In this document: piece after piece, positions 1 through 40,869 of the stretch | How the letters are laid out: each line of letters opens with the position of its first letter | Position numbering within the stretch: the first letter of the stretch is position 1 | Source of the DNA: Candidatus Saccharimonadota bacterium | GTDB lineage: Bacteria; Patescibacteriota; Saccharimonadia; Saccharimonadales; Saccharimonadaceae | Length of the DNA: 40,869 bases | Reading direction: 5' to 3' | Assembly (NCBI GenBank): GCA_012270305.1 | Contig: JAAXIO010000021.1 | Location: 1 to 40,869, forward strand | Notes under the pieces: model-generated | What the model was told of the DNA's origin: nothing | Seen by the model: the letters and a program-made list of their open reading frames with translations, nothing else | Database searches by the model: none | Made by a program: the position numbers and the translations under genes

Positions 1-2
1 AT

Positions 3-185
3 ACCGAGCATAACAACTTGACGGCTGAGTTAAGTACGCCACCCCAGAATTATTTCACAAGTAAAGAGTTGGGCGAAACATACCCGAATCTATTAACAGA
101 TGTAGTTGAAGAATATAAAAAATATCGCAAAGAAGAGTTAAAAGAGAAAGCAAGGCTCAAAAAACTACATAAGGGGATTCTATGA
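3..185 (+). CDS. C-terminal fragment of an unidentified phage protein (5' end outside window)
   Basis: An open frame enters from the left edge and runs 60 codons to a TGA at 183-185. The residues visible are charged and lysine/glutamate-rich towards the end, suggesting a helical tail. The stop overlaps the ATG of the next gene in an ATGA arrangement, the same spacing used across this gene block, so it is the real 3' end of a gene and not chance. Too little is visible to name a family. Confidence 0.6.
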   Translation, partial: TEHNNLTAELSTPPQNYFTSKELGETYPNLLTDVVEEYKKYRKEELKEKARLKKLHKGIL

Positions 186-478
186 GTATTAGAAAAAATA
201 AAGCCACCAACCGTTTTGAAGTTCGTGTGCAGTACAAGAATATTCGTATGCGAGGCGGTTCATATAAAACACAAAAGGAAGCCGCTGCTGCAGAAAAGAA
301 AATTGAACGTAAGTTACGCGAGCTAGAAAAGATTGGTATGGATAGTTGCGGTAAATATGAACCTAGCTATGAACAGACCGATGAAAACCTAGTGCGCCGA
401 ATGATACGCAGATTTAAAGCACACAAAGCTGAGCGATTAAAAGATAAGCAAACTAGAGATAAGTTGGAGGCTATGTGA
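182..478 (+). CDS. Free-standing integrase arm-type (AP2-like) DNA-binding domain protein
   Basis: 98 residues. The first 45 follow the pattern of the N-terminal arm-binding domain of tyrosine integrases: MSIRKNKATNRFEVRVQYKN, then a beta turn with GGSYKTQKEAAAAEKK leading into a long basic helix. No catalytic domain follows; the rest is a Lys/Arg-rich helix. Start is the ATG overlapping the previous stop. In the family, this three-stranded beta plus helix fold reads arm sites beside att cores. A separate protein could be an excisionase-like directionality factor or an accessory for the integrase at 29992, which appears to lack this domain. The fold is assigned by eye; the role is inference. 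Confidence 0.55.
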   Translation: MSIRKNKATNRFEVRVQYKNIRMRGGSYKTQKEAAAAEKKIERKLRELEKIGMDSCGKYEPSYEQTDENLVRRMIRRFKAHKAERLKDKQTRDKLEAM

Positions 479-675
479 AACAGCTAAACCTCAATGATTA
501 TTCCGACACTGAAATAGTAGACGCTTTAACGCAACTCAAAAGCTACAAATTCTTGTCAGTTATGAATGCTCTAGGCGAAATAGCAAAGCGTCAAGAAGCT
601 AGGGGCAAGATAGTAAGCAAACGTATATCAGATTCCATCATAGATCGTATGGTTGAAGATTTACTAAAAGAATAG
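475..675 (+). CDS. Small phage protein, unknown
   Basis: 66 residues from a GTG start that overlaps the previous stop, preceded by a good Shine-Dalgarno (GGAGG). The sequence is predominantly helical and charged, with no cysteines, membrane segment or recognisable motif. Co-translated with the upstream DNA-binding-domain gene. I do not recognise it. Confidence 0.6.
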   Translation: MKQLNLNDYSDTEIVDALTQLKSYKFLSVMNALGEIAKRQEARGKIVSKRISDSIIDRMVEDLLKE

Positions 676-681
676 CAACTA

Positions 682-750
682 AGGCTTGAGCATAGTTCAA
701 GCCTCTTACTCTGGTGATAAACGAACCGTGCAGTGGGCTTTGTTTATCAC
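682..750 (+). other. Two strong hairpins between gene clusters
   Basis: Perfect 8-bp stem 682-689/697-704 (loop 7), then 9-bp stem 714-722/742-750 (loop 19). Neither is followed by a U tract, so these look like mRNA or operator structures and not classic terminators. They separate the 3-675 gene block from the methyltransferase remnant. Confidence 0.45.
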
Positions 751-780
751 TGGAATTAGAGATTAAAGAAAGGTGGGTTA

Positions 781-1116
781 TGAAAGTTTTGAATCTATAT
801 GCTGGTATAGGTGGCAACCGTAAATTATGGGGCGAACAGCACGAAATCACAGCTATTGAAAGTGAGCAGTACATAGCAAGTGCCTACAGAAAGCTATACC
901 CAAACGATACCGTTTTAGTTACTGACGCTCATCAATACCTGCTCGATAATTATAAAAATTTTGACTTTATATGGAGCAGCCCTCCTTGCCCTACACATAG
1001 CAAGATGCGACTATCCCTGGTTAACACAAGCAGCACTCTATAGCTCACTTGATACCCCACTATGGATTGACGGTGAAGGTGTTGAAGAAGCTGATTATAT
1101 TGGAGAGCATGAATGA
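781..1116 (+). pseudogene. C5 cytosine DNA methyltransferase, N-terminal remnant
   Basis: Starts at ATG 781 behind AGGTGGG. The first about 80 residues carry C5-methyltransferase motif I (LNLYAGIGGNRKLW, the AdoMet-binding loop) and motif IV with its catalytic cysteine (WSSPPCPTHSK). Translation then reaches a TAG at 1041-1043, giving 87 residues instead of the usual about 300 or more, so motifs VI-X and the target recognition domain are missing. A different frame (from about 1009) stays open to a TGA at 1114-1116, which overlaps the next ATG as a genuine gene end would. The simplest explanation is an internal deletion with frameshift fusing the start of a methyltransferase to the end of itself or a neighbour. 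Not expected to methylate DNA. Confidence 0.65.
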
Positions 1117-1265
1117 ACGAAAAACCAACCTGGGAACATGGCAGCACTGTCAAATCACTATACGGAGTAATGCAACTAGGTAAGAAAGCTGTAGCTACAG
1201 TACTTGGAAGCATAGATACTAAGCTCGCTAATTCATGTAATGGAGAAGATGATGAGAGAGATTAA
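1113..1265 (+). CDS. Small phage protein, unknown
   Basis: 50 residues starting at an ATG that overlaps the TGA of the preceding frame (ATGA). Contains a short amphipathic or weakly hydrophobic central stretch (GKKAVATVLGSIDTKLANS) but no clear transmembrane helix. Its end overlaps the start region of the YopX gene, consistent with translational coupling. Function not recognised. Confidence 0.5.
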   Translation: MNEKPTWEHGSTVKSLYGVMQLGKKAVATVLGSIDTKLANSCNGEDDERD

Positions 1266-1671
1266 GCTTCGCTACTGGTGCAAGGAACATGGAATGCTCA
1301 CCAACTACCCTGATGGCGGTGTCAACGAGCTATTCTTCAACCAAAGAGGTGAAGTAGGACGACCGTGCCCTATTTGCTACAAGAGCCGCCCATTGACGAT
1401 TCTGCAATACACCGGCCTCAAGGACAAGAACGGCATGGAGATATACGAGGGTGACATACTCGAATACGTGTCACCAGAGCCTCAAGAAGATGACACACCT
1501 GACCGTTACATTGTTGAATGGAAAGGATTTGGCTGGGAAGCCACTTGGCAGAACGCGCACAAGCCAACATATGTCAGTGATGGGCGTCTATCGCTTCAAG
1601 GCTGCGACGAAGACATGAAGGTCATAGGTAACATCTACGAAAATAGCGAGCTAATAGAGGCAAACAAATGA
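1252..1671 (+). CDS. YopX family phage protein
   Basis: 139 residues. The start at 1252 is preferred over 1240 and 1249 because GGAGAAG lies at ideal spacing and YopX proteins begin MREIKxR. Hallmarks are the N-terminal MREIKLRYW, the central LQYTGLKDKNGMEIYEGDIL block with the YTGLKDKNG/EGDI motif, and the C-terminal VIGNIYENSEL. An extra CxxC pair (PCPICYK) sits before the signature block. YopX proteins are common single-domain proteins of phage early regions; their biochemical role is unknown. Family call is confident. Confidence 0.9.
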   Translation: MREIKLRYWCKEHGMLTNYPDGGVNELFFNQRGEVGRPCPICYKSRPLTILQYTGLKDKNGMEIYEGDILEYVSPEPQEDDTPDRYIVEWKGFGWEATWQNAHKPTYVSDGRLSLQGCDEDMKVIGNIYENSELIEANK

Positions 1672-1988
1672 ACAACCATAGAAGAAGTGAGCAGCCTACC
1701 AATGACACACCACAGATAGATGAGATACTAACTATTGGATTTATGTACGGTATTCAATCAGATTTATTACATGCTCAGGGTAAAGACAATGAGCTGCGTC
1801 ACAGAGTAAAAGGTTTTCAGAATACAGAAGGTTTTGCCGAAGCTCGCACCGCCCTACTCGATTATATGGAAGCAATGCTAGATAGGATTGAGCAAGAGCC
1901 AGGGCTTAATTGTGATGGCGATATTTACATGCCGTTATCTATCGTCAAAGCAGAGCGAGCTAAAATAACTGAGTTAAGAGGTAAGTAA
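1668..1988 (+). CDS. Small phage protein, paralogue of the next gene
   Basis: 106 residues, start overlapping the YopX stop (ATGA). Helical. It shares a layout with the next product: a TxDEIL/TVEKIL-like N-terminal motif and a C-terminal VKAERAKITEL block matching VEAERTKIL next door, suggesting tandem duplication. A related N-terminal IDEIL motif recurs in the protein at 5054. No enzymatic motif seen. Confidence 0.6.
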   Translation: MNNHRRSEQPTNDTPQIDEILTIGFMYGIQSDLLHAQGKDNELRHRVKGFQNTEGFAEARTALLDYMEAMLDRIEQEPGLNCDGDIYMPLSIVKAERAKITELRGK

Positions 1989-1989
1989 T

Positions 1990-2283
1990 ATGAGTACCAA
2001 TGACACATCAGGTATGACGGTGGAGAAGATACTTATTAACTTTTTCAACGAAGCTGAGGTGGACGTACATAGCGATAACTTCAATAACGGAAGAGTCATT
2101 ACCAAAGCTCACACGAAAGCCATCGCAGCCATTAACCAACTTATCCGTAATGAGAAGCTGGAACTACTGGATAGACTTGTCACAGAACAAGAGTTACTAG
2201 GCGATGGTTACGAAGGCTTTATGGCGGTGAAAATGTCTGTAGTCGAAGCTGAACGCACCAAAATACTAAACGAGGAGGGGTGA
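1990..2283 (+). CDS. Small phage protein, paralogue of the previous gene
   Basis: 97 residues, starting 2 nt after the previous stop. Ends with VVEAERTKILNEEG, parallel to the end of the upstream gene, and has a similar helical centre (AIAAINQLIRNEKLELLDRL). Likely the product of a tandem duplication of a small helical protein. The tail of the coding sequence contains the GAGGAGGGG ribosome-binding site for the next gene. Function unknown. Confidence 0.6.
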   Translation: MSTNDTSGMTVEKILINFFNEAEVDVHSDNFNNGRVITKAHTKAIAAINQLIRNEKLELLDRLVTEQELLGDGYEGFMAVKMSVVEAERTKILNEEG

Positions 2284-2465
2284 TGGGAAGATGGAATAAG
2301 CGATGCGAACACAGAAACAAGATAGTCTATCCCAAAAACGTTGCCGATAGACGAGCTAAATTATGGGGCTGGAGTAGTTACGAGTGTCCTATAGACAGCC
2401 GACACTGGCACGTTTCATCAAAACCGACAGAATTAACCCCACCACCTAAAGGAGAGAAGGAATGA
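2283..2465 (+). CDS. Small zinc-knuckle protein (CxH...CxxDxxxWH)
   Basis: 60 residues. ATG 2283 is used, with GTG 2280 an alternative; GAGGAGGGG lies just upstream. The spacing CEHRNK..Y..., then YECPIDSRHWH matches the small phage zinc proteins built as CPHxxKxxY...YxCxxCxxWH; here the third ligand region reads C-P-I-D rather than C-x-x-C. Probably a nucleic-acid or protein binding accessory. Start of the next gene overlaps its stop. Confidence 0.6.
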   Translation: MGRWNKRCEHRNKIVYPKNVADRRAKLWGWSSYECPIDSRHWHVSSKPTELTPPPKGEKE

Positions 2466-2917
2466 GTAGATGTACTTTGTGTAACGATGAACTTTGCGAC
2501 AAGTGTTATGGGCATATGAACTATGGTGTTGACTGTTTGAATGCTACCATGAACCCAGGTGTAGATTACTGCGAGGGGCATGATGATGACCCCACACCTA
2601 CTACAGAACTACGCGTAAAGTTCACAAAAGAATATAAGCAACGTGCCTTAGCTGTCTTCACGAAAGATGGCGAACCAATTGCACACGGCTGGGAGGCTCG
2701 AAAATTGTGGGACGAACTCATAGAGCCTCTCATCCGCCAATGTGAGGTAGAGGCGAAAGCACAGGGCGGCAAATTAGAGCTACTGGGAATTCTATCTGCC
2801 AACATGAACAATGGCGACACTGTAAAGACTAATGCTTCCATAGTCCGCACCCAGACGGTGAATGAGCGACTATTGGATATTGAAGCCCAGCTCACCCAAC
2901 CAGACAAAGGAGCGTAA
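2462..2917 (+). CDS. Cys-rich phage protein, unknown
   Basis: 151 residues. The N-terminal 40 residues contain C-x2-C pairs (CTLCNDELCDKC) plus further Cys and His (VDCLN, DYCEGHDD), likely one or two zinc sites. The remainder is predicted mixed helix and ends in a charged helical segment (VNERLLDIEAQLTQPDK). Start overlaps the previous stop as ATGA; stop overlaps the next ATG. No family recognised. Confidence 0.6.
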   Translation: MSRCTLCNDELCDKCYGHMNYGVDCLNATMNPGVDYCEGHDDDPTPTTELRVKFTKEYKQRALAVFTKDGEPIAHGWEARKLWDELIEPLIRQCEVEAKAQGGKLELLGILSANMNNGDTVKTNASIVRTQTVNERLLDIEAQLTQPDKGA

Positions 2918-3054
2918 TGGATAAGCATCAATTCAACGAAAAACCACAAGACCGCCAGCAATACTGGGAACGCCAACTAATAGCAGCTGAAAAGGCAGTG
3001 GAGTATGCAAAACGGCAATTAGCTAAGATAGCTATTAAGGAAACAAATGATTAG
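2917..3054 (+). CDS. Very small charged helical protein
   Basis: 45 residues beginning MDKHQFNEKPQDRQQYWERQ and continuing as a single amphipathic helix. The ATG overlaps the preceding TAA, and an AAAGGAGCG ribosome-binding site lies just upstream. It closes the early small-gene block before the promoter at 3069. Function unknown. Confidence 0.5.
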   Translation: MDKHQFNEKPQDRQQYWERQLIAAEKAVEYAKRQLAKIAIKETND

Positions 3055-3068
3055 TAATTTATCAATAA

Positions 3069-3077
3069 TGCTATAAT
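3069..3077 (+). promoter_or_regulatory. Extended -10 promoter (TGCTATAAT)
   Basis: Perfect TGN-TATAAT at 3069-3077, 37 nt before the ATG at 3114. No good -35 at the right spacing, as expected of extended -10 promoters. Same form as the promoters at 17019, 24273 and 24333. Confidence 0.65.
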
Positions 3078-3113
3078 AGTAAGACTTTAATTTAAAAAAT
3101 AACAGGGGTGGGT

Positions 3114-3287
3114 ATGAACGCTAACACTATTATCAATGACCAAATGACACTTGAAGAAAAGTTAGCGGCTATTGATCTTGCTATGAAAAACGCACAAGAG
3201 CAAGCCAATGAAGAAGCAGCTTCAAGCGGTAAAGTAGTTGCACCACTCGACCCTAGTTTGCTTACTATTTGTGATGGGTGTGAGTAG
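3114..3287 (+). CDS. 57-residue protein with C-terminal CxxC tail
   Basis: ATG 3114 preceded by AGGGGTGGG. A single acidic helix (MTLEEKLAAIDLAMKNAQEQ) is followed by an Ala/Ser linker and the end LDPSLLTICDGCE, putting a CxxC at the extreme C-terminus. It is a single-gene transcription unit lying between the promoter at 3069 and the promoter of the structured RNA at 3307. Too short for the usual gene cut-offs but has promoter, ribosome site and biased composition. Role unknown; a metal- or redox-active tail is a guess. Confidence 0.55.
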   Translation: MNANTIINDQMTLEEKLAAIDLAMKNAQEQANEEAASSGKVVAPLDPSLLTICDGCE

Positions 3288-3306
3288 TGACTTTTTACCC
3301 TGCTTA

Positions 3307-3315
3307 TGCTATACT
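3307..3315 (+). promoter_or_regulatory. Extended -10 promoter of the large structured RNA
   Basis: TGCTATACT at 3307-3315, with a GTGACT -35-like hexamer 17 nt upstream of the TATACT. Predicted transcription start about 3322, 33 nt before the first long helix of the RNA. Confidence 0.65.
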
Positions 3316-3321
3316 ATAAGT

Positions 3322-4086
3322 AGTTTACGGTAGGCAACCAAAACACTCGAATTTAATAAGACTTTCATAGGGACACGCGAATTTTCGTGTGTTCTTTTCT
3401 GGTTATTCCATTCTCCAGATAAGGTGGTGAAACGCAACAGGTGGGTTGTTGCTATATTGGTATGTTGTTAAGTCCATGCCATGTGCCTCACCACCGCCCT
3501 ATGAGGGTCTTATTTTGTTTACATTCTGAATTGTAGGTAGCGATGAGAGCAAGGAAACTGGCTCGGTAGCTCCGAGTGCTGATACTAGGAACAGCAACAG
3601 GTACCGTGACGTAAAAAGAGAAGCATGAGAACTCGCGGCGTTAACTGGTAGGGTTAAACCCCCAGAGGTCTATGACCTTCGCCGTAGAGCCAGGTGATGA
3701 ACTAATCCTGGTATGTCACCTCTCTTCTCTATCTACAACTGTCAAGCATCCGAATGAGGAGATAGGCTAACTACCCCCAGTCTACTCCTTCGTACCTAGG
3801 TTGGTGTGCAGCATAATCCCTATTCAACCTTACAGGCTTATGCACTCCACAGTAAAGTTTCCTTTTGTATCGACTCTACCCCGATATTTTCTTTACTCAC
3901 GCACACCTCCTCATTCGGCTGTTGGATGATACGGTTTTGCTACCCTCGCAGGGGCAAAATCCAACTAACCGCCCGCTGAAGCCCCATAATTTCAACCGCG
4001 TTTTATAGGTCATTAACAAAAGCGTCCTGCACCTTCACTAAATGACCGAGTAGCAACCCTACTTTTGTAACTGTCGTTATGGGGCT
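3322..4086 (+). ncRNA. Giant ornate structured RNA (GOLLD/ROOL-like class or new family)
   Basis: No plausible ORF in about 765 nt, but long complementary segments nest into a compact fold. Domain 1: an 18-bp helix 3355-3372/3497-3514 (two G-U) enclosing 3373-3379/3386-3392, 3398-3402/3415-3419, 3423-3430/3488-3495, 3434-3439/3447-3452 and 3459-3464/3475-3480. Domain 2: 10-bp 3531-3540/3729-3738 enclosing 3562-3566/3572-3576, 3636-3640/3680-3684, 3666-3670/3674-3678 and 3690-3694/3707-3711. Domain 3: perfect 12-bp 3750-3761/3907-3918 enclosing 3811-3816/3838-3843, 3851-3857/3891-3897 and 3868-3872/3882-3886. Then 3921-3927/3959-3965 with 3943-3946/3950-3953, and a 10-bp 3980-3989/4077-4086 enclosing 4008-4014/4041-4047 and 4049-4053/4059-4063. 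A promoter precedes it, and the last helix ends 20 nt before the next ATG. Size, phage location and multi-domain design resemble GOLLD (about 800 nt) and ROOL (about 580 nt). I cannot align it to either, so family is open. Confidence 0.85.
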
Positions 4087-4105
4087 AAGGCCCAAAGGAG
4101 AAACT

Positions 4106-4942
4106 ATGAAATTACCAGCAGTTTACCTATACAAGAAAACCTCAGACAAAGGCCGTGAGCTTAGGTATTCACTACGTTCGCTAGAAAACATCAAGAACTG
4201 GAACGGTGAAGTTTTTGTTGTTGGTGATAGAGAACCATGGATGAACAACCTCACAGTCATTGCTGCCGATAAATACCCGCACAGGTTTTCGGACGTACGT
4301 GCTAAGTACCTTGCTATCACAAGAAGCCCACTCATTCCTAATGATTTTATTCTAATGAATGATGATTTTTTCGTTACCGAAAGAGCTGAAGTTAAACCAC
4401 TTCACCAAGGCGAACTATCAGGCGGCACAAGCTCATGGCAACAATGCAAAGAACGTACAAAGGTATATCTACAATCACAAGGCATAGCAAAGCCACTAGA
4501 TTACGATATTCACGTACCAATGATTATGAACAAAGATAAGCTCGCTGAGGCATTAAAAGCTAATGAGGGAGCAACTGAACATACTTATTTAGCTAATCGA
4601 AGCATATACGGCAACCTACACAAGATCGGTGGTAAAGAATACGTTGATGGCAAGACGAAAAGCAACGCCATTCTAAACCGTGAATTTATATCTACTTCGC
4701 TATACAACGATAAGTTAAATGACTTATTCCCTACTTGTTCAAGATTTGAAATCAAAGGAGAAACTATGCAAAACGTAACACCCACCAAGCACGAAGACGG
4801 CAAAGAAACTGTAACCCTTTGGGGTAAAACTGTAGATGTGACGAAGGTTAAGAAATTCACTCTATTTAAACGTGAGTTCAAAGTAGTACGCCCAAAGAAA
4901 GCTAAGAAGGCAGATGCCGAAAAGACAGACAGCGATGAGTAG
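4106..4942 (+). CDS. Stealth-type glycosyl/sugar-phosphate transferase-like protein with fused C-terminal tail
   Basis: 278 residues from ATG 4106 (AAAGGAGAAACT upstream); an earlier in-frame ATG at 4079 lies inside the last RNA helix and is unlikely. Residues about 18-100 follow the Stealth CR1/CR2 layout: RELRYSLRSLENIKNWNGEV, FVVGDREPWM, then the acidic FILMNDDFFV motif expected to bind a metal and sugar nucleotide or phosphate. YDIHVPMIM at about 135-143 resembles the later conserved HxP segment. Such genes occur in phages beside terminase and may decorate virion or host polymers. The last 58 residues follow KGET-M, which is exactly a translated ribosome-binding site, indicating a fusion to a once-separate small gene. 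Enzyme class likely, substrate unknown. Confidence 0.7.
   Translation: MKLPAVYLYKKTSDKGRELRYSLRSLENIKNWNGEVFVVGDREPWMNNLTVIAADKYPHRFSDVRAKYLAITRSPLIPNDFILMNDDFFVTERAEVKPLHQGELSGGTSSWQQCKERTKVYLQSQGIAKPLDYDIHVPMIMNKDKLAEALKANEGATEHTYLANRSIYGNLHKIGGKEYVDGKTKSNAILNREFISTSLYNDKLNDLFPTCSRFEIKGETMQNVTPTKHEDGKETVTLWGKTVDVTKVKKFTLFKREFKVVRPKKAKKADAEKTDSDE
4766..4942 (+). CDS. Nested in-frame small protein (internal start)
   Basis: The sequence AAAGGAGAAACTATG occurs here exactly as it does before the parent gene at 4106. It lies in frame, so a 58-residue protein (MQNVTPTKHEDGKETVTLWG... ending in a Lys/Asp-rich tail) can be made independently as well as forming the C-terminus of the larger product. 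Short beta-rich start then basic/acidic tail. Function unknown; the internal translation start is inferred from the ribosome-binding site alone. Confidence 0.5.
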   Translation: MQNVTPTKHEDGKETVTLWGKTVDVTKVKKFTLFKREFKVVRPKKAKKADAEKTDSDE

Positions 4943-4956
4943 AGTACAATTAGAGT

Positions 4957-5076
4957 ATGGACATCGAAAGCCGTGTAGAGGGCGAAACTCTAATAATCAC
5001 GGTGGGCGAAGAATCCTTAGAGATTCCACTTTTTCTTGTGCAAGGGTGGGATTATGAGCAAGCCGACAATAGATGA
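4957..5076 (+). CDS. 39-residue ORF, doubtful
   Basis: Begins MDIESRVEGETLIITVGEES and overlaps the start of the next gene by 23 nt in another frame. The ribosome-binding site is weak. It fills the only gap between the upstream stop and the next gene, and the composition (beta-like alternating hydrophobics) is protein-like, so it is listed with reserve. Confidence 0.35.
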   Translation: MDIESRVEGETLIITVGEESLEIPLFLVQGWDYEQADNR

Positions 5077-5386
5077 AATACTTTCCGATTTGCACATACG
5101 AAGATGCAAAATAGGTGACCCGCACAGTAACGATGTATGCGCTGAATTTAAAAGTAACTTTAAGCAACAGCTCACTCAGCTTGTAGCTGAAATTATTGGT
5201 GAATATGAAAAGATTGATATGGCGTTAGATATAGATTGGGCTTTAAGAAGTAACTCTGAGTCAGCTCTAAGGGGAGTTGAAAACGCTCGACCGTTCCAAG
5301 TCAAACAAATACGAAATAGTCACCGTGAAATACAACGCCAACGCGCTGAAGATTTGGGGATTAATTTTGATAACTTGAATTTTTAA
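5054..5386 (+). CDS. Small phage protein, unknown
   Basis: 110 residues; ATG 5054 is preceded by AAGGGTGGG, better than any upstream start. The N-terminus (MSKPTIDEILSDLHIRRCKI) resembles the IDEIL start of the protein at 1668, so it may belong to the same small-protein family. The middle is helical (FKQQLTQLVAEIIGEYEKI) and the end basic. It lies directly before the terminase genes. Confidence 0.55.
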   Translation: MSKPTIDEILSDLHIRRCKIGDPHSNDVCAEFKSNFKQQLTQLVAEIIGEYEKIDMALDIDWALRSNSESALRGVENARPFQVKQIRNSHREIQRQRAEDLGINFDNLNF

Positions 5387-5403
5387 TCAAAATAGGATGT
5401 AAT

Positions 5404-5874
5404 ATGGCAGAAACAAAACATGGTGGAGCTAGAAAAGGAGCTGGCAGGAAGAAAGGCCAGTTAGACCAAAAGACTCTTGATGCAATGGCAGTCAAGAAAG
5501 AATACCAAGACCGCATCAGGCGTAACGCTACAAAGATATTCAATGCTCAGTATTCTCTAGCTGTTGGCACTCAGATGCTATTCGTTATTCATACCGACTC
5601 CAAGGGCAACAGACGCAAACCAGAAATGGTTACTGACCCTGAGATTATTAGCAAGTTCTTAGAAGAGAATGAGGGCATGGCTGGAACTATGGGGGATAAT
5701 GATAGTGAATACTTCTTCATGACAACTAAAGTACCTGATAGCCGCACTATAAGCGATATGTTAGATAGAGCTATGGGTAAGCCTGATGCAACCTTAGATG
5801 TAACGAGTGGCGGGAACGAGCTGAAGACCGCTCTTGTTAGATTTGTAGGCGGAGATGAACCAGGAAAAAAATAA
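5404..5874 (+). CDS. terS: Terminase small subunit (probable)
   Basis: 156 residues. The N-terminal GGARKGAGRKKG motif is typical of phage small terminase subunits of the PBSX/SPP1-like packaging systems, followed by a helical segment with DQKTLDAMAVKKEYQDRIRR. It overlaps the start of the large subunit by 20 nt, the standard terS-terL order. TerS would recognise viral DNA and form the oligomer that loads TerL. The C-terminal two thirds are less characteristic, so the call rests on the motif plus position. Confidence 0.7.
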   Translation: MAETKHGGARKGAGRKKGQLDQKTLDAMAVKKEYQDRIRRNATKIFNAQYSLAVGTQMLFVIHTDSKGNRRKPEMVTDPEIISKFLEENEGMAGTMGDNDSEYFFMTTKVPDSRTISDMLDRAMGKPDATLDVTSGGNELKTALVRFVGGDEPGKK

Positions 5875-7123
5875 TGTCGAAATCCTCATACCTAGAGAGT
5901 TTGAGGAGGGTTTTAACCCTAAATGGCGCAACATTCTTTTCTATGGTGGGCGTGGCTCTACTAAGTCACACTCTGTAGCTCGTATATTGTTGTTAAAGGC
6001 CAGAGCTGCTAAACGAAGGCAGTTGTGCGCTCGTGAGTTTCAGAATAGTATTGAGGATTCATCTTACCAGCTGATGATTGACTTGATAGATGGGTACGGT
6101 TTGAGTGACTTTACATATACTAAGACCGAGATAATTAACACTGTCACAGGCTCTAACATGATATTTAAGGGCTTGAAAAAAGGAACCGCGCAGAGTGTTA
6201 AGTCACTTGAGGGTATTGACGATGTATGGGTAGAAGAAGCCCAAAGCGTTTCTGAGGACAGCCTAAAGATACTTAGCCCGACAATCCGTAACGAAGGAAG
6301 CCAGCTATACTTCACCTATAACCGTATAAATGAACTGGACCCTGTTCATGTTAAATATGTACTCAACCCGCCCCCACTGACCTACTCGAAGCAAGTAAAC
6401 TATGATGCAGCAATACGTGCTGGTTTTTTCCCTGAAGTGCTTAGAGCCGAAATGGAGCATGACAAAGCTACTAGCCCTGAAACATATGCTCATGTTTGGC
6501 TAGGTGAGCCAGTAAGCCAAGGTGACAACGCGATAATATCACGCACACTAGCCATGGAGTCTATGGAGCGAAAAATTGATGATGATGGAGCTATCATTGT
6601 TGGTGCGGATATTGCTCGAATGGGTGGAGACCGTATTGTTTTCTGGATGCGTAAAGGATACAAGACAATCAATACTGCTTCTTACACCAAGAAAAGGACA
6701 ACAGAAACTTGTGACTTGCTAGAAGATTTTGTAGGCTTTGCAAAGCATGTTGAAATAAGAATTGATGACACTGGTGTTGGCGGCGGTGTAACAGATGAGA
6801 TGCTAAAACGTGGCTACAAACAAACAAAGGCCGTAAACTTTGGATCAAAAGCAGTGGATGATGACAAATACCCCAACTGGATTAGCGAGGCATGGTTCCA
6901 CATGGCAACGATTATCAAGGATATTGAACTGCCTAAAAACTCTGATTTACTCATGGAACTTACAACGCGCCAATGGAAAATGGACAATAAGGGTAAGCGG
7001 CGTGTTGAATCTAAGGATGACTACAAGAAGCGTGGATTTAGAAGCCCGGACTTGGCAGATGCGGCAATTATCTGTTACGCGAAGCAAGTAGACGATAGGC
7101 GTGTGCAATTCTTCGATATGTGA
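5855..7123 (+). CDS. terL: Terminase large subunit
   Basis: 422 residues, ATPase-nuclease motor that packages DNA into the prohead. Walker A GGRGSTKS at 31-38, Walker B VWVEEA near 124-129. The RNase H-like nuclease is marked by three acidic sites: GADIARMGGD, IRIDDTGVGGG and RSPDLADAAI near the C-terminus. Length and motif spacing fit the PBSX-type (Terminase_3) family. The start lies inside terS with GGCGGAG just upstream. Its stop codon TGA is itself the TG of the extended -10 promoter for the portal module. Confidence 0.95.
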   Translation: MNQEKNNVEILIPREFEEGFNPKWRNILFYGGRGSTKSHSVARILLLKARAAKRRQLCAREFQNSIEDSSYQLMIDLIDGYGLSDFTYTKTEIINTVTGSNMIFKGLKKGTAQSVKSLEGIDDVWVEEAQSVSEDSLKILSPTIRNEGSQLYFTYNRINELDPVHVKYVLNPPPLTYSKQVNYDAAIRAGFFPEVLRAEMEHDKATSPETYAHVWLGEPVSQGDNAIISRTLAMESMERKIDDDGAIIVGADIARMGGDRIVFWMRKGYKTINTASYTKKRTTETCDLLEDFVGFAKHVEIRIDDTGVGGGVTDEMLKRGYKQTKAVNFGSKAVDDDKYPNWISEAWFHMATIIKDIELPKNSDLLMELTTRQWKMDNKGKRRVESKDDYKKRGFRSPDLADAAIICYAKQVDDRRVQFFDM

Positions 7124-7129
7124 TATAAT
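7121..7129 (+). promoter_or_regulatory. Extended -10 promoter (TGATATAAT) for the head module
   Basis: TGN-TATAAT overlapping the terL stop codon. It is followed 12 nt later by the CGCGAC hairpin and then the portal gene. One of five cassettes with the same build. Confidence 0.65.
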
Positions 7130-7141
7130 ACAACTAATAAA

Positions 7142-7178
7142 CGCGACTCCGTATGCACTAGCAGCGGGGTCGTTTTTT
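7142..7178 (+). terminator. Hairpin with U tract directly after the 7121 promoter
   Basis: Stem 7144-7150/7166-7172 (one G-U), loop 15, then six T. It sits about 7 nt after the predicted transcription start. Could stop read-through from terL, act on the new transcript as an attenuator, or protect its 5' end. The portal ATG at 7192 follows with no clear Shine-Dalgarno. Confidence 0.65.
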
Positions 7179-7191
7179 ATGGCTATAGCAT

Positions 7192-8529
7192 ATGCAAAAA
7201 AGAACTATCTACACCTTACCAAAAGACACACAAATAGATGGCAAAACTATTGCTAACCTTATCACCTTGCATAAAAAAGATGTTGCCACCTACGCCATAC
7301 TCGAATCCTACATTGACGATGAGCCAACCTCGCAGCGTGAAGCCCCTAACGAAATACTAGCTGTTCACAACTTCGCTGAGTATATTCGTGATACTAATGT
7401 TGGCTATTTACTTGGTAACTCTGTAGACTACAAAGCTAGCGATGAAAGCAAGTTAGATACAATCGTTGAGAAGTATTCAGAGCAATCTATTAGCGAACTC
7501 GACACTGATTTAGCTGAAGATTTGTCTATGTATGGGCAAGCCTTTGAAAATATCTACGTAGATGAGAATACTGAAGTATTGAGCGCGAAATTGAGCGCGT
7601 TTAATACCATTGTCGTTTACGATGATACGTTCAAGCACAATAAGATGTTTGCGGTGTACTACTCACCTCTTGTAGATAGCAAGGGCGTTCTTAGCAAAGA
7701 TTCTTATGACGTTACCATCTGGACTGACACCAAGATAATGGAACGTACGCTAAATAAAGAAACATTGTCTGGTGAAGAAACAAATGATGACATACACACC
7801 TTTGGTGAAGTGCCAGTTGTTCACTACATGAATAACAAGCGTATGAAGGGTGACTATGAGTCTGTTATTAGCCTTATTGATGCCTACAATATACTACAGA
7901 GTGACCGTGTATTAGACCGTGAGAAGCTGGTTGATGCAATCTTAGCTTTCTACGGTGCTTCGATGACACCAGAGGATATGAAAAGCCTTAAAGAGCATCG
8001 TACTATTGGCCTACCCCCTAACTCTAAAGCCGAATACCTCATTAAAGAGATTGATGAAGCCGATGCTGATGTTTTGCGTAAAACCATTGCTGCTGATATT
8101 CACAAGTTTTCTAAGACACCTGACTTTACCGATGAGAAGTTTGGTAACGCCCCTAGTGGTGTATCGCTTAAATATAAGATTCTATCCCTAGAGTGGAACG
8201 CACAGAAAAAAGAACAGCAATTTGCTGCTGGCCTTAAAGACCGCTTCAGGATGTATGTTGAGGTACTTAAACTTGCTTCTAAGCTAAGTGACACTATTAA
8301 CGTGAGCAAAGTTGAAGCCGTGTTCAAACGCTCACTACCTAAGAATGACCTTGAAACTAGCCAAATGATTAACAACCTTGATTCAATCGTTGACCAAGAA
8401 ACTTTGGTGGGCCAACTATCGTTTGTGAAAGACGCTTCTAAAGTCGTTGAAAAGACCAAAGAAGAGCGCGAAGAGTCTTTAGCTAATAATAACTTTGGCA
8501 CTAACCTACCTACTGACGAAGAGGAGTAG
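7192..8529 (+). CDS. Portal protein (SPP1 gp6-like)
   Basis: 445 residues. Position after terL, length and sequence texture fit the SPP1 gp6-like portal family: N-terminal helical YILESYIDDEPTSQ-type region, NVGYLLGNSVDY, the DLSMYGQAFENIYVDE clip-proximal segment, the VVHYMNNKRMKGDYESVISL wing and the SGVSLKYKILSLEWNAQ stem/crown region. Portal dodecamers form the DNA entry vertex and docking site for TerL. The ATG at 7192 is the only in-frame start near the module promoter; it has no obvious ribosome site. The acidic tail ends 3 nt before the MuF gene. Confidence 0.88.
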   Translation: MQKRTIYTLPKDTQIDGKTIANLITLHKKDVATYAILESYIDDEPTSQREAPNEILAVHNFAEYIRDTNVGYLLGNSVDYKASDESKLDTIVEKYSEQSISELDTDLAEDLSMYGQAFENIYVDENTEVLSAKLSAFNTIVVYDDTFKHNKMFAVYYSPLVDSKGVLSKDSYDVTIWTDTKIMERTLNKETLSGEETNDDIHTFGEVPVVHYMNNKRMKGDYESVISLIDAYNILQSDRVLDREKLVDAILAFYGASMTPEDMKSLKEHRTIGLPPNSKAEYLIKEIDEADADVLRKTIAADIHKFSKTPDFTDEKFGNAPSGVSLKYKILSLEWNAQKKEQQFAAGLKDRFRMYVEVLKLASKLSDTINVSKVEAVFKRSLPKNDLETSQMINNLDSIVDQETLVGQLSFVKDASKVVEKTKEEREESLANNNFGTNLPTDEEE

Positions 8530-8532
8530 TCT

Positions 8533-9519
8533 ATGGCTTTTCGCAAACGCACCAACAGGTATTGGGAGCGTAGAGCCGAAGAACAACTCACGCTGGTTGA
8601 ACAACAAAGCCTTAAATACCTAAATGCTATTGATCGTGTTTACTTAGATGCTCGTAAAGCTAACCTTGATACAGTAAAGGCCCTATACCTCACCTACTAC
8701 GCTAAGAATGGCTGGGATACTAGAGCATTAGAGTCTATTGCCCCGCGGGGTGATATACGGCGGTTCATGGAAGCGGTAGAAGCTGCTGGATTATCTAGCC
8801 GATTACCACAAGGCTATGGCTTTAGGCTCACTAGGCTGCAACTCATTGAAGCTAACCTATGGCTCGAAGCAAGTAACGCAGCAAAAGCCCATACTACCCT
8901 ACAGACCGCCTCACATAAGCAAACTATTGATACTGCTTACAATTACGCAATGTATAACCTATCTAAAGGTACTGGTGTAGCCCCCACATTTGCACAACTC
9001 AATACGGCAACCACTAACAAGCTCTTAAAAACAAAATTCAAAGGCAAAAACTATTCAGAGCGTGTTTGGAAAAACCGTGGCTACCTAGTTAAGCATTTAA
9101 AGAAAGACTTAGCCGTTGCCATCAATACAGGCCAGAGCCAAACCAAAACCACTAAGCTTATCAAAGAACGCTATAACGTAGCTCGCTACCAAGCAGCCAG
9201 GTTAGTGCGCACTGAAACGAATTACTTTAACTCAATAGCTACCAATGAAAGCTACGGCAGTGCTGGCATAGAACAATTTATTTACGTTGCTACCCTAGAC
9301 GGTAGGACATCGAGTATTTGCCAAGAACTAGACGGTAAGAAATTCCCTTTAGATGACTCCAGCCATATGCCGCCACAACACCCTAATTGCCGTTCAACGC
9401 AGATTGCACACATTGCCGATGAATACGAGGCCGATGAACGTATTATGCGTGACCCTGACACAGGTAAAACACGCTACATACCTAACATCAGCTTTGAGCA
9501 GTGGAAAGCCTTGTACTAA
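8533..9519 (+). CDS. Minor head protein, MuF/SPP1 gp7 family
   Basis: 328 residues. The N-terminal two thirds are helical and basic. The C-terminus carries the MuF signature: LVRTETNYFNS, then DGRTSSICQELDGKKF and MPPQHPNCRSTQ, with the paired cysteine and HPNCR motif conserved in the family. Portal-MuF adjacency is standard; MuF proteins bind the portal and are packaged in the head. A few are fused to toxins; no extra domain is seen here. It ends without a terminator. Confidence 0.88.
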   Translation: MAFRKRTNRYWERRAEEQLTLVEQQSLKYLNAIDRVYLDARKANLDTVKALYLTYYAKNGWDTRALESIAPRGDIRRFMEAVEAAGLSSRLPQGYGFRLTRLQLIEANLWLEASNAAKAHTTLQTASHKQTIDTAYNYAMYNLSKGTGVAPTFAQLNTATTNKLLKTKFKGKNYSERVWKNRGYLVKHLKKDLAVAINTGQSQTKTTKLIKERYNVARYQAARLVRTETNYFNSIATNESYGSAGIEQFIYVATLDGRTSSICQELDGKKFPLDDSSHMPPQHPNCRSTQIAHIADEYEADERIMRDPDTGKTRYIPNISFEQWKALY

Positions 9520-9599
9520 AGCTTCACAAGTAGCGTTGCCAAAATAGATAGCAGCAAAGCGATGACAGTGACTTTATATACACGTTCATTGTTGTTCAT
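9516..9599 (-). CDS. Antisense 27-residue hydrophobic peptide (doubtful)
   Basis: On the minus strand an ORF encodes MNNNERVYKVTVIALLLSIL followed by ATLLVKL, a textbook single membrane helix, with TATACT seven bases before its ATG (leaderless arrangement). Its stop overlaps the end of the MuF gene. It occupies an otherwise gene-free 100 nt. No homologue is known to me; could be chance. Confidence 0.25.
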   Translation of the reverse strand: MNNNERVYKVTVIALLLSILATLLVKL

Positions 9600-9627
9600 G
9601 GGGCTAGTATACGCCTATGACTAAATA

Positions 9628-9636
9628 TGGTACAAT
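9628..9636 (+). promoter_or_regulatory. Extended -10 promoter (TGGTACAAT) before the HNH gene
   Basis: TGN-TACAAT followed 13 nt later by a CGCGAC hairpin, matching the cassettes at 7121, 10106, 17019 and 24333. Confidence 0.55.
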
Positions 9637-9649
9637 TATGGTACAGAAA

Positions 9650-9682
9650 CGCGACCTGTCATATTATTGGCGGGTTGTTTTT
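9650..9682 (+). terminator. Hairpin with U tract after the 9628 promoter
   Basis: Stem 9652-9660/9669-9677 (three G-U pairs), 8-nt loop, then five T and AATTGGAG, which supplies the next gene's ribosome site. Confidence 0.55.
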
Positions 9683-9695
9683 AATTGGAGAAGAT

Positions 9696-10103
9696 ATGGT
9701 TTCTAAATACTGCCAGTCGTGCAAAGGAACAGATAATTTAAAAGCGAACAGCAAACAGACTCTTAAAGACGGCACTCAAAAAACTTACTACCTATGTCGT
9801 GACTGTAACACTGTCTTAAAGCGTAGATACCGAAAAACCCAGCACGGCAAGGCAGTTACTTACGGAGCTATACGAAGGTCACAAGAACGCACCAGGAACA
9901 AGGTTAGAGCGCGAAGGATGGTTATGCACCATATACAGAATGGCAATATACGTAAGCCAGATAATTGCAGCCGATGCCCTAACGAGAACGTGGAGGCCCA
10001 TCATGAAGATTATAGCTATGCCCTTGATGTCATTTGGCTTTGTAGGCGGTGCCATGCAGATTTACACGCAAAAGTTGGTAAATTGCATAAAACCGCTATT
10101 TAA
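9696..10103 (+). CDS. HNH-type endonuclease or zinc-finger protein
   Basis: 135 residues; ATG 9696 behind GGAGAAG. Two CxxC pairs at the N-terminus (CQSC, CRDC) and two at the C-terminus flanking the active-site-like segment: CSRCPNENVEAHHEDYSYAL then WLCRRCHADLH. The HHEDY/WLCxxCHxxxH pattern is a standard HNH nuclease core stabilised by zinc. It sits as its own promoter-hairpin unit between the MuF and scaffold genes, an unusual place, so it may be a selfish homing-type gene or a packaging-associated HNH nuclease. No splice element was seen. Confidence 0.75.
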   Translation: MVSKYCQSCKGTDNLKANSKQTLKDGTQKTYYLCRDCNTVLKRRYRKTQHGKAVTYGAIRRSQERTRNKVRARRMVMHHIQNGNIRKPDNCSRCPNENVEAHHEDYSYALDVIWLCRRCHADLHAKVGKLHKTAI

Positions 10104-10111
10104 GGTATAAT
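10083..10111 (+). promoter_or_regulatory. Promoter (TTGCAT-17-TATAAT) before the capsid module
   Basis: TATAAT at 10106-10111 with TTGCAT 17 nt upstream, overlapping the HNH stop. Unlike its sister sites it lacks the TG of an extended -10. A CGCG hairpin starts about 13 nt later. Confidence 0.55.
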
Positions 10112-10122
10112 GTAACCATATA

Positions 10123-10150
10123 AAACGCGACCTGCCATGGCGCGTTTTTT
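10123..10150 (+). terminator. Hairpin with U tract (first of a tandem pair)
   Basis: AAACGCG/CGCGTTT stem 10123-10129/10141-10147, followed by T-rich sequence. Same CGCGAC beginning as the other cassettes. Confidence 0.6.
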
Positions 10151-10161
10151 CTTTTGGACTT

Positions 10162-10185
10162 ACGACCTTCGGAGGGTCGTTTTTT
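10162..10185 (+). terminator. Rho-independent terminator (second of the pair)
   Basis: ACGACC/GGTCGT stem 10162-10167/10175-10180 extended by a T-G pair, 5-nt loop, then six T. A classical terminator, yet it lies upstream of the scaffold and capsid genes with no further promoter seen before 10229. Confidence 0.75.
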
Positions 10186-10228
10186 ATTCAATCAACTTTA
10201 CGCGACGGCGGTTAAACGGAGGAAACCA

Positions 10229-10768
10229 ATGGACGAAGAAGCCAAAAAAGCTCAAGAAGCTGAAGAAGCAAAGAAAGCTGAAGAGCAGAAAAAGGCTGAT
10301 GAAGCCAAAAAGAATCAGAAAACTTTTACTCAAGAAGAGTTGGAGTCTACCCTTAGCGAACGATTGAAGCGGGAGCGCGAAAAAGCTGATAAGGCAATGG
10401 CCGATAAGCTCAAAGCTGAACGTGAAGATTGGGAACGACAGGCAAAGCTTACAGCTGAGGAAAAGGAAGCTGAGGAACGCAAAAAGCGAGAGGAACAAAC
10501 AACCGCTCGTGAACGCGAAATTACTCTTAGGGAAAATCGGGCTGAAGCTCGTGAACTCCTGCAAGAGAAAAGTATTTCATCCGATTTAGTTGAGTTCGTG
10601 GTGGATGTTGACTTGGATAAAACCAAAGATAACATTGCCAACCTCGAAAAAGCTTTTACTAAGGCGGTTGAAGCAGGTATTGCTGATCGTATGAAAGGCA
10701 AAACCCCACAAGAAAAAATTAACCAGAGTCCAGCAGACGCCCAACCGCGAGGCACTGTAGTACTCTAG
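10229..10768 (+). CDS. Capsid scaffold protein (DUF4355/gp20-like)
   Basis: 179 residues starting at ATG 10229 behind ACGGAGG; upstream in-frame codons lie inside the terminator. The first 110 residues are an almost uninterrupted Ala/Glu/Lys coiled coil (EEAKKAQEAEEAKKAEEQKK). The end has the globular pattern LVEFVVDVDLDKTKDNIANL ... IADRMKGKTP seen in DUF4355-type scaffolds, which interact with capsid protein during prohead assembly. The gene directly precedes the capsid gene, as expected. Scaffold is likely removed or degraded after assembly. Confidence 0.82.
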   Translation: MDEEAKKAQEAEEAKKAEEQKKADEAKKNQKTFTQEELESTLSERLKREREKADKAMADKLKAEREDWERQAKLTAEEKEAEERKKREEQTTAREREITLRENRAEARELLQEKSISSDLVEFVVDVDLDKTKDNIANLEKAFTKAVEAGIADRMKGKTPQEKINQSPADAQPRGTVVL

Positions 10769-10786
10769 CAAACCAAAGGAAAAGTT

Positions 10787-11632
10787 ATGGCTCAGACAGA
10801 TGCACTAAACGTCTACGCTTCACTAACTGGTACTTCTACTAAGGCAAAGCTTGCTGAAGCTTACGGTGGACTTATCAGTAGCATTCAAAAACGTGCTTTA
10901 TCAACACGTTTGAAAAACACACGATACTCAGGCGACCCAAAAGCGGGTTCAGTCCAAGTGTCACGATTTGTAAACTCAAGCTCTAAAGCTTACGGTACTG
11001 CTCGCGCTGCTGGTGAGGGCGACCCACTACGCGACTTAGCAGTAACCGTAAACATCGATACTGACCGTGAAATTGTAGAAGAGATTGAAACAAAAGACAT
11101 TCGCTTTTCTCCAGTTGACGGTGTAGTTGCTAACCGAGTTGCAGACCATGACCGAACAGTAGTTCGTGAGCTTGATACTGCCTTCTTCACTGCTATCGAA
11201 GCTGTTACTGGCGCGGAAGTTACTCTAACTGCCGATGATTCAGACTACGCAGCAGCTTTTGAAGAGCTTGTGCAAGGCATGGAGACACTTGAAAACGATT
11301 TTGTTAATGGTGTTGACCGTGACCTAATGACAGTTACTCTTAAGCCGTCAGTTTACGGTGTTCTACGCACTAAGTTTGACACTATCATCGGTCAAGATGG
11401 CGAAGAGTTCCAAGCTTACCACGGCGTTAAGGTTGAGTCTAACACACGACAGACTAAGGACATGATTCTAGTTGTTGACGGTGCTGTTGCACAACCAGTA
11501 ACTATTGATGAATACGCACCAAGCCGAATCCCACAGAGCAACGCCGCTTCTGTTGACCTTTTCTACAGCTACGGCACTAAAGTTGTTGCTGAAGACCTCG
11601 TTGCTTGGGCTGACGTACCAGCAGCAGTTTAA
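10787..11632 (+). CDS. Major capsid protein (HK97 fold)
   Basis: 281 residues, following scaffold with AAAGGAAAAG upstream. Features fit small Gram-positive-type HK97 capsids: N-terminal arm, E-loop-like RYSGDPKAGSVQVSRFV, A-domain with TREIVEEIETKDI-like strands, DHDRTVVRELDTAFFTAIEA spine helix and the A-domain end with VVDGAVAQPVTIDEY. No N-terminal delta domain or protease is present in line with a separate scaffold. Codon use is strongly regular, consistent with high expression. Forms the icosahedral shell. Confidence 0.85.
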   Translation: MAQTDALNVYASLTGTSTKAKLAEAYGGLISSIQKRALSTRLKNTRYSGDPKAGSVQVSRFVNSSSKAYGTARAAGEGDPLRDLAVTVNIDTDREIVEEIETKDIRFSPVDGVVANRVADHDRTVVRELDTAFFTAIEAVTGAEVTLTADDSDYAAAFEELVQGMETLENDFVNGVDRDLMTVTLKPSVYGVLRTKFDTIIGQDGEEFQAYHGVKVESNTRQTKDMILVVDGAVAQPVTIDEYAPSRIPQSNAASVDLFYSYGTKVVAEDLVAWADVPAAV

Positions 11633-11653
11633 CAAACACTCTTGGAGTAAGAC

Positions 11654-12022
11654 ATGACAGATGAACAAAAGAACACCATCAAAGGATATGTAACTATCTT
11701 AGATAGCAATATTCCTGACAATGAATTAACCGATTTCCTAATCGACACTGCTACTGATCGTGTCTTACTCTACCTAAACCGAACAGAAATACCAGCGTTA
11801 TTAGAACGTGTGATTGCTCAAGTAATAGTAAGCGTATATACACGCACTGAAAGCGAACTAGCAGGTGAAAAATCTGTTGCATCGGTCATTGACCAAGGGC
11901 AAGATGTACGATTTCACCAACGCGCTAGCTCTTTTATGTCTTCAGCAAATGACGAAGAGCTATTCACAGGTTTTGAGAAGCTACTAGCCCCCTATCGGAG
12001 GGTTCATGTTATTACCAGCTAA
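11654..12022 (+). CDS. Head-tail connector (gp6/gp15-like)
   Basis: 122 residues behind TTGGAGTAAGAC. All-helical, as in the HK97 gp6/SPP1 gp15 connectors that dock under the portal. Begins MTDEQKNTIKGYVTILDSNI with short helices and ends in a helix-turn region LLAPYRRVHV. Position immediately after the capsid gene supports this. It overlaps the next gene by 17 nt. Confidence 0.65.
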   Translation: MTDEQKNTIKGYVTILDSNIPDNELTDFLIDTATDRVLLYLNRTEIPALLERVIAQVIVSVYTRTESELAGEKSVASVIDQGQDVRFHQRASSFMSSANDEELFTGFEKLLAPYRRVHVITS

Positions 12023-12344
12023 CTTCAAAGCCATAATTGCTGAAAACTTTTATGACAAAACAGTTTCGTTGGTAACAAAAAGCACGAACTCTACCGATGG
12101 GTGGGTAACGGAAACTGCAAACACAGTTACAGGCACATTTAAAGGCAACGTACAGTTCGATAAGCTCGCAGAGATTCGCAGCGAACTAGGCATTACTGAA
12201 CAAGTTGATATTTCTATAACTTGCGACCCCAGCGTAAGCATTGAAAAAGGCGACTTGCTTCAGTATGACAATGTTACCTATCGTGCCGTTTCTGTATTAC
12301 CGTTTGATTCACACAAAAAAATAGCGGGAACTAAATGGGCGTAA
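12006..12344 (+). CDS. Head completion/stopper protein (SPP1 gp16-like)
   Basis: 112 residues, beta-rich. The pattern of short strands with SIEKGDLLQYDNVTYRAVSV (a beta-barrel KGDxLxYxxxxYxVxxV motif) is typical of the stopper/head-tail joining family that seals the connector. It is the second of four short genes between capsid and tail tube, in the canonical order. Overlaps both neighbours. Confidence 0.65.
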   Translation: MLLPANFKAIIAENFYDKTVSLVTKSTNSTDGWVTETANTVTGTFKGNVQFDKLAEIRSELGITEQVDISITCDPSVSIEKGDLLQYDNVTYRAVSVLPFDSHKKIAGTKWA

Positions 12345-12697
12345 CCATTAAAGGTATTGGAAGCCTTGAGGCAAAGCTAAAAAAGCTAGACCCCCTCACC
12401 AGAGCTGCAATGAGCCGTGGCGTACAAAAAGCAGGGTTCAAAGTAGAGGGTGATGCAAAACTGATAACCCCTGTAGATACTGGCGCACTTCGTAACTCAA
12501 TAAATACAAGTGGCAGCTCAACTATCGACAGTGCAACGGCTAGCATAGGCACTAACCTTGAATACGCACCATATGTAGAACTTGGCACCAGTAAGATGCG
12601 CTCACAACCATTCTTACAACCCGCTCTACAAAAAAATAAAAAGACTGCAACAAAGATTGTACTTAGTGAAATTAGAAACTCCTATAAAGGCATATGA
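12335..12697 (+). CDS. Neck/tail-completion protein, HK97 gp10 family
   Basis: 120 residues. Contains the family signature: GIGSLEAKLKKL at the start, TPVDTGALRNSI in the middle, and LEYAPYVELGTSKMRSQPFL near the end (Y..xxExGTxxMxxxPFLxPAL). These proteins act at the head-tail junction. Overlaps the previous gene by 10 nt and the next by 4 (ATGA). Confidence 0.88.
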   Translation: MGVTIKGIGSLEAKLKKLDPLTRAAMSRGVQKAGFKVEGDAKLITPVDTGALRNSINTSGSSTIDSATASIGTNLEYAPYVELGTSKMRSQPFLQPALQKNKKTATKIVLSEIRNSYKGI

Positions 12698-13035
12698 TGT
12701 ACTTACCTAAACCAGACATTTACGCAGCCCTAAACAGCATTCCAAATGTGACTGTTCTACAAGGCTCGCAAAAGACTGAGGCGGTAATACCGTCAATTAC
12801 CTTTTTCATAGGAGATAACGCACTAGATTTGACGCTCGATAACCAAATTAGCAGTCAAGACATTTTAGTAACTGTTGATATCTGGGCTGAAGATAGCGCA
12901 AAGGCTGATTCATTACTTACACAAGCAGAACAAAAACTAAGGGAAATTGGTTACAGATTGTCTTTTCAGATAGACGTACCAGACCCTGCAAACATATGTC
13001 ATATCAACACCCGATTTTCGGGTATTAAAACTTAG
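12694..13035 (+). CDS. Tail terminator/completion protein
   Basis: 113 residues. Mixed alpha/beta with the layout of the gpU/gp17-like tail terminators: PDIYAALNSIPNVTVLQGSQ, QDILVTVDIWAEDSAKADSL and C-terminal strand CHINTRFSGI. Position between the gp10-like neck protein and the major tail protein is where this gene always lies. Two adjacent ATGs (12694, 12697) are possible starts. Confidence 0.7.
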   Translation: MMYLPKPDIYAALNSIPNVTVLQGSQKTEAVIPSITFFIGDNALDLTLDNQISSQDILVTVDIWAEDSAKADSLLTQAEQKLREIGYRLSFQIDVPDPANICHINTRFSGIKT

Positions 13036-13044
13036 GAGAATACG

Positions 13045-13464
13045 ATGGCTGGACAGCGATCAATGGGTACAACTCTTACTCTTACGGGCGTAGGCTCAGA
13101 GGCAGATTTAGTACTTTCTAACCTAACAAGCATTGGCGAACTTTCTAGCGAAGCTGAAGAAGTAGATGTAACTACTCTTGATAGCCCAGGTGGAAACATG
13201 GAGTTCGTACAAGGTTCTAAAGACAACGGTTCTGTAGAAGTTGAAGCTAACAACGTATACAACGGTCAAGCTGAGATTATCGACAGCCTATTTGCTGCTG
13301 GTACTACTCGTGAATGGACTGTTACGTACAACAGCGGTGCAACTTTAGTATTTAACGCTTACCTATCTGCTCGTGCATTTGGTGAAGCTACTACTGATGG
13401 ACTAGACAAAGTGAACTTCACCCTACGTGTAACTGGTCAACCTACTTACACAGAAGCTAGCTAA
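13045..13464 (+). CDS. Major tail (tube) protein
   Basis: 139 residues behind TTAGGAGAATACG. Beta-rich with the tube-protein motif SSEAEEVDVTTLDSPGGNME and the later NGSVEVEANNVYNGQAEIID and TLVFNAYLSARAFGEATTDG segments that in TP901-1-type tubes form the beta-sandwich and C-arm. Forms the tail tube around the tape measure. Followed by a GGGGC/GCCCC hairpin before the chaperone gene. Confidence 0.85.
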   Translation: MAGQRSMGTTLTLTGVGSEADLVLSNLTSIGELSSEAEEVDVTTLDSPGGNMEFVQGSKDNGSVEVEANNVYNGQAEIIDSLFAAGTTREWTVTYNSGATLVFNAYLSARAFGEATTDGLDKVNFTLRVTGQPTYTEAS

Positions 13465-13472
13465 TCACTCTA

Positions 13473-13494
13473 GGGGCGGTGAATAAATAGCCCC
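13473..13494 (+). other. Intergenic hairpin after the major tail gene
   Basis: GGGGC/GCCCC stem 13473-13477/13490-13494, 12-nt loop, no U tract. Possibly an mRNA boundary that lets the tube gene be expressed above the downstream genes. Confidence 0.4.
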
Positions 13495-13531
13495 ACCACA
13501 TTAACGTGACGAACGGTAAAACGGAGATATT

Positions 13532-13858
13532 ATGAACAACCTCAACTACAAAGCAAGCAACATTGCTCGCGCTGAACGTGAACTAAAGGCTAACTTCTTT
13601 AAAACACTCGAAGGCTTAGATAAAGATACACCTAGCGTAAACTCATTGCTAGTAATACTACGCGCTGGTGGGCTCAGTGAAGATGAAGCAGATACCTACT
13701 TGGATGAGTACGGTATAACAGATGCACTAAAAGCTGCTGTTGAGGCATTAGGTAACGCTGGTTTTTTAGCAAAGATGAAGAACCAGACACAAACGGTGAA
13801 CAGCCAACCGGTGACGGTAGAAGCTTCACCGAACTCTGGCGATCAAACCAACCCCTAG
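13532..13858 (+). CDS. Tail assembly chaperone, short form (gpG-like)
   Basis: 108 residues from ATG 13532 (ACGGAGATAT upstream). Helical and acidic; ends shortly after the slippery site. The gene lies between tube and tape measure, the universal place of the G/GT chaperones that coat the tape measure before tube polymerisation. The zero-frame product is the abundant form; a minority of ribosomes make the extended form (next entry). Confidence 0.85.
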   Translation: MNNLNYKASNIARAERELKANFFKTLEGLDKDTPSVNSLLVILRAGGLSEDEADTYLDEYGITDALKAAVEALGNAGFLAKMKNQTQTVNSQPVTVEASPNSGDQTNP

Positions 13859-14139
13859 CCTTCTCTATAGGTGTTCATATTTCCGAATACTGGGAACTTA
13901 CCTTTGGTGAGTTTACTAGCTACTTAGATGGGTTCAAGCTCAAATCTGAACGTGAAGCAAAGCGACAGGATGAGCTTAACCACATTTTAGCTAGCTACAT
14001 TTCAGTAGGAATAAACAACCCTAAGAAATTCCCGAAAAAGCCTCAGCTTGCAGAGGATGAAAAGAAAGCCGTTGTGTTCACTAGTGACGAAGCCTATGAG
14101 CGAGTTGCACGAATTAAATATGGGAAGAAGAAAAAATAA
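13532..14139 (+). CDS. Tail assembly chaperone, -1 frameshifted long form (gpGT-like)
   Basis: Join of 13532-13768 with 13768-14139 gives about 202 residues. The -1 frame has no start codon of its own, is open from 13756, and stops at TAA 14137-14139 one base into the tape measure start. The second domain contains WELTFGEFTSYLDGFKLKSE and a basic tail (RIKYGKKKK), as expected for a domain that contacts the tape measure. The frame relation (-1), the T_TTT_TTA site and the gene order together make programmed frameshifting very likely. Confidence 0.85.
13762..13768 (+). promoter_or_regulatory. -1 ribosomal frameshift site T_TTT_TTA
   Basis: In the chaperone reading frame the codons are GGT TTT TTA GCA, giving the canonical X_XXY_YYZ heptamer T_TTT_TTA, 91 nt before the zero-frame stop. 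Slippage continues as AGC AAA GAT into the T domain. Confidence 0.85.
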
Positions 14140-16403
14140 TGGCCGCACAAACTATACAAGAGTTACAAGTACAAATTACCGCTCAGAATAAGCAGTTTAA
14201 ATCTGCAATGCGCGATGTGTATAAAGAACTTGGCAATATTGATGCTCAGGGCAAGAAAATTGATAATTCTGTAACAAAAAGTTTTAGCAATATAGGTAAA
14301 ATGGCTAACACCGCATTAAAGGTTGGTGTAGTTGGTGCAATTGCTGCCATTACCGCAAGTATCCCATCAGCAGTTAAGCGTGTAGATACACTTAACAATT
14401 CGGCTCGCACGTTTGAGAACATGGGCTTTAAATCTGAAGATGCTAGCAAAGCAGTTAAAGAGTTAGAAAAGTCTATTACTGGTTTGCCTACACCTTTAGA
14501 TTCTGCAATACGCGGAATGACCTCATTGGCTGCAACATATGGTGATGTTAAATTAGGGCAACAAATATTTTCTGCATTAAACAATGCAATCTTAGGGTTT
14601 GGCGGTTCAGCTGCTGAAGTTGATAATGCTATTCAACAACTATCGCATATGAATTCGGACCGCCCGCTAGACGCGCAAACATTGAACTCACTAAGAACTA
14701 GTGGGTTAACCCCAGTGCTTGTTGCCATGTCAAAAGAATTTGGCATGAGCGTTAGCAAAATGAAAGAGGCATTTGGCGATGGCTCACTTACTGTTGGTGA
14801 CTTCACTAAGAAACTTACCGAAATGAATGAAAAGGGCGGTGGCGGCCTTAAGTCACTACAACAGATTGCGCGAGACTCGACTAAGGGTATTGGCACGAGC
14901 TTTGCTAATCTTCAAACTGCCATCACTCGCGCTGTAGCCAATGTCATAAAAGCATTTGGCCCTGAAAACTTTTCTGGTGCTATCAACGGAATGGCTCAAG
15001 TAGTCGATCAAATTGGCAAGAAGATAGTTGCAGAAATACCAAACATACAAGACGGCGTGAGAAAAGCCATGGGAAAAGTGTTTGAGTTTGGCGATATGCT
15101 TAAAAACGGCAACTTCGAGCAAGCAGGGAAAACCCTTGGCACTGCTATCGGTAATGGTATTACTGGAGAAATCAAAGCCATGCGAATAGGCATGGATGCT
15201 ATTAAAGGCTGGTTCGCAAGCATAAATTGGGGTGAAGTAGGTATTGCTGTTGGTACTGGCGCATTAGCGTTCGTAGCAGGTTTAGTGCTAGGGCTATTTT
15301 CTGAAGAGTCGTTGAGCCAATTCATAGGATTCATCGCAGATAACTGGTTCGCTGTAATTGTGACCGTACTGAGTATCGCGCTGGCACCTACTAGACTGAT
15401 AGGCCCCATCAGCAAAGCTTTTAGCACCATATTTAGTAAAGTGCCTTTTGGTACTCAGTTTGCAGCAGGATTTGGAAAGGTGATTACAGCCTTGAGAAAT
15501 TTCTTTGAGCCGATAAGGTCTGCATTCCATGCTGCAATTGTATCCCCTATCACATCTGGCACATCAGGCATGATCAATGTCATCATTAGCATTTTAAAAG
15601 CAGTAGTTAACGTATTTACTGCCCCATTTCGATTAGCCGTAGCTGCAGTGGCAGATTCCATAAGGATGATTCCACCTGTCGCTAGTGCCGTTGTTGGTGC
15701 GATAAAGGGGTGCTTTGCGCCAATTGTATCATGGTTTATATCGCTATTTTCTCAAGGCGTTTCGGCTGTTGTTTCTGCCTTCTCTAGGTTTAGTCAACCT
15801 GCTGCTTCAGCATGGGGAGCGATTAGAAGTGTGTTTGGCAATGTGGCAAGCTGGTTTGGTAGCGCATTCCAAAGTGGCTTTAATAGGATAACCTCTATAT
15901 TCGGTCAACTACGTTCATGGTTCGGCAACATTAACCTATTTAGTGCGGGCCAAAGTCTTATATCTGGATTTGTAAACGGCGTTAAAAGCATGATTGGTGC
16001 AGCAAAAGATGCCGCTGCAAGAGTAGTTCAGTCTGTACGTGACTTCTTCCCGTTTTCACCAGCAAAAGAAGGCCCATTCAGCGGTAGGGGCTATACAACC
16101 TACTCAGGTAAAGCATTGATGGGTGACTTCCAAAAAGGGATCACATTAGGAGCAAAAGGACTTGATGCAAGCGTATCAAAGGCCATAGGCCCTGCCAGTA
16201 AGGCTCTTAGCACTATGAGCTTGCCTAGCTATGACATGACTAGCCAAATAGACATGAAGATTAACCGCGCTTCACTATCAGACATATCTGGCCGACAAAT
16301 ACCTGTAAGAGTTGATCTTGACGGTGACACGCTGCTTAACTTCTTTGTTGACGGTGTAAATGGACGCTCATACATGACTAACAGCACTATACTGAACATT
16401 TGA
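14139..16403 (+). CDS. Tail tape measure protein
   Basis: 754 residues, the usual largest helical gene after the chaperones. The N-terminal region has the tape-measure domain (VDTLNNSARTFENMGFKSED, GLKSLQQIARDSTKGIGTSF). Hydrophobic segments around residues 365-430 (GIAVGTGALAFVAGLVLGLF; NWFAVIVTVLSIAL) could insert into the host membrane during DNA delivery. The C-terminus has the Gly/Phe repeat type LISGFVNGVKSMIGAAKDAA and FPFSPAKEGPFSGRG common to siphovirus tape measures. At about 1.5 angstrom per residue the tail would be near 110 nm; this is an estimate. Confidence 0.92.
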   Translation: MAAQTIQELQVQITAQNKQFKSAMRDVYKELGNIDAQGKKIDNSVTKSFSNIGKMANTALKVGVVGAIAAITASIPSAVKRVDTLNNSARTFENMGFKSEDASKAVKELEKSITGLPTPLDSAIRGMTSLAATYGDVKLGQQIFSALNNAILGFGGSAAEVDNAIQQLSHMNSDRPLDAQTLNSLRTSGLTPVLVAMSKEFGMSVSKMKEAFGDGSLTVGDFTKKLTEMNEKGGGGLKSLQQIARDSTKGIGTSFANLQTAITRAVANVIKAFGPENFSGAINGMAQVVDQIGKKIVAEIPNIQDGVRKAMGKVFEFGDMLKNGNFEQAGKTLGTAIGNGITGEIKAMRIGMDAIKGWFASINWGEVGIAVGTGALAFVAGLVLGLFSEESLSQFIGFIADNWFAVIVTVLSIALAPTRLIGPISKAFSTIFSKVPFGTQFAAGFGKVITALRNFFEPIRSAFHAAIVSPITSGTSGMINVIISILKAVVNVFTAPFRLAVAAVADSIRMIPPVASAVVGAIKGCFAPIVSWFISLFSQGVSAVVSAFSRFSQPAASAWGAIRSVFGNVASWFGSAFQSGFNRITSIFGQLRSWFGNINLFSAGQSLISGFVNGVKSMIGAAKDAAARVVQSVRDFFPFSPAKEGPFSGRGYTTYSGKALMGDFQKGITLGAKGLDASVSKAIGPASKALSTMSLPSYDMTSQIDMKINRASLSDISGRQIPVRVDLDGDTLLNFFVDGVNGRSYMTNSTILNI

Positions 16404-16449
16404 CATTAGCAGCAATTAGTGGTAGCATCAGTACAACAAAAGGAGTTGT

Positions 16450-16662
16450 ATGGAAATTGCAGAAATTATCATCAAAGTTGTTGCATTCATCATCTTCATT
16501 GTGGTTGCTAGTGTGTTAGTAGCGCAAGATTCTTATGAAAAAACTGTAGAGGGTAAAAAAGTTAGCGAAAAGCTAACCAATGGTAGAAAAGTTGCATTGA
16601 TTGCAGTATGGGGCTTCTTTGTTGCTATACTTACACAACTATTACTAAACCTCGTAGGTTAA
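16450..16662 (+). CDS. Small two-helix membrane protein in the tail module
   Basis: 70 residues behind AAAAGGAGTTGT. One membrane helix at 5-26 (EIIIKVVAFIIFIVVASVLV) and one at about 48-68 (VALIAVWGFFVAILTQLLLN), with a charged hairpin between. Located between tape measure and distal tail genes, not in the lysis block. Could be an injection-related or superinfection-exclusion membrane protein; no family recognised. Confidence 0.6.
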   Translation: MEIAEIIIKVVAFIIFIVVASVLVAQDSYEKTVEGKKVSEKLTNGRKVALIAVWGFFVAILTQLLLNLVG

Positions 16663-16664
16663 CT

Positions 16665-17015
16665 ATGGGCGAGTACGAGCGTATACTCAAAAAACAGCTC
16701 AAAGCTCAAGACAAACAAATCAAAGCCATACATGAAGCTGAAGCTAAGTATAAGGATGATCTACCAAAGCTCATTGAATTTTGGGAAGCTGAACTAGCTG
16801 AACGTGGCTTACTTATAAATGGTACTAAATGGCGATTTAGGCTTATTGACTTGTACTACAGATCTGGCAGGTATGATGATGCCTGGCATAAGCTTAATAT
16901 GCTGCTAATAGACCCTAGCTATAGAGAAAGAGTAAGAAAGTGGCAAATCAGAATACTCAAAAAAGAGAAAAAGGATTACACCCACATTCAGCAACTCCTA
17001 GATAATAATCAGTAA
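16665..17015 (+). CDS. Helical phage protein, unknown
   Basis: 116 residues from ATG 16665, 2 nt after the upstream stop. Entirely helical with basic N-terminus (ERILKKQLKAQDKQIKAIHE) and TPR-like helices (WRFRLIDLYYRSGRYDDAWH). No clear ribosome site, suggesting coupling to the membrane-protein gene. Function unknown. Confidence 0.55.
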   Translation: MGEYERILKKQLKAQDKQIKAIHEAEAKYKDDLPKLIEFWEAELAERGLLINGTKWRFRLIDLYYRSGRYDDAWHKLNMLLIDPSYRERVRKWQIRILKKEKKDYTHIQQLLDNNQ

Positions 17016-17018
17016 AAA

Positions 17019-17027
17019 TGCTATAAT
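17019..17027 (+). promoter_or_regulatory. Extended -10 promoter (TGCTATAAT) for the tail-tip module
   Basis: Perfect TGN-TATAAT, 13 nt before the CGCGAC hairpin; same cassette as 7121, 9628, 10106 and 24333. Confidence 0.65.
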
Positions 17028-17040
17028 ACAGCTAATAGAA

Positions 17041-17073
17041 CGCGACTCGTACCGATTGGTGCGAGTCGTTTTT
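17041..17073 (+). terminator. Hairpin with U tract after the 17019 promoter
   Basis: 11-bp stem 17043-17053/17058-17068 with one T-G pair and a 4-nt loop, followed by five T. The strongest of the cassette hairpins, starting about 9 nt after the predicted start of transcription. Confidence 0.7.
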
Positions 17074-17086
17074 AATTGGAAAACAA

Positions 17087-17461
17087 ATGGCTATATCATC
17101 AGACTTAATCTTAATAGACGGCGACTCAGTACCTAGCTGTAGGTCTTATGATGTTCGTTATGAAAAGGTGTGGAGTAGTGCTAATACAAACATGGCTGGT
17201 GATGTACGCTCTGCCCTACTGGGTGTAAACATAATCATTTCAGTAGAGTTTGGCGGCGAATTACTGCAAGCAGATATGACAGACTTATTGCCTAAACTAA
17301 GGCAAGATTACTTTGGTGTTACCTTCTATGACCCTGAAACCGATTCAGTTAAAACTGCTCAATACTACGTTGATGGCTATGAAGTGTCACTACTCAGCAA
17401 ACACAAAGGCCAATTCAACCCAATTGAAATAGAGTTTAAGCCAGTCTCTAGGAGTGCATAG
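17087..17461 (+). CDS. Distal tail-type structural protein
   Basis: 124 residues behind GGAAAAC. Beta-rich; begins MAISSDLILIDGDSVPSCRS and has EFGGELLQADMTDLLPKLRQ and the C-terminal strand pair SLLSKHKGQFNPIEIEFKPV, a pattern typical of the N-terminal domain of distal tail or baseplate ring proteins. Position between tape measure and hub supports this. The stop overlaps the GTG start of the next gene by one base. Confidence 0.6.
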   Translation: MAISSDLILIDGDSVPSCRSYDVRYEKVWSSANTNMAGDVRSALLGVNIIISVEFGGELLQADMTDLLPKLRQDYFGVTFYDPETDSVKTAQYYVDGYEVSLLSKHKGQFNPIEIEFKPVSRSA

Positions 17462-18264
17462 TGTTAACTGTTGATTCAGCTTTTAAAGATGCAATGCAAG
17501 CCCCTATCAAGAGGGTTCGTGGCTATATCGTGTTGCAAGATGGCACTGAAATACATTCTGACGGCGATTTAGTTAAGTACACCATTACAAGCACTGGTGA
17601 TTTCCTTAAAACAGCAATGAGTGAAATAAAAGCTACCTTCAACGGCAAAAAAGAACTCGAAGGTACTATGATAGATGTATTTTACGGCGTTTACTATGAC
17701 GATCAATACAACTACGTTCTTAAAGGCAAATTCAACATAACCGAAGCCATCTATAAGCAAACTAACGATACTACTGAAGTGACTGGCTATGACAATATGT
17801 TGCAGTTCACCGTACCGTACAGCCCAGTTGGTGAATACCCTTCTACAATGTACGACTACCTAACTGCTATTTGTGCTGGTGCTGGTGTGGTGCTTGAAAA
17901 CGATTCTATATTCAACGGTGCTATTGATGTACCTGAAGATTACTACAAAAACATAGAAGATTTTACCTACCGTGATGTACTCGAAGATATTTGTGAAGTA
18001 GCTGCTAGCTACGCAATTATTAACGCAAACGGCAATTTAGAACTACGACAAATAGCCGATACTGGTGAAATACTTACATTTGATAACCTACTTGAGCTAG
18101 AAACTGGCAACCAATACGGCGGGATTAACTCACTCGTACTTTCAAGGCAGCCACAAAATGATGATGTGTACGTAAAAGATGATGCTGACATTAACAGGCC
18201 TACAACAAAGAACATTTTAGACCTCAACAAGTTTAAAGTGACGTATTCAACGGAGGTAACTTAG
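17461..18264 (+). CDS. Tail hub protein, N-terminal part
   Basis: 267 residues from GTG 17461. Resembles the gp27-like tail hub: strands with KRVRGYIVLQDGTEIHSDGD, YGVYYDDQYNYVLKGKFNIT, TEVTGYDNMLQFTVPYSPVG, then FTYRDVLEDICEVAASYAII and NGNLELRQI. The expected C-terminal hub domain is absent here and appears instead about 970 residues into the next protein. The two genes are separated by one base and the second has its own strong GGAGG site, so the hub is split into two polypeptides. Confidence 0.7.
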   Translation: MLTVDSAFKDAMQAPIKRVRGYIVLQDGTEIHSDGDLVKYTITSTGDFLKTAMSEIKATFNGKKELEGTMIDVFYGVYYDDQYNYVLKGKFNITEAIYKQTNDTTEVTGYDNMLQFTVPYSPVGEYPSTMYDYLTAICAGAGVVLENDSIFNGAIDVPEDYYKNIEDFTYRDVLEDICEVAASYAIINANGNLELRQIADTGEILTFDNLLELETGNQYGGINSLVLSRQPQNDDVYVKDDADINRPTTKNILDLNKFKVTYSTEVT

Positions 18265-18265
18265 C

Positions 18266-21200
18266 ATGGCGGTCAGGTACCTAATTGCATCAGGAAACTG
18301 GTCAAATACTGCTATTTGGAGTACCTCGTACGGTGGCGCTGGAGGCGCTAGCGTTCCTGGCGCGACAGATAGTGCCCAGTTGGTTGGGCCTAGTGCCTAC
18401 ACAGTATCATTAGATAGTGATACTACAGTGGCGAATGTCACCCATAGAAACGCTACCCTGGCACTCTCATCTTACCGCCTTAGAGTAAAGGGTGCCTATC
18501 AATGTGATAATGGCCTTAATGCTGGAACTCTAAACCTCGGCTCTGGAACCCTTGAAATTGGGTTTGGCGCCACGACAAGCGCCTCTTTCCAGTTAGGCGA
18601 CTCGAATGGGAATTTAACAGTTGTTAAAGGGTCATCTACTGTAATTATGCACGCAAATGCTACTAGTGGCTCTATTTCAGTTGCCAGGCTCTTTAACCAG
18701 TCGTTCAATGACTTTATCTTGCTTATCGGAGATAGCGTACCACAAGCAAACACAGCTCAATTAATCGGCTCACCTACTTTCCGTTCACTCATTATCCAGT
18801 CGAAGAATAGTGCTGCTCACACAGTGAACTTAGATACAAATGCTCAAATAACACTTGATAAGCTAGTTGCAGTCGGCTCATCTACAAGCAATAGATTAGA
18901 TATAAATGGCGATGGCGCACAGTTCAATTTCACATCAGGTGGAACTAGCTACGGCCAATATGTTGATATGGGCAGCGCACCTATGAGCAACGGCGTCATC
19001 CAGACAGGACTTTCACAAGATGCTTACATAGGCATTAACTCTACTGGTAATTCTACATGGGTTTACCAAGACCCGCCAAAAGTAAACACACTAGTCGACA
19101 ACCTAACAGTATCACCAGCTAGCAACACTCAGTTCGATGTAGTAGGAACATGGACACAAGTTACATCAGGTCACGGTGGCGGTGGCTACAGGGTTGATAG
19201 CGAAGATGGATTCCTGACAGCTGAAGGCACATTTGATTTAGTTGATTCCTCTTTGATGGTCGAACTGCCCGCAATAGGTGAATATGCGGAACTTTACTAT
19301 GCAGACAACTTATCTATGCCACTGAATGAAGGCTATCATAAGGTAAAAATTGCTGGCTCTACGCTAACCTTTGAGTCCTCACTAAATGGCTCATCCTGGA
19401 GTACATCATACACAGAAAATTTAACGGACACACTACCTTACCGCGCTATACGACCTCGCATTGTGGCTTCTCAAAATACTGTAATAGGAACGATCAACCC
19501 TGTATTCGTAGCAGCCCCCACACTAGCAACTGGAGCAACGAGCAGTAATACAACTTCAGGTATAACCGTCACTGGAAGCGGCGTAACAGCCAACCCAGAT
19601 TCAGTTACCATAAATTCTTTTGGAGTTGTTTACTCAACCTCACCAAACCCCACAATTGCCAACAGCTCACAAACTGGCACAGGCTCAAGCTCAAGCTTCA
19701 ATAACACGCTTACAGGCCTAGCAGAAAATACTACTTACTATATACGTTCGTACGCACAGTGGAACACAAGTAACTACGCTTACGGCTCACAAGTAACACG
19801 AAAAACGCAAGGTAGACCATCAGTAGTACTAGATACACCCGCAAACGCTGGCAGTTCTTCACTTACTAAGCCTACACTAGATTTCACAGGCACAGACCCA
19901 GACACAAATACTATTACTTACCAGATTCAGTTACACACCTCTAATAGTTGGACCTCCCCACTCATTGACGTTTCATCTGCTTCTAACACTGGATTCACCA
20001 ACCGCTCAGATAGCAAAACTGACCCCTTCTATTCAGGCAACCAAATTCGCTACACGGTACAAACCGATTTAACGCGCGGTTCTACCTACTATTGGCGTGT
20101 TCGCGGTAAAGATACTAACGGCTCTAATACATGGGGCGAATGGACTACAGCACGGTCATTTACCGTTTCAGCTATTGCCCCTACTGTAACGCTAGGCACC
20201 GTATACAATGTTGGCTTTGATGATGCAGATGTTGATGCTGAAGTTACTGCAAATGGTGGCGCAACCGTTACAGAAAGGGGTGTAGTTTATAGCACTTCTA
20301 CTAACCCAACAACTAGCGACTCAAAAGTTATTACTGGCTCTGGTACTGGAACATTTACTAGCGAGATTACAGGCCTTGCAGGTACTACTACGTACTATAT
20401 TCGTGCTTATGCAATCAACTCAGCAGGAACAAGCTATAGCTCACAGGCTTCATTTACTACGGCACAAACTCCTAGCGCACCAACAGTTATTACAGGTAGT
20501 GCAGCGAACACCACTGACATTACAAGCGAGTTTAACGGTAGCCAGGTTACTCAAGACGGTACAGCAACCGTTACTGAACGCGGTATTGTATTTAGCGACA
20601 CTGAAACCACACCTGATACGACAGACCGTAAGATTGTTGCCCCTGCAGCTGGCTTAGGTACATATAACTTAGGCATGACAGGCTTAGACCCTGAAACTAC
20701 CTACTATGTTCGAGCATATGCAGTAAACTCAATTGGCACTGGCTACGGTGATGTAGTTACCTTTACTACCGCTGCCCCATATGTACCCGATGAAGGAGAT
20801 GGCTATTGGACATATGCCCCATCTGGCTCAGATGCAGTTATTGGGCGTAGCCAATCAACACCAGCCAACTCAAGTGCAAACTTAATGCTTGAAGATTTAG
20901 GCCTAGAAGCTGGCGAATCATACACGCTATATTACTCAGGCTCACAAAGCACAAACGGTGAAACCAAGATGGTATTACAGTGGTTTGACGGCGGTGTAAA
21001 AACACAGCAAGAAATAACCGCTGGTACACCACATACATTCGTATATGACACCGATAATATCCACTGGGCTATTCGTTTATTTGTAACAGGCGCAAGTGCT
21101 GAAGCAAATAACATCAATGCCATATTCAGCGATATGTACTTAGCAAAAGAGGCTTCATTTAGTGGCTATGTACCATTCATACCGTATGGCATGACTGAAG

Positions 21201-22408
21201 TTAAACTAGAAAACAATTGGATAGCTGATAAACAACGCAACGACATTATAGGAACCATGTTCGATGCAATTAAAGGACTATCGTGGACACCATTTGATAC
21301 TAAGACTGAGGGCTTAGGCTGGTTCGATATTGGGGATAGGTTCACTATTCAAGATAGTAGCAGCAATGAGTACTCGGTAGTGCTTTGGAACAGTAAACTA
21401 ATAGTTGACGGTTCGATACAAGAAACCCTATTCACCGATGCCCCAGACCTAACAGAAACGAACTATAGCAAGGCTGGCAAACTCAATGGCCTTTGGAAGC
21501 GTACCCAAATAGAAGTAGATAAAAACAAGCAAGAAATTGAATCACTTGTTGAAGCAATCTACGACTATGACGGCGTAATAAACACACAGTTTAGTGAAGT
21601 ATTCCAGGATGTAGACCAGGTACGAACTACCGTACAAGGCTCTGGTGGTGTAAACCTCATTAAGAACTCAGTAATGTATGCCCGCGATATTGATAACGTA
21701 CCTGAAAACTGGACGGTAACAGGCAGCGGTACGCTCAACATTCAGGCCTCTACAGAAAGTAAGACTGCTGGTGCGGTTGCAGGAAATGCTTTTACCCTAA
21801 GTGATAAAACGGTAAATCAAACTATAACCGTTCGCAAAGATGTAGATTTTATTGCAGAAGATGACAAAACCTACTACTCAATATCAGCAAAGGTTAAAAA
21901 GAACACCGTGGGTGCAGCATACATAAAGCTCACAAACCGTAACGAAGTTCTTACAATCGACTTACCCGACCAAACATCTTACTACTGGGATACGGTAAAA
22001 ATCGAAGAAATTTTGCCAAAAGATGATTACTACGATATTGAAATATCTTCGGACGATGATGCAGATTTGCAGGTTACTGACTTAATATTTGCACCAGGGA
22101 AAACCAAACGCGAATGGACTCAATCCAACGGCGAAGTGATGAACTCTAGCGTATCGGTTACTGAAGATGGCATGACGATTCGCTCACCACAATTTCAAAA
22201 CAACTTCACGAAAATTGACGCGCTGGGTATTGAGGTTCATAGCAAAGAAGCTGGTGGAGATAGAGTATTTGGCTTTAATGGCGATGAAACGAATGTGTCG
22301 AAAATAAAAGTTGATAAGCAAGTAAGCATGGCCCCACTACGCACCGTACCGATTGATTACGGAACATATAAAGGCTGGGCGTTCACGCTATCGCAGGAGG
22401 ATTCATAA
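18266..22408 (+). CDS. Large tail-tip adhesin with Fn3-like repeats and embedded hub C-terminal domain
   Basis: 1380 residues, ATG 18266 behind GGAGGTAAC. Residues 1-260: repetitive beta-rich domain (SGNWSNTAIWSTSYGGAGGA, many short Thr/Ser strands). Residues about 270-410: lectin-like sandwich. Residues about 415-845: four Fn3-like domains, three ending in the shared TTYYIRAYA-type strand (near 487, 705, 808). Residues about 850-960: another carbohydrate-binding-like sandwich. Residues about 975-1115: hub C-terminal domain (NNWIADKQRNDIIGTMFDAI, TEGLGWFDIGDRFTI). Residues 1130-1290: further binding module, then tail. The Thr/Ser-rich modules suggest attachment to host surface glycans. Function by domain texture and position; binding target unknown. 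Confidence 0.75.
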   Translation: MAVRYLIASGNWSNTAIWSTSYGGAGGASVPGATDSAQLVGPSAYTVSLDSDTTVANVTHRNATLALSSYRLRVKGAYQCDNGLNAGTLNLGSGTLEIGFGATTSASFQLGDSNGNLTVVKGSSTVIMHANATSGSISVARLFNQSFNDFILLIGDSVPQANTAQLIGSPTFRSLIIQSKNSAAHTVNLDTNAQITLDKLVAVGSSTSNRLDINGDGAQFNFTSGGTSYGQYVDMGSAPMSNGVIQTGLSQDAYIGINSTGNSTWVYQDPPKVNTLVDNLTVSPASNTQFDVVGTWTQVTSGHGGGGYRVDSEDGFLTAEGTFDLVDSSLMVELPAIGEYAELYYADNLSMPLNEGYHKVKIAGSTLTFESSLNGSSWSTSYTENLTDTLPYRAIRPRIVASQNTVIGTINPVFVAAPTLATGATSSNTTSGITVTGSGVTANPDSVTINSFGVVYSTSPNPTIANSSQTGTGSSSSFNNTLTGLAENTTYYIRSYAQWNTSNYAYGSQVTRKTQGRPSVVLDTPANAGSSSLTKPTLDFTGTDPDTNTITYQIQLHTSNSWTSPLIDVSSASNTGFTNRSDSKTDPFYSGNQIRYTVQTDLTRGSTYYWRVRGKDTNGSNTWGEWTTARSFTVSAIAPTVTLGTVYNVGFDDADVDAEVTANGGATVTERGVVYSTSTNPTTSDSKVITGSGTGTFTSEITGLAGTTTYYIRAYAINSAGTSYSSQASFTTAQTPSAPTVITGSAANTTDITSEFNGSQVTQDGTATVTERGIVFSDTETTPDTTDRKIVAPAAGLGTYNLGMTGLDPETTYYVRAYAVNSIGTGYGDVVTFTTAAPYVPDEGDGYWTYAPSGSDAVIGRSQSTPANSSANLMLEDLGLEAGESYTLYYSGSQSTNGETKMVLQWFDGGVKTQQEITAGTPHTFVYDTDNIHWAIRLFVTGASAEANNINAIFSDMYLAKEASFSGYVPFIPYGMTEVKLENNWIADKQRNDIIGTMFDAIKGLSWTPFDTKTEGLGWFDIGDRFTIQDSSSNEYSVVLWNSKLIVDGSIQETLFTDAPDLTETNYSKAGKLNGLWKRTQIEVDKNKQEIESLVEAIYDYDGVINTQFSEVFQDVDQVRTTVQGSGGVNLIKNSVMYARDIDNVPENWTVTGSGTLNIQASTESKTAGAVAGNAFTLSDKTVNQTITVRKDVDFIAEDDKTYYSISAKVKKNTVGAAYIKLTNRNEVLTIDLPDQTSYYWDTVKIEEILPKDDYYDIEISSDDDADLQVTDLIFAPGKTKREWTQSNGEVMNSSVSVTEDGMTIRSPQFQNNFTKIDALGIEVHSKEAGGDRVFGFNGDETNVSKIKVDKQVSMAPLRTVPIDYGTYKGWAFTLSQEDS

Positions 22409-24270
22409 TGGCTAGTTCAGGTACGGTTAATACTGGCTATCAAAACTACACTCGCTTCTACCTTAGCTGGCGTTTAGTAGACCAGGACATTACTAACAAC
22501 CGCTCACTCATTAGCTGGGAAATTGGTGTACAAGGTACTTCAGGCTATACGGCTTATTGGTACTCAAATGCGGTACGAATAAACTCAGGCTATGTAAATG
22601 GTGATTTAGTTAGCGGTTCAGCTACTTACTCGAACATCACATTAAGTGGCGCAGAGAAACACAAGCTACGCTCTGGCTCAATCTGGGTGGGGCATTCTTC
22701 AGACGGCTCTAAATCGTTCAGTGCAAGCGTTTCAGGCTGGTTATATGGCAATAACAACACATCAGCTAGTGGCTCATGGAGCTTGCCTACTATACCGCGT
22801 AATTCACAAGTTTCAACAAACGCCACAAGCTACGATTTAGGTGATGCTATTCAAATCATTACTAACCGCAAATCTAGCTCGTTCACTCACACAATAACGA
22901 TTCGCTTATTTAATTCGAGCGGTACAGTGCTGCAAACCATCAACAACGTAGGTTCATCTACTACATGGACTCCTACCAGTACGCAAATAGAAACCATGCA
23001 AGATGCTATTCCAAATAGCAATAATCTTACGTTATACATTCGCTCATACAACAACCAAGTCAAAGACGATTCAACCGTAACGCGAACACTGAAGCTCACT
23101 GATGCCAACCCTATTTACGATGACTTCACATTCAAAGATACCGATGCAACAACCGTTTCTGTAACTGGCAACGATCAAGTTTTTGTTAAAGGCAAATCTG
23201 TACTCGAAGTTAAGATACCTAGTGCCGAAAAGATGACGGCGGTAAAAGGTGCTACTGAAAACTACTATGCGATAGCCTATGACGGTACATCGAATCAAGT
23301 AAACTATTCTACTAGCGATATTACCAGCTCGTTCAGCAGTATGCTCACGAGTGGCACAAGAACCATTTTAGTAACCGCATATGATAGTCGTTCAAACACC
23401 ACGCGAGTATCAAAAGATATTACTGTTTACAACTACGCAGCCCCTACTATTTCAACTACCCTAACCCGCGAAAATAACTTTGGTGCCAACACGACTATAC
23501 ATATTGAAGGTACCTACACACCACTCGTTATTGGCGGTACAGCTAAGAACGCTATTCAAACTGGTACGGTGCAATATCGCTATAAAGAAGATGGCGGCTC
23601 ATTTGGCTCATGGGTCACAAAGACATTTACTGCCAATTCTACGAACGGCACATTTAGCGTAACTGATTTCGTTGTTTCACTCGATAACTCTAAGAAGTAT
23701 ATTTTTGAGTTTAGAGTTGATGATAAATTCGGCACGATAACAACTGGTGGAGTTGTAGAGGTTGGAACGCCTATAGTGTTTATTGGGCAAAACAATGGTA
23801 CAGCAGCTCTATCAATAAACTCTATGCCCGCTGATGGTGCTAAATTTACTATAGACGGGGTTAACTTTTTAGAGTTTGTCTATCCGATAGGCTCGATTTA
23901 TATCAACAGGACCAACCCAGCCAACCCATCAAGCCTGCTTGGCTTTGGCACGTGGAATAAAATCGAAGATAAAATGATAATGAGCCGAGGTACATCTTAT
24001 ACAAGTGATGGTGGAAGTGGCACCCATACGCACCCATTATCACAGGCTGGAGGTGTGCCCTTTTACCTTGACAGCTCGAATACATACGTCAACCGCGACG
24101 GCCCAACGCCAGACAGAACTGTCAGCAGGGCTAACAGAACTACAAACGTAGGCTGGTCTGGCTCTGTATCAGGCAATATCACAAACTCATTGGGGCTTGT
24201 GGGAAATACCGACTCTGCTTCGACCATTCCACCTATGATTGTGGCTTACATATGGGAGCGAACAGCCTAA
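22408..24270 (+). CDS. Tail fibre / receptor-binding protein (DUF859-like with collar-type C-terminus)
   Basis: 620 residues; ATG overlaps the previous TAA by one base. The N-terminal 110 residues (YTRFYLSWRLVDQDITNNRS, HSSDGSKSFSASVSGWLYG) match the minor structural DUF859-type pattern of siphoviruses, followed by several Ig-like repeats. The C-terminus has the widespread tail-tip ending: FVYPIGSIYINRTNPANPSS, LGFGTWNKIEDKMIMSRG, GGSGTHTHPL and PPMIVAYIWERTA, in which the HTH histidines usually coordinate metal in trimeric fibres. Probable host recognition protein and the last gene of the tail module. Confidence 0.8.
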   Translation: MASSGTVNTGYQNYTRFYLSWRLVDQDITNNRSLISWEIGVQGTSGYTAYWYSNAVRINSGYVNGDLVSGSATYSNITLSGAEKHKLRSGSIWVGHSSDGSKSFSASVSGWLYGNNNTSASGSWSLPTIPRNSQVSTNATSYDLGDAIQIITNRKSSSFTHTITIRLFNSSGTVLQTINNVGSSTTWTPTSTQIETMQDAIPNSNNLTLYIRSYNNQVKDDSTVTRTLKLTDANPIYDDFTFKDTDATTVSVTGNDQVFVKGKSVLEVKIPSAEKMTAVKGATENYYAIAYDGTSNQVNYSTSDITSSFSSMLTSGTRTILVTAYDSRSNTTRVSKDITVYNYAAPTISTTLTRENNFGANTTIHIEGTYTPLVIGGTAKNAIQTGTVQYRYKEDGGSFGSWVTKTFTANSTNGTFSVTDFVVSLDNSKKYIFEFRVDDKFGTITTGGVVEVGTPIVFIGQNNGTAALSINSMPADGAKFTIDGVNFLEFVYPIGSIYINRTNPANPSSLLGFGTWNKIEDKMIMSRGTSYTSDGGSGTHTHPLSQAGGVPFYLDSSNTYVNRDGPTPDRTVSRANRTTNVGWSGSVSGNITNSLGLVGNTDSASTIPPMIVAYIWERTA

Positions 24271-24272
24271 AA

Positions 24273-24281
24273 TGGTATAAT
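24273..24281 (+). promoter_or_regulatory. Extended -10 promoter (TGGTATAAT), first of a tandem pair
   Basis: TGN-TATAAT 2 nt after the fibre stop. A hairpin-U-tract follows within 8 nt, and a second promoter-hairpin cassette follows directly at 24333. Confidence 0.55.
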
Positions 24282-24288
24282 ATAGATA

Positions 24289-24331
24289 GCTACAGGTAGT
24301 TCATGGACGCTCTACCGAAATGTGGCTTTTT
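24289..24331 (+). terminator. Terminator after the fibre gene
   Basis: Composite stem: GCTACA/TGTGGC (24289-24294/24321-24326) enclosing GGTAG/CTACC, followed by five T. Ends the tail operon and lies within the possible leader of the 24273 promoter. Confidence 0.65.
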
Positions 24332-24332
24332 G

Positions 24333-24341
24333 TGCTATAAT
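24333..24341 (+). promoter_or_regulatory. Extended -10 promoter (TGCTATAAT) for the lysis module
   Basis: TGN-TATAAT, 14 nt before the CGCGG hairpin. Fifth cassette of the set; the T run of the preceding terminator runs into its TG. Confidence 0.65.
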
Positions 24342-24355
24342 CATTGTAAGTAAAA

Positions 24356-24388
24356 CGCGGTTCACATAATGTTGTGAGCCGCTTTTTT
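24356..24388 (+). terminator. Hairpin with U tract after the 24333 promoter
   Basis: 10-bp stem 24357-24366/24373-24382 (one T-G), 6-nt loop, six T. The first gene begins about 15-35 nt downstream with a GGAAAA ribosome site. Confidence 0.7.
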
Positions 24389-24401
24389 ATTTGGAAAAAC
24401 A

Positions 24402-24428
24402 ATGGTTCAAATATGGAACTCACAATGA
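24402..24428 (+). CDS. Eight-residue leader peptide (possible)
   Basis: ATG 24402 sits closest to the GGAAAA site and encodes MVQIWNSQ; its TGA overlaps the in-frame methionine codon at 24425 of the next gene as ATGA. This could be a coupling leader for that gene. Alternatively ATG 24413 is used directly and this is incidental. Confidence 0.3.
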   Translation: MVQIWNSQ

Positions 24429-24724
24429 CAAAAAAACTTGAAGATAGATACCTCAATTTGCTTGAAAAGGGGTTTGCTGATTTGAAATCAGAAGTAAAAG
24501 AAAACACAAAAACAACATATGAGGTTTTAGAACAGGCTAAATATACTAACGGCCGAGTTACTAAGCTCGAAGAAACTGTATACAAGAATAAGCCCAGTGC
24601 TGAAGATTTACCGCCATTCTACCGTGACCCTAAGCTTATAAATGTTGGCCTTATTCTAGCCATTGCCCTACTCATGCTTATATCTGCTGCAACGAATATT
24701 GATATTCCAGGAATTAACTTATGA
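24413..24724 (+). CDS. XhlA-like coiled-coil membrane protein, holin-associated
   Basis: 103 residues from ATG 24413 (24425 also possible); earlier in-frame codons lie in the terminator. An N-terminal coiled coil with heptads (KKLEDRYLNLLEKGFADLKS, NGRVTKLEETVYK) is followed by a single C-terminal membrane helix (LINVGLILAIALLMLISAA). This architecture is that of XhlA-type proteins and related holin partners of Gram-positive-type phages. It opens the lysis module. Function by architecture and position. Confidence 0.6.
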   Translation: MELTMTKKLEDRYLNLLEKGFADLKSEVKENTKTTYEVLEQAKYTNGRVTKLEETVYKNKPSAEDLPPFYRDPKLINVGLILAIALLMLISAATNIDIPGINL

Positions 24725-25056
24725 AATTAAAATTTAACCCTCAACTATTCGTGCATCGCTGGTATGAATCTATTATCCTTGTACTTCTTGTTAGCATAGC
24801 GGGGTTGATAATCTTCAATCTTTTTACTACTCAAAACAGCTATGCAGAAAGTTCAAAAGAGCGTGGTGAAGCAGTTATAGACATTGTTAAAACCATCAAA
24901 GAAGAAAACGAAAAGCAAACCGTGATTATTAACCGACAATTTCAAGCTTTGTGCTTTTTACTCGTAGAAACATCTGGCACTGAATCACTCAAACGACTTG
25001 ACCCGCCACTAGAGCAACAATGCCTTGAACTAGCCGATGAACTCCGTGCTGCATAA
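24721..25056 (+). CDS. Membrane-anchored protein, N-terminal part of a gene split by an in-frame TAA
   Basis: 111 residues; ATG overlaps the previous stop. One N-terminal membrane helix (SIILVLLVSIAGLIIFNLF) then an extracellular helical region with two cysteines (ALCFLLVE, QQCLELADEL). The frame stops at TAA 25054-25056, but the very next codons continue in the same frame into the gene at 25060, suggesting an originally single protein of about 185 residues. Role unknown; possibly a spanin-like or lysis accessory protein. Confidence 0.55.
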   Translation: MKLKFNPQLFVHRWYESIILVLLVSIAGLIIFNLFTTQNSYAESSKERGEAVIDIVKTIKEENEKQTVIINRQFQALCFLLVETSGTESLKRLDPPLEQQCLELADELRAA

Positions 25057-25059
25057 CGA

Positions 25060-25278
25060 ATGAAGCAAGCGGAAGCAGAAAAGCAGCGACAGGCAGAAGA
25101 AAGTAAGAAAGAAACCTCAACTACTGAATCTGAATCAGCCACACCCGCAAACCCTAGTTCACCCGCCCCACAAGCTACCGACCCACCAAAAACACCACTT
25201 CAACCAGAACAATCACCACGGCCTATTTTAGGCATACCACTATTAGACGCACTACTAAGAATGCTAGGAGGTAACTAA
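25060..25278 (+). CDS. Continuation of the split membrane-anchored protein (linker-rich tail)
   Basis: 72 residues: charged helix (MKQAEAEKQRQAEESKKETS), then a Ser/Pro/Thr-rich linker and a short hydrophobic end (ILGIPLLDALLRMLGGN). It is in the same frame as the upstream gene, separated only by TAA CGA, and has no ribosome site of its own. Either re-initiation, stop read-through, or a nonsense mutation of one gene. Stop overlaps the endolysin start. Confidence 0.45.
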   Translation: MKQAEAEKQRQAEESKKETSTTESESATPANPSSPAPQATDPPKTPLQPEQSPRPILGIPLLDALLRMLGGN

Positions 25279-26087
25279 TGCAAAAAGCACTATTCCCAAT
25301 GCGATACCTGAATATTACACAGGGCTGGGGTGTTGGTACACATAAAGGCACGTACGCTATAGATATAGCTGGAGCAAACGCTGGTATAGATAATGTCTAT
25401 GCACCGTTTGATTGTGTCGTTAAAAAGATATGGAAAAACGGTAACACCGTTTGGATTGAGAGTATCAACGCAGTAGAGTGGGCCAACGGCACGAAGTCTA
25501 AGGCTACTATGAGCTTCACACATGACAATAATGTTTCTAACTTACGTGTGGGCCAACGTATCGCACAAGGTACAGTATTTTACCAAGAAGGTACAGCGGG
25601 CAATGCTACAGGCAACAACGTACACATGGAGTGTGCAAAAGGTACATTTGTTGGAACTGGCTGGTTCTTAAACCGCTTTGGCTGGTGGACTATCAATAAC
25701 ATGGTGAAGCCTAACGATTTGCTATGGCTAAATACTGGCACGATTGTTAAGCAAACACAGGGTGTTAAATTCAAAACTGTTCCTAAAGTTGCACCAAAGC
25801 CAAAGCCAAAAACACCGCAACCTGCACCGAATACAGCGAGGCTTAGCGCAAAAGGCACAGCCACGGTGTTAGTTGATACCCTAAATGTTCGCAATTCCCC
25901 CACTACTAAGAGCAAAGTAGTTGGCACATACAAGAAAGGTCAAAAGTTTAATTACGACAGTTACCAGATAAACGATGGCTATGTATGGTTGAGTTATGTT
26001 TCTTGGACTAGGCAGCGTAGGTACGTTGCCGAAGGGCCTAACAATAACAACCCTAAAGACATATATGTATCTGGTGGAGTTAGTTAA
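25278..26087 (+). CDS. Endolysin: M23 metallopeptidase with C-terminal SH3 domain
   Basis: 269 residues behind AGGAGGTAACT. Residues 10-150 form an M23/LytM-like domain with all zinc and catalytic positions: H22 and D29 (GTHKGTYAIDIAG), H82 (SFTHDNN) and H116 (VHMEC), plus the NLRVGQRIAQGTVFY and GTAGNATGNN loops. A Lys/Pro-rich linker (about 170-195) leads to a bacterial SH3 domain (VLVDTLNVRNSPTTKSKVVG ... YVWLSYVSW). Predicted to cut peptidoglycan cross-bridges at the end of infection. No signal peptide, so release depends on a holin. Confidence 0.87.
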   Translation: MQKALFPMRYLNITQGWGVGTHKGTYAIDIAGANAGIDNVYAPFDCVVKKIWKNGNTVWIESINAVEWANGTKSKATMSFTHDNNVSNLRVGQRIAQGTVFYQEGTAGNATGNNVHMECAKGTFVGTGWFLNRFGWWTINNMVKPNDLLWLNTGTIVKQTQGVKFKTVPKVAPKPKPKTPQPAPNTARLSAKGTATVLVDTLNVRNSPTTKSKVVGTYKKGQKFNYDSYQINDGYVWLSYVSWTRQRRYVAEGPNNNNPKDIYVSGGVS

Positions 26088-26088
26088 A

Positions 26089-26595
26089 ATGGGCGTTCTT
26101 CCAAAAAGGCAAATAATAGTTGATGGAGACGTTGCAAGAGTGCCACTAGGCAATAACGGAAAAGATGGCTGGGCAATAATAGATACTTTTAATTTACATC
26201 TTGCGATGCCCCATAACTGGCACAATAATGGTTTGAATTACGCAGTTGCAAAGCATGAAGGTAAAAAAATCAAACTTCATCATTTAATAATCGGTGAGCC
26301 AAAGAACGGTCTGGTAACAGACCATATTAACAGAAATAGACTCGATAACAGGGTATGCAATTTAAGGCACGTTACACAGCGAAAAAATTGTGAGAATGCT
26401 AGCTTAAGGTCCGATAACTCAAGCGGGTATAAGGGGGTGGGTTTCTGCAAGCAGACAAACAAATGGAAAAGCAGGGTGACTATAAATGGTAAGAGGAATT
26501 ATTTAGGTTTATTTGATACGGCTGAAGAAGCCGCAAAAGTTATAGAAAATTTCCATAGAAAATATGACGCTGTATACGTCAAAGGAGGTGTATGA
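26089..26595 (+). CDS. HNH homing endonuclease with AP2 domain
   Basis: 168 residues from ATG 26089, directly after the endolysin stop. The N-terminal half has the HNH core (KIKLHHLIIG, VTDHINRNRLDNRVCNLRHV, where the DHxNxNxxDNRxxNLR motif is diagnostic). The C-terminal half is an AP2-type DNA-binding domain (GYKGVGFCKQTNKWKSRVTI, YLGLFDTAEEAAKV). This is the typical free-standing phage homing endonuclease. Inserted between endolysin and holin; no intron is apparent. A selfish insertion is the likely explanation. Confidence 0.9.
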   Translation: MGVLPKRQIIVDGDVARVPLGNNGKDGWAIIDTFNLHLAMPHNWHNNGLNYAVAKHEGKKIKLHHLIIGEPKNGLVTDHINRNRLDNRVCNLRHVTQRKNCENASLRSDNSSGYKGVGFCKQTNKWKSRVTINGKRNYLGLFDTAEEAAKVIENFHRKYDAVYVKGGV

Positions 26596-26756
26596 AAGAT
26601 TTTACCAAATCACTATTAAGTCGTAAGTTTTGGCTAGCAGTAGCAGCGTTTATTACATTCGTAGTAAATGGACAATACACGGAAGCAGTCGCGGTAGTCG
26701 TTGGCTATCTAACCGCTGAGGGTGCTGCTGATGCAGTAGCAAGGGTAAAGGGCTAA
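26592..26756 (+). CDS. Small holin candidate
   Basis: 54 residues from ATG 26592 behind AAAGGAGGTGT, overlapping the HNH stop. Pattern MKDFTKSLLSRKFWLAVAAF then VVNGQYTEAVAVVVGYLTAE and a basic end (ARVKG), i.e. two hydrophobic stretches with a turn, like the small LL-H-type holins that begin with SRKFW. Would permeabilise the membrane to release the endolysin. Family call is by pattern. Confidence 0.7.
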   Translation: MKDFTKSLLSRKFWLAVAAFITFVVNGQYTEAVAVVVGYLTAEGAADAVARVKG

Positions 26757-26757
26757 C

Positions 26758-26913
26758 ATGACTGTTCTAATAGCACTTTTAGTTGCTCTTATATTCGGAT
26801 TCGCTGCATACCTTGTTTGTAGTGTCGTGCCGTTTACAAAGCCATACGCTAGCGCAATCGGGGTATTCGTTACCTTGGTTGTATTCATAACTAGGATTGG
26901 CGCAGGTTTGTAA
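26758..26913 (+). CDS. Small two-helix membrane protein, lysis-associated
   Basis: 51 residues, starting 1 nt after the holin stop. Two membrane helices (LIALLVALIFGFAAYLVC and AIGVFVTLVVFITRIG) with a short loop. May be a second holin or antiholin, or a small phage membrane protein as found in actinophage lysis regions. No catalytic motif. Confidence 0.6.
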   Translation: MTVLIALLVALIFGFAAYLVCSVVPFTKPYASAIGVFVTLVVFITRIGAGL

Positions 26914-26914
26914 C

Positions 26915-27046
26915 ATGGAATACTTCACGGAATCAGAACGCTTTGAAAACGGCGTACTGAACCGTGAATGTGCCGCAGCTATAGCCGTTGCTTCTATGCA
27001 GCGGCTATTTCAATTAGAAAAAGAAAGCGAGGATGAATCGTTATGA
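26915..27046 (+). CDS. Small acidic protein, unknown
   Basis: 43 residues (MEYFTESERFENGVLNRECA and an acidic end KESEDESL). Starts 1 nt after the previous stop and overlaps the next gene by 4 nt, so it is part of a tightly packed operon. No motif beyond a helical middle. Confidence 0.5.
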   Translation: MEYFTESERFENGVLNRECAAAIAVASMQRLFQLEKESEDESL

Positions 27047-27405
27047 TGTCAGCTCACCACATACTACATGAGAGGGTTGCTTGGGATTCACGCAAAGAAT
27101 CCAAAAGCCTTCGTGATACACACAGTTTAATACCAAGAATTGACCGCAAGCTACACGATGAACTACATCAGGCTTGCCCTCACGTTCCCCTGCTTGGCTC
27201 ATACGCCCTCCAGCACGTTAGGCGAGAGTTTGAACCGACCGGAAACACATTACAAGACATGGACGGCCTAATGAATGCCATAGAGAGTGCCAGCAGACAC
27301 CCTAAAGCGCATGAGATTGAACGAAACCTAGCTGAGTTGGCTATAAGTGCTATTGACCTACAACGGCCCTTTATACGTTATGCAATGCAAGGAGTAGCAG
27401 CATGA
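27043..27405 (+). CDS. His-rich HNH-like small protein
   Basis: 120 residues, ATG overlapping the previous stop. The N-terminus has SAHHILHERVAW, then SLRDTHSLIPRIDRKLHDEL with regularly spaced His, reminiscent of a small HNH-like fold reported in actinophage genomes beside the gene type found at 27775. The C-terminal half is helical. No cysteines for zinc. Nuclease activity is not assured. Confidence 0.5.
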   Translation: MMSAHHILHERVAWDSRKESKSLRDTHSLIPRIDRKLHDELHQACPHVPLLGSYALQHVRREFEPTGNTLQDMDGLMNAIESASRHPKAHEIERNLAELAISAIDLQRPFIRYAMQGVAA

Positions 27406-27794
27406 GTGAACATCTACGAGTTAATCTAGGCGGTAACGAATTTGAATCAACGCCATACAACACTACCTTATTCACCTTTTTAGGCAAAGCAGCTATTAAC
27501 GGTGTAGACTTTGATATTTCTAGAGTTAATCATGTTTTTTTCGAATCTGGAAATACTGAAGAAAATACAGTACAAGGGAGTTACTTGTTTAGAACGGAAT
27601 CAACCGCTGAAGTGTATGATACGATTGTGCAATTTATGGCTGATAATGATTGGCCTATGGTTATTAACAGGCGTGATCTACCGCAATGTGATTATGATGC
27701 TTATAACCGTATGTTAGATCAATACGTTGCGAATGAAGTGAGTGAAGATTTTATACCTGAAGAATGGTTTAACGATGGAACGCCCCAGGCCTAG
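27402..27794 (+). CDS. Hypothetical acidic phage protein
   Basis: 130 residues, overlaps the upstream stop (ATGA). Mixed beta at the N-terminus (LRVNLGGNEFESTPYNTTLF), acidic helix at the C-terminus (LDQYVANEVSEDFIPEEWF). Not recognised. Overlaps the next gene by 20 nt. Confidence 0.55.
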   Translation: MSEHLRVNLGGNEFESTPYNTTLFTFLGKAAINGVDFDISRVNHVFFESGNTEENTVQGSYLFRTESTAEVYDTIVQFMADNDWPMVINRRDLPQCDYDAYNRMLDQYVANEVSEDFIPEEWFNDGTPQA

Positions 27795-28050
27795 TACGTT
27801 AGCATGGCTAGCTGTACCTGTCGCAGTTGCAGCCTATGATAAGTTTTGCCCACCAGACGAAATGATGAGCGAACGCTTTGATGAATGGATGGAACACCCC
27901 GCTAAGAGAATTTTCGCACTTGCTGCACTAGGGACTGTTGCCCTCCATTTAGCAAATGCAATACCTGAAAAATATGATTGGGTAGCCCATGTGCTGCCAC
28001 CAAAAGAAAGACCTGATGAAAACACATTCAAAGAACATCCTGCTTTATGA
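27775..28050 (+). CDS. Small membrane protein, DUF7427-like (actinophage type)
   Basis: 91 residues from ATG 27775 inside the previous gene. Pattern RPSTLAWLAVPVAVAAYDKF, CPPDEMMSERFDEWMEHPAK and LAALGTVALHLANAIPEKYD closely follows a small protein I recall from many actinophages (STLAWxxL...CPxGExxSE...HLxNxxP). Two hydrophobic stretches. Overlaps the exonuclease gene by 35 nt. Function unknown; the family label is from memory. Confidence 0.55.
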   Translation: MERPRPSTLAWLAVPVAVAAYDKFCPPDEMMSERFDEWMEHPAKRIFALAALGTVALHLANAIPEKYDWVAHVLPPKERPDENTFKEHPAL

Positions 28051-28780
28051 TCTGGAAGTTAGCCGTGCAGTAGTTGAAGGCTATGGCAATAAGTGGAATT
28101 TTAAAGTAATTAAGGTTATTAGGCCTCAACTGCTTATGTCATTTTCATGGAAGTGGCTCGGTGAGCGTCATGTGCATTTTCACCATATGCACGGTTACTC
28201 GAACTACAAAGACTTTGTACAGTCACTGTCTGACACGTTAGCTGAAGCACCGATACGCGTAGCGCACAACGGCATAAACTTTGATGATAAAATGGCAAAC
28301 ACGTTTTTCATGGCTGAAAATGTTGAGATTCCCCCACCCCACAAATCTATTGATACCTGCCGTATAGCTAGACAAAAATTAAAGCTACCAAGTAGCAACA
28401 GCTTAAACGATGTTGCCGAATTTCTAGGCTTAGGCGCAAAAGAAAAAATAACTTATGCCGATATTGAAGATGATTTTATGAGTGATACCCCTAGCTGGAA
28501 GTCGATAAAGCAAATGGAGAAGTATAACAATAAAGATGTTCGCTTACTTGAAGATGTTTATTTGAAGCTTAGACCATTAATTACTAATCACCCGAACATT
28601 GCCGTTATGGGCAACGCTGAAGGCTGCACAGCTTGTGGTAGCACTGATTTTATATACAAGGGCTATGCCTACACTGCAACGACCGTATACAGGCGCGTAC
28701 AATGTCGAGCGTGTGGCAAGTGGGGCCGTGAACGAACTCAAGACCGCGATATACAAAATAAGCCATACATTGTGAATTGA
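28016..28780 (+). CDS. DEDD-type 3'-5' exonuclease (RNase H-like) with zinc ribbon
   Basis: 254 residues, start at ATG 28016 behind AGAAAG. RNase H-like exonuclease motifs: ILLYDLEVS (DxE), RVAHNGINFDDKM (motif II HN..FD) and KYNNKDVRLLEDVY (YxxxD). The C-terminus adds a zinc ribbon CTACGSTDF ... CRACGKWGRE. Resembles the nucleases found near replication genes in phages and DNA polymerase proofreading domains; the zinc ribbon suggests nucleic-acid binding. It ends in TGA that overlaps the -35 of the promoter at 28777. Confidence 0.75.
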   Translation: MKTHSKNILLYDLEVSRAVVEGYGNKWNFKVIKVIRPQLLMSFSWKWLGERHVHFHHMHGYSNYKDFVQSLSDTLAEAPIRVAHNGINFDDKMANTFFMAENVEIPPPHKSIDTCRIARQKLKLPSSNSLNDVAEFLGLGAKEKITYADIEDDFMSDTPSWKSIKQMEKYNNKDVRLLEDVYLKLRPLITNHPNIAVMGNAEGCTACGSTDFIYKGYAYTATTVYRRVQCRACGKWGRERTQDRDIQNKPYIVN

Positions 28781-28805
28781 CATTTAGAGCCAAAAGTAGT
28801 AGTAT
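28777..28805 (+). promoter_or_regulatory. Promoter (TTGACA-17-TAGTAT) for the replication/integration block
   Basis: Consensus -35 TTGACA at 28777-28782 overlapping the exonuclease stop, spacer 17, -10 TAGTAT. A hairpin-terminator follows 24 nt later, before the gene at 28895. Confidence 0.6.
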
Positions 28806-28829
28806 AAGAGTATCAATGTTGCTGCTGAT

Positions 28830-28864
28830 GCTCTCGACCTAACAAAGGTTTGAGAGCTTTTTTG
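28830..28864 (+). terminator. Rho-independent terminator / attenuator
   Basis: GCTCTC/GAGAGC stem (28830-28835/28852-28857) with inner ACCT/AGGT pairing, then T-run 28858-28863. Again located between a promoter and its gene. Confidence 0.75.
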
Positions 28865-28894
28865 TTCTCTTCTAAAAAATAGGATGGGTAAAAA

Positions 28895-29554
28895 ATGGGC
28901 AACGGCTTTGTCAAGCTACACAGAAACATTAACAATAACGAGTTGTTAGCCAACGACAATAATTCGTACGTTGTGTTCACGCGTTTACTGACTTTGGTAA
29001 ACAGGCACACAGGCTCATACACGACTGGCAGAAAGAAGCTTGCAGTGTTTATGAACCTAAAAGAAAGTACGCTTTATGATGTCCTAAAAAGGCTTGAAAG
29101 GGCAACAATAATCCGACTGGAATCCAACAGGTACTCAACAACGATTCACATCTGTAATTGGTGGGATTACCAACAGGATACCAACAGCAAACCAACAAAA
29201 ACCCGCAGTCAAACCGGCACTAAACAAGAAGGAGAAGGAGAAGGAGAAGTAACTACTAACGTAGTTAAGGCTAAAACGCCTAGTGCCGATATTGATGAAA
29301 TGTTTTTGTTTTGGGAATCAACCACAGGTATTTCCATAAACGGTCAAAAGACAAAGAACCGATATGCTTGCTCAAACTTACTGAAAAAATACGGCAAAGA
29401 AACTTTACAAGCCCTGATACGAGCGGTTGCTGCTACGCAAGGAGTGCAATACGCGCCATCAATATCTGATTTCAGTGGCTTACAAGCAAAACAAAACGAT
29501 TTAGCCTTGTGGATTAAGAAACAAGGTACAAGCGGAAAGGTGGTAAAAATATGA
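28895..29554 (+). CDS. Replisome organizer-like winged-helix protein
   Basis: 219 residues behind TAGGATGGG. The N-terminal 100 residues follow the phage replisome organizer N-terminal domain: GFVKLHRNINNNELLANDNN, LLTLVNRHTG, KLAVFMNLKESTLYDVLKRL (winged helix) and STTIHICNWWDYQQDT. A charged Glu/Lys linker follows, then a C-terminal domain (MFLFWESTTGISINGQK, ALIRAVAATQGVQYAPSISD) similar in style to DnaD/organizer helicase-loading ends. Probable origin-binding or helicase-loading protein. Confidence 0.7.
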   Translation: MGNGFVKLHRNINNNELLANDNNSYVVFTRLLTLVNRHTGSYTTGRKKLAVFMNLKESTLYDVLKRLERATIIRLESNRYSTTIHICNWWDYQQDTNSKPTKTRSQTGTKQEGEGEGEVTTNVVKAKTPSADIDEMFLFWESTTGISINGQKTKNRYACSNLLKKYGKETLQALIRAVAATQGVQYAPSISDFSGLQAKQNDLALWIKKQGTSGKVVKI

Positions 29555-29889
29555 AAATTTCTTTTATAGATCAGCCAGCAATTTACTTATCAGAGGAGCG
29601 CGGCGAACGAATTAAGCAGCAAGTGATGATTGGTGCGAAGATGCTAGACATTGACGGCAACTTATACTCCACTGCTTCTATAACGGCAATCACGAAAGGT
29701 GCTGAACCGAGTACCTGGGGCAAAACTAAAAACGTAAAAAAGATAATAGCACCTCAACACACGGCAGCTACAGAAACTAGCGAAGGTTTTAAGAAGTTTA
29801 AGCAAGCTAGAGATGATTTGGCAAAGAAATTAGCCAATAAGAAGCCAAATAAAGCTAATGCTTGTAAACGGCGAAAAGGTGTAATATGA
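29551..29889 (+). CDS. Hypothetical phage protein
   Basis: 112 residues, ATG overlapping the previous stop. Beta-rich start (MKISFIDQPAIYLSEERGER, GAKMLDIDGNLYSTASITAI), basic helical end (KKLANKKPNKANACKRRKG). May bind DNA through its tail. Family not recognised. Confidence 0.55.
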   Translation: MKISFIDQPAIYLSEERGERIKQQVMIGAKMLDIDGNLYSTASITAITKGAEPSTWGKTKNVKKIIAPQHTAATETSEGFKKFKQARDDLAKKLANKKPNKANACKRRKGVI

Positions 29890-30125
29890 TGAAATACTTG
29901 GCCTATCCAGTAGGCAAAAGTCTTGGTGAAACATTGTTCACTTTAATCGTATTACCCCAAATTCTTATAATAAAATTAAGGGAGTACGCGCATGGGAAGG
30001 CAACTGTCCATAACGGAAGGTTATGGGCTGTATATTCGAGACTTCATCGCTTTCAAAGGCCAATCGGCCAAAACTCAGGAAGCGTATACTTACGCTGGGC
30101 GCGAGTTAGTGAGGCGATTCGGTGA
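29886..30125 (+). CDS. Small membrane-type ORF overlapping the integrase start (doubtful)
   Basis: 79 residues; the ATG overlaps the previous TGA in ATGA form. The first 30 residues contain one hydrophobic helix (GETLFTLIVLPQILIIKL), which lies entirely before the integrase. The last 40 residues are the integrase gene read in another frame. A coupling ORF leading into the integrase is plausible; an independent role is unproven. Confidence 0.35.
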   Translation: MMKYLAYPVGKSLGETLFTLIVLPQILIIKLREYAHGKATVHNGRLWAVYSRLHRFQRPIGQNSGSVYLRWARVSEAIR

Positions 30126-30873
30126 GATTGATATTTGCTCACTCACCTTTGATGATGTGCGCGATTGGAAATTGTGGCTTGATAAAGGCAGATCACCAAA
30201 CACGGTTAGAAACTACATTGTCTGTTTGCGCGTAGTCTTAAAGTTTTTGAGGCAACGCGGATACGAGGTAATGAACCCAGATGATATACCTGTACCTAAG
30301 CGAGAAATTAAGCAGGTTGAATACTTAACAGAAATTGAAATGGAAAACCTATTCAACGAGGTTAAGCGCAAAACACGCGGTTACTCCAATCTTGCCCGCA
30401 CTAGAAACCTAGCTATTATGAAAACCCTCTACGCTACTGGGCTACGCAATAGCGAACTATGCTCACTAGACAGGAATACTATTAAAGAAAATACCTTCAC
30501 TGTTATTGGTAAAGGCAACAAACCCCGCATTTGCTTCATAGATGATGAAAGCCTTGATTGTGTAAAAGATTACTTGAGCCTACGAGATGATAAAAACCCC
30601 GCCCTATTCCTGACCCTAGGCGGTAAAAGGATGAAGCCTGGTGATGTACGCCGTATGTTTGAGATTATTCGCAACCGATCTAGTGATTTTGATTTTATTC
30701 ACCCCCACACCATACGCCACTCATACGCAACCAAGATGCTCAACCGCCGTGTAGATATTCGCTACATCAAGGAATTTATGGGCCACGCCAACCTAGATAC
30801 CACCAACCTATACACTCACGTTACTAACCCTGATTTAAAAGAAATATACCTAAATGCTCACAAACTAGCGTAA
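29992..30873 (+). CDS. int: Tyrosine recombinase (phage integrase)
   Basis: 293 residues, ATG 29992 behind AAGGGAG. The N-terminal SAM-like core-binding domain (AYTYAGRELVRRFGEI, RSPNTVRNYIVCLRVVLKFL) precedes the catalytic domain with R152 (ATGLRNSELC), Lys in GKGNK (about 174), H239 and R242 (HPHTIRHSYAT), H265 (FMGHANLDTT) and nucleophile Y274 (NLYTHV). Length is XerC/D-like and there is no arm-binding domain at the N-terminus, unlike many prophage integrases. It reads towards the tRNA-like element at 30973 just outside the gene, the typical int-att arrangement. Alternative: a chromosomal Xer paralogue. Confidence 0.92.
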   Translation: MGRQLSITEGYGLYIRDFIAFKGQSAKTQEAYTYAGRELVRRFGEIDICSLTFDDVRDWKLWLDKGRSPNTVRNYIVCLRVVLKFLRQRGYEVMNPDDIPVPKREIKQVEYLTEIEMENLFNEVKRKTRGYSNLARTRNLAIMKTLYATGLRNSELCSLDRNTIKENTFTVIGKGNKPRICFIDDESLDCVKDYLSLRDDKNPALFLTLGGKRMKPGDVRRMFEIIRNRSSDFDFIHPHTIRHSYATKMLNRRVDIRYIKEFMGHANLDTTNLYTHVTNPDLKEIYLNAHKLA

Positions 30874-30878
30874 ACGTG

Positions 30879-30907
30879 TTGACAACTTACAAATTCTTTG
30901 CTATGCT
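30879..30907 (+). promoter_or_regulatory. Consensus promoter (TTGACA-17-TATGCT)
   Basis: TTGACA 30879-30884, spacer exactly 17, TATGCT 30902-30907, right after the integrase stop. Predicted start about 30914. Drives a 300-nt non-coding stretch that contains the tRNA-like element and ends at the terminator at 31197. Confidence 0.75.
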
Positions 30908-30972
30908 AAGAGTAGTTTTAAAGGAAACTTTACAATTTGGTAAACTTTATCGGCGGAATAGCCGATGTATGA

Positions 30973-31036
30973 GCGGGCTAAGACAGCTTCCTTGCCATGG
31001 AAGAGGCCAGGAGTTAGAGTCTCCTAACCCGCACCA
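30973..31036 (+). tRNA. D-armless tRNA-Gly(GCC)-like element; probable attR
   Basis: 64 nt ending in an encoded CCA. Acceptor GCGGGCT/AACCCGC (six of seven paired), anticodon arm CTTCC-TTGCCAT-GGAAG with T33 and anticodon GCC (30994-30996), variable AGGCC, T-arm AGGAG-TTAGAGT-CTCCT. Only seven bases (AAGACAG) stand where a D-arm should be, and the T-loop has A in place of invariant C56, whose partner G19 would be in the missing D-loop. Either the 3' remnant of a tRNA-Gly gene at the right attachment site, with phage DNA supplying the 5' part, or a transcribed tRNA mimic. Not expected to be a normal tRNA. Confidence 0.55.
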
Positions 31037-31073
31037 TTGAAACTGCCGGACCATTTGGTTCGGTATTTTCAAT
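31036..31073 (+). terminator. Long hairpin after the tRNA-like element
   Basis: About 16 pairs: 9-bp inner stem 31044-31052/31057-31065 with a 4-nt loop, extended by TTGAAA/TTTTCAA-type pairing. Only a short T-run, so it may be a processing or termination signal. Confidence 0.5.
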
Positions 31074-31120
31074 TCTGGCTGTTGTGACTATCAACTTCTG
31101 GCCTCGTAAAATAAATAATA

Positions 31121-31188
31121 GCCAGGAGTAACTCTTGCGCCAGCCCTTCTGGCTGGGTCAAGAGTCTAGAAGTTTCTAACTCGCACCA
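31121..31188 (+). repeat. Second tRNA-3'-end-like element (degenerate copy)
   Basis: Shares GCCAGGAGT and the ending CTAACyCGCACCAT with the element at 30973. Between them lies a long hairpin (31131-31137/31159-31165 enclosing 31140-31144/31152-31156). The putative T-loop again carries TAGA at positions 55-58. No 5' acceptor half is present. Reads like a decayed second att copy or tRNA relic. Confidence 0.45.
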
Positions 31189-31196
31189 TATAAAAC

Positions 31197-31219
31197 ACAG
31201 CTTAACTGAGCTGTTTTTT
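31197..31219 (+). terminator. Bidirectional terminator between att region and RAYT gene
   Basis: ACAGCT/AGCTGT stem (31197-31202/31209-31214), 6-nt loop, six T. Serves the upstream non-coding transcript; on the minus strand it lies just after the RAYT stop codon. Confidence 0.75.
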
Positions 31220-31835
31220 ATTTGATTTCGTTGGCGAGTTCATCCTTGATATCTTTTAGCGATTCTTTGTAGCCGACGTAATCATTCAAAAAATCAGCGT
31301 ATTTTGGTAGCGAACCAAATAGCTCTATTACCGGTGCAGGCTGCAGCCACTCGGGCGCGCCTAAATAATACGAGTGAATACTTGAATGTGGGTATGCCAT
31401 CCAGTCTTTAGGATTTAAATGAATATACCGGCTAATATGAAGCAGGTATTCATCTGACGATATACGCGAAGCCTTGTACCTAGTTTCAAATAACGCACCA
31501 GAAAGCCCATACTTTTTATTAAAATACATACTATAGCTTGTCATAATGCTTCGCATTAGCTGACTCATTGCACCATCTGTTTTTTGGTAAAGCAATAAAT
31601 GAAAGTGATTACTCATTAAGCAGTAGCACAGTAATAGTATGTGTTCGTGTAAATGTGAATAGACTCTACCGGTTACATTAACAGCAGGATCGTTCGAAAG
31701 GTGGCGTGCAAAAAGTGATAAGAAATACTCATAATCATCGCTATCACGAAATATTTTTTGTTTGCCGTGCCCACGAGCATATACATGGTAATAACTGTTA
31801 GGCACATCCACTTTAATCACATTTCGGCTAGGCAT
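31218..31835 (-). CDS. RAYT / Y1 transposase (REP-associated tyrosine transposase)
   Basis: 205 residues. N-terminal NSYYHVYARGHGKQKIF (the family's YHVxxRG start) and the HUH metal site in YCLMSNHFHLLLY. A Tyr-rich helix SYSMYFNKKYGLSG holds the likely nucleophile, and FETRYKASRI, HLNPKDW follow. Such single-domain HUH enzymes nick single-stranded DNA at REP-type hairpins. The gene begins the chromosomal side of the attachment region; a fragment of a second copy exists at 38010-38104. A small hairpin (AAAGTAT/ATACTTT) lies just upstream of the start. Confidence 0.88.
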   Translation of the reverse strand: MPSRNVIKVDVPNSYYHVYARGHGKQKIFRDSDDYEYFLSLFARHLSNDPAVNVTGRVYSHLHEHILLLCYCLMSNHFHLLLYQKTDGAMSQLMRSIMTSYSMYFNKKYGLSGALFETRYKASRISSDEYLLHISRYIHLNPKDWMAYPHSSIHSYYLGAPEWLQPAPVIELFGSLPKYADFLNDYVGYKESLKDIKDELANEIK

Positions 31836-31931
31836 AAAGTATTTATACCATACTTTTATTTGTTTAAGGGTCCGTCCTTTAAAGCCATGACGGCAAAGAA
31901 CATGAGTGGCGATTAAGGCAAACTAAGTAGC

Positions 31932-32834
31932 ATGAGCAATCCGACTATATTTTTTGAGATGCCAGGCATTGCTTATAACAGTGAAGAGCAATCCTATGAT
32001 ATTCATCCGTTTCACGACTCAATAATCGTAAGGGGTAAGATATTCTCATCTAAAAAAGGTTTCGGGTATGGTGAGTTCGGCAATGTAGCTGTCGTGTTAG
32101 AACTAAGTTCGAAGCTGGACGAAAAGAACACTTACAAAACCATTGAGCGATTGAAGAACTTGATAGGCTTAGCATTCGGCTTAAAGCCGCAGGAACAAAG
32201 ATGGTCAGACGAACAGGGAACGATAGAAGAGATTATTGAGCGAAATAAAGCGAACAAGTTTTATGATAAAGACATTAGAATGGGTGGTCAGCTAGATTGG
32301 GAATCTCCTAGGCGTGTAATGGCTTACACTAACTTAGTCGATTTACTAGATTCAGGGCAAAGGAAGAAGTTTTGGCAAGCCTTACAAACGTATAACTATG
32401 CAAGAGAAATTGCACATCTGCCGAACCCTCAGTACAGGTACACACTGTATATGTCTTTGCACCTTGCTTCAATCGACCAACTCGCCCCTAACCCAAAGAA
32501 CCTTCATGATAAGAAAACGAAACTCGTTTGTCCAGTTTGTGGGGAAGTAGGTTTTGCTCACACCTCTAGTCATCGTGACGAGATAATCAAAATGATAGAT
32601 GAATTAGTAGACTACCAGAAAGAAGACTGGAAGGAGCTAGCAAAAAGACTTTTCCATCCCGTAAGGGCTAACTTTGTGCCCGAGGGGCACATTGCTGGCT
32701 CAGAAGACATTGGAGGCTTTATTGCTCTATGGATGGAAGCAAAAGAGCTTATGGAAGATGACCATAACCTTATGATTTTGAATAAAATGTTGTTAGAAAA
32801 GTTCCTTCAACAGACTCAGAATGTTAAGAATTGA
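31932..32834 (+). CDS. Hypothetical protein, possible HEPN-like domain with zinc motif
   Basis: 300 residues, no strong ribosome site. The C-terminal half is helical with RYTLYMSLHLASIDQL, a Cx2C...H...H site (CPVCGEVGFAHTSSHRDE) and KRLFHPVRANFVPEGHIAGS. The last resembles the end of ApeA-type HEPN domains (RxxFVHEG), except that the usual His of R-x4-H is Pro here. The N-terminal half (residues 1-110) is beta-rich. Could be a defence or RNA-binding protein, but I cannot make the call firmly. It neighbours a transposase, which fits an accessory origin. Confidence 0.5.
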   Translation: MSNPTIFFEMPGIAYNSEEQSYDIHPFHDSIIVRGKIFSSKKGFGYGEFGNVAVVLELSSKLDEKNTYKTIERLKNLIGLAFGLKPQEQRWSDEQGTIEEIIERNKANKFYDKDIRMGGQLDWESPRRVMAYTNLVDLLDSGQRKKFWQALQTYNYAREIAHLPNPQYRYTLYMSLHLASIDQLAPNPKNLHDKKTKLVCPVCGEVGFAHTSSHRDEIIKMIDELVDYQKEDWKELAKRLFHPVRANFVPEGHIAGSEDIGGFIALWMEAKELMEDDHNLMILNKMLLEKFLQQTQNVKN

Positions 32835-32846
32835 TTAGAAAGGTTA

Positions 32847-33173
32847 TTAGTGCGTAGCGCCGCTACCTAACTCAATCATCAATACACCACCAATAACTAC
32901 AAGAATACCAATCGACATAACTAGCGTTAGATGTTCTTTGAATAAAACTTTACTTAGAATAGCGGTGAGTGCAACACCTGATGCTGCCCAGATACCATAG
33001 GCAACGCCTAGCGCCATTCCACTAGATAGTGTGAATATGAGCATAGTAAATGCAACAATATATCCTACTGCAACGGCAATCCACCAACGTCGTCTACCTG
33101 TACTTGCCATGCGTAGCGAGAGTGCTGCTGAAACTTCAAAAATGATTGCACCTATAAGAAATAACCAGCTCAT
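32847..33173 (-). CDS. SMR-family efflux protein, second subunit
   Basis: 108 residues, four membrane helices. Conserved Glu13 in the first helix (LIGAIIFEVSAALSLR), the AYGIWAASGVALTAIL segment in helix 3, and LTLVMSIGILVVIGGVLMIE in helix 4. Small multidrug resistance proteins work as dimers exchanging protons for cationic drugs. It overlaps its neighbour by one base; the pair probably forms a heterodimer such as EbrAB or YkkCD. Confidence 0.9.
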   Translation of the reverse strand: MSWLFLIGAIIFEVSAALSLRMASTGRRRWWIAVAVGYIVAFTMLIFTLSSGMALGVAYGIWAASGVALTAILSKVLFKEHLTLVMSIGILVVIGGVLMIELGSGATH

Positions 33174-33520
33174 TATGCGTTCCTCTTTTCTTTTTTATTT
33201 GCAGCTTGAGAACCTAGCTCAATCATAAGTACTCCAATTATGATGACTATAATTCCTATTATCATGATTGCCGTTAAAGGTTCTTTGAATATAAGGTTCG
33301 ATAAAACGGCAGTCAAGGCAACACCGCTAGCACCCCATATACCATAAGCCACCCCAAGAGCCATGCCCATTTTTAATGCTTTTGTTAAGAAAATGAATGC
33401 AGCTGCATAGCCCACTGCAACAATAATGTAGAAGAGTGGATTTTCCATTCCTGCCTTTAATGAAAGCGTAGCTGCAACTTCTGATACGATAGCGCCTACT
33501 AAAAATATCCATTGTTTCAT
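33173..33520 (-). CDS. SMR-family efflux protein, first subunit
   Basis: 115 residues, four membrane helices, Glu14 (VGAIVSEVAATLSLK), AYGIWGASGVALTAVL and a Lys-rich C-terminus (ANKKEKRNA). About half identical by eye to the second subunit, so an ancient duplication. Its start overlaps the TetR stop by 4 nt, making a regulator-pump operon. Confidence 0.9.
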   Translation of the reverse strand: MKQWIFLVGAIVSEVAATLSLKAGMENPLFYIIVAVGYAAAFIFLTKALKMGMALGVAYGIWGASGVALTAVLSNLIFKEPLTAIMIIGIIVIIIGVLMIELGSQAANKKEKRNA

Positions 33521-34041
33521 TTGGTTACTCCTTTGTTCAGTATTTCTTCTGAAAATAATATGATTGATTGTCGTTCGGTTTTGCTTACTGTTAGCATGCC
33601 TAGACCCCTATCGAACCACGCACCATCGGCAATAAGTCGTACTGTCGTCAAGGCGCTTTTTCTACCAACGTCCTTAATATCATTGAAACTAACCCAGTTG
33701 TCTATCAGCTCAGCCCACCTTTGACATAACTCATCTTTCAACTTATAGTCAGCCATGAAAGCAAAATCAGATGAATCAATTTCGTCAGAGAGTGCATAAC
33801 TCAAATAAGTCATCATTCTTTCTTCGGGGCTGGGTTTAGTAGGGGCTTCTTCGAGCATAGTTCGCCATCTTTCAGCTACGTCGTCTATAAGACCTAGCAT
33901 AAGTGCTTTTTTTGTTGGGTAATGATGTACTAAGCCTGCTTTTGTTAAGCCTATACTGCGAGCAACGGAATCTAATGATACAGATTTACCATTTTTCATC
34001 AGTTCCTGAGCGGCGACCATAATGTCATTTTTTTGAATCAT
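33517..34041 (-). CDS. TetR-family repressor of the SMR pair
   Basis: 174 residues. N-terminal helix-turn-helix: AAQELMKNGKSVSLDSVARS, IGLTKAGLVHHYPTKKALML (TetR recognition helix pattern). The C-terminal ligand domain is shortish and carries FAFMADYKLKDELCQRWAEL. It is first in the operon and has an inverted repeat immediately upstream, so autoregulation by a cationic drug is likely. Confidence 0.88.
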   Translation of the reverse strand: MIQKNDIMVAAQELMKNGKSVSLDSVARSIGLTKAGLVHHYPTKKALMLGLIDDVAERWRTMLEEAPTKPSPEERMMTYLSYALSDEIDSSDFAFMADYKLKDELCQRWAELIDNWVSFNDIKDVGRKSALTTVRLIADGAWFDRGLGMLTVSKTERQSIILFSEEILNKGVTK

Positions 34042-34043
34042 AA

Positions 34044-34065
34044 TACCATCCTACCGTATGGTAGG
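34044..34065 (-). promoter_or_regulatory. Probable TetR operator
   Basis: Inverted repeat CCTACC-GTAT-GGTAGG at 34050-34065, with a second overlapping pair TACCAT/ATGGTA at 34044-34049/34058-34063, 9 bases upstream of the repressor start on the minus strand. Confidence 0.65.
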
Positions 34066-34161
34066 TTATTAATCAATATAATTTTAGTATCAATAAATAA
34101 TTAAGTTAGCTTTAGTCTCGTTTTGCTCACTAACTATTGGACTTGAGACAGTCCCTTCTAT

Positions 34162-34204
34162 GATAGCCTGAAAAAGTTTAAGTAGATTCTGTTCGGCTGC
34201 ACCA
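34162..34204 (+). repeat. 43-nt repeat, copy A (ends in TGCACCA)
   Basis: 36 of 43 positions match the copy at 37938-37980. It ends like a tRNA 3' end (CACCA) but no tRNA body can be built. Flanks, with copy B, the serine-recombinase remnant and MmpL/ArsR genes. Confidence 0.65.
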
Positions 34205-34218
34205 AATGTTTGAATTAT

Positions 34219-34240
34219 GAGCCGCAAGGCTCTTTTTCTT
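34219..34240 (+). terminator. Terminator after repeat A
   Basis: GAGCC-GCAA-GGCTC (34219-34232) followed by TTTTTCTT. Lies just past the repeat, as at the other CACCA-ended elements. Confidence 0.7.
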
Positions 34241-34256
34241 TGCCTCAACGATGGAC

Positions 34257-34568
34257 TTAAAGGGGGTCGTTCAGTATGTAAGACAACTTCTTGTCCTTTA
34301 GTTCAATGTTTGAAAGTACGTATTCTAGCAACTTCTGTCTTAGCCCCTCATCGCTCTCGTTGAACAGTTGTTCAGACCGTTGAGCCAAGTCTAACAGATA
34401 GGAAGCTGGAACTTGAATGGCTTTATTGTCGATTGTTAGCAAATTTAGGCGGTCATTCAGCTCCTGCTGTTTCTTTTCTAGCTCAGTTGCAATTTCATCG
34501 TGGAATGTCTGTGTAATCCCCCGTATAAGCGATAGAATCCGATCATAAAAAGCATTTTCTCTGCCTCT
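34257..34568 (-). pseudogene. Serine recombinase, C-terminal remnant
   Basis: About 103 codons open on the minus strand, bounded upstream by an in-frame TAA (34569-34571). The residues (FYDRILSLIRGITQTFHDEI, a coiled region, then LEYVLSNIELKDKKLSYILN) match the C-terminal end of large serine recombinases, where the xLSNxxLxDxKLxY ending is typical. The catalytic resolvase domain and the zinc ribbon upstream are gone. Evidence for a decayed integrative element. Confidence 0.7.
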
Positions 34569-34682
34569 TTAAGTCAATACGAGCCCAGGTAATTATTCTT
34601 ATCCTTATGTTTTGCACTGGGCGCTCGTTACTGTATGATGAATGGTATACGTTGAAAAAATTAAACCATTAAAAAGGAACTT

Positions 34683-36947
34683 ATGGCTAACTTTATAAAA
34701 AGACTTGGATTATTTTCATTCAAACATAAGTGGTTGACGCTTAGCGCATGGCTCATTTTAGTTTCTGCGGTGATAGGACTCATGCTAGCTTTTCAGCAGC
34801 CTGCATCGAACAATATCTCCATTCCTGGTACCGAAGCACAAACAACAATAGAAAAAGCCGAAAAACTGTTTCCTAATGCGGGCGGTGGAATGGGTAGGAT
34901 TGTTTTTGAAGTCCCAGCTGGAAAAACAATAGACGACTATAAGGCTGCTATAAATCAGACGCTTGCTGAAGCTGCTAAAGCAAAAGACGTTGAGCAAGTC
35001 ATCAGTCCATTCGTCTTCGATGAAGCTGTGTCGGAGGACAGACGAATAGCCTTTGCTCAGTTGCAATTGAGTGTTAGCCGCAATTACATAACTTATCAAA
35101 ATGCCGAGGAAGTAGAATCATCACTTAGTTCAGCCCGGGCAGCGGGTGTTACCACGGAAGCAGGCGGGGACATAGTGCGGCTGGCTCCAGAAGAAATACT
35201 CGGTATAGGTGAAGTAATTGGCGTGCTCGTTGCCGCTATCGTCCTGATTGTCATGTTCAAAACAGTGTTTGCGGCAGGTGTACCGCTCATGGTTGCTATT
35301 TTTTCACTTGCAGTCGGGGTTGGTTCAGTATTCGCTCTGAGCGGCTTAGTCGAAATAAACGCTACGACCCCAGTACTGGCGGTAATGCTAGGTTTGGCTG
35401 TAGGCATAGATTATTCCCTCTTTATTTTGTCACGCTATAGAAACTACGTTCTTGAAGGTGATGATTTTGAAACGGCGATAGCCAGTGCAGTTGGAACTGC
35501 TGGTAATGCCGTGGTATTCGCAGCATTAACGGTAGTTATTGCCCTGTCGGCGTTGTCTGTCATACAGATACCGCTACTGACAACAATGGGGTTAGCTGCT
35601 GCTGGAACGGTTGCTATTGCGGCAGTCGCAGCCATCACGCTACTTCCAGCGTTTGCCGGGATTATCGGCGGGCGTATCCTTTCTAGAAAACAACGTGCTT
35701 CGTATCATGCGTCAAAAGTGCACCATGAGCTTCATATTAGCCACTCCTCTGCCTGGTATAAGCTCGGTAACTTTATCAGCCGTAAGCCTCTGCCAATAAT
35801 TATCGGGGCAGTTATACTTCTCGTGGCGCTCACCTACCCTGTTACCGATTTGCGTCTCGGTTTACCGACTGACGAGTATGCGGCTTCAGACACGACACAG
35901 CGAAAGGCCTATGACATACTTAGCCGAGGCTTTGGGGAGGGGTTCAACGGTCCTCTGATTGTGCTTGCCGAGAATATAGAAACTCCCTCGTCTCAGGAAA
36001 TTGAACAAACGAAGCTAGCACTTATGTCTGGACAGTTAAAACTACCACCGGCAGCTCAGCAAATGACCGCAGGGAGCATGCAAGATCCTGACGCTGCTGC
36101 TCGACTTATTGCAAGCTATAGCAAAGTTCAGCAAATTGCTGCCCAATTAGGTAAACAGTCAGGCGTAGCTCGGGCTATCCCTGCTTCTGTAGCGCCAAGC
36201 GGCAAAGAGGCGCTTATCCAAGTTATACCGACGAGCGGTCCATCGGACGAGGCTACGGTTGATTTGATTAAACAGTTGAGAAACGATGACAATGTTTTGA
36301 ATGGTAGTGAGATAGAACTTTCTGTAACTGGAACAACTGCCATCCAGACGGATATTGACCAGAAAATGCTTGAAGCCCTTCCGCCATACTTAGGCATTAC
36401 CGTCGGTCTATCTTTCCTCATACTTTTGGTGGCATTTCGTTCTATACTCGTTCCGCTCAAAGCAACAATCGGCTTCTTACTTTCAGTCGGTGCTATGTTC
36501 GGGGCGCTAGTCGTTATGTTCCAATGGGGTGCATTCGGTTTGTTCGACCCGACGCCTATCATTAGCTTCTTACCAATCATTGGACTTGGTATACTTTTTG
36601 GTCTAGCCATGGACTATGAGTTCTTCATGAACTCAAGTATTCGTGAATCATATGTACACAACCGCAATGCAAAACAATCTGTAAATGATGGCTTTTCACT
36701 CGGAGCCAAGGTTGTCACGGCAGCAGCTATCATTATGGTATCCGTTTTTGGCGGTTTCATGTTCAGCCACGACGACATCATCAAGCAGGTTGGATTCGGG
36801 CTGGCATTCGGTATACTCGTAGATGCATTCCTTGTGAGGATGATTATCGGACCGGCAGTACTATCAATGATAGGCGATAAAGCCTGGTATCTGCCGAGGT
36901 GGCTCAGCAGAATTATCCCTCGTATCTCGATTGAGGGTAAAGAATAG
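34683..36947 (+). CDS. MmpL-type RND-superfamily membrane transporter
   Basis: 754 residues behind AAAAGGAACTT. Twelve membrane segments in two halves, one N-terminal helix then an extracellular loop, then a five-helix bundle with the MMPL signature GLAVGIDYSLFILSRYRNY. The duplicated half has GLAMDYEFFMNSSIRESYVH. Proton-driven exporters of lipids or drugs. It appears co-transcribed with the ArsR gene 9 nt downstream. Lies inside the segment bounded by the 43-nt repeats, so it may be acquired cargo. Confidence 0.92.
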   Translation: MANFIKRLGLFSFKHKWLTLSAWLILVSAVIGLMLAFQQPASNNISIPGTEAQTTIEKAEKLFPNAGGGMGRIVFEVPAGKTIDDYKAAINQTLAEAAKAKDVEQVISPFVFDEAVSEDRRIAFAQLQLSVSRNYITYQNAEEVESSLSSARAAGVTTEAGGDIVRLAPEEILGIGEVIGVLVAAIVLIVMFKTVFAAGVPLMVAIFSLAVGVGSVFALSGLVEINATTPVLAVMLGLAVGIDYSLFILSRYRNYVLEGDDFETAIASAVGTAGNAVVFAALTVVIALSALSVIQIPLLTTMGLAAAGTVAIAAVAAITLLPAFAGIIGGRILSRKQRASYHASKVHHELHISHSSAWYKLGNFISRKPLPIIIGAVILLVALTYPVTDLRLGLPTDEYAASDTTQRKAYDILSRGFGEGFNGPLIVLAENIETPSSQEIEQTKLALMSGQLKLPPAAQQMTAGSMQDPDAAARLIASYSKVQQIAAQLGKQSGVARAIPASVAPSGKEALIQVIPTSGPSDEATVDLIKQLRNDDNVLNGSEIELSVTGTTAIQTDIDQKMLEALPPYLGITVGLSFLILLVAFRSILVPLKATIGFLLSVGAMFGALVVMFQWGAFGLFDPTPIISFLPIIGLGILFGLAMDYEFFMNSSIRESYVHNRNAKQSVNDGFSLGAKVVTAAAIIMVSVFGGFMFSHDDIIKQVGFGLAFGILVDAFLVRMIIGPAVLSMIGDKAWYLPRWLSRIIPRISIEGKE

Positions 36948-36956
36948 GAAAAATAC

Positions 36957-37253
36957 GTGGACCCGAAAAGTAATTTCGAGGCGTGCTTACCTATATTCAA
37001 TGCTCTTGGCAGCACGACCAGGCAAAAGATCCTGTTTGCTATTAACGAAGAGGATAACCTCAGTGTGCTGAGTATTGCGAAACGAATTAACCTTTCTCGA
37101 CCAACCGTCTCGCATCATCTTGGTATATTGCAAGAAGCGGGAATTGTTAGTCATCACAAGGTAGGTACAGAACGCATTTATTTCTTTTCATTCGAGGACG
37201 CTTTGCAGAAAATGTCGAAGCTCATCCACTCGGTCAATGCCAATAAGCAATAA
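36957..37253 (+). CDS. ArsR-family winged-helix regulator
   Basis: 98 residues from GTG 36957, AGGAAAAA upstream. Canonical fold: IFNALGSTTRQKILFAINEE, LSVLSIAKRINLSRPTVSHH, LGILQEAGIVSHHKVGTERI. It lacks the Cys metal-binding motif of the metal-sensing members, so the signal is not obviously a metal. Overlap-level spacing with the MmpL gene suggests it controls that transporter. Confidence 0.88.
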   Translation: MDPKSNFEACLPIFNALGSTTRQKILFAINEEDNLSVLSIAKRINLSRPTVSHHLGILQEAGIVSHHKVGTERIYFFSFEDALQKMSKLIHSVNANKQ

Positions 37254-37443
37254 ACTACTGCATATCAAGTCTTCTAATGCTTAAGTATAAAATAGGCATT
37301 GCTGCCTAATGGTTTGAAACTCTGAGCGTTTTATATCAAATTGTCTGCAAGTCTGAATTGTTCGGCCAGGTGTTTTAGCTTATAATCCTCTTGAGCAAGC
37401 GTAGCTGTCGTTTGAAATGCGTCAACTATGTTGCACCATTTAC

Positions 37444-37466
37444 AAATACCATTATTTATGGTATTT
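37444..37466 (+). promoter_or_regulatory. Inverted repeat in the leader of the next gene
   Basis: AAATACCAT/ATGGTATTT, 9-bp arms with a 5-nt centre, ending 7 bases before the ATG at 37474. Could be a regulator operator or an RNA hairpin covering the ribosome site. Confidence 0.5.
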
Positions 37467-37473
37467 TATTTTT

Positions 37474-37872
37474 ATGGATAAAGACCCCTCACAAGACTAT
37501 ACACCTGAATCCCAAGTAGAATTTCTAGTCAACTCAACATTTGAGGAATGTAGAGCGAATATTGATTTGTATGACTCTCCTTCTGGCATATGGATCAACA
37601 TCGGCGGCGTCGCGTGGGCTGTTACTTACTGGCCTGCGTATGATGATAAACCTGATAGTTTAATAATTACTCGTGGTGTAGTTGAGTATGCAGAACCTGT
37701 GTCTTACTGCTTTAATCATAATGGAACTGTTTCGAAGAACGATACAGTTGAACGACGTATACCAGGCGGGGTCTACTTTGATGAAAGCGCAACGAAAACA
37801 GTCGATGATGTTGATGAAATTGATGTGCTAAAAGCAATAGTTATTGCAGCTCACCGAGAAAAAGCTCAATAA
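37474..37872 (+). CDS. Hypothetical protein
   Basis: 132 residues. The ATG 37474 follows an A/T-rich stretch with no ribosome site. Composition is acidic with Trp-rich core (GIWINIGGVAWAVTYWPAYD), then VVEYAEPVSYCFNHNGTVSK and an acidic end. No family recognised; it is the last intact gene before copy B of the 43-nt repeat. Confidence 0.55.
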   Translation: MDKDPSQDYTPESQVEFLVNSTFEECRANIDLYDSPSGIWINIGGVAWAVTYWPAYDDKPDSLIITRGVVEYAEPVSYCFNHNGTVSKNDTVERRIPGGVYFDESATKTVDDVDEIDVLKAIVIAAHREKAQ

Positions 37873-37937
37873 ATAATCTTACATGTCGTACTTTTGATAG
37901 AAGGTTGCTGTGGTGCATTTTTAATACCGCCTAACAG

Positions 37938-37980
37938 GATAGCTTCAAAAAGTTTAAGTAAATTCTGCTTGATTGCACCA
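37938..37980 (+). repeat. 43-nt repeat, copy B (ends in TGCACCA)
   Basis: Matches copy A at 34162 at 36 of 43 positions. Followed within 30 nt by a terminator and then the RAYT fragment, exactly the layout seen at 31121-31218. Confidence 0.65.
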
Positions 37981-37988
37981 CATAAAGT

Positions 37989-38011
37989 ACAGCCGCGTTA
38001 GGCTGTTTTTT
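37989..38011 (+). terminator. Terminator after repeat B
   Basis: ACAGCC/GGCTGT (37989-37994/38001-38006), loop GCGTTA, then T-run. Near-copy of the terminator at 31197, including the TTTTTTATTTG tail. Confidence 0.7.
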
Positions 38012-38104
38012 ATTTGGTTGTATTGGCTAATTCTTTCTTAATTTGCTCTAAAGATTTTTTATAGTATGCGAGATTATTTAAAAATTGGCGTATTCTGCGA
38101 TGCC
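38010..38104 (-). pseudogene. RAYT transposase 3'-end fragment
   Basis: On the minus strand, the residues EYAN then, after a frameshift near 38080, FLNNLAYYKKSLEQIKKELA correspond to the last about 30 residues of the RAYT at 31218 (FLNDYVGYKESLKDIKDELA). The rest of the gene is missing. Shows that a second RAYT copy once stood here. Confidence 0.75.
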
Positions 38105-38131
38105 ACAAGCAGTTTGCCTAATGATGTAACT

Positions 38132-38140
38132 TGTTATAAT
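38132..38140 (+). promoter_or_regulatory. Extended -10 promoter (TGTTATAAT), leaderless
   Basis: TATAAT 38135-38140 with TG, and ATG 7 bases after it; the transcript would begin at about the start codon of the DUF202 remnant. Suggests leaderless expression in this host. Confidence 0.55.
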
Positions 38141-38147
38141 TAAATTA

Positions 38148-38501
38148 ATGTTTCAAAAAACTAAACCAAAAAATAGCTTAGATGTTGATGTTCGCTTTTT
38201 ATCAGCAAACGAACGAACACTGCTCGCTTGAGTGCGGACGGGCTTAACGTCAAGAGCTGGTGGTGCAGCGGTAGCGTTTATTGCAACCGATTCACGCTAC
38301 GGCACTATAGCAGGCGTTGGTTCATTAACATTTCGCGCCAAAAGGGCCAGTATTGGCTAAATTAGCTTCCTCGCTTCCGACCTAGCAATCCGCCGAGGGA
38401 GCCTACCAGCAACCGGTATTGGGAGTTTGCTGGTAGTTCTTGGCACCATTGTATTTGCTGTTGCACTACTACTCGCGAGAGAACTGCGCCTATTTGGGTA
38501 G
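38148..38501 (+). pseudogene. DUF202 membrane protein, inactivated
   Basis: An in-frame reading of 117 codons shows the DUF202 (YidH-type) protein: KNSLDVDVRFLSANERTLLA then the invariant Trp of LAWxRTG replaced by TGA (38229-38231), then VRTGLTSRAGGAAVAFIATD and the third membrane helix (IGSLLVVLGTIVFAVALLLA). A second in-frame stop TAA lies at 38358-38360. Two stops in one frame with the rest preserved indicates a recent pseudogene. Confidence 0.8.
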
Positions 38502-38517
38502 CGGCCGAACCTAAGGG

Positions 38518-40215
38518 CTAGCTACCAAAGGTAAATACGTTCAGTTGCACGCCAGCTGGCACCGTTAGAGTAACGGTTGCGTCTTCAGTGAATTGCTTCA
38601 TGTCAACAAGTCGGTATAGCTGACCACTTGTAATCGTTACTTTTGAATCTTGCACGTCACTTCCGGCTTTGCCAGTTTGGCTAATCGGTGTACCGTTTAG
38701 CGTTACTGAAATATTCGTAGCGTCTACATTACCCGCGGTCACCACATACATATCTTTGGCGGCGAACCTGAACGTTAGTTCGCTATTGCTGCGCGCTTTA
38801 ATTCCTTCAGAAGTAACTTCCCACTCCCCGCTCAATGTCCATTGATTCACGCGCGTCAGATCAGAAGGAGTGAAGCTTTTGATGCCCGTAGTGAGCGGCT
38901 TATCTGCCACAAAGTTACTTGCGCGGCGAGTACCCAAGTATGTTTCAGGGGTTTGCTTTTCGGATACCGGCACTTCACCATTCAGCGCACTGGTTGTTTT
39001 ATTCGGTACCGAACCACCATCCTCCAGTAGCAATGTACGAATAGCCTGTTCGGTTTCCTTATACTCACCCTCGCCACCATGGTACCTGCGCACGTTGCCA
39101 TCTTTGTCTATAAGATAGGTTGCTGGCCAAAATTGGTTGTTGTATGCGTTCCATGTCCTGAAGTCGTTATCGAGCGCGATTGGATAGGTTAGCCCGGCAT
39201 TTTTTGCCGCCTTTTCAACATTTGCCGGATTTCGCTCGAATGAAAACTCAGGAGCGTGCACGCCAATAATTTCGAACCCACTATCTTTATAGGTACTGTA
39301 CCAGTCTTTTAGGTACGGCTGCGTGCGGATACAGTTAATACAGCTATACGTCCAAAAGTCGAGTAATACCACCTTCCCTTCATAATCAGACAGCTGTTTT
39401 GGCTCGCTGTTGATCCAATTTTCTAACCCTACAAATTCCGGCGCCGTGTACGGCTCTACATTTAATACTTCTTCGTTTGTTTCTAGCCCTTTAGCTGGAA
39501 TAAGCTTAGCGGAGAGGCTGTCGAAATCGAATATAGTATTTTCAGAAACATAGGTTTGTAGTTTTTTATCGTAGCCGGTAATAATAAGTAGCCCCACTAC
39601 TATGAAAATAATGGCGAGCGTACGGTTGAACCAACCCTTCGGGTTACTGGCGAAGCGAATTTTACGAATAAACCGCTGGCCTGCAAATCCAATCAGCAGT
39701 AGCATGAGTGCCAATCCTAGCACGTACGAAATAATCGCAATCATAGCCACACCGAAGTTGACTGGAAGCACCGTCGCTAAAATATACGCATAGACTGGAC
39801 TACAGCTACTAAACACTGGCCCTAAGGCAGCACCGGTAATAATTGCGCCAATAATAGGGCCCTTGCCATTTCCCTCACCTAACAGCTGCTGACTTTTTGT
39901 TTGCAAGTTCAGCTTCATGATCACATGCTCGTAGATAGATGGAAAGAGCAGTAAAATACCAAGACCAACAATAATACCACCGCTGGCGTATACAAATACT
40001 TCAGGTGGAACATCGATAAATAGCGTTGTTGCCTTTAATAGCACCGTAAATAGTATTAGCGATACCGCTAAGCTCGCCACAATAATGAACGGACGCCGCT
40101 TATCGTTTACATTCCCACTTATTGAACCGCCAATAATAACTGGAAGCAGCGGCAGCACACATGGCGCTAGCACTGTAATCATTCCTGCGAAGAACGCTCC
40201 AAGAAGTAGTAACAT
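38518..40215 (-). CDS. dipZ: CcdA-thioredoxin fusion (DipZ-like thiol-disulfide exchange protein)
   Basis: 565 residues behind AAAGGGGAAATT. Residues 1-230: six-helix CcdA/DsbD membrane domain with the paired Cys motifs LAPCVLP (C19) and VFSSCSPVY. Residues about 255-400: TlpA-like thioredoxin with WTYSCINCIRTQPYLKDW (CxxC) and FWPATYLIDKDGNVRRYHGG. Residues about 440-565: beta-sandwich C-terminal domain of the DipZ type (WTLSGEWEVTSEGIKARSNS). Carries reducing power across the membrane to exported thiols. Typical fused gene of Saccharibacteria and some actinobacteria. Confidence 0.9.
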   Translation of the reverse strand: MLLLLGAFFAGMITVLAPCVLPLLPVIIGGSISGNVNDKRRPFIIVASLAVSLILFTVLLKATTLFIDVPPEVFVYASGGIIVGLGILLLFPSIYEHVIMKLNLQTKSQQLLGEGNGKGPIIGAIITGAALGPVFSSCSPVYAYILATVLPVNFGVAMIAIISYVLGLALMLLLIGFAGQRFIRKIRFASNPKGWFNRTLAIIFIVVGLLIITGYDKKLQTYVSENTIFDFDSLSAKLIPAKGLETNEEVLNVEPYTAPEFVGLENWINSEPKQLSDYEGKVVLLDFWTYSCINCIRTQPYLKDWYSTYKDSGFEIIGVHAPEFSFERNPANVEKAAKNAGLTYPIALDNDFRTWNAYNNQFWPATYLIDKDGNVRRYHGGEGEYKETEQAIRTLLLEDGGSVPNKTTSALNGEVPVSEKQTPETYLGTRRASNFVADKPLTTGIKSFTPSDLTRVNQWTLSGEWEVTSEGIKARSNSELTFRFAAKDMYVVTAGNVDATNISVTLNGTPISQTGKAGSDVQDSKVTITSGQLYRLVDMKQFTEDATVTLTVPAGVQLNVFTFGS

Positions 40216-40240
40216 ATAATTTCCCCTTTACTATTTGGTG

Positions 40241-40271
40241 CCCCGCGGTTATCTGTGTGGAGTCCGCGGGG
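40241..40271 (-). other. GC-rich hairpin between fasciclin and dipZ genes
   Basis: CCCCGCGG/CCGCGGGG 8-bp perfect stem (40241-40248/40264-40271), 15-nt loop, no T-run on either strand. Lies in the dipZ leader; possibly a transcript-stabilising or pausing element. Confidence 0.5.
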
Positions 40272-40281
40272 CTACTAGTTT

Positions 40282-40304
40282 AAAAAGCTATCAATTAGCT
40301 TTTT
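40282..40304 (-). terminator. Rho-independent terminator of the fasciclin gene
   Basis: AAAAAGCTA-TCAAT-TAGCTTTTT (40282-40304), reading as a hairpin with T-run on the minus strand and overlapping the stop codon of the fasciclin gene. Confidence 0.65.
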
Positions 40305-40869
40305 GGCATAAGTACGCTGTCGATCACATGCGTTACACCGTTGCTTGAGATAACGTCAGCTGTCTCAACCATAGACTTGCCACCTTTAGCGTCTTGGATG
40401 TAGAGCATGTTGTCTTCAAGAACTGGCATAAGCATTTGACCTTCAACGCTTGTTAGTTTTTCACCTTTTTGTGCCATCACACGTAGGTCGGCGCTAGTGT
40501 AGGTGCCAGGTACTACGTGGTAGGTAAGGATTTGAGTTAATTGGTCTTTGTTCTCTGGAAGAAGTAGCGTATCTACTGTGCCTTCAGGAAGTTTTTCGAA
40601 CGCACCATTGTTTGGACCAAATACAGTGAATGGACCATCGCCCTTTAATGTCTCTGCAAGACCAGCAGCTTGTACGGCAGCAACAAGTGTTGTTACGTTG
40701 CTTGCATTCACTGCGTTATCTACGATGTCTTTTTCGCGTACCATCTTAGCACCACCAACTGTTACACCATCGGTGCCTTCAGCCATGCTTGTGCTACCGC
40801 TGTTACTTTTCATATCGTCTTTGTTCATGTCTGCAACTGCGTAGCCTACACCACCACCGACTGCTAGGC
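40295..40869 (-). CDS. Fasciclin (FAS1) domain protein, partial (5' end outside window)
   Basis: At least 191 residues, open to the right edge. The visible N-terminus ends a hydrophobic Gly/Val segment (LAVGGGVGYAVAD), probably a membrane anchor or signal, followed by a Ser-rich linker. The FAS1 domain has the conserved H1 (FTVFGPNNGAFEKLPEGTVD) and H2-type (ILTYHVVPGTY, VIDSVLMP) blocks. Cell-surface adhesion domain, probably displayed by the episymbiont-like host. The gene lies upstream of dipZ on the same strand. Confidence 0.9.
   Translation of the reverse strand, partial: LAVGGGVGYAVADMNKDDMKSNSGSTSMAEGTDGVTVGGAKMVREKDIVDNAVNASNVTTLVAAVQAAGLAETLKGDGPFTVFGPNNGAFEKLPEGTVDTLLLPENKDQLTQILTYHVVPGTYTSADLRVMAQKGEKLTSVEGQMLMPVLEDNMLYIQDAKGGKSMVETADVISSNGVTHVIDSVLMPKS

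Follow-up and report, generated by a model that had tools for sequence, protein, structure and literature searches.

The window, by which we mean the whole 40,869-nucleotide stretch of DNA analysed, is contig 35 of a 55-contig, 0.91-Mb genome. An integrated tailed prophage spans about 1 to 30.9 kb of it. Its portal, large terminase (TerL), integrase and endolysin genes, found in a genome of a Patescibacteria order, confirm the phage context proposed in an initial annotation of the sequence; the Saccharibacteria host suggested there is plausible. In the prophage, small genes precede a structured region (3307-4091), which is followed by genes for a glycosyltransferase-like protein, a probable small terminase (TerS), TerL and the portal. 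Beyond the portal gene lie more head and tail genes, assigned by order and mostly without annotation, and genes for the endolysin, a DnaD-like helicase loader and the integrase. TerS was called from position, as its counterpart ORF in the related locus L154 sits just upstream of the L154 TerL gene; it gave no Pfam hit. ARAGORN found no tRNA in the 40.9-kb window, and the prophage therefore has no tRNA island. The features are as follows.

3287..3315, + strand: promoter GTGACT-17-TATACT with an extended -10 (TG before the -10), TATGCTATACT
3349..3520, + strand: domain D1, 18-bp closing helix around a three-stem multiloop
3371..3394, + strand: terminator-like hairpin GGACACGCGAATTTTCGTGTGTTC followed by TTTTC, dG -12.9, at about +50
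3531..3738, + strand: domain D2, 10-bp closing helix, multibranched
3745..3923, + strand: domain D3, perfect 12-bp closing helix, multibranched
3933..3961, + strand: domain D4, 12-bp hairpin
3975..4091, + strand: domain D5, 11-bp closing helix (3980-3990/4076-4086), immediately 5′ of the ribosome-binding site (RBS) of the next gene
4094-4100, + strand: RBS AAAGGAG of the glycosyltransferase-like gene
4106..4942, + strand: glycosyltransferase-like protein (weak Stealth_CR2, PHROG 7999), first gene after the RNA; an alternative start is possible at 4079, within D5
5404..5874, + strand: probable TerS, 58% identity to the L154 ORF
5855..7123, + strand: TerL
7192..8529, + strand: SPP1-type portal protein
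29,992-30,873: integrase

The initial annotation described about 765 nt of ORF-free sequence with several folded domains behind a promoter, and our analyses support a large, structured, non-coding region of this kind. No ORF of at least 60 aa crosses 3307-4078 on either strand, and the sole ORF of at least 50 aa inside the region is 3806-3979 (57 aa). The four long helices of the initial annotation are all present as written: 3355-3372/3497-3514 (18 bp, two of them G-U), 3750-3761/3907-3918 (12 bp, perfect), 3531-3540/3729-3738 (10 bp, one G-U) and 3980-3989/4077-4086 (10 bp, extended to 11 bp in the fold). Such complementarities were indeed improbable by chance: among 300 dinucleotide shuffles, one produced an 18-bp helix with G-U pairs allowed and four produced a perfect 12-bp helix. 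The minimum free energy model contains 45 helices and 239 bp, of which 180 bp sit in helices with a mean pairing probability of at least 0.8.

The + strand of the whole region was more stable than its shuffled versions (z -5.2, 0/20 shuffles equally stable; z -5.1, 0/60 in a repeat). With 200 shuffles per domain, the z scores were -8.3 for D1, -3.6 for D2 and -4.8 for D3 (0/200 each) and -2.5 for D4 and D5 jointly (5/200 as stable), values that are somewhat flattering because the domain edges were picked after folding, the whole-region score being much less sensitive to edge choice. The - strand likewise folded better than its shuffled versions (z -3.6), with weaker scores than the + strand in every domain (D1, -7.5; D2, -2.4; D3, -4.4; D4+D5, -1.4). 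An RNA from the + strand is thus favored, although the - strand is also non-random. In a scan of 40 kb on the + strand, the region had the second-lowest 760-nt mean, the lowest being found around 30.87-31.2 kb. The latter stretch (30874-31218, DNA fold z -5.8) lies between the integrase gene and a gene for a REP-type transposase (Y1-like, judging from its sequence). It is strongly structured and carries a TTGACA...TGCTATGCT that resembles a promoter, a terminator, and two degenerate 3′ halves of tRNA-like sequence that end in GCACCA and in which ARAGORN calls no tRNA. Comparable CCA-ended tRNA-like stretches are found upstream of the late promoter in the related loci L224 and L258, next to tRNAs that look genuine, and there is one in L259.

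We then considered the two ends of the region. The 43-nt promoter element was matched in 21 of the 29 loci extracted from blastn matches in 198 genomes of the same family; these loci have in common the core CTTATGCTA, with A and T after it. A TTGAC-like -35 often lies in front, and in many cases an ORF begins a short distance downstream. This recurrence across the family of the host makes 3287-3315 credible as the extended -10 promoter that had been called there, with a predicted transcription start at about 3322. The hairpin at 3371-3394 doubles as helix P2 of D1, and its position at +50 and interrupted T-tract (TTTTC) indicate that it may not be a functional terminator. At the 3′ end, there is neither a terminator between D5 and the RBS of the glycosyltransferase-like gene nor a visible processing site, and the structured RNA runs directly into the RBS. 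With no terminator ahead of the operon that follows, the structured RNA is not an isolated gene.

The initial annotation had named GOLLD and ROOL as the known phage RNAs of comparable size and style, and had proposed a new giant RNA class should neither match. No Rfam 15 family, GOLLD and ROOL included, was found in the window at gathering score, and a comparison of 3000-4300 with 4227 Rfam 15 models at E ≤ 10 with lax filters returned just three matches, all at chance level and well short of the gathering scores. GOLLD and ROOL are thus excluded to the extent that covariance models permit, and OLE, introns, riboswitches, RNase P and all other families among these models likewise gave no match. 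The proposed collection of homologues by blastn, on whose covariation a new class would depend, yielded none in phages and plasmids, in the 198 same-family genomes (promoter and chance matches only) or across all collected relative loci. Single-sequence covariance models of D1 (100 loci) and D3 (100 loci and 393 genomes) matched only themselves, with one chance match at E 5.3. Viral contigs, searched for the RNA with short exact patterns only, gave four 17-mer chance matches and then none, and a search of viral contigs for the flanking proteins of the RNA found none.

Relatives were gathered with TerL (best 58 to 71% identity, viral contigs) and with the portal protein (the closer ones at 43 to 59% identity, from viral contigs and from genomes of the same family). 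Many of these phages have a promoter of the form TATGGTATAAT (or TGTGATATAAT) ahead of their late genes; none of this type was found in L228, L235 and L239. An intrinsic terminator with a T-tract follows 8 to 19 nt after the predicted start in L265, L267, L261, L259, L258, L242, L224, L226, L148 and L269, which were scored by script, and in L263, which was scored by eye (GGCTCATAACGAGCC-TCTTTTTT; the script chose a later site). The background rate of terminators was 19 in 448 random 90-nt stretches. The association of a promoter with an immediate terminator in 11 relatives suggests that their late genes are controlled by read-through near the promoter. The T-tracts are mostly clean and lie at +8 to +19 in the relatives, in contrast with the interrupted one at about +50 in the window. 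In the five relatives measured, the first late ORF begins 56 to 70 nt after the predicted start, compared with more than 750 nt in the window, whose leader is thus over 10 times longer than those at the same place in related prophages. The order of the parts is the same, with the first gene displaced by more than 750 nt, which argues that the window RNA represents an expansion of the leader.

One relative has a leader of intermediate size. In L148, whose TerL is 67% identical to that of the window, the promoter and a terminator at +19 are followed by a structured leader of about 380 nt (383 nt, z -6.4) and then by GroES, GroEL and glycosyltransferase genes. This smaller structured leader points to an expansion like that in the window. 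In L004, an ORF-free, structured stretch of 530 nt (z -5.5) is flanked by glycosyltransferase genes on one side and by a distinct TerS promoter on the other, and L099 has only a weakly structured 385-nt gap before a GroES-like gene (z -1.3 on that strand in the copy L089). In this phage group, the packaging genes are thus repeatedly accompanied by structured RNAs, which are accessory and share no sequence relationship.

Other features of the relatives are described here in their own right. A phage-encoded GroEL-like chaperonin is present in L148 (2664-4262, with a GroES-like gene also), L147 (1-1551) and L099, all TerL-related phages, where it is accompanied by several glycosyltransferases directly upstream of TerS/TerL. 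ORF-poor stretches precede a small membrane-protein-like gene in L101 (4424-4950), L156 (1500-2101) and L104 (2880-3017), whose TerL proteins are about 59 to 60% identical to that of the window. The first two stretches are structured (z about -5) and have short motifs such as GCAGGGTGACTATACGAG in common, that of L101 holding a tRNA-Leu-like D-arm; the third is not clearly structured (z -1.4). The RNAs of L004, L148, L101 and L156 have no sequence similarity to that of the window, arguing against a common family. L101 and L104 come from Arthrobacter and L156 is an isolate-derived viral contig; more generally, close terminase relatives (57 to 60%) occur in Arthrobacter, Paeniglutamicibacter and Cryobacterium genomes (L100, L101, L104 and L105). 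Actinobacteria are known to host Saccharibacteria epibionts, and phage exchange between the two is therefore worth a look.

A separate structured region was detected in L263 (5560-6213, z -8.0), with homologues in L282 to L291. These RNAs of about 470 to 650 nt belong to the family of the window host (genus g2 and one g12 genome). An alignment of ten sequences gave 105 consensus pairs, 44 of them with at least one compensatory change, and the corresponding model matches 10 of 393 genomes, in 2 of 153 genera. Some genomes have more than one copy, near a prophage or downstream of the 16S rRNA; the L283 copy lies, by eye, shortly downstream of the 16S rRNA end. A promoter and a short ORF precede the RNA in L263 and L283. 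No Rfam match was found in L263, and this RNA looks like a member of an undescribed family. The L263 model does not match the window. These bacteria thus do have undescribed large structured RNAs, whatever the window RNA proves to be.

Comparison with the relatives places the window RNA in the leader position of the late operon. Together with the absence of a terminator before the operon genes, this puts a cis-acting leader on at least an equal footing with a free GOLLD-like RNA, and it is the anatomy of the relatives that shifted our interpretation. We propose, with a probability of roughly one half, that the RNA is the leader of the prophage late operon, expanded to about 765 nt and controlled by promoter-proximal read-through. 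Its layout comprises the promoter, the hairpin at about +50, about 690 nt of ORF-free, + strand-favored multi-domain structure and the RBS. According to this model, late transcription in the phage group would be governed by termination and read-through close to the promoter. In the repressed prophage, the polymerase would stop near 3400, with termination predicted at 3394-3402. Upon induction, a read-through complex, perhaps aided by the nascent RNA, would transcribe the entire leader, and its compact domains, D2 to D5 included, might protect or pace the message, or hold the polymerase, ribosomes or a phage protein in cis.

This arrangement is reminiscent of lambda Q-type control, in which a phage late promoter is followed by a promoter-proximal terminator and antitermination. 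A promoter and a terminator-like hairpin similarly lie ahead of the packaging and structural genes in the window, and the relatives share this plan. In contrast with the lambda Q type, the window leader is about 765 nt long and elaborately folded, and no antiterminator gene was recognized among the small genes upstream, which counts against a leader. So do the +50 position and interrupted T-tract of the hairpin, the 765 nt of ornate structure, more than a simple leader needs, and the L004 structured RNA, which is not a late-operon leader. The put element of phage HK022 is far shorter than the window leader and acts on early genes. Likened by role and not by homology, putRNA, described as a nascent phage RNA element acting in cis on transcription (PMC9378689), illustrates a possible mode of action for the window leader.

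An alternative is that the region produces a free giant ornate RNA, a GOLLD- or ROOL-like scaffold or cage during lysis, unrelated in sequence, which would use the late promoter and be cut from the late transcript. GOLLD RNAs are large, ornate and non-coding, occur in phages and prophages, exceed 800 nt in many members and rise in expression at lysis; ROOL, 659 nt long in the solved example, is also found in phages and prophages, often near tRNAs, and has no known protein partner; both assemble without protein (PMC12286853). The window RNA resembles GOLLD in being large, ornate, non-coding and prophage-borne, and ROOL in size class and location. Its chain of large domains closed by 10- to 18-bp helices fits such an RNA, as do the L004 and L148 RNAs near the same genes, as expected of accessory cargo. 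However, the window RNA has no Rfam match, the model for GOLLD covering its conserved 3′ region, and it is not visibly a separate gene, its 3′ end lacking a terminator or visible processing site. There is no tRNA in the window, whereas GOLLD typically, though not obligatorily, lies near a tRNA island or has a tRNA in its linker. GOLLD forms a homo-oligomeric cage, an assembly that is hypothetical for the window RNA. Unlike ROOL, the window RNA occupies a leader position ahead of a late operon. A free RNA is therefore possible but doubtful. The two models are not mutually exclusive, as a leader excised from the transcript could act in trans.

It is improbable that the true structured RNA or attenuator is confined to D1 (about 170 nt), with D2 to D5 being ordinary intergenic or decayed sequence that folds by chance. 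D1, which ends in CTTATTTTGTTT, does give the largest signal, and D4 and D5 alone are marginal. However, D2 and D3 each surpassed all their shuffles, and the region remained stable with D1 left out (3521-4092, z -3.75; 3743-4092, z -4.5; 0/100 shuffles each). The least likely explanation is an element that acts as DNA (a packaging start site, a replication origin or a cluster of protein-binding inverted repeats), with the RNA fold as a by-product. In its favor are the stability of the - strand and a location 1.3 kb ahead of the TerS gene, given that the terminase genes of some phages have pac or cos sites nearby. Against it are the nested multibranched helices with G-U pairs, the preference for the + strand in every domain, the promoter directly in front, and the mere 56 to 70 nt available at this place in five relatives.

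If the expanded late-operon leader is real, it would represent a large structured phage RNA outside GOLLD, ROOL and OLE, in a bacterial lineage for which a full-text literature search turned up no publications about structured noncoding RNAs. More tentatively, it might belong to a class of giant (about 765-nt) self-folding phage RNAs with no relation to GOLLD or ROOL, produced at the start of the late transcript, whose members would evolve fast or be swapped, such that related phages carry structurally similar, sequence-unrelated RNAs beside their packaging genes; we regard such a class as rather unlikely. A real leader of this kind would link a giant RNA to one defined step of the phage program, as the first RNA made upon read-through from the late promoter, and this position would offer a testable handle on the purpose of giant phage RNAs.
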